A stretch of 64,000 nt of DNA from positions 1 through 64,000 of the forward strand of contig PLMQ01000055.1 in the NCBI GenBank assembly GCA_003142535.1, given 5' to 3'. Within the stretch, counting starts at the first letter, position 1. Every line of letters begins with the position of its first letter. This document shows positions 1 to 64,000 of the stretch, piece after piece. Below the pieces are notes generated by a model. The model was not told the DNA's origin. It searched no databases and worked only from the letters and a program-made list of their open reading frames with translations. The DNA comes from Syntrophaceae bacterium. Lineage in GTDB: Bacteria > Desulfobacterota > Syntrophia > Syntrophales > Smithellaceae. A program made the translations under genes and the position numbers.

Positions 1-113
1 GATTCGTAATAACCTTGGATGATATTATAGATTTCTTTAAAGGGCGGAAGGTCAACCTCAATTTCTTGCGCCAATGTGTGATATTCCGTCCGGGAACGTC
101 TGATAATATCCTT
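1..113 (-). CDS. Partial open frame running off the left edge
   Basis: On the minus strand, just past the stop of the AbiEi-like gene, another frame stays open to the window edge and reads VKDIIRRSRTEYHTLAQEIE and onward for about 37 codons. No ATG, GTG or TTG with a ribosome site is visible at its beginning. In AbiE loci the toxin AbiEii lies directly downstream of the antitoxin, so this could be the start of a toxin gene or the frame-shifted remainder of one. I cannot recognise the family from so short a piece. Confidence 0.25.
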
Positions 114-115
114 AA

Positions 116-1021
116 CTATAAATCCATATTAAGGGATATGCACCATCTTTCTGAATATATCTCGCGATAGGGCTGCTTGGGGTCCAATTTTCGAGAGCCA
201 CCTCTTTGCACATTATTTGCCCATTCGTCAATTCTGTTGTCCTTGATTTTAAGAATTTCTTCCAGCAAATAACCGGCCCTTGCTTTTTCAATATTTGTTC
301 CGTGCCGATCTATTTCATCAATGATGAGTTTGGAATATTGTTCGCCGCTGTTCTTGTACACGTCTACGACATGATACATGCTACCGCAATATTCCGGCTT
401 TCGTAACATGTCAAGAAACGTCCTGCCTATGGTTGAAACCCTGAGCATTCGGCCGTCGATATGTTTAAAAGCCCCTTGATGAACACTTGAGTATCTGAAT
501 ATTTTGTTTTTGAGGATTGTACTAAAGTATATTCTGGTCAATTTCGGCAGACGATACTCCAAGAACTCTTTGAAATGACCGCTATAGTCTTTATCCATTT
601 TCTTGTTCGCAAATTTAATCCAATTTTTAGGTGATGGCGTGGATAAATAAATAACTTTGGGCAAGCGATTGGTCAAACCATGATAAGCCATGGCGCTTAA
701 ATGAGAAATGTAGGCAAAAGGATCGACGGTGCAGGCAATATCTTCGGCGTCCTGCTGCTTACCCAAAATTTGAAAGACACGTTCATTCGGGAAGTCCGAG
801 AGAGAAAGTATTATCCCCAACCCAATGAGAGGAGTAATTACATTTGTCTTTAAGTATTTTTGGGAAGGTTTTGTGCGCTTATCAATCTCAATGACGCTTT
901 CACGATATTGTTTTGCCTGAAATAAATTAAAAAAAGTCAGGCACAGTTCGTAATCCGTTACAACAGGTTGTGCGAGTTCACTCAAACAACGAGCAAGGGC
1001 TGCGGCGATTTTGATTTGCAT
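116..1021 (-). CDS. AbiEi-like type IV antitoxin / transcriptional regulator
   Basis: About 301 residues. The start is placed at the ATG at 1021 because AAAGGAAT lies just before it; a longer frame to 1072 would run into a palindrome. The central block VDPFAYISHLSAMAYHGLTN is characteristic of AbiEi-type antitoxins, which act as autorepressors and neutralise AbiEii-type nucleotidyltransferase toxins. The N-terminal part is helical and the C-terminal half is basic. A perfect palindrome at 1035-1081 sits immediately upstream of the start, where an AbiEi operator would be expected. The toxin partner would lie off the left edge and is not seen. Family assignment is from motif recognition only. 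Confidence 0.6.
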   Translation of the reverse strand: MQIKIAAALARCLSELAQPVVTDYELCLTFFNLFQAKQYRESVIEIDKRTKPSQKYLKTNVITPLIGLGIILSLSDFPNERVFQILGKQQDAEDIACTVDPFAYISHLSAMAYHGLTNRLPKVIYLSTPSPKNWIKFANKKMDKDYSGHFKEFLEYRLPKLTRIYFSTILKNKIFRYSSVHQGAFKHIDGRMLRVSTIGRTFLDMLRKPEYCGSMYHVVDVYKNSGEQYSKLIIDEIDRHGTNIEKARAGYLLEEILKIKDNRIDEWANNVQRGGSRKLDPKQPYREIYSERWCISLNMDL

Positions 1022-1034
1022 AATTCCTTTTATA

Positions 1035-1081
1035 CGTGTAGGAATGCTAAACGTCCTTAGGACGTTTAGCATTCCTACACG
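1035..1081. repeat. Perfect 47-bp palindrome, copy 1
   Basis: Two 22-nt arms (1035-1056 and 1060-1081) are exact reverse complements around a TTA spacer (1057-1059). The centre reads GTCC-TTA-GGAC. It lies 14 nt upstream of the AbiEi-like start codon. It could be an operator, a transcript hairpin or a mobile palindrome; see the second copy at 1165-1211, which has the same centre but different arms. Confidence 0.9.
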
Positions 1082-1151
1082 ATTATTGCAAGTAGTTTTT
1101 TAATAAACACAATCGCAGCAGGTTTCGGCGAATAGCGATCTAAATTATTAC

Positions 1152-1182
1152 TTGACAAATAATCCAATGTGTGATATATAAT
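1152..1182 (+). promoter_or_regulatory. Putative sigma-70 promoter overlapping palindrome 2
   Basis: TTGACA at 1152-1157 is followed after 17 nt by TATATA (1175-1180), or after 19 nt by TATAAT (1177-1182). The -10 region lies inside the left arm of the palindrome at 1165-1211, so a factor binding the palindrome would block it. It points toward the antitoxin fragment at 1268. Confidence 0.5.
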
Positions 1183-1211
1183 GTCCTTAGGACATTATAT
1201 ATCACACATTG
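1165..1211. repeat. Perfect 47-bp palindrome, copy 2
   Basis: Arms 1165-1186 and 1190-1211 (22 nt each) are exact reverse complements around a TTA spacer at 1187-1189. The centre GTCC-TTA-GGAC is identical to the palindrome at 1035-1081, while the outer arm bases differ completely. The first 14 nt (from 1164, CCAATGTGTGATAT) also occur at 71-84, inside the coding region at the window edge. Confidence 0.9.
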
Positions 1212-1267
1212 CTTAATCTAATTTTGGCTGTCTACCTTACAGTATTGACACAAAAACACATGTATAT

Positions 1268-1564
1268 TTGTGTCAGGTGAAACATGGAAAAAAGATAAAA
1301 TCAACGGATAATCAAATAATTAGTAGAATTTACGGTCATAGTAAGGGTTGTGTTTTTACTCCGGATCATTTCAATGACCTTGGCAATCGCGATGCAATCG
1401 CGTCTGTCCTGAAACGGCACAAGCATGCAGGTTTGATACGCCGGTTGATTCGGGGACTTTGTGACCAATTTTTGATGAAATCATTGATGTGGTCCGTCGG
1501 TTTCAAGATACCTTCAATCAGGACAGGTATGATTGACTTATCCCACCCTGCTTATGGTGATTAA
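1268..1564 (+). pseudogene. Truncated DUF6088-type antitoxin fragment
   Basis: A 98-codon frame beginning with TTG at 1268, or GTG at 1277. Residues 18-65 (IISRIYGHSKGCVFTPDHF and onward to KHAGLIRRLIRGL) look like the N-terminal winged-helix part of DUF6088/AbiEi-family antitoxins, which normally run to about 200 residues and continue with GLYDYP. Here the similarity stops after RGL and the last 30 residues are unrelated, so this is probably a decayed remnant. It follows the promoter and palindrome at 1152-1211. Confidence 0.5.
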
Positions 1565-1916
1565 TCTGTAATAGCTGTTTAAAGCTCTGTGATTTTTTAA
1601 TGCTAAAAAAGTGTGTTTTATATTCGCTAGGCTCATTATCAGCACACCTATTCAGCAAAATCACAGCAATCAGCTATGACACATTAATGCCTATTATACC
1701 CACCCGCTTAATTCCAAAAATAAGGAAAATATTCGGCGTAAATATTCGCCTGCGAAGCCTCCGCATTGACGCTTCGTTATCTTTATGAACGTAAATGGAT
1801 ATTTATCATGAATGACCTATAAAAATGTTTGCTATAGGTTGGAAATAGGGTTGGAAATCATTTTTTAATGGCCGAAAGTTGGGGTGAAAATAATTTATAA
1901 CTTATTGATATTAACT
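1565..1916. other. Intergenic stretch, no gene recognised
   Basis: Contains only short frames without family resemblance, including a 62-codon frame at 1600-1788. Around 1740-1780 there is a GCGAAG/CTTCG inverted repeat, and the local sequence distantly resembles the middle of the repeat at 25580-25700. No terminator or promoter was convincingly seen. Confidence 0.5.
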
Positions 1917-1991
1917 TGGTAGTCCCACGGGGGCTTGAACCCCGGTTTCCGGCGTGAGAGGCCAGCGTCCTAACCACTAGACGATGGGACC
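1917..1991 (-). tRNA. tRNA-Glu (anticodon CTC)
   Basis: Read on the minus strand. The 7-bp acceptor is GGTCCCA paired with TGGGACT (G-U at the end pair), followed by discriminator A and an encoded CCA. The anticodon stem CTGGC/GCCGG encloses CTCTCAC, giving CTC. The T arm is CGGGG-TTCAAGC-CCCCG. It lies 38 nt downstream of tRNA-Gln and on the same strand as gltX, which encodes the enzyme that charges it. Confidence 0.93.
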
Positions 1992-2029
1992 ATTAGCAAT
2001 TTACTGACTCCTGACGAGATTGAAAAAAC

Positions 2030-2103
2030 TGGCTGGGGGACCAGGATTCGAACCTGGGTAGCAGGGTTCAGAGCCCTGAGTCCTACCGCTAGACGATCCC
2101 CCA
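2030..2103 (-). tRNA. tRNA-Gln (anticodon CTG)
   Basis: Acceptor TGGGGGA/TCCCCCA, anticodon stem CAGGG/CCCTG around CTCTGAA (anticodon CTG), T arm with loop TTCGAAT, discriminator G and encoded CCA. It is co-directional with gltX and tRNA-Glu; the trio may be co-transcribed. Confidence 0.95.
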
Positions 2104-2164
2104 GCATTTTGAGGCCGCATATCTAGTCCAGTTTCCAGATAAAAGTCAAGATGAAAGTGCATTG

Positions 2165-3568
2165 CTACTTTTTCTTTTCGATATATGAAATTGCCGCAAT
2201 GGTTCTTTTTACTACACGCTCTTTACCCAGGGTAAACATGACTTCGTCAATGCCGGCGCTGACTGTTTTACCGGTTAACGCTATGCGCAAGGGCTGGGCG
2301 ATGACCTTAAATTTGATATTGCGTTTTTCGGTGAAGTCGCGCAGAAAAACTTCCAATCCTGCTTTGCTGAAATCTTCAATTTGGGGAATTTCCGCCGCTA
2401 CTGCACTTAAATATTCGGCAATGTCCGGCGTGAGGAATTTTTGTCCGGCTTCATTTTCATAATTAATAGTATCGGCAAAATAAAAATCGGCAAAAGAGGC
2501 CATTTCAATAAGCGTTTTCGAGCGTGGCTGCAAATCGGCAATTACTTTTTTCGTAAATTCCGCATCGGCGCTTTTCGCGGTAGCTGGCCAGAACGACCGC
2601 AGTTCCTCTGCCAGCCTGTCGGTTTTCGCTTCCTTGATGTAATGCGCGTTTAACCACATGAGCTTATCGGGATTGAATATTGCCGGTGATTTGCCCACAG
2701 CCTCCAGACTGAATAAATCAATCAGTTCCGGTAGAGAAAAAATTTCCTGATCGCCTGCCGACCAACCCAGACGCACCAGATAATTAACCAGTGCTTCCGG
2801 CAGAAATCCCATATCTTTATAGGCCATAACCGATGTCGCGCCGTGCCGTTTACTCAATCTGGCCTTGTCGGAGCCGAGAATCATCGGAACGTGCGCAAAT
2901 TGAGGGACGGCAAAGCCCAAGGCCTGATAAAGCAAAATCTGGCGCGGGGTGTTGTTGACATGGTCATCGCCGCGGATGACATGGGTAATGTTCATCAGGG
3001 CATCGTCAATGACTACTGCAAAATTATAGGTAGGGTAACCATCGCCGCGTTCGATAATTAAATCATCAAGTTCTTCGTTATTAAAAGTAATATTGCCCTT
3101 GATTAAATCTTTTACAACAGTAGTGCCGGTCAGATCTCCCCGAAACCGGACAACGCTGTTTTGGGTTTTGCTTAAATTTTTATCGCGGCAAGTGCCGTCA
3201 TATTTAGGTTTTTCCCCTGTCGCCAGCGCCTTTTTCCTTTTTTCTTCCAGTTCTTCGGTGGTGCAGGTGCAGTAATACGCCTTTTTTTCGGCCAGCAGTT
3301 TCTGTACCATCTCGCGGTGCAGACCGACGCGCTGTGCCTGGAAAAAAGGACCTTCGTCCCACGTAAGCCCCAGCCAAGCCATCGCATCCAGGATTGCCTT
3401 TGTGGATTTATCGGTCGAACGCGCCTGATCTGTATCTTCAATGCGTAAAACAAAAACGCCCTGATGATGCCGCGCAAAGAGCCAGTTGAATAATGCTGTG
3501 CGGGCGCCGCCGACATGGAGGTAGCCTGTCGGCGAAGGCGCAAAACGGGTGCGTATTTTTGCAGTCAT
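2165..3568 (-). CDS. gltX: Glutamyl-tRNA synthetase
   Basis: 467 residues, a usual length for bacterial GluRS. It attaches glutamate to tRNA-Glu in the cytoplasm, and in organisms using the transamidation route also to tRNA-Gln. The class I signature [20 protein letters not shown] is at residues 9-28 and the KMSKS-like loop is ARLSKR. A CxC...C cysteine cluster (YYCTCTT...DGTC) suggests the zinc site. The start at 3568 is favoured over ATG 3571 because AAGGAAG ends about 4 nt upstream, while 3571 would be too close to it; frames upstream to 3625 lack a ribosome site. Two tRNAs it may charge follow directly downstream on the same strand. Confidence 0.96.
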
Positions 3569-3748
3569 CATACTTCCTTTATTTTTCGTTGCCGTTTTAT
3601 ATGGTTGCCCGGTTGCTTTTGTCAAGCCTCATTTGCCGAAATGAATAAATTACAAACACGTAAATTATACTTGACAAGAGAAAAGTTTTATAATTAACTC
3701 CCCAACTTAACGCAGTTTGCGGAATTTTGCTAAGGCAGCGCAGTTTCG

Positions 3749-4291
3749 ATGTCCAATTCTTTGAAAATTAATATAGTTACAATTCCTGAAGAGGGATTGA
3801 GCTTCGTTCTTTCCGAAGACGGGGAGTGGTTTAAGGGGTGTGTTCAGGAAAGGGATTATCCCGATTTTAGTTTGCAGAAGTTCGATGTGAATTGCCGGAT
3901 AAGCATAATTTCCAGCACAGTCTTTATTAAAGGTAATCTTTCCGTGTTACTGAATGTTTACTGCAGCCGCTGTCTGGAGAATGCCAACCTTTCTGCTGCT
4001 GGCGATTTTGCTTACACCCTGATTCCAGCAAAAAATGAAACGGAAAAAGAGCGGGAATTAAATGCGGAAGATTTGGAAATTGGTTATTATGACGGCGAGT
4101 TCGTTGATCTTACGCCGCTGATCTGCGAACAGATAATCCTGCAGATACCGATAAAAGCGCTTTGCCGGGAAGAATGTAAAGGGTTGTGCCCGCAATGCGG
4201 CGCTAATTTGAATACAGCATCCTGCAATTGCCAGAGGGGATTTGTTAATGAACGCATGGCTGTATTAAAAGATTTTAAAGTAAAAAACTAA
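3749..4291 (+). CDS. DUF177 / YceD-family protein (23S rRNA accumulation)
   Basis: 180 residues. YceD/DUF177 proteins are encoded just upstream of rpmF in most bacteria and are needed for normal 23S rRNA levels in E. coli and plants. Visible features are the CSRCLENA motif at about residue 72 and a C-terminal cysteine cluster (CREECKGLCPQCG...CNC), probably metal-binding and typical of the non-enteric members. The gene opens a long plus-strand run and is divergent from gltX; rpmF starts 16 nt downstream. No strong ribosome site precedes the ATG. Confidence 0.88.
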   Translation: MSNSLKINIVTIPEEGLSFVLSEDGEWFKGCVQERDYPDFSLQKFDVNCRISIISSTVFIKGNLSVLLNVYCSRCLENANLSAAGDFAYTLIPAKNETEKERELNAEDLEIGYYDGEFVDLTPLICEQIILQIPIKALCREECKGLCPQCGANLNTASCNCQRGFVNERMAVLKDFKVKN

Positions 4292-4307
4292 TTTAAGAGG
4301 ATAAGAT

Positions 4308-4493
4308 ATGCCAAATCCAGTAAAACGACATTCCAGAACAAGGCGGAACACGAGAAGAGCTCATGATTTCTTAAAACAGCCATCGTTGTCTTTATGTCCG
4401 CAATGCAATGAAATCAAAATGCCTCATCGCGTCTGTCCGAAATGCGGAACCTATAAAGGCCGGGAAATTAATCCCATTGAAAAGGTTTCTTAA
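4308..4493 (+). CDS. rpmF: 50S ribosomal protein L32
   Basis: 61 residues, the expected size. The N-terminus MPNPVKRHSRTRRNTRRAHD is diagnostic, followed by a zinc ribbon CPQC...CPKC that marks the zinc-binding form. AAGAGGAT lies before the ATG. It is part of the 50S subunit near the peptidyl transferase region. It lies between yceD and fabD, as in many bacteria, but plsX and fabH, which commonly follow rpmF, are missing here. Confidence 0.97.
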   Translation: MPNPVKRHSRTRRNTRRAHDFLKQPSLSLCPQCNEIKMPHRVCPKCGTYKGREINPIEKVS

Positions 4494-4513
4494 GCCCGGC
4501 ATTGGGGAAAACA

Positions 4514-5455
4514 ATGGGTAAAATAGCGCTGGTCTTTCCCGGTCAGGGTACGCAGCATATAGGTATGGGGAGTTTACTGTATGCTGAATATGCCGCTGTA
4601 CGTGACGTATTTGATCAGGCCAGTTCGGTCTTAGGCATAGACATGTGCCGTTTATGTTTTGCAGGGCCGCAGGAAACACTCGATTTGACAGTTAATACGC
4701 AAATCGCTGTTTTGACCACCAACATAGCCATTTACACTATTTTTAAGGATAAAACAGTAATTGAGCCGGTGGTAATGGCCGGCCATAGCCTTGGTGAATA
4801 TTCTGCTCTATATGCCGCCGGTGCCCTTGACTTTTCCGACGTATTTAAGTTAGTGCAGGCCCGAGCCCGGTATCATCAGGAAGCCGTTGCTCCCGGCGAA
4901 GGCGCAATGGCGGCGATTATAGGCATGGATGATGATGTGGTTGAAAAAATTTGCGCGGAAATAAATGACGACAAAGCCCAGGTGTCGGTGGCCATTCAAA
5001 ATGGGCCGGCGCAAATAGTTATTTCCGGGCATACAAACGCTGTGGAAAAAGTAATGCTGACGGCAAAACAAAAAGGAGCAATGAAAATAGTCCGTCTGCC
5101 GATCAGTGCGCCTTGTCACTGTAGTTTGCTGCAAGGGGCTGCCGACATGTTTGCGGCGGATTTAGATAAGGTTGAATTCAGAGAATTGATAACGCCGGTA
5201 ATTCCCAATTGCGATCCGGATGTTTTTTATACTGAGGACAATGCCCGCCAGCTTTTAATGAGGCAGATTGTTTCTCCGGTTAAATGGCGGCAAACAGTGG
5301 ACAAGATGGCCGCCCTCGGTGTGGAAACAATTATTGAAATTGGCCCCAAAAGAACACTGTGTGGTTTGATCAAGAGGATAAATAAAGATATCAGCTTGTT
5401 AAGCGTGGAAGATTCTTCTTCCCTGCAAAAAACACTGGATATTATTTCCAGTTGA
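4514..5455 (+). CDS. fabD: Malonyl-CoA:ACP transacylase
   Basis: 313 residues. It transfers malonyl from CoA to ACP, supplying the extender unit for type II fatty acid synthesis. FPGQGTQ is at residues 8-14, the nucleophile elbow is GHSLGEYSAL at about residue 92, and the catalytic histidine is in SAPCHCSLL. The start at ATG 4514 is preferred to the in-frame TTG at 4502; GGGG lies 6 nt before it. It follows rpmF by 20 nt and is separated from acpP by a 90-nt A/T-rich gap. Confidence 0.95.
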   Translation: MGKIALVFPGQGTQHIGMGSLLYAEYAAVRDVFDQASSVLGIDMCRLCFAGPQETLDLTVNTQIAVLTTNIAIYTIFKDKTVIEPVVMAGHSLGEYSALYAAGALDFSDVFKLVQARARYHQEAVAPGEGAMAAIIGMDDDVVEKICAEINDDKAQVSVAIQNGPAQIVISGHTNAVEKVMLTAKQKGAMKIVRLPISAPCHCSLLQGAADMFAADLDKVEFRELITPVIPNCDPDVFYTEDNARQLLMRQIVSPVKWRQTVDKMAALGVETIIEIGPKRTLCGLIKRINKDISLLSVEDSSSLQKTLDIISS

Positions 5456-5545
5456 CAAAAAAATGAGGAATTTTTTTTAAAAAAAAGGTAAAAAAGAAAT
5501 ATTATTTTAATTTTAATGCAATAATCGAATTGAGGAGGAAAGGGC

Positions 5546-5782
5546 ATGACATTAGAAGAAAGAGTCATTAAACTTGTTATGGAACAACTGGATGTAACCC
5601 GTGAAGAATGTGTTCCGGAAGCTTCTTTTATTGACGATCTGGGTGCGGACTCGCTGGATCTTGTAGAACTGATTATGGAGATGGAAGAAGTTTTCGGCCA
5701 GGAAATAGCAGATGAAGAGTTGGAAAAGATCCGCACAATTAAAGACGTTATTGACTTTCTTAAAAGCAAGGGCATTAATTAA
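5546..5782 (+). CDS. acpP: Acyl carrier protein
   Basis: 78 residues and strongly acidic. The phosphopantetheine attachment serine is in [17 protein letters not shown] strong ribosome site (GAGGAGGAAAGG) precedes the ATG, as expected for an abundant protein. It carries growing acyl chains between the Fab enzymes. Flanked by fabD and fabF; fabG is not present between them as it is in E. coli. Confidence 0.97.
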
Positions 5783-5805
5783 TTTACCAGACAGGGATTG
5801 AGCCA

Positions 5806-7047
5806 ATGAAAAGGCGTGTCGTTGTAACGGGCCTCGGTACACTGAATCCCCTGGGTAATTCCGTAAAGGAATCCTGGGAAAATGCAATTGCGGGGAAATC
5901 GGGTGTCAGCGTAATTACCAAATTCGATAGCACTGCTTATAAGACCCAAATTGCCGCAGAAGTGAAAAATTTTGATCCGCTACTGTATGTGGACAAGAAG
6001 GAAGTCCGCCGTTATGATGACTTCATTCTGTATGCTCTGGCTGCAGCGGAAATGGCCATGAATGACGCAGCTTTAACTATTCATCCGGACATTTCTACGC
6101 GGACAGGTGTTATGATCGGTTCCGGTATGGGCGGCGCGGCGACAATGGACCACGAAATACAGCTTTTGCATACATCAGGCCCGCGCAAGGTATCTCCTTT
6201 TGCTGTTCCGGCAATTTTACCTAATTTGGCAGCAGGTCATGTGTCTATCCGTTTTGGCGCCAAAGGTCCCATCAACTGTTCCGTTACGGCCTGCGCGGCG
6301 GGAACAGCGTCTATCGGTGATGCCTATAAAACAATTGCTTACGGTGATGCCGACATCATGATTGCCGGAGGTTCGGAAGCTGTTATCGGTCCTCTGGCTA
6401 TTGCCGGATTTAATGCCATGAAGGCTCTGTCCCAGCGCAACACTGAGCCGCAAAAGGCCAGCCGTCCGTTTGATAAGGGACGCGATGGCTTTGTTATCGG
6501 CGAAGGTTGCGGCTTGTTAATATTGGAAGAATTGTCCATCGCCCTGAAGCGCGGTGCCCATATTTATGCCGAACTTGCCGGCTATGGTTGCACTTCCGAT
6601 GCGTATCATATGGCTGCTCCTCCTCCCGGACATGAGGGTGCTGCCCGCAGTATGCTGGTCGCGCTCAAAGATGCCAATTTAAGTCCGGCGGATATTGACT
6701 ATATCAATGCCCACGGCACATCAACGCCGCTCAACGATTTGTATGAAACACAGGCGATTAAAACTCTTTTCGGCCATCATGCCCAAACGCTTATGGTCAG
6801 TTCCACAAAATCCATGACCGGTCATATGCTGGGAGCAACCGGCGCGGTGGAAGCCGTCTTCGCCATTAAAGCATTGGAAGAAGGTATCATTCCACCGACA
6901 ATCAATCAGGAGAATCCGGATCCGGAATGCGATCTCGATTATGTGCCCAATGTTGCCCGCAAAAAAGAAATTAATACAACCATGTCCAACTCATTCGGCT
7001 TCGGCGGGGTAAATTCAGTTTTAATCTTTAAAAAATTTCATCAATAA
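5806..7047 (+). CDS. fabF: 3-oxoacyl-ACP synthase II (KAS II)
   Basis: 413 residues. It condenses malonyl-ACP with acyl-ACP. The Cys-His-His triad is visible: active-site cysteine in [13 protein letters not shown], first histidine in [11 protein letters not shown], second in [13 protein letters not shown]. The C-terminal NSFGFGGVN motif is intact. It starts 23 nt after acpP and is followed 24 nt later by glyA. Confidence 0.97.
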
Positions 7048-7071
7048 CAATTTCAGGGGGAATGTGTTTCC

Positions 7072-8322
7072 ATGTCATTTTTAGAAAAAATTGATCCGGA
7101 AATCAGCCATGCTATTCAGTTGGAAACACGCCGGCAGGCAGGTAATATTGAGCTGATTGCTTCCGAGAATTTTGTCAGTGAAGCAGTGCTGGAAGCTCAG
7201 GGCAGCATTATGACCAATAAATACGCCGAAGGTTATCCAGGGAAACGCTATTACGGCGGCTGTCAATTTGTGGATATTGCGGAAAATCTCGCCATTGAAC
7301 GCTGCAAACAACTTTTTGGAGCGGATCATGTCAATGTTCAACCTCATTCCGGTACGCAGGCGAATATGGCTGTATATTTTGCCGCAGTTCAGCCCGGCGA
7401 TACGGTTTTAGGTATGAATTTGTCCCATGGCGGCCATTTATCTCACGGCAGCCCCGCGAACTTTTCCGGTAAATTTTATAAGATTGTTCCTTATGGCGTC
7501 GATAAAGAAACGGAAACGATTGATTTTGTTGAACTGGAAAAACTGGCTAAAGAACATAAGCCGAAGATGATTGTGGTCGGCGCCAGCGCCTATCCGCGCA
7601 CGCTTGATTTTACGCGCTTTCGGAAAATAGCCGATGAAGTTGGCGCAGTGATTATGGCGGATATCGCCCATATTGCCGGGTTGGTGGCCGTAGGCTTGCA
7701 TCCGACACCGGTGCCGGTCTGTGAATATGTCACTTCCACAACGCATAAAACTTTGCGCGGTCCGCGCGGCGGATTGATTATGTGCAAAGAAGCCTATGCC
7801 AAGACGCTGAACAGCCGCGTTTTCCCCGGTATGCAGGGCGGCCCCTTGATGCATATTATTGCCGCCAAAGCGGTAGCCTTTAAAGAAGCGCTATCGCCGG
7901 AATTTAAGCAGTATCAGCAGCAAATACTGAAAAATGCCCAGGCGATGGCCGACGAACTGCAAAATCAGGGTTTTAGACTTGTTTCGGGCGGAACAGATAC
8001 TCACCTGATGCTGGTGGATTTAACGCCGAAAGGCGCAACCGGTAAGGATGCACAGGAAGCTCTGGACAGAGCCGGCATCACCGTCAATAAAAACGGAATT
8101 CCTTTTGACACCAAAGGACCGCAAGTTACCAGTGGAATCAGGGTGGGGACACCGGCCATGACGACGCGCGGCATGAAAGAAAAGGAGATGCGGCTGATTG
8201 CCTCTTACATCGCCGATGTTATCAGCGATATCAATAACGAAAACAAAATACAAGCTGTAGCCGGGAAGGTCAAAGCGCTTTGTGCCCAGTTCCCTCTTTA
8301 TCAGCAGCGGATCAAAAAATAA
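7072..8322 (+). CDS. glyA: Serine hydroxymethyltransferase
   Basis: 416 residues. A PLP enzyme interconverting serine and glycine with tetrahydrofolate, the main source of C1 units. N-terminal [20 protein letters not shown], the HSG(T/S)QAN region, and the PLP lysine in [15 protein letters not shown] are all intact. AGGGGGAATGTG precedes the ATG. Placement between fabF and dCMP deaminase matches the fab-glyA-nrdR-rib order common in deltaproteobacteria. Confidence 0.97.
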
Positions 8323-8369
8323 TAACCGGCGCCGAATTCACAACTGCAGCGAAGGGAACACGGTAAAAT

Positions 8370-8855
8370 ATGACGGGTAAGAAAGCAGTAGTGCAAAGCA
8401 AGCCGGAAAAAATTAATCATCGTCCCGATTGGGATACGTATTTCCTCGATATAGTTGATCTGGTATCTCGGCGCAGCACATGCCGCAGGCGGGCTGTTGG
8501 CGCTGGTCTCGTTCGTGATCGCCGGATTCTCGCTACGGGCTATAACGGCGCGCCCTCCTCATTACAACATTGCCTCGACATCGGCTGCCTCCGTGAGCAG
8601 CTCAACGTGCCCTCCGGTGAACGCCATGAGTTGTGCCGCGGCTTGCACGCGGAACAAAATGTTATTATTCAGGCCGCTCTGCATGGAGTCATTACCAAAG
8701 GATCAACGCTTTACTGCACCAATCATCCCTGTGTTATCTGCGCTAAAATGATTATCAATGCCGGAATTGTCCGTATTGTAATTCGTGACGGGTATCACGA
8801 TAAATTAGCTGCGGATATGCTCAAAGAAGCAGGAATAGATGTTATGCAAATATAG
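8370..8855 (+). CDS. Deoxycytidylate deaminase (ComEB family)
   Basis: 161 residues. It deaminates dCMP to dUMP for thymidylate synthesis. The zinc-site motifs are HAEQNVI and PCVICAKM, with the substrate loop GYNGAPSS near residue 50. The first 20 residues are a variable, basic extension. It forms a nucleotide/C1/riboflavin run with glyA and nrdR. Distinction from riboflavin deaminase-like enzymes rests on the N-terminal [11 protein letters not shown] and the short length. Confidence 0.9.
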
Positions 8856-8901
8856 GATATGAGGTTAAACCATTTTTTAAAATGCACTTGAGAGGAAAAT
8901 T

Positions 8902-10038
8902 GTGAAATTAGTTGGACTGGTTGGTTGGCGCGGCATGGTGGGTTCGGTTTTATTGCATCGGATGCAGGAAGAAGGAGATTTTGCATTTATCGAGCCGGTA
9001 TTCTTTTCGACATCGAATGCGGGCGGTAAGGCACCGGCATTGGCGAAAAACGAAACCACGCTGAAAGACGCCAAAGATATTGATACGCTTAAGAAGTGTG
9101 ACATCATCATTACATGTCAGGGTGGCGACTACACGACGGAGATATTTCCGAAGTTGCTGGAGACCGGCTGGAAAGGCTACTGGATCGATTCGGCATCCAC
9201 GCTGCGCATGAAGGGTGACGCGATCATCATTCTCGATCCGGTCAATTTGAACGTGATCAAAACAGCATTGAGTCGCGGTGTGAAGAATTACATCGGCGGC
9301 AACTGTACCGTTTCGTGCATGTTAATGGGGCTGGGCGGATTGTTTCAGCACGATTTGGTGGATTGGATGACGTCGATGACCTATCAGGCAGCGTCCGGTG
9401 GTGGTGCCAAGCATATGCGTGAGCTACTGACTCAGTTCGGATCGATCAATGCCGAAGTTAAAGAATTGCTGAATGACCCATCCTCCGCCATTCTGGAGAT
9501 CGACCGTAAGGTGCTGGCCAAGCAACATGCTCTGAGTGCTGATGAAACCAAACAATTTGGCGTACCGCTGGGCGGCAACCTGATACCATGGATCGACAAG
9601 GATCTCGGTAACGGCGTTTCGCGTGAAGAGTGGAAGGCCGGCGCCGAAGCCAACAAGATTTTGGGACGAGGCGACGCGTTTGGCAGCGCTGCCAAACCGG
9701 CGATTCCGGTCGATGGCTTGTGTGTGCGAATAGGTGCGATGCGATGCCATTCTCAGGCGTTGACCATCAAACTCAAGAAAGACGTGCCGCTGGATGAAAT
9801 CAACGGCATCATTGCCGACAACAATAAGTGGGTCAAGGTGGTGCCGAACAACCGCGAAGCCTCAATGCATGGACTCACGCCGGCTGCGGTGAGCGGTAGC
9901 CTGACGATCCCGGTCGGACGTCTGCGCAAGATGCAGATGGGGGGTGACTACCTGTCCGCTTTTACGGTTGGCGATCAGTTGCTATGGGGCGCTGCCGAGC
10001 CTTTGCGCCGTATGCTGCGTATCGTGCTGGAAGGCTGA
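8902..10038 (+). CDS. asd: Aspartate-semialdehyde dehydrogenase (long, gammaproteobacterial type)
   Basis: 378 residues from a GTG start preceded by GAGAGGAAAA. It reduces aspartyl phosphate to aspartate semialdehyde for lysine, threonine, methionine and diaminopimelate synthesis. The NADP loop is [17 protein letters not shown] and the catalytic cysteine is in [10 protein letters not shown]. The protein resembles the longer enteric/betaproteobacterial form rather than the roughly 340-residue form. The gene appears more GC-rich than its neighbours (about 58% in 9601-9660) and interrupts the usual comEB-nrdR pairing, suggesting acquisition by transfer. Confidence 0.93.
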
Positions 10039-10057
10039 GAAGAAAGGAAGCGCAATA

Positions 10058-10519
10058 ATGAAATGCCCATTTTGTGCCAACGCGGAAAACAAAGTTATTG
10101 ATTCGCGCATCAGCAAAGACGGCAAAGCCATCCGCCGCCGCCGCGAATGTTTGGGCTGCGCGAGGCGTTTTACCACTTATGAGTATGTTGAAGATATCCT
10201 ACCGATGGTTGTAAAAAAAGACGGTCGCCGCGAACAGTTTGACCGGCAGAAAATATTAAACGGTGTAAAGAAGGCTTGTGAAAAGCGTCCGATCAGCATG
10301 GAGGCTATAGACAAAATAGTCGAAAATGTGGAGCAGGCCTGTCAGGAAATACAAGCCGAAGAAATAACCTCCACGGTTGTCGGCGAAAAGGTGATGAACG
10401 AACTGAGAGGACTAGACGGTGTGGCTTATGTACGGTTCGCCTCCGTTTACCGGCAGTTCCGCGATGTCGGAGAATTTATTTCCGAGTTGAAAGATTTATT
10501 AAGCAAGGATAAAAAATAA
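10058..10519 (+). CDS. nrdR: Transcriptional repressor NrdR
   Basis: 153 residues from the ATG at 10058, preceded by AAGAAAGGAAG; frames upstream belong to asd. The N-terminal zinc ribbon MKCPFC...[17 protein letters not shown] is followed by an ATP-cone (residues 49-139). NrdR senses ATP/dATP and represses ribonucleotide reductase genes by binding NrdR boxes. It is separated from ribE by only 3 nt. Confidence 0.97.
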
Positions 10520-10522
10520 TCC

Positions 10523-11158
10523 ATGTTTACCGGAATTATTCAGGGATCAGGTAAAGTGAAGCGTCTGACAATGAAGGGCGCTGATGCCGTTCTGGAAATT
10601 GAAGCGGGAATTGATTTAACCGATATTTCCATCGGCGATAGTATTGCCGTCAGCGGCGCCTGCCTTACGGTCACGGCTAAAACCCCGACAGCATTCACCA
10701 CCGATGTTTCCGCCGAAACGCTGGCCAAGACCACTTTGCAGCTATTAAAAGCAGGCGACAAAGTAAATCTGGAAAAGTCGCTTAAAGTCGGCGGATTTGT
10801 CGGCGGACATTTTGTTTTAGGGCATGTGGATACAACAGGCAGAATACTATCGAAGACGCAGAAATCAGGATCAATTATTTTTGCCATTGAAATTGGTGAT
10901 GGACTTTCGCGCTATATCGTGGAAAAAGGTTCTATAGCAATTGATGGAGTGAGCCTCACCGTAAACAAGCTTGAAAAAGGGCGGTTTTATGTTAATATAA
11001 TTCCGCATACAGCGGAGAATACAACGCTCCTGCTGAAAAAAGAAGCTGATCTGGTTAATATTGAAACTGATGTTCTGGGAAAATATGTCGAAAAATTATT
11101 GCCAGCCTCGCCGGGAATAGATAAGAATTTCCTGGCGAAGCATGGATTTATGGAATGA
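10523..11158 (+). CDS. ribE: Riboflavin synthase alpha chain
   Basis: 211 residues, with two tandem lumazine-binding barrels. The N-terminus [12 protein letters not shown] and the VSGACLTVT and IDGVSLTVN repeats are diagnostic. It dismutates two 6,7-dimethyl-8-ribityllumazine molecules to riboflavin. It lies in a ribE-ribBA-ribH run; ribD, usually found before ribE, is absent here. Confidence 0.96.
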
Positions 11159-11177
11159 TTATAGAATAAGAGAATAT

Positions 11178-12383
11178 ATGGCTAAAAGTACTATCACGGA
11201 AGCAATTGAAGATATTCGCAACGGCAAAATGATTATTCTCGTTGACGACGAAGACCGGGAAAATGAAGGAGACCTTTGTCTGGCAGCGCAATTTGCCACA
11301 CCGCAGTCTATAAATTTTATGGCTATGCACGGCCGTGGTTTGATCTGCCTCACAATGACCGAAGAGATGGCCGACAGGTTGAATCTGAAACCGATGGTGC
11401 AGGAAAACAAGGCGCGTTTCGGTACGGCATTTACCATTTCGATTGAGGCGCGCAATGGTGTGACAACGGGCATATCCGCTGCCGACAGGGCAACAACGAT
11501 TAAGGCCGCAGTGAATCCGCAGGCACGTCCTGATGATATTGTCAGCCCCGGCCATATATTTCCCATCCGCGCCCGTAAGGGTGGCGTTTTGGTGCGCACC
11601 GGCCAAACCGAAGGCTCGGTTGATTTATGCCGTCTGGCCGGGCTTACACCAGCCGGTGTTATCTGCGAGATTATGAAAGATGACGGTACCATGGCGCGTA
11701 TGCCGGATCTGGAATTATTTGCCCGTGAGCATAAACTCAAAATAGTGACGATTGCCGATCTCATTGATTATCGGATGCAAAACGAATCACTGATCAGAAG
11801 AGTGGCCCAAGCCAATATCCCTACCTGCTATGGCGGTGATTTTAAAATCATCGTTTATGAAAATGATGTGGATGATTTACAGCATATCGCGCTGGTCAAA
11901 GGTGAAATCGATCAAAATGATGACGTGCTGGTGCGCGTGCATTCCGAGTGCCTGACCGGTGATGTTTTTGCTTCTGCCAGATGTGATTGCGGTGACCAGC
12001 TGCATTGTGCTATGCAGATGGTCGCGGAAGAAGGAAAAGGCGTTATCGTTTACATGCGGCAGGAAGGCCGCGGTATTGGGCTTGTCAATAAAATAAAGGC
12101 TTATGCACTGCAGGAAGAAGGTCAAGATACGGTTGAGGCCAATATTGCTCTGGGGTTCAAGCCGGATTTAAGGGAGTACGGTATCGGTGCACAGATTCTC
12201 GTTGATCTGGGTGTGCGCAAAATGCGGTTGATGACCAATAACCCAAAGAAAATTGTCGGCCTGCAGGGCTATGAAATAGAAATTACCAAGCGGGTGCCCA
12301 TTGAGATAAACCCTAATGTAAACAACATAACTTACATGAGAACAAAGCAAAAAAAAATGGGGCACTTGTTAAAGAACTTATAA
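11178..12383 (+). CDS. ribBA: Bifunctional DHBP synthase / GTP cyclohydrolase II
   Basis: 401 residues from ATG 11178; the ATG at 11142 lies inside ribE and would add 12 unrelated residues. The N-terminal half is RibB ([14 protein letters not shown] acidic loop) and makes 3,4-dihydroxybutanone phosphate from ribulose 5-phosphate. The C-terminal half is RibA, with the zinc motif [18 protein letters not shown] and the [13 protein letters not shown] loop, and it opens GTP. The fused form supplies both precursors of lumazine. The GRGIGL and zinc motifs are intact, so both activities are expected. Confidence 0.95.
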
Positions 12384-12445
12384 GGCGCAGGGCAGAAAAT
12401 CTCTGCGCGATATTTTTTAAAAATATAAAAAGGTGGATTAATATC

Positions 12446-12913
12446 ATGGCGAAGATAATCGAAGGGAAAATAGTTGCTAAAGGGATGAAGTTCGGCATTG
12501 TGGCCAGCCGTTTTAATGATTTCATTTGCGGTCGCCTGATTGACGGTGCGATGGATGCATTGACGCGTGCCGGTGCGGAAGACAAAGACATCGCCATTTA
12601 TAAAGTTCCTGGAGCGTTTGAATTGCCGTTGGTGGCTAAAAAGCTGGCGAAAAGCGGCAATTTTGATGCGATTATTTGTCTGGGAGCTGTTATCCGTGGA
12701 GCCACGCCGCATTTTGAATATATCAGCGCCGAAGTGTCCAAGGGCATTGCCAGTGTGGGACTGGAAACAGAAGTCCCGGTAGCCTTCGGTGTGTTGACCA
12801 CAGACACCATTGAACAGGCAATTGAACGTGCCGGGACAAAGTCGGGAAATAAGGGTGCTGATGCGGCGATGTCGGCAATTGAAATGGTGGATTTGTTTAA
12901 AAAGATTCAATGA
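12446..12913 (+). CDS. ribH: 6,7-dimethyl-8-ribityllumazine synthase
   Basis: 155 residues, the usual length. It condenses the RibB product with the ribityl-pyrimidine to lumazine and usually assembles into a 60-mer. Motifs: [31 protein letters not shown] (with the catalytic histidine) and [12 protein letters not shown]. Downstream, 120 nt separate it from nusB. Confidence 0.96.
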
Positions 12914-13033
12914 GACTTGGCTTTTTCAAGGTTTTGCCGCAGGGGAAGCCTTAGTTACACCGGCCATAAGAAGACCAGAGCCAGCTGCCGAATTTGCTTT
13001 TCGGGAAGGTGATGCGGAGATTTGAGGTTTTAA

Positions 13034-13465
13034 ATGCACGCGCGGAGAAAGGCACGGGAAGTTGCCTTACAGGTTCTTTACAGTCTAAATTTTGTCAGCC
13101 TGGATGTGCAAAGGGCTCTGGATCTTTTTTGGGGGAATTTTGCTGCGCCCAAAGAAGCGAAGGAATTTGCCGCATCTTTGGTGGAAGGGACTTGGAGCCA
13201 CAAAAATGAGTTGGATCAGTTGATAGCCGATTGCTCGGATAACTGGTCGCTCAGCCGGATGTCTAAAGTCGATATCAGTGTTTTGCGGTTGGCTGTTTAT
13301 GAGTTTCTTTATTGCCCCGATATTCCGCCTAAAGTAACGTTGAATGAAGCGATTGATCTGGGCAAGATTTTTGGTTCGGAAAATTCCGGATCGTTTATCA
13401 ACGGCATTTTAGATGCCCTTAATTTAAAATTAGAGAAGAAAAATGCGACTAACACTCTCAACTGA
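13034..13465 (+). CDS. nusB: Transcription antitermination protein NusB
   Basis: 143 residues. N-terminal HARRKAREVALQVLYSLNF and C-terminal LRLAVYEFLY...VTLNEAIDLGKIFG match NusB. With NusE it binds BoxA RNA and helps rRNA antitermination. The position after ribH is conserved across many bacteria. The last 23 nt overlap the next gene. Confidence 0.95.
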   Translation: MHARRKAREVALQVLYSLNFVSLDVQRALDLFWGNFAAPKEAKEFAASLVEGTWSHKNELDQLIADCSDNWSLSRMSKVDISVLRLAVYEFLYCPDIPPKVTLNEAIDLGKIFGSENSGSFINGILDALNLKLEKKNATNTLN

Positions 13466-14012
13466 ATCACCCGATGTTCCTAAGCATAAATGCCTGGCCT
13501 TGGGTATTTTTTCCGACGAAAAACCGCCGCGCAGTATTTGCGGTTTTATTGATTGGCGCCTCAATGGGTTTATTTCCGCCGAAATAAAACAGGGGAGGAT
13601 CACCGGCGAATTCATGGAAAAAGTTATTATACCCTTTCCGAGGCGCATCGGTACGGAAATTCTCTTCCTTTTCGGTATGGGCCTGCTTGCAGAATTGAAT
13701 TATGAAAGAATATATGCGTCAGCCGCGCAGATCGTCGGTGCGGTAGATGGTATGCTGCTAAATAAATTTTCTTTTGACCTGCCCGGACAAAATCGCAACG
13801 GCCTTTCCACACCTAATATTGTAGAGGCAATGGTAACCGGTATTTTTGATTATTTGTCCGAAGATGTGCAAAAACTCTCTCTAATGACTTCCTGTATTGT
13901 AACCAATCCGGCCCACGTGAAAGAAGTGACCACCGGCATCAAACAATTCAAAAAAAATGTCAAAGATCTGGGCTCCGTCGATATTTCAGCACTACAAAAT
14001 AGTTTTGCTTGA
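13443..14012 (+). CDS. Peptidase M17 N-terminal-like protein without the peptidase domain
   Basis: 189 residues; the start overlaps the nusB 3' end by 23 nt. Segments such as FPRRIGTEILFLFGMG and the macro-domain-like alternation resemble the N-terminal regulatory domain of leucyl aminopeptidases (M17). The catalytic C-terminal domain with its metal ligands is missing, and no frame downstream encodes it. Stand-alone M17-N proteins near nusB occur in deltaproteobacteria, and their role is unknown. Confidence 0.6.
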   Translation: MRLTLSTESPDVPKHKCLALGIFSDEKPPRSICGFIDWRLNGFISAEIKQGRITGEFMEKVIIPFPRRIGTEILFLFGMGLLAELNYERIYASAAQIVGAVDGMLLNKFSFDLPGQNRNGLSTPNIVEAMVTGIFDYLSEDVQKLSLMTSCIVTNPAHVKEVTTGIKQFKKNVKDLGSVDISALQNSFA

Positions 14013-14090
14013 AAAGTTATTTTCTTTGGAAAATTTGTTGTTCCCCATCTAATGTAACCGGCGCTATTTATCCCTTTTGAGGAATACTGA

Positions 14091-14927
14091 TTATTCCATT
14101 ATAAATTCTCTGACACTCTGGAAAAATTCATCAGGATGCGCAATGAAAGGATTGTGATCGCCTTTGGGCAACATTACAAGGCGGCTGTTGGCAATATTAT
14201 CTTTCATCCACTCGCCTGTTTGCCTTAAATAAAATTGACTTCTTCCCCCATACAAAAGAAGCGCCGGTATATCAATTTTTTTAATGAACGGACGGAAATC
14301 TCTTGCGGTAAAACTTTTCCAGAGATTAATCAGGCCGCGAGCGGCCGCAGGTGTAATAACAGGCATATTGTCCACGGAAAAACGAGATGGTGCTGGGGGA
14401 GGCGCAAGTAATTCTTTATTCAGGAAAAAACAGGCCAGATAAATTAATCCTTTAATGATGTCGGCAGAAAGAGCCCGGATCAGTTCTTCGTTTTTTTCAG
14501 CTGGCCAATTACCGAACATTCCCAGCTTCCACTCTGCGTCCGTCAATAATTTCGGCGATTGATCAATAAACACCATTTTGGAAATTTTGTCTGTCCCATA
14601 TTGGCTTACATATTCAAATAATGTCAGAGCCCCCATGGAATGCCCGGCAACAATTACCGGATGTTTTCCCCTGTATACTTTGGTCAGAAAATGTCTTAAA
14701 TCGCAAGCCAGATCACTGATTGTCGCCTCCTCACTTGCTCCCGTCTTGCCGTGGTTACGGGCATCCCAGAAAACCAAATTGAAGTCACCCATATATTCGC
14801 GGAAAGGAACATAATTTTCCACGCGGCCAACAGCCCAGCCATGCAGCACAATAATCGTATAAGGAAGTTTGCCTGCGTATGATTCATAGTAAATGGGTGT
14901 TTTATCGAAGCTTGTAAAATAGGGCAT
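14091..14927 (-). CDS. Alpha/beta hydrolase
   Basis: 278 residues. The fold is evident from VLHGWAVG (oxyanion region), the nucleophile elbow VAGHSMGAL and the C-terminal histidine in GDHNPFIAHPDEF. At the usual acid position (after strand 6) the sequence is LLYGGRSQFY rather than the common GxxD, so the third triad member is uncertain. No substrate can be assigned. It is convergent with the M17-N gene and follows the peptide-binding lipoprotein gene by 27 nt on the same strand. Confidence 0.8.
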   Translation of the reverse strand: MPYFTSFDKTPIYYESYAGKLPYTIIVLHGWAVGRVENYVPFREYMGDFNLVFWDARNHGKTGASEEATISDLACDLRHFLTKVYRGKHPVIVAGHSMGALTLFEYVSQYGTDKISKMVFIDQSPKLLTDAEWKLGMFGNWPAEKNEELIRALSADIIKGLIYLACFFLNKELLAPPPAPSRFSVDNMPVITPAAARGLINLWKSFTARDFRPFIKKIDIPALLLYGGRSQFYLRQTGEWMKDNIANSRLVMLPKGDHNPFIAHPDEFFQSVREFIME

Positions 14928-14954
14928 AACCGCAATTAACCTTAAATGAATAAA

Positions 14955-16589
14955 TTATTTAACCATTACGAACTTTTGTTCGTCCTTGGGAACGTACCAT
15001 TTAATAAAATTGTAATCCAAACCGATAGGCGCCGGTTCAATGCCGCGGAAACGATTGTTGATGATGATCAATTCATCCGGTACATAGAGGAAAGTATAAG
15101 GCTGCTCCTCGGCCAGTATTTCCTGAAAACGGTCGTAATATTTTTTTCTTTCCCGCTGATTAAAAGTGCTACGTCCCCTCTCCAGCATTTCATCGGCTTC
15201 CAGATTTTTATAAGAAATAAAGTTGAGCTCTTCCGGAGCAGTTTTGCTGGAATGCCAGACATCATAGGCATCGGGGTCGGAAGGAATTGTCCAGCCCATG
15301 ATGACGGCATCGAAGCGCCGTTTGGTAATAAAGTCGTTGACAAATGCCGCCCATTCCAGAATACGGATTTTTACCTTAATACCAACTTCCGCGAGTTGGC
15401 GCTGGATTATTTCCGCGCATTTTTGTCTCGTTTCATTACCCTGATTGGTGACTATTTCAAAAACAAACAGCTTTCCGTCTTTTTCCAGAATTCCATCGCT
15501 GTTTACATTTTGCCAGCCTGCTTCTTTCAGGAGTTCCCGGGCTTTATGCGGGTTGTAGTTATAGATTTTCACATTGCCGTTGTAAGCCCATGTTCCCGGC
15601 TTATACGGGCCGGTTGCCGGTTTGCCCAATCCTAAGAGTACGCCGCTGATGATTTCGTCTTTATTGATGGCGTAAGAAAGCGCCTGCCGCACTCTTTTAT
15701 CGGCGAATAATTGATTTTTTAAATTGTATCCCAGATATGTGTATTTAAAACCGAGAAAGCGGTATTTGTCGAAATTATTTTTAAATAAATTATTTTGGGT
15801 CTGTCGCGTGTATTGCAGCGGCGAAAGATCGGAGTAGTCAATGCCCTGAGCGCGCACCTCTAAAAACATTGTGGCCATATCCGGGATGATGCGGGTAATG
15901 TAGCCGCCGATATACGGTTGCCCTTCAAAATAAGCGGGATTGGCGACAAGGACAATTTTTTGCCCGGCTACCCATTCTTTGAATATGTAAGGACCGGTGC
16001 CGATGGGATGGCGGGATAGCGGGCTTTTGGTTATGTCTTTATCCGCAAGGAGATGTTTGGGAAGAATGGAAGTTCCCCAGCTGATCAGGGCTGGTGCGAA
16101 AGGTTTATCGTAAGTAACGCGGAAGGTATAATCATTCAGTACTTCTGCCTTCTTTACTTTGAGAAAATCACCGGCGTAGGCAGTTGGCGTTTGCGGGTCA
16201 ATAGTTACCTGATAAGTGTAAAGGACATCGGCAGCGGTGAAAGGATATCCGTCATGCCACTTGACACCTCTGCGTAGTTTAAAAGTAATTACCAGACCGT
16301 TTGGGGAAACGCTCCATGATTCAGCCAGATCGCCCACTATAGTCATGTCCTTGTCGTACTTAATTAGTCCGTTGTAAACAAGTCCGGCTATGTCATGGGA
16401 TGGCTTATCTGATGCCAGAAGCGGGATCAGGTTGCTGGCATCACCGATATCACCATGAACGATGATATCTCCGTAAGCCGGTTCTTTCGCTGGTAACTGC
16501 CGGACTTTCTCGACAGCAGGTTTATTCTCGCAGGCAGCAGTTATCAGAGCTGCCAAAGATAAAATAACTAAAATGCGGAATTTATTCAT
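14955..16589 (-). CDS. ABC transporter peptide-binding lipoprotein (DppA/OppA family)
   Basis: 544 residues. A lipoprotein signal (LSLAALITAAC, cysteine 20) anchors it in the membrane. The mature part shows the extracellular solute-binding family 5 pattern: LAESWSVSPNGLVITFKLRRGVKWHDG, then a C-terminal lobe with QRQLAEVGIKVKIR. It would deliver oligopeptides or similar solutes to a permease. No permease or ATPase genes are adjacent, so it is an orphan binding protein. Confidence 0.9.
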   Translation of the reverse strand: MNKFRILVILSLAALITAACENKPAVEKVRQLPAKEPAYGDIIVHGDIGDASNLIPLLASDKPSHDIAGLVYNGLIKYDKDMTIVGDLAESWSVSPNGLVITFKLRRGVKWHDGYPFTAADVLYTYQVTIDPQTPTAYAGDFLKVKKAEVLNDYTFRVTYDKPFAPALISWGTSILPKHLLADKDITKSPLSRHPIGTGPYIFKEWVAGQKIVLVANPAYFEGQPYIGGYITRIIPDMATMFLEVRAQGIDYSDLSPLQYTRQTQNNLFKNNFDKYRFLGFKYTYLGYNLKNQLFADKRVRQALSYAINKDEIISGVLLGLGKPATGPYKPGTWAYNGNVKIYNYNPHKARELLKEAGWQNVNSDGILEKDGKLFVFEIVTNQGNETRQKCAEIIQRQLAEVGIKVKIRILEWAAFVNDFITKRRFDAVIMGWTIPSDPDAYDVWHSSKTAPEELNFISYKNLEADEMLERGRSTFNQRERKKYYDRFQEILAEEQPYTFLYVPDELIIINNRFRGIEPAPIGLDYNFIKWYVPKDEQKFVMVK

Positions 16590-16696
16590 ACAGACAAATT
16601 AGCGCAGCACAATATGCTTTGCAACAATATTTTACATAATATAAATATCACTTTGACCTGCTGTTAATTAAGTTGTAATATCGCTCACCTCAATGA

Positions 16697-18289
16697 ATGC
16701 GAGAAAAGCAGAAGTCTTTTATGGTTGAATTGAAAAACGGAAAATCGCCGCGCGCAAATAGGCGTTCCGAATCTATCAGGATGAAGGCCGCTGGCGGCTG
16801 GGATGTCCTGGTCGACGCTCTGATTAATTTTCGCGGTAACGGTGATGCCAATCAGGCCGCGGCAATTGCGCTTTATGCCATACTTTCAGCGATTCCGCTT
16901 TTTATTCTGACCATTGTCGTTGCCGGATATATTTTCATTTCTTATCCACATATTCAGTCCGATATTATTGAAGCTATCAGGGGTTTTCATCCTTATTTTT
17001 CGGAAAATCTTTTATCACAGCTCGGCCAATTGGAGAGTAAAAGACATTTGTTGGGTTGGGCTGGAGTACTGTTTTTAGTTTGGCTCTCTGCGATGATATT
17101 TAATTCCGTCGAGATGGCGCTCAATATTATTTTCCGCTCCCCCCAAAAACGCAATTATTTTATTTCCAAGCTGCTGGCGTTATCAATGATTCCGTTGGGC
17201 TGGATTGTCGCCGGCGCCAGTATAGGCATCAGTTACATAGTTGCGCTGCTGGTAAAACAACCAGTGGAAACGTCCGGCGGTTCTGTGATTTCCCTTTCCG
17301 GCATGACGGCAATAACGCTGCGCTATCTTGTGCCCTATTTGATTACGGTGCTTTTTTTCAGTCTCGTTTACCGGGTAATCCCCACGGTGAAGATGCGCCT
17401 GTCCGTTGCGATCGCCGGGAGCGCCATTTTCGCCCTGCTTGTCGAAATCGCCAAACAATTTTTCACCTGGTATATAGCGAATCAGGCAAGTTACAATGTG
17501 ATTTTTGGTTCTCTGGAGACTGTCGTTATTCTGGTTGTCTGGACGTTTTACGTGGCCTTGATTTTATTGTTTTGCGCGGAGATCATGTCTTCATATCTGC
17601 GCCGTGATTTACTCTTGCTGGAAAGAGCCATACTTAAACCTCACAAAGGCAGCAGGAAAATAGATGAACGACTTTTTAAAAAATTCGGTCATGTCTATGA
17701 AAAAAACAGCATCATCTTTAATGAAGGCGATAGCGGGCACGAAATGTTTTATATCCTCTCCGGACGGGTTTGTCTGGAGAAAGTTTCCTGTCAGGTAAAA
17801 AAAGTATTGGCCGAAATGGAGGTCGGACAATATTTTGGCGAAATGGCCGCACTTATTGATATTCGCCGCAGCGCCACCGCGCGAGCTTTGGAGGATAGCC
17901 ATCTGGCAGTGATTGATGGCGATACTTTCCGTAATTTGATCAGAGAAAGCCGGGAAGTGGCTATTGCCATGCTGAAAGAATTTTCCCGCCGCTTAAAAAA
18001 TTCCAACATGGCTCTCGATGAATTAACCAACCTGTGGACACGCATGGCTGTTGTGGTTGATTTTATGGATCACGCGCCGGTAAATATTGAAGAGCACTTA
18101 CCAAAACTGGCACTGCTCACAAAGAAAGAGCCAACAGAAATCAGGGAATTAATAAATGAACTTGCTCATCAGGATATATTTATCATCAAGAATGGAATGA
18201 TGGTGGAAGTGGCCAGAGAAAAAATGTGGTCGCTGCTTGATTCGGGGGCGCTCAGTAAGTGTTTTATCGAAGATGCCGACAAACTTTAA
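16697..18289 (+). CDS. YihY/BrkB membrane protein fused to a cyclic-nucleotide-binding domain
   Basis: 530 residues. Residues about 35-310 form a YihY/BrkB-type membrane domain with roughly six helices (starts near DALINFRGNGDANQAAAIALYA; includes FGSLETVVILVVWTFYVALI). Residues about 330-440 form a cNMP-binding domain (INFEGD-like SIIFNEGDSGHEMFYILSGR, then GQYFGEMAALIDIRRSATARA, the phosphate-binding cassette position). The last 90 residues are helical. YihY proteins were once called RNase BN wrongly; their function is unknown, and BrkB contributes to serum resistance in Bordetella. The fusion suggests nucleotide-gated control. ATG at 16697 or 16721 could be the start. Confidence 0.88.
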   Translation: MREKQKSFMVELKNGKSPRANRRSESIRMKAAGGWDVLVDALINFRGNGDANQAAAIALYAILSAIPLFILTIVVAGYIFISYPHIQSDIIEAIRGFHPYFSENLLSQLGQLESKRHLLGWAGVLFLVWLSAMIFNSVEMALNIIFRSPQKRNYFISKLLALSMIPLGWIVAGASIGISYIVALLVKQPVETSGGSVISLSGMTAITLRYLVPYLITVLFFSLVYRVIPTVKMRLSVAIAGSAIFALLVEIAKQFFTWYIANQASYNVIFGSLETVVILVVWTFYVALILLFCAEIMSSYLRRDLLLLERAILKPHKGSRKIDERLFKKFGHVYEKNSIIFNEGDSGHEMFYILSGRVCLEKVSCQVKKVLAEMEVGQYFGEMAALIDIRRSATARALEDSHLAVIDGDTFRNLIRESREVAIAMLKEFSRRLKNSNMALDELTNLWTRMAVVVDFMDHAPVNIEEHLPKLALLTKKEPTEIRELINELAHQDIFIIKNGMMVEVAREKMWSLLDSGALSKCFIEDADKL

Positions 18290-18292
18290 TAC

Positions 18293-18449
18293 CAAGCCGC
18301 CTTTATACGGCTACCTTTGTTGGCGGAGCCTGCCCGGCGCATAACCTGAAGGTCACAAGTGCCGGGGTCGTCAGCTTCCTCAACGTATTTTCATATATGC
18401 CTGCGGAGCCTCCTCCTTGCCGCCGCGGTATCCTGATAAATGCAACTTG
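18293..18449. repeat. MITE-like repeat R1, copy A (with inserted module)
   Basis: About 157 bp, sharing with 25580-25700 the blocks CTTTGTTGGC, GTCGTC(A/G)GCTTCCTCAACG and CTGCGGAGCCTCCTCCTTGC (the last continues with CGCC in both). CAAG...CTTG forms its ends. Relative to the other copy it carries an extra segment in which CCGGC and GCCGG arms enclose GCATAACCTGAAGGTCACAA, a module also found in the structured repeats at 45 and 51 kb. Confidence 0.85.
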
Positions 18450-18651
18450 ATATAGTGTGTGGTTGCAACGCTCAGGATGTTAGGGGAACAAAACGGGTGT
18501 TTCTTCCTGTAAGTGAGTGTTCATAATTTTTCACGTACATGCTTTCTTTCAATCGGAAATAATCAAAAAACTGCTGAACTCTAACTTAACATGTGGTATA
18601 AATATCAGTGATAGGTCATTTTACGATAAGCGAAATTAGTAGGTAAAATAA
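18450..18651. other. Intergenic leader of the nitroreductase gene
   Basis: Together with the repeat just before it, this fills the 362-nt gap between the YihY fusion and the nitroreductase. It is A/T-rich; a TATAAA at about 18597 could be a -10 element, but no good -35 was seen. No gene is recognised. Confidence 0.4.
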
Positions 18652-19245
18652 ATGAAGAAAATCTATATTGGCTTTGTAATGTGCCTGCTTATGCTAGGAT
18701 TAGTTTACTGCAAGGAGGATGCAAACATGAAAGACACATTTGCTGTAATTCATTCCAGAAAGAGCGTCAGGAGTTTTACGGGAGCGGCGGTTAGCAAGAA
18801 CGACCTTGATAAGATTATAAAAGCGGGTATGGCTGCACCAACCGCTGTTAATATGCAGCCTTGGTCTTTTATTGTGATAACAGACAGGAAAAAGCTGGAT
18901 ACACTTGCTGAAGGGCTTCCGAATGCAAAGATGCTTTTCAAGGCAGGTGCGGCCATAATCATTTGCACAGAGCCCGATAAAGCCTTTAACAAAAGCAAAG
19001 ATTTTGCGATCATAGATGCATCCCTTGCGGGTGAAAATATTCTATTATCTATCGAAACACTTGGGCTTGGTGGTGTTTGGACTGCCGCATATCCATATGC
19101 TGATAGAATGAAACATGTGCGTTCCGTGCTTAACATACCACAGGAAGTTATTCCTTTGAATGTCATTCCGGTGGGGGTTCCGACTGGGGAAGATAAACCA
19201 AAAGTCAAATACAATAAAGAGAAAATACACTGGGAACAATGGTAA
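18652..19245 (+). CDS. Nitroreductase-family flavoprotein, possible lipoprotein
   Basis: 197 residues from ATG 18652. HSRKSVRSFTGAAV, MAAPTAVNMQPWSFIVI and GLGGVWTAAYPY are nitroreductase motifs for FMN binding. The first 20 residues (IGFVMCLLMLGLVYC) look like a lipoprotein signal. However, a consensus AAGGAGG at 18712-18718 stands 8 nt before an in-frame ATG at 18727, which gives a 172-residue cytoplasmic protein starting exactly at the nitroreductase domain. Either or both products may be made. An intrinsic terminator follows. Confidence 0.85.
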   Translation: MKKIYIGFVMCLLMLGLVYCKEDANMKDTFAVIHSRKSVRSFTGAAVSKNDLDKIIKAGMAAPTAVNMQPWSFIVITDRKKLDTLAEGLPNAKMLFKAGAAIIICTEPDKAFNKSKDFAIIDASLAGENILLSIETLGLGGVWTAAYPYADRMKHVRSVLNIPQEVIPLNVIPVGVPTGEDKPKVKYNKEKIHWEQW

Positions 19246-19263
19246 TGGTGCTTTACTGGGAAG

Positions 19264-19292
19264 CCATAATACTTTTATTATGGTGTTTTTTT
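19264..19292 (+). terminator. Intrinsic terminator after the nitroreductase gene
   Basis: Stem CCATAATA (19264-19271) / TATTATGG (19276-19283) with a CTTT loop, followed by TGTTTTTTT. It overlaps the 3' end of the convergent dedA-family gene. Confidence 0.75.
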
Positions 19293-19853
19293 AGCATTAT
19301 ATCGGTGAATAATCCAGAAAACAATTCCCATGATTATAATAATAATTATGGCCAGTCTTTCGTAGTGTTTGACGTCTTTTAGGAATCCCTCCATCGCATA
19401 GCCGAAAAAATAACCTCCTACCGATATAGACACTGACCACGTTATTGCTCCGATCGCATTAAGAATGAAGAAACGCATTGTTCTGATATTCTTGCTCATA
19501 CCGATAACAAACGGTGTCATAATCCGCATCCCATATACGAACCTGAATCCCAGCATTATAAGATTGTTATAACGTTTGATGTACTTATTGATTCTTTCCA
19601 CATGACTTTGCCATTTTAAGTGTTTCTGAAGCAATTCTCTTCCCTTGAAGTAGCCAATAAAATAATATAATTGATCGCTTGCAAAAGATCCAATAAAAGC
19701 AGTCAACATGACGTATGGTAATTGCAGCAGACCTAAATGCGCAGATAAACCGGCAATGATTAAAGTTGCTTCCCCTCCAAAAAAGGTTGCGACAAGCAAT
19801 GCCCAGTAGCCGTAATCTCTAATGAAGGATTCAAGGGTGGAAAAATATATCAT
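19278..19853 (-). CDS. DedA-family membrane protein
   Basis: 191 residues with about five hydrophobic segments. DedA signatures: FGGEATLIIAGL near the N-terminus (in place of the common E/G-rich loop) and the conserved R-x-x-P-like region FVYGMRIMTPFVIGMSKNIRTMRFFILNAIGAITW. DedA/DUF4395 relatives include undecaprenyl phosphate and lipid flippases or transporters. The start has no strong ribosome site. It is convergent with the nitroreductase and shares its terminator region. Confidence 0.85.
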   Translation of the reverse strand: MIYFSTLESFIRDYGYWALLVATFFGGEATLIIAGLSAHLGLLQLPYVMLTAFIGSFASDQLYYFIGYFKGRELLQKHLKWQSHVERINKYIKRYNNLIMLGFRFVYGMRIMTPFVIGMSKNIRTMRFFILNAIGAITWSVSISVGGYFFGYAMEGFLKDVKHYERLAIIIIIIMGIVFWIIHRYNAKKTP

Positions 19854-20239
19854 TACTTAATCCTTGAAATTATTTGATTCAGGAAGGCATGTCATAATTT
19901 AATCTATTGTTCCCGAATTGCATTTTGCTTCTACACTTCCATGTAAGCTTGTCCCAATGTTCATACTCATTGGTCCACTCATATTTTATACCATACGATG
20001 CTTTATAAGAACAGAAGGTGCAATCAACGTTTCTGATGATGATTTAGCTTCTTCAAAATCGATCATTGAGTTTTTTATTGACAATTACCTGTAACATTAA
20101 TTGACAGTTTATCTATGATGAGTGTATATTTTGTAAAGTCATCATCAACTCCTTTTACAACATAGCGCAATGATAAGCAAAACAAAATATTTTCATTGTG
20201 GAAAACAGTTGCAGAAGGCACTTGCGAGAGAAATAAAAT
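19854..20239. other. Intergenic region, no gene recognised
   Basis: A/T-rich; six-frame reading shows no family resemblance. It holds the putative promoter at 20101-20130 that points to the CmpB-like gene. Confidence 0.4.
20101..20130 (+). promoter_or_regulatory. Putative sigma-70 promoter of the CmpB-like gene
   Basis: TTGACA at 20101-20106 and TATATT at 20125-20130 with an 18-nt spacer, about 105 nt upstream of the gene at 20240. Confidence 0.5.
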
Positions 20240-20863
20240 TTGGAAAATATTGAATTAAAAAACTTGGCGCCTGATTATAAAAAAATAAATATATATAGTA
20301 TGTTTTCTTACTTTATAATCTGCGCATTTTTAGGATGGATTTTTGAGACGACGGCCGTATTGATACAAACAGGTCACTTAACAGACCGAGGTTTATTATT
20401 TATTCAAAAGAACTTCAGTTATTATTTTCCTTTTTTAAAATCCATTCCTTTTATCAAAAATGTTCCTCTTGTTTGGGGATTGCCAATTATAGAAATCTAT
20501 GGTCTGGGTGGGATTATCATCGTTTTTTTATTTAGAAAACTGAAAAACAAACCTATCATTCTTTTTTTTACAGGAATGATTTTGATGACGTTATTTGAGT
20601 TGATGGCAAGTTATTTTTGCGATTATGTTTTACATCGTACTTATTGGCATTACAGTAAAGATTTCCTCAATTTTCAAGGAAGAATATGTCTACGTTCTTC
20701 ACTAGCCTGGGGGGTTCTTTCCGTGTTTACAGTGAAATTTCTTATATCTAAATTGGAATTAATATATGCGGAGGAAAGAAAAATAAAGCACTTTAAAACA
20801 ATTATAAGCATTTTTATTGCATATACGTTTATCTGTGTTTTTTTTAAAATCATTTATTTGTAG
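20240..20863 (+). CDS. CmpB-type putative ABC transporter membrane protein (DUF1113 family)
   Basis: 207 residues with about five membrane segments. Conserved features of this family are visible: FLGWIFETT near residue 30, DRGLLF, the PIIEIYGLGG region, and a late LFELMASYFCDYVLHRTYWH followed by GRICLRSSLAWG. The family is common in Firmicutes and its function is not established. The gene is clearly more A/T-rich than the neighbouring housekeeping genes, which hints at transfer. It starts with TTG at 20240 after GAGAG; an ATG at residue 20 would lose the conserved N-terminus. Confidence 0.75.
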   Translation: MENIELKNLAPDYKKINIYSMFSYFIICAFLGWIFETTAVLIQTGHLTDRGLLFIQKNFSYYFPFLKSIPFIKNVPLVWGLPIIEIYGLGGIIIVFLFRKLKNKPIILFFTGMILMTLFELMASYFCDYVLHRTYWHYSKDFLNFQGRICLRSSLAWGVLSVFTVKFLISKLELIYAEERKIKHFKTIISIFIAYTFICVFFKIIYL

Positions 20864-21033
20864 ATAAACTTAGCAAGCACTTCTTCCTGTAATCCTCAAA
20901 TCGTCAACCTTAACGAAAATGCAAGACTTCAATCCGTAATCGTTTAATTTTATTTGCTTGAGAATTATGATATGTAAGGCCAATTTGAGGTTCCAGCAAT
21001 AAACCTGACGGCTTTGCAACAAGGAGACATTGA

Positions 21034-21291
21034 ATGAATATTTTTCAGCCACCCACAGATAGTCTTTACAAATTCATGGCTGTGTCTGGACTCCTCATTC
21101 TGGGATTCTCCTTGATATGGCCAGAGTTACGGTTGTATGAGCTTGAAAAACAGACGGTAGAACTGGAAGGAGAAAACAGAGTACTAAAGGTAGAAATTGA
21201 TAATCTTAATAATGATAGGGATATCAAGGCAGAAGCAAGAGTACTGACAATTCTTGAAAAGCGTCGAATAGAGAGAGGCACACATGAATAA
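21034..21291 (+). CDS. Small membrane-anchored coiled-coil protein
   Basis: 85 residues, not recognised. AAGGAGAC precedes the ATG. One membrane segment at residues 15-29 (MAVSGLLILGFSLIW) is followed by a charged coiled coil (YELEKQTVELEGENRVLKVE...). The stop overlaps the next start by 8 nt, so the two small proteins are translationally coupled and probably work as a pair. Confidence 0.7.
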   Translation: MNIFQPPTDSLYKFMAVSGLLILGFSLIWPELRLYELEKQTVELEGENRVLKVEIDNLNNDRDIKAEARVLTILEKRRIERGTHE

Positions 21292-21565
21292 AAACAATCT
21301 CTTGAGCATCAAAATTGAGCAGATTCAGACAAAAATGACCTTGCATAAATTGGCTAAAACGAACATGAAAAGATTGAGCCGTGTTATGTATATGGGATTA
21401 ATCGTTGGGCTGGTACTTAGCTCTTTGGGTTTTATTCTATGGTACCACAAGGTTCAGCGATGGCAAGACATAGCAATCAGAAAAGAAGCCGTACCGGAAG
21501 CCAATAACCCACCAGAAAATAAGACAGACATTAAAGACGATGATGATATAGTTGAAGTCATATAA
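21284..21565 (+). CDS. Small single-span membrane protein
   Basis: 93 residues, not recognised. A basic N-terminal helix (residues 1-38), one membrane segment (VMYMGLIVGLVLSSLGFILW) and an acidic tail ending DDDDIVEVI. It overlaps the preceding gene by 8 nt. No homologue comes to mind; the pairing with a membrane coiled-coil protein suggests a small membrane complex. Confidence 0.65.
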   Translation: MNKNNLLSIKIEQIQTKMTLHKLAKTNMKRLSRVMYMGLIVGLVLSSLGFILWYHKVQRWQDIAIRKEAVPEANNPPENKTDIKDDDDIVEVI

Positions 21566-21723
21566 CTAATCGCTCCGTGCCAACCACTTCGTGGCGTGAG
21601 AGCTTATTGTTATTCTCTTTCAATCCTTAATCCTCAATTTTAACGGTTATCCAATTCTGAGGACTTGTAGGTGCAGTCAAGTATGGTAATTATAATATCA
21701 TTGCTCAATTACTAAGCTTTGTT

Positions 21724-23247
21724 TTAAACAAAAAACGGGGCATGATTGGAGGTAAAATAGTCGGGAGTTCTTTGCAGTATTACGGCAACTGCCGGATGTT
21801 TCTTGAATGTCTTTTCTAAGAATTTGCGCACGTCCGCGCGCTGCCAGCCCAGTGGATGATCGAAGTCGCGATAAAGCGATAAATCTCCTTCATAAAAACT
21901 GCGAGTGGCGAGGCTTTGCGCCTCCGGGCTCAATACCGGCAGATTAAAAATTGCCAGATTCAAAAAATCAATGCAGCCTTGGTGTTCAATGACAAAATCC
22001 AGCGTCTTCAGCGCACTTTTTTCAGTTTCCGGCGGGGTACCAAAAAGAAGATAGACGTAGGTGGCAATGCCTGCCTCTTTTATAGTTCTTAATGATTTGG
22101 ATACAGTCATTAAATCAATTCCCTTGTTAAGTTGATCCAACACGAATTGATCGCCGGATTCGATGCCTAGTTTCAACAGCACGCAGCCGCTTTTTCTTAA
22201 AGCCAGGCAAAAGTTTTTATCAGTCAGGTGTGGTGTAACTCGTGCAAATCCATACCAGGGGGTGCCGGTTGGATTTTTTGTAAAGGTATTCAGAAGTGCC
22301 GGGCTGATCGCGCTATCCAGAATATGGATTAATCCCGGATGCATTTGCTGACAAAGTGAATGCAATTGCGCCGCTACTTGATTTATTGACTGCGGCTGAT
22401 AGGGATTATCTTCCGCCTTCTCCGGGCAAAAAGAACAACTTCGCCAGTAGCAGCCGCGTGCCGTGCTGTAGGGCAAAATTCTCACAGGGGAGAAATATTG
22501 ATCGAGCGCAAAATCGTTATAATATGGCGCATACCCTATGCTGTCGCCTTCCTCCCCCAATAATTCCAGTAATTCTTTCTCACCTGCTCCGGCTACAACT
22601 ACATCCACAAGTTTGCTAAAAATATTCTGACAACCGGTAATCTTTGCCCACGACGTTACCAGAGATCCGCCCAGGATAATCTTCTGACGGGGATTTTGCT
22701 TTTTGATAAAACCAATCATGGCAAAAGTGGTCAATGCCTGTCCCAGGTAATTAAGGGAAAAGCCGATGAATTCGGTATCGTATGCCAGTGCATCACTTAG
22801 GCGCGCCGAAAAATATGCATAAAATGGATTTCTTTCCGGCTTATCTGCGGCGGCCAATAAATCGGTACTGCGGACCGGAGTTAATTTCTGATCGCGGTAA
22901 TCGGCCAGTGTTAAATCAATGTCATATAGTTTCCCTATCAGCTTTAATAAGTGATTGATATCGGTAACAGTGCGCCGGTAGCGACTCTGGTTCTGATATG
23001 TCTTGTAATTATTTATGGCGGCAAGATTGGCATCCAGGTTCTTGCGGGCGCGTGTCGTCCAACGATCATTAACATCATTATCCTGCGGGGAATTCCTCAA
23101 CAGGTATAGAATGCCTTCGAGATTGGCATCTATTACCTGATAATTAATTCCGTTTGCCCGCAGGCAACCTGCCAGCATGGCTAGACCAGCCGGTGGTTCG
23201 GAAGGTTTGCTGACCGGGGGATGGATTAGTATTATTTTTGGGTGCAT
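21724..23247 (-). CDS. B12-binding-type radical SAM protein
   Basis: 507 residues. The N-terminal part (IILIHPPVSKPSEPPAGLAMLAGCLR...VIDANLEG) matches the cobalamin-binding-like domain of this superfamily. The radical SAM cluster motif reads CYWRSCSFC, that is CX4CX2C instead of the usual CX3CX2C, followed by PEKAEDNPYQ. Later motifs LKLGIESGDQFVLDQLNKGI and YVYLLFGTPPETE fit the SAM-radical barrel. The substrate is unknown. No modified-peptide precursor or biosynthetic partner is adjacent. Confidence 0.85.
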   Translation of the reverse strand: MHPKIILIHPPVSKPSEPPAGLAMLAGCLRANGINYQVIDANLEGILYLLRNSPQDNDVNDRWTTRARKNLDANLAAINNYKTYQNQSRYRRTVTDINHLLKLIGKLYDIDLTLADYRDQKLTPVRSTDLLAAADKPERNPFYAYFSARLSDALAYDTEFIGFSLNYLGQALTTFAMIGFIKKQNPRQKIILGGSLVTSWAKITGCQNIFSKLVDVVVAGAGEKELLELLGEEGDSIGYAPYYNDFALDQYFSPVRILPYSTARGCYWRSCSFCPEKAEDNPYQPQSINQVAAQLHSLCQQMHPGLIHILDSAISPALLNTFTKNPTGTPWYGFARVTPHLTDKNFCLALRKSGCVLLKLGIESGDQFVLDQLNKGIDLMTVSKSLRTIKEAGIATYVYLLFGTPPETEKSALKTLDFVIEHQGCIDFLNLAIFNLPVLSPEAQSLATRSFYEGDLSLYRDFDHPLGWQRADVRKFLEKTFKKHPAVAVILQRTPDYFTSNHAPFFV

Positions 23248-23416
23248 ACGCCTAAAATTTCTTGCTACTGTTGAAAGTGCGGTTTTTTTGAACCCTTTTC
23301 CATTTGTGCATATTTTCTTTAATATCCAAGGATTGTTAATGCAAGGTGATTTTACGGCCGATATTTCCAGCTTGACAGGAGATAATCTTTGGGCGATATT
23401 CCTCCAACTTTAAAAT

Positions 23417-24226
23417 ATGCTAATTCAACTTTGGTTATTTGTGAAAAATAAAATAATTTTGTCTTTACCAAAAGGCAAACAAATTGCAGTTCTGCTGCTG
23501 GCAATTTTTGTGCTGTTGCTGTCCCATGCTCTTTTTGCTGCAGATAAATATCCGTCACCGCGCGGAGCTGTTAACGACTTTGCCCATGTTATTGATGCGG
23601 ATAATGCCAACCGGATGGAAAACCTTGCGCGCGAAGTGTTGCAAAAAACAGGTACTGCGGTTGTTGTGGCGACAATTGCCGGCCTGGGAGAAGGTGAAGA
23701 GGCCAGCCTCTATGCCAACGGACTTTATAAGTCCTGGGGTATCGGCAAGAAAGGCGAAGATAAGGGCATCTTGATTTTTCTGGCCGTCAAGGAAAGAAAA
23801 GTCCGCATTGAAACCGGTTACGGTGTGGAAGGCATATTGCCGGATGGTTTAGTCGGAGAAATTCTCGATAAATATGTAGTGCCTCAACTCCAGACGGGAA
23901 ATTACGGCAAGGCTCTTTATAATGCCATGTATGCCTGCAGCGCTTATATTGCCAAAGATGCCGGTGTTCAATTGGCCGGGTCCGCCGCGCCATACCGGAC
24001 AAAAGCCCGGGCCGAAAAGAAGGGCATTAGTGTTGTCGGGATAATTATTTTCCTGATTATCGCTGTCCTGCTTTTGGGGACAAAAACAGGCCGGTCAATG
24101 CTTCCCTGGATATTGCTTTTGCTTTTGAGCGGCAGCGGACGCGGCGGTGGCGGCGGGTTTAGCGGCGGTTTTGGTGGTTTTGGCGGTGGTGGCAGTGGCG
24201 GCGGTGGCGCCGGGCGTGACTTTTAA
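23417..24226 (+). CDS. TPM-domain protein (YgcG family)
   Basis: 269 residues. After a signal peptide-like segment (about residues 22-42, cleaving after ALFAAD) comes a TPM domain (VNDFAHVIDADNANRMENLA...VRIETGYGVEGILPDGLVGEIL). A membrane segment near residue 205-240 and a very glycine-rich tail ending GGGGAGRDF follow. TPM proteins are often encoded with LemA, as here, and some are photosystem or envelope maintenance factors or phosphatases. First gene of a three-gene operon. Confidence 0.88.
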   Translation: MLIQLWLFVKNKIILSLPKGKQIAVLLLAIFVLLLSHALFAADKYPSPRGAVNDFAHVIDADNANRMENLAREVLQKTGTAVVVATIAGLGEGEEASLYANGLYKSWGIGKKGEDKGILIFLAVKERKVRIETGYGVEGILPDGLVGEILDKYVVPQLQTGNYGKALYNAMYACSAYIAKDAGVQLAGSAAPYRTKARAEKKGISVVGIIIFLIIAVLLLGTKTGRSMLPWILLLLLSGSGRGGGGGFSGGFGGFGGGGSGGGGAGRDF

Positions 24227-24246
24227 TATAGAGGATGGGATAGATT

Positions 24247-24972
24247 ATGACGAAAATACCAGAGAAACCACAAGATATTTTTGTTCCATTAACGCAGGAT
24301 TATCTGAGGGTATTCGGTAAGGAACTTGTTGCCTTAATTCTTTACGGCAGCGCTGCGGGCGGCTCCTATGTCCGGGGGAAATCAGATATAAATTTACTGG
24401 TGGTGCTAACGGCTGCCGGAATGGATAAGCTGGCCGATGCTCTGGAAATGATAAAGGGGTGGAAAAAGCGCCATGTTGCCGTGCCACTGACGATGACCAA
24501 GTCTTTTATTGAATCTTCGTTGGATAGTTATCCGATTGAATTTTTGAATATGAAAAACAGCCATATCATAATTTATGGTGAAAATATTTTAGAGAAATTG
24601 AGCTTTGAGCCCGCTGATTTGCGTCTGCAAATAGAAAGAGAGCTTAAAGGCAAACTGATTCTCCTGCGGCAGGGCTATCTGGAGGCGGAAGGTAAAGCGC
24701 GGCAATTAAAACAGCTAATCGGCAATTCGTTTACGGCTTTTATTTCTATTTTTAATGCGCTACTCTATTTAAAACATGATGCCGCACCTCGGGAAAGGCG
24801 CGATACAATTAAAGAACTGGCCAAAGTTTTAGCAATTGATGCGGATGTATTTATCCAATGTGCGGATATCAAGGAAGGAAAAAATAACCTGTCGGACGAA
24901 GATGTAATCGGGCTCTTTAAAAAATATGTTCAGGAAGTGGAAAATATTTGCAATATCGTTGATGCCTTATAA
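24247..24972 (+). CDS. Nucleotidyltransferase-domain protein
   Basis: 241 residues. The Pol-beta-type motif LILYGSAAGGSYVRGKSDIN (GSx...SD with D plus a second D-equivalent position N-L-L) lies at residues 31-50; the second carboxylate of the usual D-x-D is N here, so activity is uncertain. The C-terminal half is helical, HEPN-like in appearance. It sits between the TPM gene and lemA with 20- and 29-nt gaps, so is probably co-transcribed with them. Confidence 0.75.
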   Translation: MTKIPEKPQDIFVPLTQDYLRVFGKELVALILYGSAAGGSYVRGKSDINLLVVLTAAGMDKLADALEMIKGWKKRHVAVPLTMTKSFIESSLDSYPIEFLNMKNSHIIIYGENILEKLSFEPADLRLQIERELKGKLILLRQGYLEAEGKARQLKQLIGNSFTAFISIFNALLYLKHDAAPRERRDTIKELAKVLAIDADVFIQCADIKEGKNNLSDEDVIGLFKKYVQEVENICNIVDAL

Positions 24973-25001
24973 TTTTAAGATACAAATAACAGGAGGTTAA
25001 A

Positions 25002-25577
25002 ATGGGATCAGGAAAGAGAAATTTAATTATTGGGATAGTCGTAATACTTTTTATTGTTTTTGCCCTATATTCGTTCTTTGGTGGCAATTACAATAAATTC
25101 GTTAAAATGGATGTGGCAATAAAAGCGGCCTGGTCACAGGTGGAAAATCAACTGCAACGCCGTTATGATTTAATTCCCAATCTGGTGGAGACCGTCAAAG
25201 GCTATGCTAAACAGGAAAAAGACGTTTTGGTGGAAGTAACCAATGCCCGTGCGAAAGTTGGCGGAGCAGGCAATGTTCCCGATAAGATTACTGCAAATAA
25301 TCAATTGTCCGGCGCTTTAAGCAGATTGATGGTTGTAGTTGAAAAATATCCGGATTTAAAATCCAATCAGAATTTCCTGCGCCTGCAGGATGAACTGGCC
25401 GGGACCGAAAACAGAATTGCTGTCGAAAGAATGAGATACAATGAAGCGGTAAAAGTTTATAATGAAGCTATCAGATCGTTTCCAGCAAATTTGATCGCCT
25501 CGATGTTCAATTTTAAAGAATCGCCGTATTTCGAAGCACCGAAAGAAGCGAAGAGCGCACCTAAGGTTAAATTCTAG
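25002..25577 (+). CDS. LemA family protein
   Basis: 191 residues. One N-terminal membrane segment (LIIGIVVILFIVFALYSFFG) and the LemA core VENQLQRRYDLIPNLVETVKGYAKQEK, ending with an RSFPANLIASMFNFKESPYF motif close to the C-terminus. Ribosome site AGGAGG before the ATG. LemA proteins are helical membrane-anchored proteins of unclear function that pair with TPM proteins, as in this operon. Confidence 0.93.
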   Translation: MGSGKRNLIIGIVVILFIVFALYSFFGGNYNKFVKMDVAIKAAWSQVENQLQRRYDLIPNLVETVKGYAKQEKDVLVEVTNARAKVGGAGNVPDKITANNQLSGALSRLMVVVEKYPDLKSNQNFLRLQDELAGTENRIAVERMRYNEAVKVYNEAIRSFPANLIASMFNFKESPYFEAPKEAKSAPKVKF

Positions 25578-25579
25578 CT

Positions 25580-25700
25580 GCAAAGCGGACTTCATTCGGC
25601 TATCTTTGTTGGCAGCGTCGTCGGCTTCCTCAACGTATTTTAATATACGTCTGCGGAGCCTCCTCCTTGCCGCCTCGATATCCTGTTGAATTCGCTTTGC
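25580..25700. repeat. MITE-like repeat R1, copy B
   Basis: 121 bp bounded by exact inverted ends GCAAAGCG (25580-25587) and CGCTTTGC (25693-25700). It contains an internal hairpin ACGTAT/ATACGT around 25640 and shares long identical blocks with 18293-18449. It lies 3 nt after the lemA stop codon. It is too short to encode a transposase, so it is probably a non-autonomous palindromic element. Confidence 0.85.
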
Positions 25701-25733
25701 AAAATAATGAATATCGAATTTTTCAATTTATTT

Positions 25734-25772
25734 AGCCCCGAATCTTGTAGAAAGGTTCGGGGCTAATTTTTT
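25734..25772. terminator. Bidirectional intrinsic terminator
   Basis: Stem AGCCCCGAA (25734-25742) / TTCGGGGCT (25756-25764), T-rich on both sides (TTTTTTATTT after it; AAATAAATTG before it on the other strand). It serves lemA on the plus strand and the NUDIX gene on the minus strand. Confidence 0.85.
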
Positions 25773-26652
25773 ATTTGTTATAAAAAGCAATCTTCCAGAT
25801 GCCGTCCTGAATTATAAAGCGTGAATGGTCATGCGGATTAGCCGGCCTCTTATATTCGGCAATGGTATATGCGGGATCATGCGGCAAGACGAGGGCGCCA
25901 TCCGCCAGTTGCGGCAGAATGGGATAAATGGCCTTTTTTGCGGCTGCCGCAAAAAGTTCATTAATGCCGGAATGAAGGGAAATATCTTCTATGGTTTTTA
26001 AAGTCGGCGGCATCAGCAGAATTTTGCCGGCATAATACATCTCCAGCGCCTTTTTTGGCGTTGTCCACAAAGACTCCGTAAGTTCACCGGCATCTGTGAC
26101 GGGCACCTGGCCCTCCGGCAGTCTGGCCAGAAAAAAGCGGGCGCTGAATCTCTTTTCTTCTATGTCCGGTGTTATCCAGTGGCAGTAAGGAATCAGCATG
26201 TCCGGGAAAAGCAGCAGTTTTTCTCTTTGGACAATATCACGCAATGTTATTTGAGATTTGTTCAATGCACACCGATAGTCCGCAAACCGCTGACAGTTAT
26301 CTTGATCATGGACAGATAAAAAATTACCGGCAGCGTTTCCCGCAAAAAATATTCCGGCCTCTTCAAATGTCTCTCTGATCGCCGCGATAAAAAATCCCAT
26401 TGCCTTTTCGTAGGTCAGCGCATTGTCTTGCAGAAGTCCGCAAGGATCAAAGCCCGTCGCTGCCCGGACAAAATTAAAAAGTTCCGGGTCGCAATCGAGA
26501 TTGTCCAGTTGTCCTCCGGGAAAAACAAAGGCTCCGGCCATGAATGACTGGCGATGATGACGGCGCGCCAAAAATATTTCCCAGGAATCATCCTTTGCTT
26601 CACGCACCAGGATAACGGTTGATGCATCTTTTGGATTGGCTTTAATATCCAT
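25771..26652 (-). CDS. NUDIX hydrolase
   Basis: 293 residues from ATG 26652. A longer frame to 26718 would overlap the SDR gene by 38 nt and has no ribosome site. The NUDIX box is split by a loop: GGQLDNLD (residues about 49-56) and RETFEEAGI (residues about 93-101). Proteins of this shape (N-terminal ASTVILVREAKDDSWEIFLARR) resemble acyl-CoA diphosphatases and NUDT19-type enzymes; the substrate is not certain. Last gene of a kinase-SDR-NUDIX run. Confidence 0.88.
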   Translation of the reverse strand: MDIKANPKDASTVILVREAKDDSWEIFLARRHHRQSFMAGAFVFPGGQLDNLDCDPELFNFVRAATGFDPCGLLQDNALTYEKAMGFFIAAIRETFEEAGIFFAGNAAGNFLSVHDQDNCQRFADYRCALNKSQITLRDIVQREKLLLFPDMLIPYCHWITPDIEEKRFSARFFLARLPEGQVPVTDAGELTESLWTTPKKALEMYYAGKILLMPPTLKTIEDISLHSGINELFAAAAKKAIYPILPQLADGALVLPHDPAYTIAEYKRPANPHDHSRFIIQDGIWKIAFYNK

Positions 26653-26680
26653 TTTCCGACCATCAACGCCTGGGGAAACA

Positions 26681-27469
26681 TTATTTGGCAAGCAGTCCTC
26701 CGTCAATAACGATGACATGGCCGGTCATGTAAGCCGATGCGTCCGAGGCCAGGAATACCGCCACTCCTTTGATGTCGTCCATGTCTCCGACGCGCTGCAT
26801 GGGGATCATATCCTTTAGACTTTCATATTCCTTCTTAAACTCCGGTTTTTCAATATAGGCCATCATATCCGTGTGGAAGAATCCCGGCGCGATGGCATTG
26901 ACGCGAATTTTGTAGGGAGAAAGTTTTACGGCCAGATTCATGGTGAGCAGATTAATGGCTGCTTTTGTGGAATTGTAAGGAATAGCAGGATGTGCTTTTT
27001 CCAGAGATCCACGGAAAGCCATGATGGATGATATATTGATAATATTGCCGCCGCCCTGATTTTTCATAATCCGGGCGACTTGCTGGGTAATAATCCAGAC
27101 ACCACGAACATTGACATTGAAGAGCTGATCCCATTTTTCCAGCGGAAATTCTAGTGTCGGCGCGCCCCAGGTGGCTCCGGCGTTGTTGACGAGTATGTCA
27201 ATGCGCGGGAATTTATTTTGTGCCTCCCGCAGCATGTTTTCAATTTCATCTTCTTTGGCAACATCGCAGGCAATGGCCAGCGCACGGATGCCGTAGGCTT
27301 TTTCCAGATTACGCGCCGTTGCTTCCAGGTTTTTCATTTTGCGCGATGTTAAAATTACATCGGCTCCTGCTTCCGCGAGACCAGTGGCGATAAATTTTCC
27401 GATACCGCGCCCGCCGCCGGTAATCAACGCCGTTTTCCCTTTTAAAGAAAACATTTCTGCCAGATTCAT
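26681..27469 (-). CDS. Short-chain dehydrogenase/reductase
   Basis: 262 residues. The Rossmann motif TGGGRGIGKFIA (residues 17-28), NNAGATWG, the catalytic serine in NISSIMAF and YNSTKAA (YxxxK) are all present, so it should be an active NAD(P)-dependent oxidoreductase. It is closest in feel to gluconate 5-dehydrogenase/3-oxoacyl reductase-like SDRs; the substrate cannot be fixed. It starts 20 nt after the histidine kinase stop on the same strand. Confidence 0.9.
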   Translation of the reverse strand: MNLAEMFSLKGKTALITGGGRGIGKFIATGLAEAGADVILTSRKMKNLEATARNLEKAYGIRALAIACDVAKEDEIENMLREAQNKFPRIDILVNNAGATWGAPTLEFPLEKWDQLFNVNVRGVWIITQQVARIMKNQGGGNIINISSIMAFRGSLEKAHPAIPYNSTKAAINLLTMNLAVKLSPYKIRVNAIAPGFFHTDMMAYIEKPEFKKEYESLKDMIPMQRVGDMDDIKGVAVFLASDASAYMTGHVIVIDGGLLAK

Positions 27470-27489
27470 GTATGATTATTCTCTCCAGG

Positions 27490-30400
27490 TTATTTCATGT
27501 CCAGAGTTTCGCGAATTCTGGCCGAAAACTCTTTAATGCTGTATGGTTTTTGAATGAAGCCCCGGCAGCCCAGACTTAAAAGCTTATTGGCCAACCCGCT
27601 GATGCTATAACCGCTGGAGAGCAGGACTTTTACGCCGGGATTAATTTCCTTCAGCTTTTCAAAAGTGGCTTCACCGCCCAATTCCGGCATTATTAAATCC
27701 AGAATGACCAGATCGATATTGTTCATTTTTTCTGCATATATTTCCAAAGCCGCTTTCCCGCTGCGGGCGGTTATCACTGTGTAGCCCATGCTTTCCAGCA
27801 TATCTCTTCCCACATCTACAATCATCTCTTCATCGTCAACAAAAAGGATTGTTTCTTTTCCTGCATACAAAGAATCTTCGGCAATCGTATCTTCTTCCGC
27901 CACCTCTTTCCCGGAAGCCGGCAAATATAGATTGAATGTTGTTCCCCTGTTCTTTTCGCTGTAAACGGTAATAACGCCTCCATGATTTTTTATGATACCG
28001 TAAGCAGAAGGAAGCCCCAGGCCTGTTCCCCTGCCGCGGACTTTTGTTGTAAAAAAGGGATCGAAAAGCCGCCTCTGAGTTTCTTCATCCATACCCATGC
28101 CGTCATCGGTGACGGATATTTTTACATAGCGCCCGGATTTTATTCCGTGAATGCCCGCCAGGTTTTCGTCCATCTCTTGATTCGCCGTCAAGAGGTACAT
28201 ATTGCCGCCGCCGGGCATTGCCTGCCAGGCATTAACGAAGAGATTCAATAATACCTGTTCAATCTGGCCGCGGTCCACCTCCACAGCCCATATATTTTTT
28301 CCGAAATTTTCATGAATGGATATTTCCTTTTTTGTACGGCCGAACATGGAGGCGCTCTTCTCAATCAGTTTGTTGATGTTAATTGGTATTACTTCATACT
28401 TGCCGCCACGGGCGAAGCCCAGAAGTTGAGCGGTTATTTCCGCGCCGTTCGTAACATAGTGCTCAATGTTTTTCAGTCTCTCGTAGTGAGGATGGCTGAC
28501 CGGTATTTGCAGAAGCATCAAAGATGTATTCCCCTCAATGCCCATTAGCAGATTATTAAAATCATGGGCAAGGCCGCCGGCCAGTGTGCCGATAGCTTCC
28601 ATTTTTTGTGCCTGATACAATTGTGCTTCCATCTTTTCCTGACCGGTAACGTCCCGGCCAAAGTAAAGAGAAGCTTCTTTGTTTTCCCAGACAATATCTA
28701 TAATATGGACGTCTAAAGACAGTTCCTCATTTTTTTTATTTATCAAAATGAAGCTTTCTATACCGTAAGCACTCTTCATGCCGGTTTTTTTCCTCTTACT
28801 TTTTTCTGTTTCATCAATCAGATAAGAGGCAATTGGTTTTTGGGTAAGCTCTTCCATTGTATATCCCAGAAGCTCCAGAGCGCGGGAATTGGCATATGTA
28901 ATGAAACCTTTCTGGCCGATAAAAATGGCATCGCTGGCATTTTCAATAAGCAGACGGTATTTTCCCTCGGATTGGCGCAATGCTTCCTGGGCAATTTTTC
29001 GATCTTCCACCTCCGCTTTGATTTGCTGAATATGGCGGGCATTAGCCATAGCCAGACCGATGGTCTTGCCGATGGAGAAAAGGGTATCTAGTTGGTAATC
29101 ATTGAAGTTGACCGCTTCATTGAAAAATAAATTCATCACGCCCATGGCCCGCTTTTGAAACAGCAAGGGAAGGGAAATTACAGCTTTGTGGCCGTCTTTT
29201 ATTATCGCCGCTTTAATATCCGCGCGAATTCGCTGATCGTCTGGAATGTTTGTGCAGACAATAATATTTTTTTCATGAATCGCCGCCCCGCCGATACTTT
29301 CCTTGGCCGATAATTTCCTGCCCAATCGCACAGCTTCCACTTCATCGCTCAATTCACCAATGCTGATGCCTATGACAGTAAGCATGTCCGAGTCCTCATG
29401 ATATTCGTACATGCTCACTTCCGAAGTATTGCCGTAACTGCTTATTGCCGACATTGCTTGTCTAGTCAATGTGTCGTAATCCAAAGCGCCATAAACTTTG
29501 TCGGCAATGGTATTGACTGCCTGCAATGAGGCAATTGACCGGGCCATAGATTCCTGCGCTTTTTTTCGCTCTTCTATCTCTGCTTTTATTTGCTCTATGT
29601 TTCTGGCATTGGCCATTGCCATGCCGATGGTTTTGCCGATGGAGAGCAGTGTTTCCAGTTCATAATCAGTAAAATTATACTTTTCGGTAAAAAAGAGATT
29701 GATGACGCCCAATGTTTTATCGCGGAAAAGTAGTGGTATTGAAATAGCGTATGTCAGGTTATATTGGATTAGCATTTTTTTAATTTCGGGATTTATGCGT
29801 TCATCGTTGGCAGCGTCCTCGCAAATGATAATCCGCTTTTCGTGAATGGTTTGGGCGGTCAGGCTTTTCGGCAATAATGTACTGGTCAGCCTGACTGTTG
29901 TGGCTTTGAATTCCTTTGGCTCCGCACTTGTGGAGAGAAGAGCAATGGTATTTTCATCTTCATTACATTCAAACATTACAACAGCAGATGTTTTCCCATA
30001 TAGTTTCACGGCCTCCATAGCTTCTTGGACTAAGGCATCATAATCATGAGCAAGGTAAATTCTATCGGCAACAGCATTAATGATTTTCAGCGATTCATTG
30101 CTGATTTTGGCGTTTTGCTGCGATTCGCTCAGGCTTTGCTCGGTTTTGTGTAAGGCTACCTGGGCAATTATGCGTTCCTCTACATCAGCTTTTATTTGTT
30201 CGATATATTTGGCATTGGCCATCGCCAGGCCGATAGTCTTGCCGATGGAAAAAAGTGTCTCGATCTCATAATCGGCAAAAGAATATTTTTGAGTAAACAT
30301 AAGATTCATGACCCCCAGAACACGGTTCTGGAAAAGTAAAGGTATGAAAAGGGCGCTTTTCCGGCCTTCTTTCAATAGAGCTTTTCTTGTTGCCGGTAGA

Positions 30401-31965
30401 ATGCGTTGGTCTGTGGCAATATCCGGACTAAGAACAATCCTTTTTTCCAAAACGGCGCGGCCGGCAGCGCTTTTATCCAGATACAACTTAGGGGTAAGGG
30501 CTAAAGACTCCGTACCGTTGACGGATTCACTGTGATCAATCATAATTAAACATTTTTCTGCTTCATCATATTCAAACATGCTGATAGTAGGCGTCTTGCC
30601 GTATTGAATCATTGCGGCAATTGCTTCTTTGGTCAGAGTTTTATAATCAAACGAACGGTAAATTTTATCGGCCACAGTATTGATGATTTTCAGCGCCGCA
30701 ATTGATTGAGCCATGGCTTCCTGCGCTTTTTTTCGCTCTTCGATTTCCGCCTTTATTTTTTCAATGTTTCTGGCATTAGCCATCGCCAGGCCGATGGTTT
30801 TACCGATGGAAAGAAATATTTCTCTTTCGTAATCCTCCAATTTGCCATGTTCGTCTTTGCGAAAGAAAAGATTCATCTCTCCCAGGACTTTATCCTGAAA
30901 AAGCAGAGGAATACCGATGGCCATGGTTAATTTGTCTTTCAGCAATAATTTTTTAACTACCGGCACAATTGATTTATCCCTAGCGATATCATCGGAACTG
31001 ACTATTTGCTTACTGCGTGCCACAACGCCGCTGAAACTTGATTCTAACGACAATACGGAACCTGCCTTTATGGTTGCAGCGTTGAAGCCGCGACCATAAA
31101 GCAGATTCAATTTCTTATTTTTTTCATCAAGTTCAAACAGCGCGGCGCGCGGCGAATTGGTGTAAAGCGCGATGGATTCAACCGCTTCCTTGGCAATCAT
31201 TTGCAAATCGAAAGATTGGTAAAGTTTATTCGCGACCGTATTAATGGTGTGTAAGGCGTTATTGCGGTAATCTAATTCCCTTTCGGCCTTCTTGCGCACG
31301 GCTATTTCCGCCTCGATTTGAGCTACATGCCGGGCATTGGCCATCGCCAGGCCGATAGTTTTGCCGATGGAGAGCAGTGTTTCTAATTCACTATTGGTGA
31401 AAATAAGTTTTTCCGAAAATATTAGATTCATTACACCATAGGCGTGATCTTGAAAAAGTAGGGGGATAGCAAGAACGCTCTTTTTGCCTTCCTTGATAAG
31501 AGCTTTTCTTATTTCCGGTTTGATGCGATCATCAGTCGCAATATCTTCGCAAATGACGATCGATTTTTTAAGGTAAGCTTCTCCGGCCAAACTTTTTCCT
31601 ATAAATAATTTCTGAGCTAACCGTACGGACTCAGCGCCCTTAAGTTTGTCACTGGAATTCAGCAAAACCAGACAGTTCAAATCTTCATTATATTCGAGCA
31701 TTGTAACCGTAGATGTCTTACCATAGTGCACCATCGCCGCGATGGCCTCTTGAATCACCGTGTTATAATCAAGAGAACGGTAAATTCTATCGGCCAGCGT
31801 ATTGATGGCGGCCAGCGATTCATTGCGGATATTCAGGTCTTGTTGGGTTTTTTTCAGGAGCTCTTCTGTCTTTTGTGATTTGGCAATTATTTTCTCCAAA
31901 TCGCCGATTTTTTTCAGCAGTTTTATAACTTCAGCATTTTGCAGTTTGGTTTCTTTTTTGGCCAT
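27490..31965 (-). CDS. Hybrid sensor histidine kinase with five tandem GAF domains
   Basis: 1491 residues, no membrane segment. A coiled coil (1-50) is followed by five GAF domains beginning near residues 48, 235, 422, 623 and 811 (repeat of about 187 residues, each ending SIGKTIG(L/M)AMANA plus a short coiled coil). A PAS domain covers about 1000-1110, the dimerisation helix has H1134 in LAHDFNN, and the ATPase domain has N1245, DDGMGMD and GRGTGLGL. A C-terminal receiver (1370-1491) has D1423. This is a cytoplasmic multi-input sensor with a hybrid receiver; ligands and output are unknown. The GAF units are alike enough to show internal duplication. Confidence 0.93.
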   Translation of the reverse strand: MAKKETKLQNAEVIKLLKKIGDLEKIIAKSQKTEELLKKTQQDLNIRNESLAAINTLADRIYRSLDYNTVIQEAIAAMVHYGKTSTVTMLEYNEDLNCLVLLNSSDKLKGAESVRLAQKLFIGKSLAGEAYLKKSIVICEDIATDDRIKPEIRKALIKEGKKSVLAIPLLFQDHAYGVMNLIFSEKLIFTNSELETLLSIGKTIGLAMANARHVAQIEAEIAVRKKAERELDYRNNALHTINTVANKLYQSFDLQMIAKEAVESIALYTNSPRAALFELDEKNKKLNLLYGRGFNAATIKAGSVLSLESSFSGVVARSKQIVSSDDIARDKSIVPVVKKLLLKDKLTMAIGIPLLFQDKVLGEMNLFFRKDEHGKLEDYEREIFLSIGKTIGLAMANARNIEKIKAEIEERKKAQEAMAQSIAALKIINTVADKIYRSFDYKTLTKEAIAAMIQYGKTPTISMFEYDEAEKCLIMIDHSESVNGTESLALTPKLYLDKSAAGRAVLEKRIVLSPDIATDQRILPATRKALLKEGRKSALFIPLLFQNRVLGVMNLMFTQKYSFADYEIETLFSIGKTIGLAMANAKYIEQIKADVEERIIAQVALHKTEQSLSESQQNAKISNESLKIINAVADRIYLAHDYDALVQEAMEAVKLYGKTSAVVMFECNEDENTIALLSTSAEPKEFKATTVRLTSTLLPKSLTAQTIHEKRIIICEDAANDERINPEIKKMLIQYNLTYAISIPLLFRDKTLGVINLFFTEKYNFTDYELETLLSIGKTIGMAMANARNIEQIKAEIEERKKAQESMARSIASLQAVNTIADKVYGALDYDTLTRQAMSAISSYGNTSEVSMYEYHEDSDMLTVIGISIGELSDEVEAVRLGRKLSAKESIGGAAIHEKNIIVCTNIPDDQRIRADIKAAIIKDGHKAVISLPLLFQKRAMGVMNLFFNEAVNFNDYQLDTLFSIGKTIGLAMANARHIQQIKAEVEDRKIAQEALRQSEGKYRLLIENASDAIFIGQKGFITYANSRALELLGYTMEELTQKPIASYLIDETEKSKRKKTGMKSAYGIESFILINKKNEELSLDVHIIDIVWENKEASLYFGRDVTGQEKMEAQLYQAQKMEAIGTLAGGLAHDFNNLLMGIEGNTSLMLLQIPVSHPHYERLKNIEHYVTNGAEITAQLLGFARGGKYEVIPININKLIEKSASMFGRTKKEISIHENFGKNIWAVEVDRGQIEQVLLNLFVNAWQAMPGGGNMYLLTANQEMDENLAGIHGIKSGRYVKISVTDDGMGMDEETQRRLFDPFFTTKVRGRGTGLGLPSAYGIIKNHGGVITVYSEKNRGTTFNLYLPASGKEVAEEDTIAEDSLYAGKETILFVDDEEMIVDVGRDMLESMGYTVITARSGKAALEIYAEKMNNIDLVILDLIMPELGGEATFEKLKEINPGVKVLLSSGYSISGLANKLLSLGCRGFIQKPYSIKEFSARIRETLDMK

Positions 31966-32070
31966 TGCACAATCTCTATCCGAACATTTAATACTTTTGG
32001 CTCTCGATTATACTCTTCTGTGCTAATTTACCACTAAATTGATAAGCATGGTAGATAATTTTTTGCCTGA
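31966..32070. other. Upstream region of the kinase gene
   Basis: Together with repeat locus a and the terminator-like hairpin at 32248-32286, it fills the 347-nt gap to the TusA fusion gene. No coding feature was seen. Confidence 0.4.
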
Positions 32071-32224
32071 TAATAACGGGTATGGAACCCAAAACAAGCT
32101 TTAGAAACATTTCGCGAGCTCGCTGCGGGGTATTATACCCTATGCTTCGCGGGATTGTTCAACTTAACAATTCCGACCTGTGACCTTTAGGTTATGCTCT
32201 GCGCTTTCGGAATTGGAGTTTCAC
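32071..32224 (-). repeat. Structured repeat, locus a
   Basis: Read on the minus strand: GTGAAACTCC, then arm CCAATTCCGA, loop with AAGCGCAGA and the module GCATAACCTAAAGGTCACAGG, arm TCGGAATTG, then AACAATCCCGCGAAGC, GGGTATAATACCC and a 3' end ATACCCGTTATT. It is co-directional with the kinase-TusA gene upstream and sits 89 nt after its stop. Confidence 0.85.
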
Positions 32225-32247
32225 GAATAATGGGAAAGAATTTTTAA

Positions 32248-32286
32248 GGGACAATATATCCGTAATAAAGCGGGATATGCCCCTGC
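32248..32286 (-). terminator. Terminator-like hairpin after the kinase-TusA gene
   Basis: On the minus strand GGGGCATATCC pairs with GGATATATTGTCCC (2-nt bulge), followed by TTAAAAATTC. The U-tract is poor, so termination strength is doubtful. Confidence 0.4.
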
Positions 32287-32312
32287 TAAATGACAGTTTA
32301 ATTCTGTAGTGG

Positions 32313-33413
32313 TTACTGAAGGGCGGGCGTTAAAACGAGGCGGTATTCTTCATTTGCCGTCTGCTCGGCCTTTACCGAATATTTTCTCATGGCGGCCAGG
32401 CGGGAAATGTTTTCTTTAGATACTTCAGTTTCCACAAAGATTATAATCTGATCTGCCGGATTTTTGTCCATGGCTTCCTTTGTTTTTACAACAGGAATCG
32501 GACAGCCCAAACCCCGTACATCTATTTCGGTCATAAAATCCTCCTTCTTTCCCCAGTTTATTAATATATTGTTCAAAGCCTCGGGTAATGCAGAGACAAT
32601 ATCACGTACTTTGGTTGCCGGTTTCGCCTGAGCGTATTCACCTGCCAGCCGATTTGTTTTTGCCGCGTGCAGAACGGCATCGCAATGGTTCATGCCGGCG
32701 AAAATAAATGCGCCGATCATCCCGCTGATGGTATCACCTGTTCCGCCTATAGCTTCCATGGCCGGAATGTCCGGTTCCGAAAGGGTGCCGATGATTCTGC
32801 CGTCTTGGGCAACATAGTCGGTAGCGCCCTTGATAAGCAGTGTCTTTGCGGCGTTCTTATGCTTATAGGCCGATGTAACAAGTTGCGGAGCCTGCGCAAT
32901 TTCCGTGCGGAATAGATGACGGCTGATGTATGCCGGATGAATAGCTGCGGGATCGGCCAAAAAAGCCATTTCCGAAAGGTCGGGAGTGAAGATATCAAAC
33001 ACCGGCGCTAGGCCTGCGGCCTTGGCGGCATACATGGAGGAAGCGTCCGCAATCATGATCGGTTTTTTTCCGCATTTTTCAGCCGCGGCCGTAACTTTTT
33101 TCATCAATCCCATGACAGGAAGAATATAGTGCAGCACCAGCACATCGGGAGCCAGCCATGGCAGATTATTACTGAGGTAATCGTAGAGCATTTTACTACC
33201 CTTTCCCGAACCGGTATCACCGGCCAGTACGACATGCGGCGGTGATTTCTGCAGATACGCCGCCGTAAGGCAGGCGGCGCTGACAAGCGCAGTAGTTCCC
33301 TGCGTGCAGGAAATTACGTGGTCTCCCACAATCAGTTGATCGCCGCTAAATTCAGCCTCACCGTTAATCAGGGAAATATTTTCCAGGGGAACTGTTCCGC
33401 AAATCAGCAGCAT
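32313..33413 (-). CDS. NAD(P)H-hydrate dehydratase-like kinase fused to a TusA domain (selenium locus)
   Basis: 366 residues from ATG 33413, which lies 2 nt beyond the DUF3343 stop and has GGGGAG upstream. Residues 1-285 are a ribokinase-fold domain like NAD(P)HX dehydratase (LAGDTGSGKGSKMLYDYL, the late GGTGDTISGM anion hole). Residues 294-366 are a TusA/SirA domain with the CPxP motif (DVRGLGCPIPVV), a sulfur or selenium carrier. The junction encodes KKEDF with a perfect AAGGAGG (32540-32546) 5 nt before the in-frame ATG at 32534, so a free 73-residue TusA could also be made. The context (YedE, DUF3343, tRNA-Sec) points to selenium handling. Confidence 0.85.
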   Translation of the reverse strand: MLLICGTVPLENISLINGEAEFSGDQLIVGDHVISCTQGTTALVSAACLTAAYLQKSPPHVVLAGDTGSGKGSKMLYDYLSNNLPWLAPDVLVLHYILPVMGLMKKVTAAAEKCGKKPIMIADASSMYAAKAAGLAPVFDIFTPDLSEMAFLADPAAIHPAYISRHLFRTEIAQAPQLVTSAYKHKNAAKTLLIKGATDYVAQDGRIIGTLSEPDIPAMEAIGGTGDTISGMIGAFIFAGMNHCDAVLHAAKTNRLAGEYAQAKPATKVRDIVSALPEALNNILINWGKKEDFMTEIDVRGLGCPIPVVKTKEAMDKNPADQIIIFVETEVSKENISRLAAMRKYSVKAEQTANEEYRLVLTPALQ

Positions 33414-33414
33414 T

Positions 33415-33948
33415 TCATTTCTCCCCATTCTTCCAGAGGGCAAGCGCTTCGGTATATGCCCGATCCAGCATGAGCGCGCAAAGAGTATAACCATGATCTT
33501 TGGGGCGGGATACTTCGATCAGCTTCCTGTCGATCATGCTGATATGGAGGTAAGGGATGTCCGGGCAACCACCGCCGGAGATGTTCAGGATGATGCCCGA
33601 ATTTTTATCATAAGTAAGTTTCATGTTTCCTGCCTTGACCATTATGGCGTCTCCGAAATCAGTTGTCTTTACGATGTCCAGCAATTCACCCGAACCTTTT
33701 AAGGGTAGCAGTTCGACAAAAGCCGCGCCTTCTTCCCGCAGGAATCTTTCCACGCCGGGTTTTTCCGTGATATTGATTTCCAGCGCCAGATCACAGCCTT
33801 TCCGCAATTCCGGCGGAGGGGCCACCAGTTTTGTCTCATAATTCTGTTGCTTCAGGATTTTTTCCGCCTTGATGGCTTCTTCGATATTACTAAAAAGAAT
33901 AAGCCCACCACCCTCAAAGCGAGAATATTTTTTCGTACCAAATAACAT
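33415..33948 (-). CDS. DUF3343-containing protein (putative Se/S carrier)
   Basis: 177 residues from ATG 33948 with GAGG upstream; the longer frame to 34002 runs into the repeat. The N-terminal 70 residues (LILFSNIEEAIKAEKILKQQNYETKLVAPPPELRKGCDLAL) match DUF3343, a small domain linked by gene neighbourhood to YedF/TusA and selenium metabolism, with the conserved cysteine in RKGCDLAL. The C-terminal half (ILNISGGGCPDIPYLHISMI...GYTLCALMLDRAYTEAL) is a second conserved domain of unknown role with two cysteines. It directly precedes the kinase-TusA gene. Confidence 0.82.
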   Translation of the reverse strand: MLFGTKKYSRFEGGGLILFSNIEEAIKAEKILKQQNYETKLVAPPPELRKGCDLALEINITEKPGVERFLREEGAAFVELLPLKGSGELLDIVKTTDFGDAIMVKAGNMKLTYDKNSGIILNISGGGCPDIPYLHISMIDRKLIEVSRPKDHGYTLCALMLDRAYTEALALWKNGEK

Positions 33949-33971
33949 TGTTTTTCCAACCTCTTTTCTTT

Positions 33972-34148
33972 GTGAAACTCCAATTTCAAAAACGTAGTGC
34001 ATTGAAATTGGTTAGCTGAACAATCCCGCATAAGCGGTGGTCGTGAAACTCCAATTCCGAAAGCGAAGTCCGGCGGATGCCGGGCGAAGCGAATTGAAGT
34101 TTGTTAGTCGAATTATCCCGTACGAGCAGGGATATTATACCCGTGATT
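33972..34148 (+). repeat. Structured repeat, locus b, abutting tRNA-Sec
   Basis: Two units on the plus strand. Unit 1 has arms CCAATTTCAA / TTGAAATTGG around AAACGTAGTGCA, then AACAATCCCGC-ATAA-GCGG. Unit 2 starts with arm CCAATTCCGA but ends with TGAAGTTTG (arms not complementary) and carries a nested CCGGC-GGAT-GCCGG hairpin. The locus ends ATACCCGTGATT at 34148, directly at the 3' end of the minus-strand tRNA-Sec. Confidence 0.85.
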
Positions 34149-34149
34149 C

Positions 34150-34242
34150 AGGCCGGTTTCAGAATCGAACTGAACAGCAAATCTTATAAATTTGCCCGAC
34201 GGGTTTGAAGCCCGCGGCCGGCACCAGCCGACTAAACCGGTC
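34150..34242 (-). tRNA. selC: Selenocysteine tRNA (anticodon TCA), non-canonical acceptor branch
   Basis: On the minus strand: acceptor GACCGGTT / AACCGGCC (8 bp with one A-C mismatch), linker TA, 6-bp D stem GTCGGC/GCCGGC with the 4-nt loop TGGT, anticodon stem GCGGG/CCCGT with loop CTTCAAA (TCA), long variable arm GCAAAT/ATTTGC, T arm TCAG-TTCGATT-CTGA. The 6-bp D stem with tiny loop, the long extra arm and UCA are diagnostic of tRNA-Sec. The acceptor plus T stack counts 12 bp (8+4, or 9+3), not the usual 13. CCA is not encoded. It lies 21 nt past the yedE stop on the same strand. Exact ends are uncertain by 1-2 nt. Confidence 0.82.
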
Positions 34243-34263
34243 AGGATATTAATGTCAAAACTG

Positions 34264-35340
34264 TTATTTCGCTTTTTCCCTCATTCCGAAACCGATGATC
34301 AGGCAAAATGCCAAGCCGATGATAACAGCAATCGGCCCAAACGCGGCGACACCCTTGGGCGAACTGGCCAGTGCGAAATTATGAGCAACGGCTGCGCCCA
34401 CAATCATTCCCAGAACAAAAATTCCTGCATCTATGTCCCCCTCTCCGGAAAGGAAAAGCTGTCTGCCGGGGCAGCCGCCGGCCAGAACAAAAGCTAGGCC
34501 GGACAGAACCATCCCCAGGAAATTCCACACATGGTTTGTATGGGCAATGGGCTGACCTTCAAAGCCGGGGTGGAACTGCCCGAAAATAAGGTTCATCACA
34601 AAGGCAAAAACCAGGAGGGAGGCTACACCGCTGATGAGATGAAAATCCCTGATCAGCAGGACATCCCGGAATGCTCCCATAGTACAAAAACGGCTGCGCT
34701 GAGCGAGCGCGCCGATGATCAGGCCGGCTGCCAAACTAATGAAAATAGGTGCGTGCTGAGAACCAGGCCCCTTCACGCTGAAAAAAATCGGACCACCCGG
34801 AACAAATGATACCTGAAAAAGGAGCAGCAGAAAAAGCCCGGCCATCAAAGCCGGGAAAATCCAACCGCCTGCTTTTTTCTGCGGGTAGGCGCGTCCCAGA
34901 CCAAAGCCGCGCTTTAAAAACTGGATACCGATGAATATGCCCGCAATTAGTCCTAAGATGCCCAGTATAGCATTTCCATCACCGCCCGCCAGTCGCAGGA
35001 GCGCCCGCCAGGGACAACCCAGGAAAACCAGAGCGCCAATCATAGCAAATACTCCCAGAAAAAAGCGGATCAGCGGCGCGGAACCGCTGCGTGGCTTATA
35101 CTCGCCGGCGATCAGCGCAGCGGCAAAAGCCCCAAGAACAAATCCCATAATTTCCGGGCGCAGATACTGGACAACATCCGTCCGGTGCAAGCCTAACGCA
35201 CCGGCAATATCCCGTTCCATACAGGCTACGCAAATACCCATGTTAGGCGGATTGCCTAAATACTGGAGCACGGCAGCACCAATGCCGATTAAGGAACCAA
35301 CTACAATAATTCCTGTGCGCGAAGAAAAAATATTTTTTAT
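34264..35340 (-). CDS. yedE: YedE-type putative selenium transporter, apparent AUA start
   Basis: 358 residues if translation begins at ATA 35340; GTG 35271 is the first standard start but would remove the first membrane helix and lacks a ribosome site. A strong GGAGG (35347-35351) stands 6 nt before the ATA, and the intervening codons (KNIFSSRTGIIVVGSLIGIG) fit the YedE N-terminus. Family motifs: GNPPNMGICVACMERDIAGALGLHR, QRSRFCTMGAFRD, AGGCPGRQL. About ten membrane segments. YedE/YeeE proteins carry sulfur or, in this subgroup by neighbourhood, selenium species. It is divergent from the LysR gene. Confidence 0.88.
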   Translation of the reverse strand: MKNIFSSRTGIIVVGSLIGIGAAVLQYLGNPPNMGICVACMERDIAGALGLHRTDVVQYLRPEIMGFVLGAFAAALIAGEYKPRSGSAPLIRFFLGVFAMIGALVFLGCPWRALLRLAGGDGNAILGILGLIAGIFIGIQFLKRGFGLGRAYPQKKAGGWIFPALMAGLFLLLLFQVSFVPGGPIFFSVKGPGSQHAPIFISLAAGLIIGALAQRSRFCTMGAFRDVLLIRDFHLISGVASLLVFAFVMNLIFGQFHPGFEGQPIAHTNHVWNFLGMVLSGLAFVLAGGCPGRQLFLSGEGDIDAGIFVLGMIVGAAVAHNFALASSPKGVAAFGPIAVIIGLAFCLIIGFGMREKAK

Positions 35341-35538
35341 ATAAGACCTCCGGGAAATTATACCGAATCTATAACAAGAGCGAAATTGAAAATCAAATTC
35401 ATAAAAGTAATATTTGTCATGATATTATTATGTTTGGTAATAGCTGAAAAATTCAGCTTAAATATCTGGAATAAGTCAAATTCCTCAAAGTAATAATTCT
35501 GCTTTCTTCATCATTGTGTTTTATGCTATTTAGGTATT

Positions 35539-36474
35539 ATGAATCGTGAACATTTTAAAAATATAACACTCCAGCAGATGGAGGCACTTATCTCTCTTGC
35601 CGAGGAGAGAAGCTTCAGCCGCGCCGCCAAAAAGATGCTGCTGACGCAACCGGCGCTTACTAAGAATATAAAGAATATCGAAGATTCTCTGGAGGCAAAA
35701 GTAGTCCATCGCAGCACCGGGGGAATTGTCTTAACTGCCGCTGGTAAAATACTGTATGACTACGCCGGACGAATCTTACGGCTGAGAAATGAAGCGAAGG
35801 AAAAAATTATACAGCTTCGCGAAAATACTGGCGGCGATATTTACATCGGCGCCAGTACTATTCCCGCCACATACATTCTTCCCCGTGCGTTAAGCCTTTT
35901 TAGAAAAAAGCATCCTGATATCCGTGCGCATATCAAGGCAGCGGATAGCGAAGAAACGATAAATATGGTTCTGGATAAACAAGTGGAAATCGGCTTTATC
36001 GGTAAAAATCCACTCAATAAAAAACTGACTGCACAATCATTATGGAAAGACCAGCTTATTCTGGTTGTTCCGCCGAATCACCGCTGGTGCAAAAAGAAAA
36101 CTATAACGATGCAGGAATTGCTGGCCGAACCGTTTGTCATTAGAGAAAAGGGATCGGCAACAAGAGATATACTGGGTGCCTGCCTGAAAGATACTTTTTC
36201 CATAAGCCTTGCTCAACTGAATGTCTGTGCCGAAATAGGCAGTTCCGAAGCGATAAAGGAGGCAGTTATTGCGGGGCTGGGGTTTTCCGTAATTTCCGTT
36301 CATGCTGTGGCCAGAGAATTAGCGCAGAAATTGCTTTTTGCCGTTTCCCTTCCGGGATGTACTATCGAAAGACATTTCTATTTGGTTTATCAACGTAAGC
36401 TGGAATTAACCGTCCTGCATAAAGTGTTTATTGATTTTCTAAAAAGCTATCAACCTGAGAAAACTAGCTATTAA
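35539..36474 (+). CDS. LysR-type regulator of the selenium locus
   Basis: 311 residues. The N-terminal winged helix (TLQQMEALISLAEERSFSRA, QPALTKNIKNIEDSLEAKVVHR) is followed by a substrate-binding domain (IYIGASTIPATYILPRALSL). It resembles the selenium-metabolism-associated LysR subgroup. It is transcribed away from yedE across a 198-nt intergenic region, the classic arrangement for a LysR protein controlling its divergent neighbour. The effector is unknown. Confidence 0.88.
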   Translation: MNREHFKNITLQQMEALISLAEERSFSRAAKKMLLTQPALTKNIKNIEDSLEAKVVHRSTGGIVLTAAGKILYDYAGRILRLRNEAKEKIIQLRENTGGDIYIGASTIPATYILPRALSLFRKKHPDIRAHIKAADSEETINMVLDKQVEIGFIGKNPLNKKLTAQSLWKDQLILVVPPNHRWCKKKTITMQELLAEPFVIREKGSATRDILGACLKDTFSISLAQLNVCAEIGSSEAIKEAVIAGLGFSVISVHAVARELAQKLLFAVSLPGCTIERHFYLVYQRKLELTVLHKVFIDFLKSYQPEKTSY

Positions 36475-36714
36475 ATGTAGTTGCGGATATGCACTAATTG
36501 GAATTCCGGGGACTATAAATAATTAAGGAAAGCTCAGGGGATAAATCTTTGCTGGATATGTGTCAGCAGTTAGATAGCCACGATCATTGTCGCGATTTTG
36601 CAATGACGGGGGAGCGGCGGGCGGGGTATTTTTATCCAGAAACAAATTCAGATCTCTCACATGCGTTCGAAATGACCAAATATGAATATTATGTATATAA
36701 TGATATTTGGAATA
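36475..36714. other. Intergenic, no feature recognised
   Basis: 240 nt between the LysR gene and tRNA-Leu. A frame of 145 codons spanning 36549-36986 crosses both tRNAs and is not a gene. Confidence 0.4.
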
Positions 36715-36801
36715 TGGTGCCGGAGGTCGGAATCGAACCGACATGCCCTTGCGAACGGGGGATTTTGAGTCCCCTGCGTCTACCAGTTTCACCACTCCGG
36801 C
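36715..36801 (-). tRNA. tRNA-Leu (anticodon CAA)
   Basis: Class II tRNA of 87 nt with encoded CCA. Acceptor GCCGGAG/CTCCGGC, anticodon stem GGGGA/TCCCC around CTCAAAA (CAA), variable arm CGTTCGCAAGGGCATG region, T loop TTCGATT, discriminator A. Confidence 0.95.
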
Positions 36802-36905
36802 ACGGGCGCGATTATATAAGCGGAGTACAAAAAGTCAAGCTAAAATCTGTTGACAAGCCATTAAACCCTGTGTTAAGTCGGCTGCACAATTTTTCAGTAT
36901 TCTTC

Positions 36906-36981
36906 GGGGTTGTAGCTCAGCTGGGAGAGCGCATGACTGGCAGTCATGAGGTCAGGGGTTCGATCCCCCTCAGCTCCACCA
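36906..36981 (+). tRNA. tRNA-Ala (anticodon GGC)
   Basis: 76 nt with encoded CCA. Acceptor GGGGTTG/CAGCTCC, D arm GCTCAGCTGGGAGAGC, anticodon stem CATGA/TCATG around CTGGCAG (GGC), T arm AGGGG-TTCGATC-CCCCT. Confidence 0.96.
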
Positions 36982-36988
36982 AATAAAA

Positions 36989-37020
36989 AAAGGGGATGGC
37001 TGATCAGGCCATCCCCTTTC
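36989..37020 (-). terminator. Intrinsic terminator of the ppiD-like gene
   Basis: Stem AAGGGGATGGC (36990-37000) / GCCATCCCCTT (37008-37018) with a TGATCAG loop region. On the minus strand it is followed by TTTTTTTATTT, and it lies 4 nt past the stop at 37024. It also closes tRNA-Ala, with a weaker U-tract. Confidence 0.85.
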
Positions 37021-37023
37021 GTA

Positions 37024-38622
37024 TTATAGGTCTTTCACTTCCTTTTTGATTTTAATTCTTCCTTCCTTCTTCATAGCTTCCTTGTTGCCCTCCAGCCAGC
37101 TCTGCATGGCTTCTTCTCTTTTTAGGGAAGAACCCATCCTTCTGTATAAATCTTTTTTCGCTTCGAAATCCTTCAGGTCAATTATACTGTGATCCTTGAA
37201 TTTGAAAATGACGTAAGAATTATTAACCAGGATAGGCTTCCCGGGATAAGGTTTATTGGCTGTGAGCTGAATTATGGCCTCCGCAGCCTCCGGGCTTACA
37301 CCCAGTTTGGGGATCGTGCTGCCGGGTTGAAACAAACCGGTTTCATTTATTATAAGGCCTTTCTCTCTGGCGATCTTATCGAGAGTTTCCCCTTTATTTA
37401 GACGCTCTAAAATTAAAAGGGTCTCTTTAGCGGCAAGGTTTTGTATTTCAGTATCAATATAACGTTTTTCCACGTCACTTTTAATATCCTTAAGCCTCGG
37501 TAAATATGCAGCTTTTTTGTCGATTATCCGTACAAGATAATACCCGTTATCCGCGGTCAGTATTTTACTTATATCATTTTTTCCCAAATCCAGCAGAGAA
37601 GCCGCCAAATCTTTTACCGAAGTAAATTGTTGCGGAGCTCTATTTAAAGGGAAGAAATCCACGCCGTTAACGCTTAATCTGTTTTTAGCGGCGTAAGATT
37701 CAAAATTATTTTCCTGATATATAGTATCGTGAGATTTTTTGGCTTCGCTATATGCATTTTGCATTCCTCTCGCTCTTTTCAATTCCTTGATAACATTGCT
37801 TTTTACATCAATGAGTTGCATCTGCTTGCCGTCTTTTGTCATGTATCTGTCTCTACTCCTGCTATAGAAATCCCTGATATCGGAATCACTGACAGATGTT
37901 GGAGCAAAAGCATCACCGGAAAAATAAAGATATTTAATTTTTACCTGCTCGGAAATTCTGAATGAATTGCTGTTTTCCTTAAGAAAATTTTCCAGTTCCT
38001 CCTCGGTAGGGTTGATTTTTCTTTTTACATCCTTGCTGCTGATCTGTATAAAACTAACATTCACTTTCTGGTTTTGCATTGTGTAAATATCCAAGATTTC
38101 TTTATCGGAAACCTTAATACCATCGCGGATAAGAACATCTATTTTACTTGCCGCTAAATTAATTTTTTGCAGGGCTTCAAAATCTTCAGCCGATAATTTA
38201 TTGTAACGAAGCAATTGCTGGTATTTACGTTCATCAAATAATCCATCTGTCTGCAATGCCGGCATGGACATAATCATGCTTCGTAATTCTTCGTCGGAAA
38301 TCTTGATCTTTAAATCCGTCGCTTTTGCAATGACTATTTGCTGGTTGAGCAAGCTGTCGTAAGCCACTCTCTTTAAGTCCATTTTCTTGAGTATTTCCGG
38401 AGTAAGCTTAGCGCCGTAGCGCAGCCTGGCCATGTCCATCGCCTTTCTGTACTCTTCATGGAACTCCCCTTCGCTGATAATTCTCTCGTCAATTATGGCG
38501 ATGGTCTGAGTGCTTCGTCCGTCAGGTTTTGCACCGAAATACAGGACAAAGACACAAATAATTATTCCAATAATTATATACATCACCCAACTGCGCGCAT
38601 TTTTGCGCAAAAACTTTAACAT
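37024..38622 (-). CDS. PpiD/SurA-type periplasmic folding chaperone
   Basis: 532 residues. A single N-terminal membrane anchor ([20 protein letters not shown], residues 12-31) is followed by a SurA-N chaperone domain ([20 protein letters not shown]...[10 protein letters not shown]) and then a parvulin-like region (residues about 230-380; [22 protein letters not shown] and later [12 protein letters not shown]). The PPIase core is poorly conserved, as in E. coli PpiD's inactive domain. Likely an inner-membrane-anchored chaperone for exported proteins. Divergent from mreB. Confidence 0.87.
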
Positions 38623-38722
38623 AATGTCACCTCTGTAGAGATTGAATATCTGCCTTCAGGCAATAAAGTTTTATTCTACTATTACAGTCATTTACAAAAT
38701 GCAAATACATTTTAAAAAGGCG

Positions 38723-38751
38723 TTGATTAGGCTAAAGAAATGCTGTATAGG
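38723..38751 (+). promoter_or_regulatory. Possible promoter of the mreB operon
   Basis: TTGATT (38723-38728) followed after 17 nt by TATAGG (38746-38751). It lies in the 184-nt divergent region before mreB. The -10 match is weak. Confidence 0.3.
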
Positions 38752-38782
38752 AAAAAACTCTAAAGTCAAGTTATTAATTTAA

Positions 38783-39844
<1,062 letters not shown>

Positions 39845-40048
39845 CTAAATCGGGAGTTGCGATGGTAAATTGCAGCTTTCGGTTATATGTTATGAATAGC
39901 CGCATTGACTGTGCCGGATTCATATTGGAAGTTGTTCTGTTTCAGGGGTTTACGATTTGCCGAGATAGCCTTTAGTTCTTTGGTTATTATCTGCTCTAAA
40001 TTGTTATTCCCTGAATATGTGCGATATTATTTTCCTCTCGGGTAAAAA

Positions 40049-40879
40049 ATGTTTTTTTTTAAGAATTATAAGACAATCATTATTGTTGTCGTTCTCCTTG
40101 CTGCCGCCCTCATCATGCTTTCATACAACTTCAAGAAGGCATCAAATTCAGGATTCATAAGAAAAATTGTCTTAGAGGTTGCCGCTCCGGTACAAAATGT
40201 TTTAAATGCTTCTGTAAAAAGCGTTGGTGATGCGTGGTTGCGATATATCTTTCTTGTCGGTCTGGAAGATGAAAATAAAAATTTAAAAAAGAAAATTAAC
40301 GAACTCAAAGCGGATTTAATTCTATATCAAGAAGGTTATCTGGAAGCTGAGCGGTTAAAAAAACTCCTCTCTATTAAAGATGATTACGACTATCATCTTA
40401 TTTCGGCAAGGGTTATCGGTCGGGAACAGGCCGCTCTTTCTAAAACAGTATTAATCAATAAAGGTACCGCTCACGGCTTGAAAGCCGACATGCCGGTGCT
40501 GGCTAAGCCCGGATTAATCGGCCGAGTTGTTGATGTTTCCTGGCATGCGGCCAAGGTGCTTCTGCTTATTGATGAAAGCAGTAACATTGATGCCACAGTG
40601 CAAAGGAGCCGTGTTCAGGGAATTATCCACGGTGCCGGTTCCCGCGGCTGTGTTTTGAAATATGTATCCAAAGCTCAGGACGTTAAAGAAAATGATGTTA
40701 TTGTTTCATCAGGTATAGGCGGAATCTTTCCCAAAGGACTGATGCTCGGGGTTGTCAGTCAGGTGGACAGACAGGAAACCGGGCTCTTTTTGAAAATTAA
40801 GGTAGCACCATCAATAGATTTTTCGAAATTGGAAGAAGTCTCCGTATTGGCTTCCGATGATGAAGACGAAGGTGAATAG
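40049..40879 (+). CDS. mreC: Rod shape-determining protein MreC
   Basis: 276 residues. One membrane segment (YKTIIIVVVLLAAALIMLSY), a coiled coil (residues 75-110: LEDENKNLKKKINELKADL) and the beta-barrel MreC core (VIGREQAALSKTVLINKGTAHGLKADMPVL, GIIHGAGSRGCVLKYV). It links MreB to the periplasmic wall enzymes. mreD starts 3 nt downstream. Confidence 0.95.
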   Translation: MFFFKNYKTIIIVVVLLAAALIMLSYNFKKASNSGFIRKIVLEVAAPVQNVLNASVKSVGDAWLRYIFLVGLEDENKNLKKKINELKADLILYQEGYLEAERLKKLLSIKDDYDYHLISARVIGREQAALSKTVLINKGTAHGLKADMPVLAKPGLIGRVVDVSWHAAKVLLLIDESSNIDATVQRSRVQGIIHGAGSRGCVLKYVSKAQDVKENDVIVSSGIGGIFPKGLMLGVVSQVDRQETGLFLKIKVAPSIDFSKLEEVSVLASDDEDEGE

Positions 40880-40881
40880 TA

Positions 40882-41421
40882 ATGGCGTATTATTTGTTAT
40901 TACCTTTTTTTTCCATCATATTAGTTGTGTTCCAGACAACTATCGCTGATATAATTTTTTCCGGCCGTCTTGTGCTCGAAATATCTATAATTGTTGTCAT
41001 TTATGCCGGTTACCGTCTTGATTTAATTAGGGGGTCAGTGCTGGCGTTTGTCTTGGGCTTTGTCTTCGATTGCCTGGCCGGTTCAGTTCCGGGTTTATTT
41101 ACTTTTGCCTATGTGCTGATTTTTCTTCTTTCATTTTTCGTATCAGCGAGCCTGACAACCGAAAAAATGCATTTTATTGCCATTTTTGCCTTGATTTGCT
41201 TTTTTTTAGAGGAATTTGCGATTTTCTTGTTTTATAATTTAACTTATGGTTTTGATGTTTTACATATTACACCGTTGATTTTTTTATCGCAGGCATTGAT
41301 TGTCGGCCTGCTCGCCCCCGTATTTTTTTACTTAATGCGCCGGGTTGAGGTTTTTTTCTATGGGAAGACATTACAGTCTGCTAAATGGTCCGGAACCGGC
41401 CGAATTCAAGCGGAAACTTAA
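40882..41421 (+). CDS. mreD: Rod shape-determining protein MreD
   Basis: 179 residues and very hydrophobic, with about five membrane segments, as MreD should be. The family is poorly conserved in sequence; the assignment leans on position between mreC and mrdA and on the segment GSVLAFVLGFVFDCLAGSVPGLFTFAYVL. The 3' end overlaps the mrdA start by 62 nt. Confidence 0.88.
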   Translation: MAYYLLLPFFSIILVVFQTTIADIIFSGRLVLEISIIVVIYAGYRLDLIRGSVLAFVLGFVFDCLAGSVPGLFTFAYVLIFLLSFFVSASLTTEKMHFIAIFALICFFLEEFAIFLFYNLTYGFDVLHITPLIFLSQALIVGLLAPVFFYLMRRVEVFFYGKTLQSAKWSGTGRIQAET

Positions 41422-43249
41422 AATAGCAATTATTTTAATTCTGTCTGCATTGACCATTTTGCTTGTCCGGCTCTGGTATTTACAGGTTATCAAAGCTGAT
41501 GATTTGAAGCAAAGATCAGAGAATAATTCTGTCCGTTTCCGCAAGATCATGCCTTTGCGCGGCTTAATTATGGATAAAAACAGGCATATAGTAGTGGACA
41601 ATCGTCCTTCTTTCGACGTGCTGTACATGCCCAGCAGAGGTAAAGAACCGGAGCGCGTGATCGAAAAACTCAAGAATCTCTATAAAAGTAAATCGCTGGA
41701 ATTCACATACGATCAGCCTTTTCCTAAAAATGCAAAACCATACCTGCCGGTGAAGCTGGAGAAGAATGTGGGTATGGGCAAAATTGCCCTTGTGGAAACC
41801 AACGCTTTGGATCTGCCCGGCATCTACATAGATGTTGCTCCAGTGCGCTTATATCTGGACGGGGAAAGTATGGCTCCCATCATTGGCTACACGGGGGAAA
41901 TCAGTAAAGAAGAACTCGAGAAGGATGAGGAAGAATATGCATCCGGTGACATTTTAGGTAAGCATGGGATCGAAAAATATTTTGATACTTATATTCGCGG
42001 CCATCAGGGGGCAGAACTGGTTGAAGTTAATGCATATGGTAAGGAAATTAAAAATCTCGGGCGTATTGATCCTGTCTCCGGCTATAATGTTGTCTTAACG
42101 ATTGACGCCGAATTGCAGAAAACGGCATGGGATGCTTTTAAAGGCATGTCCGGCGCCGCGGTTGCGCTTGATCCCCGCGATGGATCGGTACTAGCGATGG
42201 TCAGTTCGCCTTCATTTGATCCTAATTTATTCAATAGCGGAATTTCCACCGAACAATGGCGAAAACTTGTTAACAATCCGCTTACTCCCATGTCGAACAG
42301 GGTGATTTCCGGACAATATCCGCCCGGTTCAACTTATAAACTCATTGTTGCCGCAGCAGCGCTGGAAGAAGGAATTATCACTCCCGACACAAAATTCTTT
42401 TGCGATGGATCATTTGATTTTGGCAACAGAACTTTTCGCTGCTGGCAGAAGCACGGCCACGGCTATATTAGCCTCCATCGGGCGATAGTTGAATCATGCG
42501 ATGTCTATTTTTATAATGTCGGTAAACTGCTGGGCGTCGATAAAATAGCTCATTATGCCCGGCTCTTCGGCCTGGGAGAAGCCACCGGCATTGATTTGCC
42601 CAATGAAAAGAACGGTCTGATTCCGACAAAGCAGTGGAAACTGTCAAAAATGAAAGAACCGTGGCAACCGGGAGAAACAATATCCATAGCAATCGGTCAG
42701 GGGTTTAACTTGACAACGCCTTTGCAGTTGGCATTTGCTTATGGTGCTTTTGCCAATGGCGGAACTTTGTGGCGGCCGCGGCTGGTTAAAAGTATTGAAA
42801 TTGCCGACGGCGGTGTCTATAAAGAATTTTTACCGGAAAAAAAAGGAGAACTTCCCCTGAGTCCGGAGACTTTTGATGTTCTGAGCCGTGCTTTGTGGGG
42901 CGTTGTCAACGAGCCGACCGGTACCGGCAAAGCTGCCAGAAGACCAAATGCGGATGTTTGCGGTAAGACCGGAACATCGCAGGTTATTGGATTGCCGGAA
43001 AATGAAAAGGTTCGCCGGGAGAAAAAAATAGGAGTATTTCAAAGAGACCATGCTCTTTTTGTGTGTTTTGCGCCGCTGAAGAATCCGGAGATAGTAATAG
43101 CTGTAGTCGCCGAGAATGCCGGTCATGGAGGTTCGGCTGCCGCTCCCATCGCCCGGAAAATTCTCGATGCCTATTTTGAAGGGAAGAAAAAAGTTAAACA
43201 GCCCCAGATTGTTGCACAGGGTCAGGAGTCAGCAAAAGCCCGCCAGTAA
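41360..43249 (+). CDS. mrdA: Penicillin-binding protein 2 (transpeptidase)
   Basis: 629 residues from ATG 41360, with GAGG 9-12 nt upstream; TTG 41345 is a less likely start. One N-terminal membrane segment (IAIILILSALTILLVRLWYL), a PBP dimerisation domain, and the transpeptidase domain with STYK (PPGSTYKLIVAA), SxN-equivalent SCD (VESCDVYFYN) and KTG (VCGKTGTSQV). It cross-links new peptidoglycan in the elongasome with RodA. Beta-lactam target. Confidence 0.95.
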   Translation: MGRHYSLLNGPEPAEFKRKLKIAIILILSALTILLVRLWYLQVIKADDLKQRSENNSVRFRKIMPLRGLIMDKNRHIVVDNRPSFDVLYMPSRGKEPERVIEKLKNLYKSKSLEFTYDQPFPKNAKPYLPVKLEKNVGMGKIALVETNALDLPGIYIDVAPVRLYLDGESMAPIIGYTGEISKEELEKDEEEYASGDILGKHGIEKYFDTYIRGHQGAELVEVNAYGKEIKNLGRIDPVSGYNVVLTIDAELQKTAWDAFKGMSGAAVALDPRDGSVLAMVSSPSFDPNLFNSGISTEQWRKLVNNPLTPMSNRVISGQYPPGSTYKLIVAAAALEEGIITPDTKFFCDGSFDFGNRTFRCWQKHGHGYISLHRAIVESCDVYFYNVGKLLGVDKIAHYARLFGLGEATGIDLPNEKNGLIPTKQWKLSKMKEPWQPGETISIAIGQGFNLTTPLQLAFAYGAFANGGTLWRPRLVKSIEIADGGVYKEFLPEKKGELPLSPETFDVLSRALWGVVNEPTGTGKAARRPNADVCGKTGTSQVIGLPENEKVRREKKIGVFQRDHALFVCFAPLKNPEIVIAVVAENAGHGGSAAAPIARKILDAYFEGKKKVKQPQIVAQGQESAKARQ

Positions 43250-43293
43250 GGGCGGCAATGCCTGCCGGCAATGAATATATTTAAGGAAGTTAT

Positions 43294-44409
43294 ATGATTT
43301 TTCTAAAGTTTGATCGCCGCATTTTTCAGAATTTCGACTGGACCCTTCTGGCGCTTGTCCTCGGTATTTGCACTGTGGGCATCATTAATATCTATTCCGC
43401 AGGATATAGTATTGGTGACAGGCCTTTCCCCCTTTACTTAAAACAGATACAATGGGTTTTTTTGGGGATGGCCTTCATGATGCTTATTTATTTTATCGAC
43501 TATCGCGTTATCAACGAAGCTGCCTACATCATCTACGGTATTTCCATAGCCCTGCTGGTGGTTGTTTTTCTCTATGGTTATACGACACGCGGTTCGCAAC
43601 GCTGGATTTCAATTTTAGGGTTTTCCTTTCAGCCCGCTGAGTTAATGAAGTTGACAGTTATTATGGCTCTTGCCCGGTATTTTGACGATTATAAATCCAA
43701 TGAGCCGTATAATTTAAAGGAGCTATTAATACCTTTCCTGATTGTTATTTTGCCTTTCCTGCTGATATTGAAGCAACCTGATTTGGGTACAGCTCTGATT
43801 ATTGTTGCCGTTTCTGCCTCTATTATTGTTTTTATCGGTGTTAATTGGAAATCTTTGGCTATTGTTGGGGCTGGAGCATTGATTTTAATGCCTATCGGGT
43901 GGCGCTTTTTAAAAGCCTATCAGAAAGAAAGATTAATGACTTTTCTTAATCCGGACAATGACCCTTTGGGCACGGGTTATCATATTATTCAATCAATGAT
44001 TGCCGTGGGCTCAGGGGGGATCATCGGCAAAGGTTTTTTAAGCGGCTCCCAGACTCAGCTCAAGTTTTTGCCGGAGCAGCAGACCGATTTTGTCTTTTCC
44101 GTTTTTGCCGAAGAATGGGGCTTTATCGGTGCTTTTGTTTTGATTATCATGTTTATGTGCCTGATTTTTTGGGGGTTAAAAATTGCCTTGCATTCCAGAG
44201 ATTTATTAGGCACATTACTTTCTTTTGGAATAACGGCCCTGATATCATGGGAAGTATTTATCAATATCGGCATGGTTTTAGGAATTGTGCCGGTTGTTGG
44301 TATTCCGTTGCCCTTTTTAAGTTATGGCGGTTCGGCAATGATAGTTTTAATGGCAATGATCGGTTTGTTAATGAATGTCAGTGTGCGCAGATTTATTTTG
44401 CAGCGCTGA
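43294..44409 (+). CDS. rodA: Peptidoglycan glycosyltransferase RodA
   Basis: 371 residues, about ten membrane segments, SEDS family. Motifs: QPAELMKLTVIMALARYF, KQPDLGTALIIVAV, and near the end VVGIPLPFLSYGGSAMIVLM. It polymerises glycan strands with PBP2. AAGGAAG precedes the ATG; the gene follows mrdA by 44 nt. Confidence 0.96.
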   Translation: MIFLKFDRRIFQNFDWTLLALVLGICTVGIINIYSAGYSIGDRPFPLYLKQIQWVFLGMAFMMLIYFIDYRVINEAAYIIYGISIALLVVVFLYGYTTRGSQRWISILGFSFQPAELMKLTVIMALARYFDDYKSNEPYNLKELLIPFLIVILPFLLILKQPDLGTALIIVAVSASIIVFIGVNWKSLAIVGAGALILMPIGWRFLKAYQKERLMTFLNPDNDPLGTGYHIIQSMIAVGSGGIIGKGFLSGSQTQLKFLPEQQTDFVFSVFAEEWGFIGAFVLIIMFMCLIFWGLKIALHSRDLLGTLLSFGITALISWEVFINIGMVLGIVPVVGIPLPFLSYGGSAMIVLMAMIGLLMNVSVRRFILQR

Positions 44410-44442
44410 ATAATTTTATTTTAGATCCGCGAGGAGAGGCTT

Positions 44443-44820
44443 ATGTGGGAAAAAAAGACAGAAAAGGAAGAGGTTAGGGCATTTTTAGGTAAAGGGGCTG
44501 AGTTTGTCGGCAAGCTAATTTTTAACGGTGCTGTACGCATTGATGGCGATTTTCAGGGAGAAGTATACGGGCAAGGTTCGCTGGATATAGGAGAAGGAGC
44601 GCTGGTGAAGGCCAATATTGCTGTAAATAACGTTTACATCGGTGGTGAAGTACAGGGAAATATCAATGTCAAAGATAAAATTATTATTCATTCCACCGGC
44701 AAGTTTTTCGGTGATGTTAGCACGCCGGTATTCGTTATGGAAGAGGGAGCTGTTTTTGACGGCCGATCGCATATGGCGGAAGCCGCGGAAAAGAAATTGG
44801 CTGTAGTGGAAGCGGTCTGA
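44443..44820 (+). CDS. Bactofilin
   Basis: 125 residues. The DUF583/bactofilin beta-helix core is evident as short repeats of hydrophobic-G patterns (VGKLIFNGAVRIDGDFQGEV, then ALVKANIAVNNVYIGGEVQG). Bactofilins form non-nucleotide cytoskeletal filaments and often tether wall enzymes, fitting its place after rodA. AGGAGAGGC precedes the ATG. Confidence 0.92.
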   Translation: MWEKKTEKEEVRAFLGKGAEFVGKLIFNGAVRIDGDFQGEVYGQGSLDIGEGALVKANIAVNNVYIGGEVQGNINVKDKIIIHSTGKFFGDVSTPVFVMEEGAVFDGRSHMAEAAEKKLAVVEAV

Positions 44821-45052
44821 TTGGAACGAACTCCGATAGTTCCCAACTGGCCGTCAGCATTGCGTAAACGATGATTTTGGAAAACTTAGACTGCCGGTCA
44901 GAAAAAGCTTGACAAGTAAAGTTGCATATGATTATTAACGCGCGGTTTTTGAATAAGGAAGGCAATGCTTACTAACTTTTGAGCTTGTGCATATATGAAA
45001 AATCAACAGGTGATAGATTCCAGACAATAGAGGTTCAATGTTAATGAAATCT
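44821..45052. other. Upstream region of the atp operon: promoter and leader
   Basis: Part of a 613-nt gap between the bactofilin gene and atpF'. It contains a promoter (44909-44938), a tiny frame MLTNF at about 44965-44982 behind AAGGAAGG, and then the terminator at 45053 and repeat locus c. Confidence 0.5.
44909..44938 (+). promoter_or_regulatory. Sigma-70-like promoter upstream of a terminator
   Basis: TTGACA at 44909-44914 and TATTAA at 44933-44938, 18-nt spacer. Transcripts from here would meet the terminator at 45053-45091 about 110-145 nt later, before the atp genes. Confidence 0.55.
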
Positions 45053-45091
45053 GCCGAGTGAACAAAGATAACGTTCTGCACTCGGCTTTTT
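44945..45091 (+). ncRNA. Candidate small RNA or attenuated leader before atp
   Basis: Defined only by the promoter at 44909-44938 and the terminator at 45053-45091, giving a transcript of about 147 nt. A five-codon frame (MLTNF) with a purine-rich ribosome site lies at its start. No known RNA family was recognised. Confidence 0.3.
45053..45091 (+). terminator. Intrinsic terminator
   Basis: Stem GCCGAGTG (45053-45060) / CACTCGGC (45079-45086) with an 18-nt loop, followed by TTTTT. Repeat locus c begins with the very next base. Confidence 0.85.
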
Positions 45092-45410
45092 AATGAGTCC
45101 CAAATTTCAGAAACGAAGTGCGCTGAAATTTGATGGACGAATTATCCCGCGTAAGCGGTGGCAATGAGACTCCAATTCCGAAAGCGAAGCGTATAACCTA
45201 ACCACCTAAAGGTGGCAAGAGGTCACAGGTCGGAATTGGTAAGTCGAATTATCCCGCAAAGCGGCGGTTGTGAGACTCCAATTTCAAAAACGTAGTGCAT
45301 AACCTGAAGGTCACAAGTTGAAATTGGCAAGTTGTAATGAGACCCAAGCTTCAGAAACAAAGTGTACCGAAGCTTGCCGGACGAATTATCCCACGAAGCA
45401 GTGGGTGTGA
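45092..45410 (+). repeat. Structured repeat, locus c (four units)
   Basis: Four tandem units, each beginning (A/G)TGAGACYCC or close to it. Arms: unit 1 CAAATTTCAG/CTGAAATTTG; unit 2 CCAATTCCGA/TCGGAATTGG; unit 3 CCAATTTCAA/TTGAAATTGG; unit 4 CAAGCTTC/GAAGCTTG. Loops keep AA(A)CGAAGTG-like sequence and units 1, 2 and 4 continue CGAATTATCCC(GC) with a small GC hairpin. Unit 2 has a doubly nested insertion (ACCACCTAAAGGTGG inside AACCT/AGGT). It lies between a terminator and atpF'. Confidence 0.9.
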
Positions 45411-45433
45411 TTGAAAAAGCATGAGGTAACACT

Positions 45434-45868
45434 GTGGTAAGCGTTATTCCTGATTATACCATTTTTATTCAGATAGTTACTTTTCTGGTATTGATTTACA
45501 TTCTCAACATTCTTCTTTACAAGCCTGTTTTAAGCATAATCGAACGCCGTAAAAAACAACTCGAAGAACTGGAAAACGAAATCAAACTGTTTAATGATTC
45601 TGTAGAAAAAAGAGTTGCCGAATACGAAGAAAAACTCAAACAGGCCAAGGCCGGTGCTTCCGATTTAAAAAAAGAAATAATTAATGAAGGAACAGATCAG
45701 GCGAAAAAAATTGTCGACGCCGTCCGCAACGAAATTCCCCTGTTGACGCAAGAATTCCAGCAAAAGATGAATAAAGAAATTCAGGCCGCCCGTAAGATAT
45801 TAGACAGCCAATCCCGAAAAATATCTCTGGAAATAGCGGAAAAGGTGCTGGGGAGGCTCGTTCAATGA
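45434..45868 (+). CDS. atpF': ATP synthase Fo subunit b'
   Basis: 144 residues from GTG 45434, with TGAGGT upstream. One N-terminal membrane helix (IFIQIVTFLVLIYILNILLYKPVLSI) and a long coiled coil, the typical b-type stator. It is followed by a second b gene with a 4-nt overlap, so the stator is a b/b' heterodimer as in many deltaproteobacteria and phototrophs. Confidence 0.92.
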   Translation: MVSVIPDYTIFIQIVTFLVLIYILNILLYKPVLSIIERRKKQLEELENEIKLFNDSVEKRVAEYEEKLKQAKAGASDLKKEIINEGTDQAKKIVDAVRNEIPLLTQEFQQKMNKEIQAARKILDSQSRKISLEIAEKVLGRLVQ

Positions 45869-46455
45869 ATCATCTTTTTTCATTAGTAAAACGTACATTA
45901 TTTTTTGCAATCCTCATTCTTCTGTTGGAGTTCGCGGCATACGCATCCGGCGGCGGTGAAGGCGCAAAGGACGGTAATCAATTGTCGAATTTTATCTGGA
46001 AGACAGTTGATTTTATTGTGCTGGTTGGTCTTCTTTACTGGATGCTGGCGGAGAAAATAAAAGAGTTTTTTGTCGGGCGCCGCAAAGACATAAAAGAATC
46101 ATTGGAGAAATCAGCGCAGCAAAAAGCAGACGCTGAGAAAAAATATCGGGAATACTCGGAAAAGCTGGATAAGGCTTCGGCGGAAATTGACGGTATTTTT
46201 GAAATGATTAAGGCCCAAGGTGTAGCGGAAAAACAAAAAATCATTGAAGATGCCGGAAAAGTTGCCGGAAAAATAAAAGAAGATGCCCAGGCACGAATCG
46301 AACAGGAATTAAAGAAAGCATCTGATCAATTACGTACTGAGGCTGTGCAGCTTTCCGTACAAATGGCGGAAGAAATTTTAAAAAGGAACATTACTGCGAA
46401 GGATCACGAAGCAATGGTCAGAGAATATATGGATAAGGTGGTGAACGAAAATTGA
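45865..46455 (+). CDS. atpF: ATP synthase Fo subunit b
   Basis: 196 residues. An extra N-terminal hydrophobic segment (LFFAILILLLEFAAYA) precedes the membrane anchor (FIWKTVDFIVLVGLLYWMLAEKIKEFFVGRR) and the coiled-coil stalk, as in deltaproteobacterial b subunits that carry a leader-like start. It overlaps atpF' and atpH by 4 nt each. Confidence 0.93.
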   Translation: MNHLFSLVKRTLFFAILILLLEFAAYASGGGEGAKDGNQLSNFIWKTVDFIVLVGLLYWMLAEKIKEFFVGRRKDIKESLEKSAQQKADAEKKYREYSEKLDKASAEIDGIFEMIKAQGVAEKQKIIEDAGKVAGKIKEDAQARIEQELKKASDQLRTEAVQLSVQMAEEILKRNITAKDHEAMVREYMDKVVNEN

Positions 46456-46994
46456 TCAGCAACATTTCCAAGCGTTATGCCCGTGCATTTTTTGAAATTG
46501 CGTCACAAGAAAAACAACTGGAACGCTACTATAAAGAACTGAAACAATTCGCGTCCATTATTGACGGCGATAAAGCTTTGCGTGATTTTTTAGCCAATCC
46601 TGTATTTGAGCAGGGGGCCAAAAAGGAAGTTGTGGAAAAAATAATCGGCAAAATGAAACTCTCCGGCATGACTGTCAATTTTTTGAAACTCCTCGTGGAC
46701 AAAAAAAGAATTGAGCTATTGTCCGACATCGAAAGTTGCTACAGGCAATTGATGGACGAAGCTCTGAAAAAAGTCATAGTCAATTTAAGAACAGCTTTTG
46801 ATCTTTCCCGCGATATGCAGAATTATATCAGTTCGCGCCTGGAAAAAGTAACAGGCAGGCAGGTGGAGATGACGGTGGAAAAAGACCCCACCCTGCTGGG
46901 AGGTATAGTTATCGGAGTTGGCGATACACTTTATGATGGCAGCATCAGAAATCAATTGAACAATATGAGGAATCTCTTAGGGGAGGCAAGATAA
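46452..46994 (+). CDS. atpH: ATP synthase F1 subunit delta
   Basis: 180 residues from TTG 46452, overlapping the atpF stop by 4 nt. N-terminal SNISKRYARAFFEIASQEKQ and C-terminal DPTLLGGIVIGVGDTLYDGSIRNQL match the OSCP/delta family that joins stator and F1. Confidence 0.94.
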   Translation: MISNISKRYARAFFEIASQEKQLERYYKELKQFASIIDGDKALRDFLANPVFEQGAKKEVVEKIIGKMKLSGMTVNFLKLLVDKKRIELLSDIESCYRQLMDEALKKVIVNLRTAFDLSRDMQNYISSRLEKVTGRQVEMTVEKDPTLLGGIVIGVGDTLYDGSIRNQLNNMRNLLGEAR

Positions 46995-46997
46995 GGC

Positions 46998-48512
46998 ATG
47001 GAAACAATTAAGGCGGAAGAAATCAGTCAAATTATTTCTGAGCAAATTAAAAGCTATGAAAAAAAGCTGGATATAAGCGAGACCGGAATTGTCTTGTCCG
47101 TCGGCGATGGCATTGCGAGAGTTTACGGTGTACAGAACGCCATGGCCATGGAACTTCTGGAATTTCCCGGTGGCATTTTGGGTATGGTTCTCAACCTCGA
47201 AGCGGATAATGTCGGTGTTGCCGTTCTGGGTGAAGTAACTCACATTAAAGAAGGCGATATTGTTAAAAGAACCGGTAAGATCGCCCAGGTGCCGGTAGGA
47301 GAAGGGTTGCTCGGCCGCATTATTGATGCCACCGGCGCCCCGCTGGACGGCAAAGGTCCGATTGAGACAAATGAATTTCGCCGAATTGAAATGATTGCCC
47401 CCGGCGTTATTCAACGCCAACCGGTTAATGAACCGATGTATACTGGCTTAAAGGCTATTGATGCCATGACGCCGATCGGCCGCGGCCAGCGCGAGCTGAT
47501 TATCGGCGACCGTCAGATCGGTAAAACCGCAATTTGCGTTGATGCCATTATTCGGCAAAAAGATACCGGCATTAAATGCATTTATGTGGCCATCGGCCAG
47601 AAAAAATCTACTGTGGCTCAGGTTGTGGAGAATTTAAAAAAACATGATGCCCTGTCCTATACATGCGTTGTTCTCGGATGCGCCAGTGACCCCGCCACAC
47701 TGCAATATATTGCCGCCTACGCCGGATGTTCCATCGGCGAGTATTTTCGTGACCGCGGTCAGGACGCGCTTATTATTTACGATGATCTCTCCAAACAGGC
47801 TGTTGCTTACCGGCAAATTTCGCTGCTGTTGCGCCGGCCGCCCGGTCGTGAAGCATTCCCCGGCGATATTTTTTACAACCATTCGCGCCTGCTGGAACGC
47901 GCTTCCCGCGTGAGTAAAGAATTGGGTGGCGGCTCGCTGACAGCCTTGCCCGTTATTGAAACACAGGCCGGTGACGTTTCTGCCTATATTCCCACGAACG
48001 TTATTTCGATTACTGACGGCCAGGTTTATCTGGAGCCGAGTTTATTCTTTTCCGGCATTCGTCCGGCAATTAACGTCGGTCTTTCCGTGTCCCGCGTCGG
48101 TGGTGCAGCCCAGGTAAAGGCCATGAAGCAGGTGGCCGGCACTCTGAAACTTGATTTGGCGCAATACCGCGAATTGGCGGCGTTTGCCCAGTTCGGCAGT
48201 GATTTGGATAAATCCACGCAGGCCCAGTTGGACCGCGGTGTCCGTTTGGTGGAATTGCTCAAACAGCCGCAGTTCCAGCCCATGTCTCTCTCCAAGCAGG
48301 TAGTCGTATTATTTGCAGGTACTAGAGGATTTATCGATAAGTATGAAGTGGAAAAGGTGCGTATATATGAGCAGCAATTGTTAAGCTTTGTCGAGAGCAA
48401 ATATCCGGAGATTATGAAGGAAATTGAAGAGAAGAAAATTATTTCTCCGGAGTTGGAAAAGAAAATGAAAGAAGTATTGACAGAATTCGATTCTGTTTTT
48501 GTTGCCGAATAA
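46998..48512 (+). CDS. atpA: ATP synthase F1 subunit alpha
   Basis: 504 residues. Walker [16 protein letters not shown] (isoleucine where threonine is commonest), the [19 protein letters not shown] region and the alpha-type arginine finger in [16 protein letters not shown]-like [12 protein letters not shown]. Regulatory nucleotide-binding subunit of F1. Confidence 0.97.
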
Positions 48513-48601
48513 ATTTACAAATTTGTTATCCTAATAATGGCAGGATAAGTAAGCCGAGCGGCAATCTTAACCGTCAATAAACAGTTCAGGAGAATGTTGT
48601 A

Positions 48602-49477
48602 GTGGCCTCGCTTAAAGATATAAAAAGAAAAGTCGGCGCTGTTCAAAAAACAAAGCAAATTACGCGGGCTATGAATATGGTGGCCGCATCCAAGTTTAAG
48701 GCGGCGCAATTGCGGATGGAGAATTTCCGTCCCTATGCCAGTAAATTCATGGATGTGCTCAACAGTCTCGCTCTGCGCGTGGAGTCCATGTCGCATCCGC
48801 TTTTGGCGGTGCGTGATCCCAAGAGAATCAGGGTAATTTGCATGACATCCGACCGCGGGCTTTGCGGCGGTTTTAATACTAATTTAATTAAAGCAACCGA
48901 AAGGTTTTTAAGAGATAAAAGCAAAGAAGGCAAAGAAGCTTCTCTAATCAATATTGGCCGCAAAGGCAGGGATTTTTTCCGTAAGAAAGCCAATGTAATT
49001 GGCCAGCGCGTTGATGTTTTAAGCAAGTATGATATGACATTGGCGGTTTCCATATCTAATGACGTAATAGTTCCTTTTATAAAAGAAGAATACGATGAGC
49101 TTTATTTAATTTATAATCAATTTGTTAACGTGTCTGTGCAACGGCCTACAGTAGTCAGGTTGTTTCCCCTTCCTTCTATCGGGCAGGATGTGGACATTGA
49201 TCCGGAAAAGAATCTGGATTATGTTTATGAGCCTTCGGAAGAGGCTTTATTACAGAAACTTTTACCGATGTATGTTCATGTTCTGGTATATCGTGCACTT
49301 TTAGAAACATCAGCCGGGGAAAACGGGGCGCGGATGGCGGCGATGGATAATGCCACCAGCAATTGCGAAGAATTAATCAAATCGTTAACCCTGAAAATGA
49401 ACAAGGCAAGACAGGCGGCGATTACGGCAGAGTTGATGGACATTGTGGGTGGTACCGAGGCCCTGTCCAAGGGATAG
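48602..49477 (+). CDS. atpG: ATP synthase F1 subunit gamma
   Basis: 291 residues from GTG 48602, with CAGGAGAATG upstream. N-terminal LKDIKRKVGAVQKTKQITRAMNMVAASK and C-terminal RMAAMDNATSNCEELIKSLT...RQAAITAELMDIVGG form the rotor coiled coil. Located between alpha and beta as usual. Confidence 0.97.
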   Translation: MASLKDIKRKVGAVQKTKQITRAMNMVAASKFKAAQLRMENFRPYASKFMDVLNSLALRVESMSHPLLAVRDPKRIRVICMTSDRGLCGGFNTNLIKATERFLRDKSKEGKEASLINIGRKGRDFFRKKANVIGQRVDVLSKYDMTLAVSISNDVIVPFIKEEYDELYLIYNQFVNVSVQRPTVVRLFPLPSIGQDVDIDPEKNLDYVYEPSEEALLQKLLPMYVHVLVYRALLETSAGENGARMAAMDNATSNCEELIKSLTLKMNKARQAAITAELMDIVGGTEALSKG

Positions 49478-49535
49478 TTATTTTGCTGTTAAAGGCACGA
49501 CTAAATTCGTTAATACGACTATTTATAGGAGATAG

Positions 49536-50945
<1,410 letters not shown>

Positions 50946-50957
50946 GTGAGGGAATAG

Positions 50958-51362
50958 ATGTCAGAAGGATTAACTCTGGAAATTGTGACTCCCGAGAAGA
51001 TGGCTTTTACCGGGACCGTGGAGGAAGTTACTATACCGGGCACGGAAGGTGAATTTGGCGTGCTGCGCGGTCACGAAGCATTTTTGACTTCTGTGGATAT
51101 TGGTGAATTGAATTTTACGAAAGACGGTAAAAAAACATATTACGCCGTTAATACCGGTTATGCGGAAGTTACTTCCAATAAAGTCACCATCCTGATTGAA
51201 ACAGCTGAAAGATCAGACAGTATTGATAAAGACAGGGCCCGCAGGGCGAAAGAGAATGCAGAAGCCCGTTTGGCGCAGATTGCCAAAGATCATGTCGATT
51301 ATGAAAAAATGCGTATAGCTTTAATTCGCGCTATAACCCGTCTGCATGTCTCTGAAAAATGA
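50958..51362 (+). CDS. atpC: ATP synthase F1 subunit epsilon
   Basis: 134 residues. Beta-sandwich start [20 protein letters not shown] and [15 protein letters not shown], then a C-terminal helical hairpin ([16 protein letters not shown]). Last gene of the cluster; a terminator follows. The a, c and I genes are not in the window, so Fo membrane genes must be elsewhere. Confidence 0.96.
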
Positions 51363-51385
51363 AATAGTTTGTCTTCTTAAATTAC

Positions 51386-51417
51386 GGGCAGTGCGCTTTT
51401 TTGTGTGCTGCCTTTTT
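51386..51417 (+). terminator. Intrinsic terminator of the atp operon
   Basis: Stem GGCAGTGCGC (51387-51396) / GTGTGCTGCC (51403-51412) with three G-U pairs, loop of six T, then TTTTT (51413-51417). The structured repeat begins at 51418. Confidence 0.85.
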
Positions 51418-51686
51418 AATGAGACTCCAATTCCGAAAGCGAAGCGCATAACCTAAAGGTCACAGGTCGGAATTGGTAAGTCGTAATGAGACCAAAACTT
51501 CAGAAACAAAGTGTACTGAAGTTTGCAGGTCGAATTATCCCGCGTAAGCGGTGGTAGTGAGCCTCCAATTTCAAAAACGAAGCGAATAGAAGTTTGTTAG
51601 CCGAATTATCCCTTATAAGCAGGAAATATACCCGACAGCTTGTTGCGGAATCGGTTTCCAAAGCTTGCTTTGGTATTCCCGTGATT
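51418..51686 (+). repeat. Structured repeat, locus d (three units)
   Basis: Unit 1 arms CCAATTCCGA/TCGGAATTGG with the module GCATAACCTAAAGGTCACAGG in the loop; unit 2 arms AAACTTCAG/CTGAAGTTT around AAACAAAGTGTA; unit 3 CCAATTTC paired only imperfectly with GAAGTTTG. Then CGAATTATCCC, CTTGCTTTGG and the shared right end TTCCCGTGATT. It fills most of the 360-nt gap before the convergent gene at 51723. Confidence 0.88.
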
Positions 51687-51722
51687 AGTTTTGCTTCACC
51701 GTTTCTGTCAGGTTAACTAAGA

Positions 51723-53891
51723 TTAACGCAGCAAGCTGAACAAATTGCTGTAGTTGTCGGTGAAGACAAGAGGTGATGCCGTTATGCGAGCAGGCCAGGC
51801 AGCGACTCGTTGCGTTATCTGCGGGGAAGAAAGCAATGAATTGTCATTAGTGATAATCAGCCAGTCGGAAGGACTGCAGTCGAGTCCCTTACGGCTATTG
51901 CCGATATGAATTACTTTATGACCGGAAGATTGAGCCAGTCCCAGTATAAGTCGCCGCAGATCCAGGTGATCATTGGTAATGTTAATTGCCAAAACGCCGT
52001 CAGTTTTCATATGGGCAAAGTAAAGCCGGAAAGCTTCCTGGGTCAGCAAATGCAGAGGGATGGCATCACCGGTAAAGGCATCGAGCACCAGAATATCGAA
52101 ATTGCCTTTTTGACCGGCACTTAATTCACGCTCCAGACTCAACCTGGCGTCTCCGAGAATTACATTCTTATTAGCTGCGGTTTCACTCAAATAAGAAAAG
52201 TATTGATCAGCCAGTTTGATTACATCCGGGTTTATTTCATAAAAGCAAAAATAATCGCCACCCATTCCATAAGCGGCAAGAACTCCAACACCCAAACCAA
52301 CTACGCCGATGCGTAGCGCCGGTTTCCTTCCGGACAAATCACGCCTCTTTTGCAACTCCAGCATAACAATGCCAATGCCGCTGTCCGCCGTATAATATGC
52401 CGTAGGAAAACGGCTTAACTTTCCTTTGGTATACTGATAACCGTGAATGATCCGGCCATTGAGCATAATCCGGGCATCCAGAATGGGATCGGAATGATTA
52501 CCGCGATCAACACGGACCAGCCCATAAAAACTACGGGTAGTTGTGATTACATATTTCCGCTGGGCGAAGATATAATAACCGGCACCAATCGAAATAATGA
52601 CAAGAGAAATAATGACAATGACGTAGTTCCAGTGGGACAGCGGCTTTCGTCTTCCCAAATAGTTTATCAAAATAACAAGGCAACACGCCGTTATGGATAA
52701 AGAATATTCCCATAAACCGCGGAAAATTAATGGCGCCAAAAGTGCGACAAATATTCCGCCGATAGCGCCACCTAATGATATTAGCAGGTAATAGGTTGTT
52801 AGGCGCGAAGGATGGGGATGCAATCGGGAAAGCTCTCCATGGCAAAGCATACAGGTGACAAATAGAGTTCCCCAGTAAATCGGTAATTGCAGCCATAATA
52901 TTTTGGGAATGAATTCTGTAATCATTGCCGTAACGGCCAGCAAAAATAGCGGCAGAATTGCCAGCCATACGCTCCGGTGATACCAGTTATTTTTGTTAAA
53001 ACAAATTATGAAAGAAAGAAGATAAATTGCCAGCGGTCCCACCCAGAGCACTGGTACAACAGATAACTCTTCGGAGAGCTGGTTAGTCGTTGCTAAAAGC
53101 AGCGCGGAAGGAAAGCATGCCAGTGCGCCCCATAATAACATCTGCCATCCGGATATGGATTCTGTTTTTTGGCCAGCCTCATCGGCGATCTGTTTCAAGT
53201 GCATATTACGCAGGGCACACCAAAAACAAAAGAGCGCAAAAATAATAAATAGCCCCGACCATGTATAAAATTGCCAGCGCAAGGTGATGAAAGGTTCGAT
53301 CAGGAGCGGATAGGCTACCAAGGCGATGAGAGAGCCGGCGTTGGAAAGAGCATAAAGACGGTATGGCGATGTCTCGGGTATATGATAGGTAAACCATGCC
53401 TGTAAGAGTGGTCCCGTTGCCGAAAGTATAAGAAAAGGTATCCCCAGAGTGACAGCCAATAATGCCAATATACGAATATACGGCAAATCTGTTCCTAATG
53501 GCTTCCATTTATCGGCAGGGATAATCGGTAAAAAAATTATGCAAACAATGAGAACTATTATATGGAGAATTGCCTGCATTTTTGGCCGGAGCATGCGTGA
53601 TATGAAATGTGCGTAGCAGTAACCTGCCAGAAGAACTACCTGAAAGAAAAGCAAGCAGGTAGCCCACACCGCCGGTACGCCGCCGAACCACGGCAAAATG
53701 TACTTGCCGATTATCGGCTCAACCAGAAAAAGTAGGAAAGCGCCCAAAAAGATTGTAAGCGCGTAAGGAATAGCCGCACCCGTATACTTTAAGTTTAAGT
53801 GCGCACCGATTTGAACATATTCATCTGTGAAAATCGATTTTCGGTTATGGTCAGTATTGCTCGCGCTTTTTGCGGGAGATTTCGTTTTCAT
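51723..53891 (-). CDS. Membrane-spermidine-synthase-like fusion protein
   Basis: 722 residues. About 12 membrane segments (residues 35-440) are followed by a Rossmann methyltransferase-like domain of the spermidine synthase superfamily: IGVVGLGVGVLAAYG (cofactor loop), FCFYEINPDVIKLAD (acidic residue after strand 2), VLDAFTGDAIPLHLLT. Aminopropyltransferase activity is not assured; such fusions are widespread and largely uncharacterised. No speD/speA neighbour. Convergent with the atp operon, its promoter region holds repeat locus e. Confidence 0.85.
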   Translation of the reverse strand: MKTKSPAKSASNTDHNRKSIFTDEYVQIGAHLNLKYTGAAIPYALTIFLGAFLLFLVEPIIGKYILPWFGGVPAVWATCLLFFQVVLLAGYCYAHFISRMLRPKMQAILHIIVLIVCIIFLPIIPADKWKPLGTDLPYIRILALLAVTLGIPFLILSATGPLLQAWFTYHIPETSPYRLYALSNAGSLIALVAYPLLIEPFITLRWQFYTWSGLFIIFALFCFWCALRNMHLKQIADEAGQKTESISGWQMLLWGALACFPSALLLATTNQLSEELSVVPVLWVGPLAIYLLSFIICFNKNNWYHRSVWLAILPLFLLAVTAMITEFIPKILWLQLPIYWGTLFVTCMLCHGELSRLHPHPSRLTTYYLLISLGGAIGGIFVALLAPLIFRGLWEYSLSITACCLVILINYLGRRKPLSHWNYVIVIISLVIISIGAGYYIFAQRKYVITTTRSFYGLVRVDRGNHSDPILDARIMLNGRIIHGYQYTKGKLSRFPTAYYTADSGIGIVMLELQKRRDLSGRKPALRIGVVGLGVGVLAAYGMGGDYFCFYEINPDVIKLADQYFSYLSETAANKNVILGDARLSLERELSAGQKGNFDILVLDAFTGDAIPLHLLTQEAFRLYFAHMKTDGVLAINITNDHLDLRRLILGLAQSSGHKVIHIGNSRKGLDCSPSDWLIITNDNSLLSSPQITQRVAAWPARITASPLVFTDNYSNLFSLLR

Positions 53892-53931
53892 TACGCAGAT
53901 ATAGTTATAAGGTGATTATTGTGTCAAGTAA

Positions 53932-54042
53932 AATCACGGGTATGAACCCCAAAGCAAGCTGCTGGGTATCATACCCTCCGCTGTGCGGGATTGTTCAACT
54001 ACCAATTCCCCTACACTTCGTTATGGAAATTGGGGTTTCACA
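53932..54042 (-). repeat. Structured repeat, locus e
   Basis: Minus strand: GTGAAACCCC, arms CCAATTTCC/GGGAATTGG (one G-U) around an AACGAAGTGTA loop, then GTTGAACAATCCCGC-ACA-GCGG, GGGTATGATACCC, CAGCTTGCTTTGGGG and right end CATACCCGTGATT. It follows the atoE terminator by about 18 nt in the same orientation. Confidence 0.85.
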
Positions 54043-54059
54043 CATGGATTAAAATGCCG

Positions 54060-54099
54060 GATAAAAACGGCAGCACATTCCGGAGGAATGTGCTGCCGT
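54060..54099 (-). terminator. Intrinsic terminator of the atoE gene
   Basis: Perfect 15-bp stem: ACGGCAGCACATTCC (54067-54081) and its complement (54085-54099), 3-nt loop; on the minus strand followed by TTTTTAT. It lies 6 nt past the stop at 54106. Confidence 0.92.
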
Positions 54100-54105
54100 G
54101 GAGAA

Positions 54106-55536
54106 TTATCCCAGTATTGGTGGAACAAACGGTATGAACCTCGCAAATAACCAGCAGAGGAAGAATACCAGAGGTATATGGAACATCAATTGCAGCACCG
54201 AGTATCCTACCAGATCACGCGCTTTCATGTGCAACATGCCTAAAAGAGGCAGCATCCAGAAAGGATTGAGCAGGTTCGGTAGGGCTTCAGCCGCGTTATA
54301 AATCTGGACAACCCATCCCATGTTGACTTGATGCTGAGCTGCGGCCTGCAGAACATAAGGCGCTTCAATAACCCATTTGCTGCCGCCGGAAGGAATGAAT
54401 ACTCCCAGAATTGCCGAATACAGAGCTACCAGCAGCGGGTATGTCCCCTGCGTAGAGATGGCGACAAAGATATCAGCCAGCCATTTGGTAATTCCGGTCC
54501 CAACAATCATTCCGAAGATAACTGCATAGAAGGGAAACTGAATTAAAACACCGCCGGTGGCCGGTACGGAATCGGCTACGGACCGGACAAATCTCCGGGG
54601 ACGCCAATGCAGCAGCATACCCAACGCGATGAAAATCAGGTTGTAGTTGTTCAAATCAAGAGCAGCCAGCGGACCCATGGGTGATTTCTGAAATACGTCG
54701 AAAAGATACCAGCCCAGCAAAGCGACTATCAGAACTGTCAGAATAGGGCTGTATTCCAGCCATTCTCCCGGTTTCTTCCTCGGTTCCAAAGATATATCCA
54801 CTGACTCAAATTTTATACCGAAATCCTCAGCAGTTTTAGCCCGTTCCGGCTTGGGCGCCGAGAAGTAGGCAATTGGTATTGATATGACAATCAAGGCAAT
54901 AGCTGTCAACAAAGTCGGCCAGATGAAAAGGGTTTGGGTAAGAGGAATAACGCCACTGATAGCATACAGTTTCGGCGGAATAGCGCCTTTCGTGGCCATC
55001 ATCATGGCCGCCGATGAGGAAAGGCCAAGCGCCCAGACCGCACCCAAACCAAGATAAGCTGCCGAACCTGCTGCCCGGTAATCCAGTCCCTTTACACGTC
55101 TGGTTAACTCGCGGACCAGCAAACCGCTGAAAATCAAGCTGAATCCCCAGGAAAGAAGAGAAGTAATCATGGAGAAAGCGGCGATAAAGGCTACTGCTCC
55201 GCGTCCCGTTTTGGGAATATCGGCAAGTTTTTCAATTAATTTATGTACAGGGGGAGAAGAGGCGACAACATAACCGCCAATAATGACCATAGCCATCTGC
55301 ATAGTGAACGGGACGAGAACCCAGAACGATTTTCCTCCTTCGACGGCCAGTTTGACAGGGCTTTCACCAAGTAATAGTCCGATGATAAAAACAATAACGA
55401 TTCCTACCAAGGCAAATACAAGAGCATCGGGGAACCATTTTTCGCTCCATTGAGCCAGCGCCAGGCCGAATCTTTCCAAACCTCCTTCATTGCCGGCATC
55501 AGGAGTATTTCCTTTTTTCTTATTTTCTTCTGCCAT
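54106..55536 (-). CDS. atoE: Short-chain fatty acid transporter (AtoE family)
   Basis: 476 residues with about twelve membrane segments. Family features: an early ERFGLALAQWSEKWFPDALVFAL, FGSGFW-like ALDLNNYNLIFIALGMLLHWRPRRF and a late GVFIPSGGSKWVIEAPYV. It would import or export short-chain acids such as butyrate or acetoacetate, which suits a syntrophic fatty-acid degrader. AAAGGAGATT precedes the ATG. No ato/but catabolic genes adjoin it. Confidence 0.9.
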   Translation of the reverse strand: MAEENKKKGNTPDAGNEGGLERFGLALAQWSEKWFPDALVFALVGIVIVFIIGLLLGESPVKLAVEGGKSFWVLVPFTMQMAMVIIGGYVVASSPPVHKLIEKLADIPKTGRGAVAFIAAFSMITSLLSWGFSLIFSGLLVRELTRRVKGLDYRAAGSAAYLGLGAVWALGLSSSAAMMMATKGAIPPKLYAISGVIPLTQTLFIWPTLLTAIALIVISIPIAYFSAPKPERAKTAEDFGIKFESVDISLEPRKKPGEWLEYSPILTVLIVALLGWYLFDVFQKSPMGPLAALDLNNYNLIFIALGMLLHWRPRRFVRSVADSVPATGGVLIQFPFYAVIFGMIVGTGITKWLADIFVAISTQGTYPLLVALYSAILGVFIPSGGSKWVIEAPYVLQAAAQHQVNMGWVVQIYNAAEALPNLLNPFWMLPLLGMLHMKARDLVGYSVLQLMFHIPLVFFLCWLFARFIPFVPPILG

Positions 55537-55892
55537 TGTTGAATCTCCTTTCGCTGTGAGTCAGCATTTTAAAAAACTTCTTCTTGGATAATGTTCAAAA
55601 GGGTAATAAAATATTAAACTCATCCTGAAAGCAAATTACCTCCTTTCGTCGGAAAAAATTACAAAAAAAATAAAACCCCGCCATCATTTATGATAACGGG
55701 GTTTCTGTGGGCAGCTTATTCATAATAGTCCTTCCTTTTTTAAGGTCTATTAAGATTTATGCTTCTTATCGCTTCCAACTACTTTATAAAAATTATAACA
55801 AATCCAATCTGCCACTTCAATGTAATTTTGAGAAAATAAATCAAGATCTAAAAAATTAAGTTTCCCTCCTGTCCTTTTATCATAATTTATGA
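55537..55892. other. Intergenic between atoE and greA
   Basis: 356 nt, A/T-rich. Holds the greA-side terminator at 55673-55704; otherwise no gene or repeat recognised. Confidence 0.5.
55663..55704 (-). terminator. Intrinsic terminator downstream of greA
   Basis: Stem AAACCCCG (55673-55680) / CGGGGTTT (55697-55704) with an inner ATCAT/ATGAT pairing; on the minus strand followed by TATTTTTTTTG. It lies about 190 nt after the greA stop. Confidence 0.8.
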
Positions 55893-56366
55893 CTATTTAG
55901 CAGTGATATTCATTATCTCGAAGTTTCTCGTCCCTCCGGGTGCCTGGACATTAATTTCACTACCGATACTTTTCCCGATGAGGGCTTTACCGATAGGCGA
56001 TGTTACGGATATTTTATTTAAGTTGATGTCGGACTCGAACGGGCCGACAAGCTGATATTTTATCTTTTCGCCGCTGTCGCTATCAGCAATAGTTACAAAA
56101 CATCCAAAGACAACTTTATCGCTGGGCTGGCTTTTGAGCACAATAATATTAGATATAGCGAGATTGTTTTCCACTTCCTGCATTTTGCCATACAGGAAAG
56201 ATTGTCTCTCCTTGGCTGCATGGTATTCTGCGTTTTCAGAAAGATCGCCATGGGCGCGCGCCACTTCAATGTCACGGATATTTTCGGGAATAGATACGTT
56301 TTTTATTGTTTCCAGTTCCTTTTTTAATTTTTCAAAGCCCTCTTTAGTAATGGGTATTTTTTCCAT
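55893..56366 (-). CDS. greA: Transcription elongation factor GreA
   Basis: 157 residues, the standard size. N-terminal coiled coil (EGFEKLKKELETIKN...ARAHGDLSENAEYHAAKERQ with the tip acidic residues D and E) and C-terminal FKBP-like domain (ISVTSPIGKALIGKSIGSEI). It rescues backtracked RNA polymerase. Confidence 0.96.
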   Translation of the reverse strand: MEKIPITKEGFEKLKKELETIKNVSIPENIRDIEVARAHGDLSENAEYHAAKERQSFLYGKMQEVENNLAISNIIVLKSQPSDKVVFGCFVTIADSDSGEKIKYQLVGPFESDINLNKISVTSPIGKALIGKSIGSEINVQAPGGTRNFEIMNITAK

Positions 56367-56540
56367 AATTTCTCCACGTCAATTTGCCTTGCTCTGATAC
56401 GATTTCCTTGTTCGATGAACAGGCAGGATATTCACTATATTTTTGCTTTAATAGAGAATGGCTGCACTGTCAAGAAACATTTAATGGCTCTCAATGTCTG
56501 ATTGTGTTATTAAAAAGTTGCTTAGAAAGTAAATTCCAAT

Positions 56541-57533
56541 ATGCGAGACAAATTCAATCGGGATATAAATTATCTGCGGGTGTCCGTTACGGATAGGTGC
56601 AATCTCCACTGTACCTATTGCCGTCCGAAAGAGGGGATATCCCTGAAAGGCCATGAAGACATTCTCCGCTATGAAGAAATAATTCGAGTTATTTGCGTTG
56701 CCGTGAAAATGGGTTTGATCAAGGTGCGGCTTACCGGCGGAGAACCGCTGGTGCGCCGTGGCTTTGTAGATTTTCTGGCGTCTTTAAAGGGAATTAACGG
56801 GCTTATGGATATCAGCCTGACAACCAACGGGATTCTGCTGGAAGAATTTGCCGAGAGGATTTATCAGGCGGGTGTAAGGCGTATTAATATCAGCCTCGAT
56901 TCGCTGAATAAAGATAAATATGCCCGCATTACCAATGGCGGAGACCTCAATGCTGTCTTAAGAGGGATTGCGAAGACCGAAGAAGCCGGTTTTTCCCCGA
57001 TAAAAATTAACACCGTGGCGATCAAAGGTTTCAATGATGATGAAGTGCTCGCTTTTGCGAGGCTGGCGGCGGATAAGCCGTTTCAGGTGCGCTTTATAGA
57101 ACTTATGCCCCTGGGGCAGGCTAATCTTGCGCATGGGAAAGATTATTTGCCGGCTGCTGAATTGATGCGCAGCATCAGTGCCCATTTCGAGCTGGAGCAA
57201 ATAGCGGATAAGAAAAATAAATCAGACGGCCCTGCAAAAATTTATAAGATTAAAGGCGGGCGCGGTGAAATTGGCTTTATCAATCCGGTGAGCAGCCATT
57301 TTTGCGCGACATGTAATCGTCTGCGGCTGACAGCCGACGGGAAACTGCTGCTCTGCCTGCTCAACAAAGAAGAGATAGATTTAAAAAAAGCGCTCCGTGA
57401 GAATTGCAGCGATGCTGAATTGGAGAAACTTATCCGGGAGGCAATATTATTAAAACCAAAGCAGCATGATATGACATGTACCGATATGCATCTAAAAAAA
57501 TGTCACCGTGAAATGTCGGCAATCGGCGGTTAA
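56541..57533 (+). CDS. moaA: GTP 3',8-cyclase (molybdenum cofactor synthesis)
   Basis: 330 residues. Radical SAM motif CNLHCTYC (residues 18-25), LTGGEPLVRRG, the second cluster FCATCNRLRLTADGKLLLC, and the C-terminal double glycine SAIGG. Catalyses the first step from GTP toward cyclic pyranopterin. Stands alone; the other moa genes are not nearby. A decayed copy of its 3' end lies at 62259-62373. Confidence 0.96.
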   Translation: MRDKFNRDINYLRVSVTDRCNLHCTYCRPKEGISLKGHEDILRYEEIIRVICVAVKMGLIKVRLTGGEPLVRRGFVDFLASLKGINGLMDISLTTNGILLEEFAERIYQAGVRRINISLDSLNKDKYARITNGGDLNAVLRGIAKTEEAGFSPIKINTVAIKGFNDDEVLAFARLAADKPFQVRFIELMPLGQANLAHGKDYLPAAELMRSISAHFELEQIADKKNKSDGPAKIYKIKGGRGEIGFINPVSSHFCATCNRLRLTADGKLLLCLLNKEEIDLKKALRENCSDAELEKLIREAILLKPKQHDMTCTDMHLKKCHREMSAIGG

Positions 57534-57747
57534 AGGGTGATTACGTTTTCCCTCGTTTCTTCGGCTGGTGCATAAAAGGTTTAAATAGATGCTTTTATAA
57601 AAAAGGTGGCAGCAGAAGAAAGAAATAACCGGTGGACAGAAATAAATTGAACCGTCTCTAATATTTCGTGGTGGAAGCCACAAAAGAATTGAGTCAGTAG
57701 CGGCAGGCTACTTCTTAATTTCCATTCATTTTGCCTTAACAGAGATT

Positions 57748-60276
57748 TTACTTAACGGCGACAGTGCTTGTCAATGGTGCTGTTAAATTTTCTGTTAAAC
57801 GTCCCATGAAATCTTTGCCGGTGATTTTCTTACCGGAAGAATCCGTGACATAGAAAACATCAACAGCCTGGTCGTTTCTGGTCGATAATCTTGCGGAAAC
57901 AATATTGACGCGATTTTCGGAAAAGCAATGCGCAATCCGGTGCAGCAGGCCGAAATTATCGGCAGTATCAATTTCCACGATGGTATAATGCGGAGAGTCT
58001 GTATTGTTAAGGCGGACATCAACTAAATTCTTTTGCTGCGCCAGGCGCAGCGGTGGTGGTGGATAGATTTTTATCCGCTCGGTCACCAGATCATCGGCGC
58101 TCACCTGCCTGGTTTTGATCTTTTCCCATTTTTGGTAAATATTGGCTATTCTTTTTTGCGCCGTCAGGCGCGGTTTTTCCGGCGGCTCAATATGAAAAAT
58201 ATCCAATACCTTGCCATTCGGTGTCGAATAGATACGGGCGCTGAGCACATTATAACCCTCCGATGAAATGCAGCCGATAATGTCGCTTAAGAAACCGACC
58301 CGGTCATCCGCGCAAACAGTCAGCCGCTCAAAACCGGTGAACATCTCCAGATGCAAACCCAGCCCCGCTTCCCCTGTTTGGGCAAGCCACAAGATGTGTT
58401 TTTCTCTATCTTCCGGCAAAATATCATGTGAATAGGAATCATCGGCAACAGCGAGAGGTGCTGAGGTAATCCCGGTTATTTGATCGGGCTTTAAATGATC
58501 AAAAGAATCGACAACCCGATCATAGAGCTGCTCGAGTTGATAGGCTTTCCAGCCCGTCCACGTCTTTCGGCCGACACTGCGGATATCGGCAACCGTCAAT
58601 AAATACAACAAATCGAGATTTTTTTTGTTCTCCACGTCGCTGATAAATATTTTCATATTTTTATCATCCGGTTCGCGAAACAGTGACATATTGGCCATAT
58701 CCAGATGATGGTAGACAAGAAAACGAATCTGGTCAGTCCGCGCTTCGTCGAGACCTAGGCGCTCACAGACATTTTCCGCGATAACAGCCCCATTCTGGGC
58801 ATGATCTCCCGGCTGCATTTTGCCAATGTCATGCAAAAGCACCGCCAGCCGTAAAACAAGCTTATCCTCGATTACCTGATAAATGTTTCTTATTTTATTA
58901 TCGGAATCATGTTCGAGTTCATCACAGGCGCAGAGCGCCAGAAGGATGTGCTGGTCAATTGTAAATTCATGATACTGGTCATATTCGACTTTACAGGTCA
59001 AAACATTAAAAGCAGGGATAAGCTTTCCCAGGACACCGGTTTCATGCATGACCAGTAAAGCCTGACCAACCGGGCAGGGTTGTGCTAAAATAGCAAGAAA
59101 TATATCGCCGGCAATATTTGTTTTGAATTCATCCTGATCAATAGCATCGGCGGCGTGGCGAACTGTATTGCGCAGCTCTACACTGAGAGTTGCTCTATGA
59201 CTCAAAGCGCTTTGGAACAGGCTGATTATTGTTTCAGCTGTATCCAGATGGACATCTTTTTTGTAGCGGGAAAAAACAATACCGTCAAGCAAGGCAATAC
59301 CCGGCGCGATTTCTACGGCACTGAGGCGCCGCCGCATATTACTCCAGATACTCTTGCCTGTGAGGTCTTTTTCCAAGAAGGTAAGCAGGGCCAGGCGGAT
59401 TTTGCGAACAGTTTTAAAATATTTTTCCATTAGTTGCCCGGCACCGTTTCTACCGAAGCCAAAACGCTGGGCAATATCATTCTGATAATCCATCTCCAGA
59501 ACATCCATGCGCTGAGAACAGATTAAGTGCAGTTCTGTGCGCAGTCCCGCCAGGAATTCATAATTGGCTATAAAGCTCCTGGTTTCTCCAAGGGAAAACC
59601 CTGATTTGGAATGAAGCTCCGCAAACTTACGGACGCCGCTTCGGACACACTCCGCCCAGAGCAGGCGCTGGCAATCCCGCAGCGCGCAAATGCTGTTTTT
59701 AATGTTTGGTTCCACGCGATAAAGTGAGTTTTCCGAGGAATAGAGCCCTTCGCGCAGGGCAGCGGATATTTCTGTAATGTACTTATTTTTATTTTTTTCA
59801 AAATACGGCCCAAGACAGGTATTTTGCAGTTTATGAAAGAGGTCGCGGTTACCGCATATGTAGCGGCTCTCCAGCAATGCAGTATCGGTAGCCAGATCAT
59901 CACCGATAATTGCGGCACATTCGGAGAGAGTCCGGACTACACAGCCCATATTCAGGCCGATATTCCAGAAACCTTTCACGGTGCGGGATAATCTCGCCGA
60001 CGAATGCCGGTCCTGATGAAGAATAAGTATATCGACATCGGAAAACGGCCAGAGTTCCCTCCGGCCATACCCGCCTAAAGCAATGAGGCAAAATGCCGCA
60101 TCCGGCTTATCGGCATCTATATTTTTTTTATATATATCGCGTAAAATTTCATCAACATCATGGCAATACGCATAAAGAGTCTGCAGAGGCGGCACTTGTA
60201 ATCTACGCGCCGAGCCGAAATGCCGGTTACGCTTCTCGGATAATTCCGTCTTGTAAGCTGCAGCCGGATCAATCAT
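57748..60276 (-). CDS. glnD: PII uridylyltransferase / uridylyl-removing enzyme
   Basis: 842 residues. Domains in order: nucleotidyltransferase (ALGGYGRRELWPFSDVDILI, residues 67-86), HD hydrolase (VLLHDIGKMQPGDHAQNG, about residue 485), and two ACT domains (LTVCADDRVGFLSDIIGCIS and VEIDTADNFGLLHRIAHCFS) that bind glutamine. It modifies PII according to nitrogen status. It lies 9 nt downstream of glnB on the same strand. Confidence 0.96.
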   Translation of the reverse strand: MIDPAAAYKTELSEKRNRHFGSARRLQVPPLQTLYAYCHDVDEILRDIYKKNIDADKPDAAFCLIALGGYGRRELWPFSDVDILILHQDRHSSARLSRTVKGFWNIGLNMGCVVRTLSECAAIIGDDLATDTALLESRYICGNRDLFHKLQNTCLGPYFEKNKNKYITEISAALREGLYSSENSLYRVEPNIKNSICALRDCQRLLWAECVRSGVRKFAELHSKSGFSLGETRSFIANYEFLAGLRTELHLICSQRMDVLEMDYQNDIAQRFGFGRNGAGQLMEKYFKTVRKIRLALLTFLEKDLTGKSIWSNMRRRLSAVEIAPGIALLDGIVFSRYKKDVHLDTAETIISLFQSALSHRATLSVELRNTVRHAADAIDQDEFKTNIAGDIFLAILAQPCPVGQALLVMHETGVLGKLIPAFNVLTCKVEYDQYHEFTIDQHILLALCACDELEHDSDNKIRNIYQVIEDKLVLRLAVLLHDIGKMQPGDHAQNGAVIAENVCERLGLDEARTDQIRFLVYHHLDMANMSLFREPDDKNMKIFISDVENKKNLDLLYLLTVADIRSVGRKTWTGWKAYQLEQLYDRVVDSFDHLKPDQITGITSAPLAVADDSYSHDILPEDREKHILWLAQTGEAGLGLHLEMFTGFERLTVCADDRVGFLSDIIGCISSEGYNVLSARIYSTPNGKVLDIFHIEPPEKPRLTAQKRIANIYQKWEKIKTRQVSADDLVTERIKIYPPPPLRLAQQKNLVDVRLNNTDSPHYTIVEIDTADNFGLLHRIAHCFSENRVNIVSARLSTRNDQAVDVFYVTDSSGKKITGKDFMGRLTENLTAPLTSTVAVK

Positions 60277-60285
60277 AAATTATCA

Positions 60286-60633
60286 TTAAATAGCCTCCGG
60301 GCCTCGTTCGCCGGTGCTGATCCGCATCACATCTTCCAGCGGCAGCATGAATATTTTGCCGTCACCGATCTTGCCTTCCGTGCCTGTACGCGCAGCCTGA
60401 GCAATGGCTTTAATTGTCGGCTCTACAAATTTATCATCTACGGCAATTTCTATTTTTACCTTGCGTATAAAATTGATTTGATACTCGTGGCCGCGGTATG
60501 TTTCTGTGTGACCTTTCTGGCGGCCGATACCCTGCACATCCGATATGGTAAGACGGAATACTTCAATATGACTTAGTGCTTCTTTTACCGCTTCGAGTCG
60601 TGTCGGTTGAATAATGGCAATAATATATTTCAT
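60286..60633 (-). CDS. glnB: Nitrogen regulatory protein PII
   Basis: 115 residues. MKYIIAIIQPTRLEAVKEAL start, T-loop QKGHTETYRGHEYQINF with the uridylylation tyrosine in HEY (residue 51), then GRIGDGKIF-like GKIGDGKIFMLPLEDVMRIS. AAGGAGGAAA precedes the ATG. Between amtB and glnD, so probably a GlnK-type regulator of AmtB that is itself modified by GlnD. Confidence 0.96.
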   Translation of the reverse strand: MKYIIAIIQPTRLEAVKEALSHIEVFRLTISDVQGIGRQKGHTETYRGHEYQINFIRKVKIEIAVDDKFVEPTIKAIAQAARTGTEGKIGDGKIFMLPLEDVMRISTGERGPEAI

Positions 60634-60689
60634 TTTTTCCTCCTTCAGTTTGGGAGCATATATTAATTCGTCTGATGTTGCATCTACTT

Positions 60690-61928
60690 TTACCCGCGGA
60701 TATCCTGTTCCGGATAAGCGGAAATATTATGAGAACTGAGATCAGCTCCGCGCAGCTCTTCCTCGTTGCTTAAGCGAATTCCCACAGTACGCTTCAGAAT
60801 CATATAAACTAGACTGCTGGCAACCAGAGCGATAATGATTGCGGCAATCGTCCCTGCTATTTGAGCGCCGAGAGTTACACCGCCAGTGCCGCCCAGAAAT
60901 TTTTGGCCGAATATTCCAGTAGCTATTCCTCCCCAGGAACCGGTAAGGCCATGCAGCGGCCAGACACCCAGCACATCATCAATCTTTAGCCTTTCCGTCT
61001 CGACCTGAAAACCAACAATGAAAATGATGGAGGCAATGCCGCCGATAAAGAAAGCTCCAAATGGGTGAACGACATCGGAGCCGGAACAGATGGCGATCAG
61101 ACCGGCCAGCGCTCCGTTATGAATGAAACCGGGGTCATTTTTCGAAAAGAATAATGCAAAAATAATTCCGCCAGCCATGGCAAAAAGTGAATTGACAGCA
61201 ACAAGGCCGCTGATCGCTGAAATATCCTGAGCGCTCATTACATTGAATCCGAACCAGCCGATAGCCAATACCCAACTGCCCAATGCCAGAAAAGGAATAT
61301 TGGAAACGGGGATGCCCTGGCTCACTCCATTTGTCCAACGCCCGATCCTCTGTCCCAAAATAACTATTGCCGGTAAAGCCAGCCAGCCACCCATCGAATG
61401 AACTACTACTGAACCCGCATAATCGTGAAATTTGGCGCCAGTCATTGCGACAAGCGAGTCCTGAAAAAAAGTAAAACGTCCCCAGATTATGGATTCGAAT
61501 AAAGGATAGCATAACCCCGCCAGAATGGCTCCGGCGAAAAATTGCGGCCAGAATTTGGCGCGTTCGGCAATACCGCCGGAAATAATCGCCGGGATACAGG
61601 CGGCAAAAGTCGTTAAGAAAAAGCAATGGACAAGATCGAAGCCCCGGGCGCCCACAACTATTTTCCCGTTAAAAAGATTAGAGAGGCTGCCCGCATCCAT
61701 CCAAAAATTGATGCCGTAAGCAATGGGAAAACCAATTAAAAAATAAACAACTGTCGATGCCGACCAGTCCGTCATAATTTTCACCAGTGCGTTAACCTGA
61801 TTTTTCTGCCGGACAGTCCCCACTTCCAGAAAAGCAAACCCGGCATGCATGGCAAAAATCATTACGGCGCCCAGCATTAAAAAAAGCGTGTTGCTGGAAA
61901 ATTGCAGGCTTTGTAATGTTTCGTTCAT
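60690..61928 (-). CDS. amtB: Ammonium transporter AmtB
   Basis: 412 residues from ATG 61928, with GGAGG 5 nt upstream; ATG 61946 lacks this spacing. Eleven membrane segments. Pore histidines are in VVVHSMGGW and PLHGLTGSWGG. It conducts ammonium under nitrogen limitation and is gated by PII. First gene of amtB-glnB-glnD, preceded by a sigma-54 promoter. Confidence 0.96.
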   Translation of the reverse strand: MNETLQSLQFSSNTLFLMLGAVMIFAMHAGFAFLEVGTVRQKNQVNALVKIMTDWSASTVVYFLIGFPIAYGINFWMDAGSLSNLFNGKIVVGARGFDLVHCFFLTTFAACIPAIISGGIAERAKFWPQFFAGAILAGLCYPLFESIIWGRFTFFQDSLVAMTGAKFHDYAGSVVVHSMGGWLALPAIVILGQRIGRWTNGVSQGIPVSNIPFLALGSWVLAIGWFGFNVMSAQDISAISGLVAVNSLFAMAGGIIFALFFSKNDPGFIHNGALAGLIAICSGSDVVHPFGAFFIGGIASIIFIVGFQVETERLKIDDVLGVWPLHGLTGSWGGIATGIFGQKFLGGTGGVTLGAQIAGTIAAIIIALVASSLVYMILKRTVGIRLSNEEELRGADLSSHNISAYPEQDIRG

Positions 61929-61968
61929 GAACCCTCCTTTATCCATTAAGATTAATCATAAATAAAAG

Positions 61969-61984
61969 AGCAAAAAACCTGCCA
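61969..61984 (-). promoter_or_regulatory. Sigma-54 promoter of amtB-glnB-glnD
   Basis: On the minus strand TGGCAGGTTTTTTGCT: GG and GC are 10 nt apart, matching the -24/-12 consensus TGGCACG-N4-TTGC in 12 of 13 informative... positions except one base. It lies about 41 nt before the amtB start codon. Implies control by RpoN and an NtrC-type activator. Confidence 0.85.
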
Positions 61985-62064
61985 CATAAATGTATCCAAA
62001 TCAAAAATGTCTGAATATTATTTGTCACGATTATATAAACCACTGGAATATATTAATTATTTTA

Positions 62065-62116
62065 GACACAAAAATGTCCTAATTATTTTAATGACTAAAA
62101 TCAATTAAATAGGACA
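62065..62116. promoter_or_regulatory. Inverted-repeat candidate enhancer upstream of amtB
   Basis: TGTCCTAATTA (62075-62085) and TTAAATAGGACA (62105-62116) form an 11-bp inverted repeat with one mismatch, centres about 31 nt apart (three helical turns). A further GACA/TGTC pair is at 62065-62078. Placed 80-130 nt upstream of the sigma-54 promoter, as an activator site would be. It does not match the enteric NtrC consensus. Confidence 0.5.
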
Positions 62117-62258
62117 CAATACATATTTGTTTATTCCTTGAAGCCATGAAACAATTGTGTTCCGCCGCAATAGTGATTTCTATAAATCTCCGGCAACCAA
62201 TAGAACCCCCGTAAAATGGTTCTTGACTATTAAGCCTATTGTGAGCGCGTAGAAAACG

Positions 62259-62373
62259 CTATTAGAAAAACTTATCCGGTGAAGCTATATTATTAAAACT
62301 GGAGCAGTATGATCTGACGTGCATCGATATGCATTAAAAAAATGTTATTGTGAAATGTCGGCAATCGGCGGAT
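62259..62373 (+). pseudogene. Decayed copy of the moaA 3' end
   Basis: About 115 nt aligning with 57420-57532 (identical runs such as GAAATGTCGGCAATCGGCGG). An inserted base after CGG and a deleted base after ATGCAT break the frame, and the last codons diverge. No upstream part of moaA is present. It looks like the relic of a second moaA or of a duplication. Confidence 0.85.
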
Positions 62374-62438
62374 GATTTGTAGCTAATTATAATCGTTAAG
62401 AATAATTATTTGACCAAGCTATCTTTATTTTCCATTTA

Positions 62439-63920
62439 TTATTTCTTGTCTTTTAACTTTTGGGTCAACTCGATTATATATTTCTTTTGTGCTTTTGTAA
62501 TATCAGCCGTTTGCAGCCAGTCTTCAATTTCAACAAACGACCAGGACACAGTGAATTTTTCCTTAAGAAGATCGTTAAATTCCTTTTCGCTTTGCGATAT
62601 ATCCATGTTTAGTATTCTACCGGCGATACAGGCGAGGTAAAGCTGCACCGCCTTGTCCTCTATATCTTGAGCATACTGTGTTGCCATTGTAATTACCTTA
62701 GCAGCATCCTCATATTTACCATTAATAATTTTTAATTCGGCTAAATTGAGATAGGCCGAGGCATTTTGCGTGTCTAATTCGATGGCTTTGTTGTAATCAG
62801 CAATAGCTTTCTGATGTTCCTTAAGACGAGAGTACACAGTCCCCCTGTAAATATAGGCAAGGACCTTTTGCGTGTCTAATTCGATGGCTTTGTTGTAATC
62901 AGCAATAGCTTTCTGATGTTCCTTAAGATGAGAGTGCACAGTTCCCCTGTTAATATAGGCATAGGCATATTGTGGGTCTAATTCGATGGCTTTTGAATAG
63001 TATTCAATTTTTAGATTATAATCGGATTCATCATATGCTTTATTAGCCCATTTAATCGCTTCTGCCTTTTTCTTTTTATCATCAAGCAGGGTCTTTGCCA
63101 TTGGTTTTGTATCTTTGCTGCTCCTGTAATTTTCAAACTCTTTTTCCCAGTTTATTAATAATTTTTCTTTTTCCTTCAGTGACTTTTCTAGTTGTATAAT
63201 GGTTTCGTTAGATTCCTCATCTTTATACTTAAGTTTAGATTTGTATTCGGCGATTGTTTTCTCCAGTTCGGTAATCTTCTTCTTAAATTCTTCAACGGGG
63301 TTATTTTGAATTGCTTCAATTTCTTTTATTCTTACCTTCAGTTCCTTTTCCCTTTTTTCCGATTCCTTGAGTTCTTCTTTAAAACCTGTAGCCCTTTTCT
63401 CTTCTTCCCTTAACTGAGAAGTCATATCTTTGATAACTTCATCCGATGTTTTATGCGCATACCCCTCTTCATTTTCTTTATTCTCCAAATCGGTAATAGC
63501 TTTTTTTATTTTATTACGCAATTTCGGCAGGTCATCAGTGGAATAGAGTATATGTCCAATATCTTTTATGTCAAAAGGTGCATCGGTAATATTCTGACTA
63601 ATGATGATTGTTTTAGTCGATCCCATGGAATGGGCAAAACCAAGTTCATAGAACACATTAGGATTTTTGCCGGTCGTATCAGCTATGCAGTATTTTGCTT
63701 TCCTGATTCGTTTACAGATCCTATCACACCAAATGGATATATTGGTATAATGCTCGTCGGCACGGTCACATTTAAATTTTTTCCCTTCAATTCCATCAAA
63801 GGCTTGCTTGATTGCATCATAAACGGAATTAAAGCCTTGAAAAGGCATCATGAGAAATACATATTCGTTGTCAGTGCTTACTGGATGGGGACAATCACCA
63901 CCAATTTTCGAACAATACAT
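62439..63920 (-). CDS. TIR/deoxyribosyltransferase-like, coiled-coil, TPR protein (possible defence effector)
   Basis: 493 residues. Residues 15-145 have a nucleoside deoxyribosyltransferase/TIR-like pattern: EYVFLMMPFQGFNSVYDAIK, then YCIADTTGKNPNVFYELGFA with E92 in the catalytic-glutamate position, then KTIIISQN. Residues 150-290 are coiled coil and about 300-425 hold TPR repeats (PQYAYAYINRGTVHSHLKEH and two near copies). The C-terminal 70 residues are helical. Proteins of this build include NAD- or nucleotide-cleaving immune effectors; that role here is inference. C3 and C10 near the start may bind metal. Partner genes, if any, lie off the right edge. Confidence 0.7.
   Translation of the reverse strand: MYCSKIGGDCPHPVSTDNEYVFLMMPFQGFNSVYDAIKQAFDGIEGKKFKCDRADEHYTNISIWCDRICKRIRKAKYCIADTTGKNPNVFYELGFAHSMGSTKTIIISQNITDAPFDIKDIGHILYSTDDLPKLRNKIKKAITDLENKENEEGYAHKTSDEVIKDMTSQLREEEKRATGFKEELKESEKREKELKVRIKEIEAIQNNPVEEFKKKITELEKTIAEYKSKLKYKDEESNETIIQLEKSLKEKEKLLINWEKEFENYRSSKDTKPMAKTLLDDKKKKAEAIKWANKAYDESDYNLKIEYYSKAIELDPQYAYAYINRGTVHSHLKEHQKAIADYNKAIELDTQKVLAYIYRGTVYSRLKEHQKAIADYNKAIELDTQNASAYLNLAELKIINGKYEDAAKVITMATQYAQDIEDKAVQLYLACIAGRILNMDISQSEKEFNDLLKEKFTVSWSFVEIEDWLQTADITKAQKKYIIELTQKLKDKK
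62764..62967. repeat. Two tandem 102-nt repeats inside the TPR region
   Basis: Copy 1 at 62764-62865 and copy 2 at 62866-62967: the first 62 nt are identical and the rest differs by a few bases. Each encodes one 34-residue TPR unit. Indicates recent in-frame duplication within the gene. Confidence 0.9.
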
Positions 63921-64000
63921 GGCAAGAAATATCCTTCCTTTTATTGTTAAGCTGACTCAAACATTAACTACTCTATTTTATTGCGCCAAAGTAAGTGAAG
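63921..64000. other. Right edge, promoter side of the TPR gene
   Basis: 80 nt upstream of the minus-strand start; no further feature visible before the window ends. Confidence 0.4.

Follow-up and report, generated by a model that had tools for sequence, protein, structure and literature searches.

Covarying hairpin elements of the Smithellaceae that appear to behave like known mobile bacterial hairpins

Modular mosaic intergenic repeats include the BOX elements of streptococci and the NIME of Neisseria, which the elements described here resemble by description alone; by the same descriptive comparison, we know of no nested 18-nt units in BOX or NIME. REPs and BIMEs, together with TnpA-REP, constitute a system of high-copy extragenic hairpins that possess a short unpaired 5' tag (GTAG or CGTC) and, in some cases, a stem bulge, and that form unit mosaics, with REPs in alternating orientation in BIMEs and with copies of the repeat bordering the RAYT gene (PMC8266576, PMC3733652, PMC2817692). 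The 5' tag adjoining the palindrome and the bulge are features recognized by TnpA-REP (PMC8266576). IS200/IS605 elements and their non-autonomous derivatives carry hairpins near their ends, show no clear target duplication, and are preceded at the left end by a recurring 5' flank. In mitochondria, the yeast GC clusters (PMC4478555), the sponge RHE (PMC2800124), and the Allomyces double-hairpin elements (via PMC2800124) are described as mobile hairpins with tandem or merged units and with complementary arm differences between types.

Here, we describe a family of hairpin elements found in a 64,000-nt stretch (positions 1 to 64,000 of contig PLMQ01000055.1, hereafter the window) of a Syntrophaceae bacterium genome. 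On our best reading, these elements work like REP or IS200/IS605 elements, yet fail REP membership. High copy number, extragenic location, the unpaired 5' tag, the stem bulge (present in some REPs), and mosaic composition are shared with REPs, but the tag is RTGA, the modules are arranged head to tail rather than alternating, and the 52-nt module includes a second hairpin, arms that covary around a conserved loop, and nested 18-nt units. The hairpins near the ends are shared with IS200/IS605, and the recurrent 5' flank in the genome of origin and the lack of a clear target duplication may be as well, whereas the absence of an internal transposase, the inconsistent presence of a Y1 gene, and the modular hairpin chains are not. 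Tandem or merged units and complementary arm differences between types are common to the mitochondrial elements and those described here. Unlike the former, however, the latter are bacterial and nest their 18-nt units in a fixed order, and their loops are conserved more than the arms, whereas in the sponge and yeast hairpins the opposite holds.

Modules of 52 nt were extracted by anchors that do not require pairing, which avoids circularity (n = 64); 63 were included in an alignment (A1), from which a covariance model of one module (R1) was built. The segment 45093-45410 (+) is one 318-bp copy comprising four hairpin modules, head to tail, with the arms CAAATTTCAG, CCAATTCCGA, CCAATTTCAA, and CAAGCTTC(AG), each facing its own complement, as the first-pass annotation of 45092-45410 had described. 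The ends of this copy were assigned by likeness to copies with empty sites; R1 matches it at 45094-45145, 45165-45252, 45271-45337, and 45338-45389, and its single-stranded DNA fold has z = -5.2. The flanking genes are, from a reading of the ORFs, presumably bactofilin-like on one side and atpF-like on the other. In the entire window, R1 detected 11 modules, and four further copies are present. The features are as follows.

45093..45410 (+): whole element; 5' end ATGA after the terminator-like T-run CTTTTTA, 3' end GTGA, then TT
45094..45138 (+): module 1; outer stem GTCC/GGAC, arms CAAATTTCAG/CTGAAATTTG, 3' bulge AT, loop AAACGAAGTGCG
45139..45158 (+): second hairpin of module 1, GAATTATCCCGC-gtaa-GCGG
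45165..45245 (+): module 2; outer stem GACT/AGTC, arms CCAATTCCGA/TCGGAATTGG
45194..45229 (+): loop insert of module 2; 36 nt, two nested 18-nt units, the inner one CCACCTAAAGGTGGCAAG at 45202-45219
45271..45333 (+): module 3; outer stem of the AACT type with a mismatch (GACT/AGTT), arms CCAATTTCAA/TTGAAATTGG
45300-45317 (+): loop insert of module 3, a single 18-nt unit TAACCTGAAGGTCACAAG
45338..45382 (+): module 4; arms CAAGCTTCAG/CCGAAGCTTG, one mismatch adjoining the loop
45390..45405 (+): second hairpin of module 4, CCCAC-gaagca-GTGGG, a compensatory variant of CCCGC/GCGGG
33972..34146 (+): second window copy; two modules, end ACCCGTGA, directly beside the tRNA-Sec gene at 34151-34242 (-)
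51419..51684 (+): third window copy; three modules and a terminal hairpin
53934..54041 (-): fourth window copy; R1 matches
32154..32223 (-): module of the fifth window copy with one 18-nt insert; the coordinates are those of the mapped part of the copy

Each module starts with an unpaired TGA preceded by A or G, followed by a variable 4-bp outer stem (GACC/GGTC, GTCC/GGAC, AACT/AGTT, or GACT/AGTC) that encloses an inner stem of about 10 bp, closed by a loop of 12 nt. The 3' side alone has a bulge, 2 nt long, which keeps its length while its letters vary. Among 123 hairpins with a perfect outer stem (a count that leaves out 46 further hairpins lacking one, and for which the outer letters were not anchored), 112 combine the absence of a 5' bulge with a 2-nt 3' bulge, and the tag, ATGA or GTGA, is present in 95 of the 99 commonest. 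Typically, a second hairpin, TTATCCCGC..GCGG, follows the module, modules chain head to tail within the element, and complete elements often close with a third hairpin, GGGTAT..ATACCC-GTGA. The first-pass annotation missed the covarying outer stem and considered both the loop and the downstream CGAATTATCCCGC..GCGG fixed. The loop varies (AA[AG]CRNAGYG..); it may form a 3-bp mini-stem and frequently carries inserts of 18 nt, and the downstream sequence is the second hairpin, in which the stem varies as well (CCCAC/GTGGG, CCCTC/GAGGG). Integron attC sites were rejected as a match given that an AAC..GTT core is not conserved and the outer stem varies freely among the four types listed above. Three composite elements (L254:15098-15264, L258:12399-12602, and L262:4422-4642) have a different 5' hairpin, GTGGAGCCCCCTCCGGCAGGAGCCGGAGG, fused to ordinary modules.

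The genome of origin (2.93 Mb), sampled by stretches and by model searches, contains 215 occurrences of CGAATTATCCC with at most one mismatch, compared with 19 for the reversed control. The R1 search identified at least 153 modules, and the modules listed collapse to at least 133 separate elements or places, and of 97 sampled copies approximately 90 lie between genes as judged by a rough gene call, the combination of high copy number and extragenic location that characterizes REPs. By the same rough call, the copies are antisense (33), sense (19), divergent (17), or convergent (11) relative to genes, with no clear preference of the kind observed in terminators or BIMEs. Replication-strand bias gave a weak sign only (strand clustering by contig, p = 0.017), and there was no GC-skew bias.

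The module was detected in 43 of the 51 genomes of the family, with 1 to over 120 matches per genome, and in 48 of the 149 genomes of the order, nearly all of these within the family of the Syntrophaceae bacterium itself; the named carriers are Syntrophaceae, Smithella, and Deltaproteobacteria MAGs. A Streptomyces match from a pattern scan (L048) lacked an R1 match and was discarded as chance. Three contigs from a viral collection carry copies between genes (L290:1396, L291:9893, and L292:11844); L292 has matches to a terminase and a major head protein, and the same module occurs in L291, directly after a stop codon. Phages may be vectors of the elements. Searches of plasmid and phage record collections with the element produced no match. 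Several elements of the genome of origin contain NN gaps (for example, L005:1498, L014:1491, and L051:7972), where the assembly broke and was joined inside repeats. Despite these gaps, an assembly artefact was rejected because the same modules and depth-2 nesting are found in independent genomes. Titles and abstracts on palindromic repeats of Smithella or Syntrophus contained no description of this hairpin family.

Filled and empty sites were identified by comparing related genomes of one genus. Two insertions are clean, with at most one ambiguous base (L254:15098-15264 against L258, and L258:12399-12602 against L254), and two look similar, with 13 and 24 unaligned bases kept in the empty genome (L262:4422-4642 against L261, and L259:7378-7613 against L258, respectively). 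The element L205:7215-7577 lies between two genes that are direct neighbours in L206, L207, and L208, and L198 carries a single module of 79 bp that L200 lacks. These comparisons prove presence and absence, not the direction or mechanism of change. No clear target duplication was observed at four empty sites. Upstream of 55 copies in the genome of origin, the flank reads TTTATT[TC], with T at -6 in 51 and at -2 in 52; this consensus is that of the genome of origin, and the empty sites are AT-rich and match it loosely. The sequences at the two ends of an element, GTGA.. at one and ..GTGA or ..GCGGGA at the other, do not form inverted repeats. With neither terminal inverted repeats nor a clear duplication at the four empty sites, the elements are unlike DDE transposons, and a MITE (a DDE transposon derivative) was rejected.

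Two insertions of other kinds were noted. One, of 99 bp (L261:481-581, genome G028), is absent from genome G027, has the palindromic ends TACCAA..TTGGTA and a 3-base TTA overlap, and looks like an ordinary MITE. The other, of 191 bp (L254:10597-10789, G027), GATTGTTGAAAA..TTTTCAATAGCCCC, is absent from G028 at a 4-base overlap and represents another dispersed repeat; a similar repeat, CTGTTGAAAAACGCTCAT, flanks the RAYT in L121.

Covariation in A1 is extensive: 90.5% of the cells are paired, compared to 76.9% after shuffling and 20-37% with the arms slid, 198 double-changed cells were counted against 66 in the shuffled control, and 14 of the 17 pairs show change on both sides. RNAalifold, run unaided, recovered nearly the same helix. 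The rows of A1 are related repeats, so the cells do not count as independent events; even so, given the slid controls and the variety of arm types, chance is untenable as an explanation. The compensatory change and structural constraint originally proposed are supported. The identity of the constrained molecule is a different matter. Among the 1510 arm cells of 151 distinct modules from all genomes, there were 26 G.T and 26 A.C mismatches (the outer-stem counts, 3 and 22, respectively, were partly fixed by the search pattern and were not used). In RNA stems, compensation usually proceeds through G-U, as in 78.5% of the two-step changes in rRNA (PMC8794818). Because G.T is no commoner than A.C in the arms, either it is DNA strands that are constrained or one arm serves as the template for the other, and RNA as the constrained molecule, which the first-pass annotation had allowed, is unsupported.

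For the first of these options, we propose, at about even confidence, that the hairpins belong to one family of mobile, non-autonomous elements, active in the form of folded single-stranded DNA and moved by a putative hairpin-recognising enzyme. This nuclease or transposase, probably of the HUH (Y1) kind, would recognise the folded strand, cut single-stranded DNA at T[CT]^RTGA, and move the element; it might be supplied in trans or by a phage. If the enzyme reads the fold, any arm sequence would work as long as the fold is kept. Under the TnpA-REP guide model, a GTGA tag would select TC (PMC8266576), and the flanks in the genome of origin come near this prediction, with T at -2 and T or C at -1. 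Against the proposal, no enzyme was found, PF01797 (Y1) proteins being undetected in 4 of the 15 repeat-rich genomes and Y1 counts not tracking copy number, and two loop inversions indicate that template switching also happens.

These inversions affect the whole loop between unchanged arms (L068:2053 and L081:873). Loops can also hold 18-nt mini-hairpin units, YAACCTRAAGGTCACAAG, and the insert lengths in 46 insert-bearing modules were 18 (19 cases), 36 (15), 54 (2), and 90 nt (1), along with a few other lengths. The units lie in tandem or within the tip of another unit (CCTRA^AGG). Sampled loci of the genome of origin yielded about 30 nests of depth 2-4, nearly all in the order TAACCT(..AAG) > TAACCT(..GCG) > CCACCT..AGGTGG > TACCCT..AGGGCA, with levels sometimes skipped and no reversed order seen among them; depth-2 nests occur in independent genomes, too (L041, L044, L196, and L231). 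One possible reason for the fixed order is that composite inserts are copied as a whole, instead of their units being added singly. More speculatively, and in our estimate improbable on balance, a recursive process would insert 18-nt units at the tips of DNA hairpins in a fixed order, building nested elements, the carriers of which would be spread by a new kind of hairpin-recognising enzyme, perhaps phage-supplied.

The second option, that replication template switching copies one arm onto the other so that compensatory changes require no selection on the hairpin, strikes us as a serious but unlikely account of the family. Template switching can create and maintain hairpins (PMC8794818), whole-loop inversion between unchanged arms is a known footprint of it, the near-equal G.T and A.C counts fit, and slippage could account for units growing at hairpin tips. 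Dispersal to new sites and the conserved RTGA tag are left unexplained, however, and arm copying would tend to erase the 2-nt bulge, which is kept while its letters change. Template switching may act alongside the mechanism of a mobile element, and, judging by the loop inversions, probably helps to keep the arms perfect.

Elements moved by a resident RAYT (TnpA-REP), that is, REP/BIME in the strict sense, would account for the high copy number, the extragenic location, and the tag adjoining a hairpin. The genome of origin encodes two RAYTs; the gene for one of them, on contig C57, has a copy of the element 29 bp away. The orthologs of this RAYT in relatives (L121, L122, and L143) are, however, flanked by TTAGGGACAGCGCCCTA / TAGGGCGCTGTCCCTAA palindromes, which are probably their cognate REP and distinct from the module family, and because the orthologs carry this different palindrome, the C57 RAYT was rejected as the partner; no cognate RAYT was found. 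Furthermore, the RTGA tag is neither GTAG nor CGTC, Y1 was undetected in the 4 repeat-rich genomes, including G026 (98% complete, 10 contigs), although divergent enzymes could be missed, and some repeat-free genomes encode several Y1 proteins. Y1 counts did not track element copy number (rho 0.16, p 0.25, with copy numbers as minimum values). This explanation appears decidedly unlikely. The second RAYT-like gene (L050:4134-4860, contig C1; 171 aa, NF047646 E 4.5e-15) has a palindrome of its own, AGAACAAGGGGTTGCAACCCC, and is flanked by the palindrome AGAACAAGGGGTTGCAACCCCTTGTTCT, which occurs there in several copies and is likely the REP of this gene.

A structured RNA family, comprising regulatory 3' ends or small RNAs under selection at the RNA level, could be suspected from the strong covariation, the intergenic location, and the terminator-like T-runs that precede some copies. 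It is a very improbable explanation considering that the arms show no wobble excess, orientation to genes is inconsistent by the rough gene call, the same site is filled in some related genomes and empty in others, and an Rfam search with the element produced no match; we do not read the hairpin family as an RNA gene family. The original statement that no family matches holds for Rfam and for the GTAG- and CGTC-tagged REP super-families (families from PMC3733652, compared by tag), and of the two outcomes that would have contradicted that annotation, a lack of covariation and membership in a known REP/BIME family, neither was obtained. Spread as RNA via reverse transcription, proposed for the Allomyces elements from the combination of double-hairpin anatomy and no target duplication (as cited in PMC2800124), is hardly credible here, since the arms show no wobble tolerance, PF00078 was undetected in 11 of the 15 repeat-rich genomes, the genome of origin among them, and reverse-transcriptase content did not track copy number (again minimum values), so that a reverse transcriptase was rejected as the partner. 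Accordingly, neither of the partners initially suggested, RAYT/TnpA-REP or reverse transcriptase, was substantiated.

No known family or enzyme appears to account for these hairpins, although they behave like known mobile bacterial hairpins. Strong covariation, commonly taken as proof of functional RNA, here arises in what appears to be mobile DNA, and near-equal G.T and A.C counts offer a simple means of distinguishing the two. Stepwise palindrome growth is evident from the 18-nt units nested at hairpin tips, and with both filled and empty sites available among related genomes, the mechanism can be tested. Relatives of Smithella, syntrophs of methanogenic degradation, carry the family in abundance, and phage-like contigs carry it as well.
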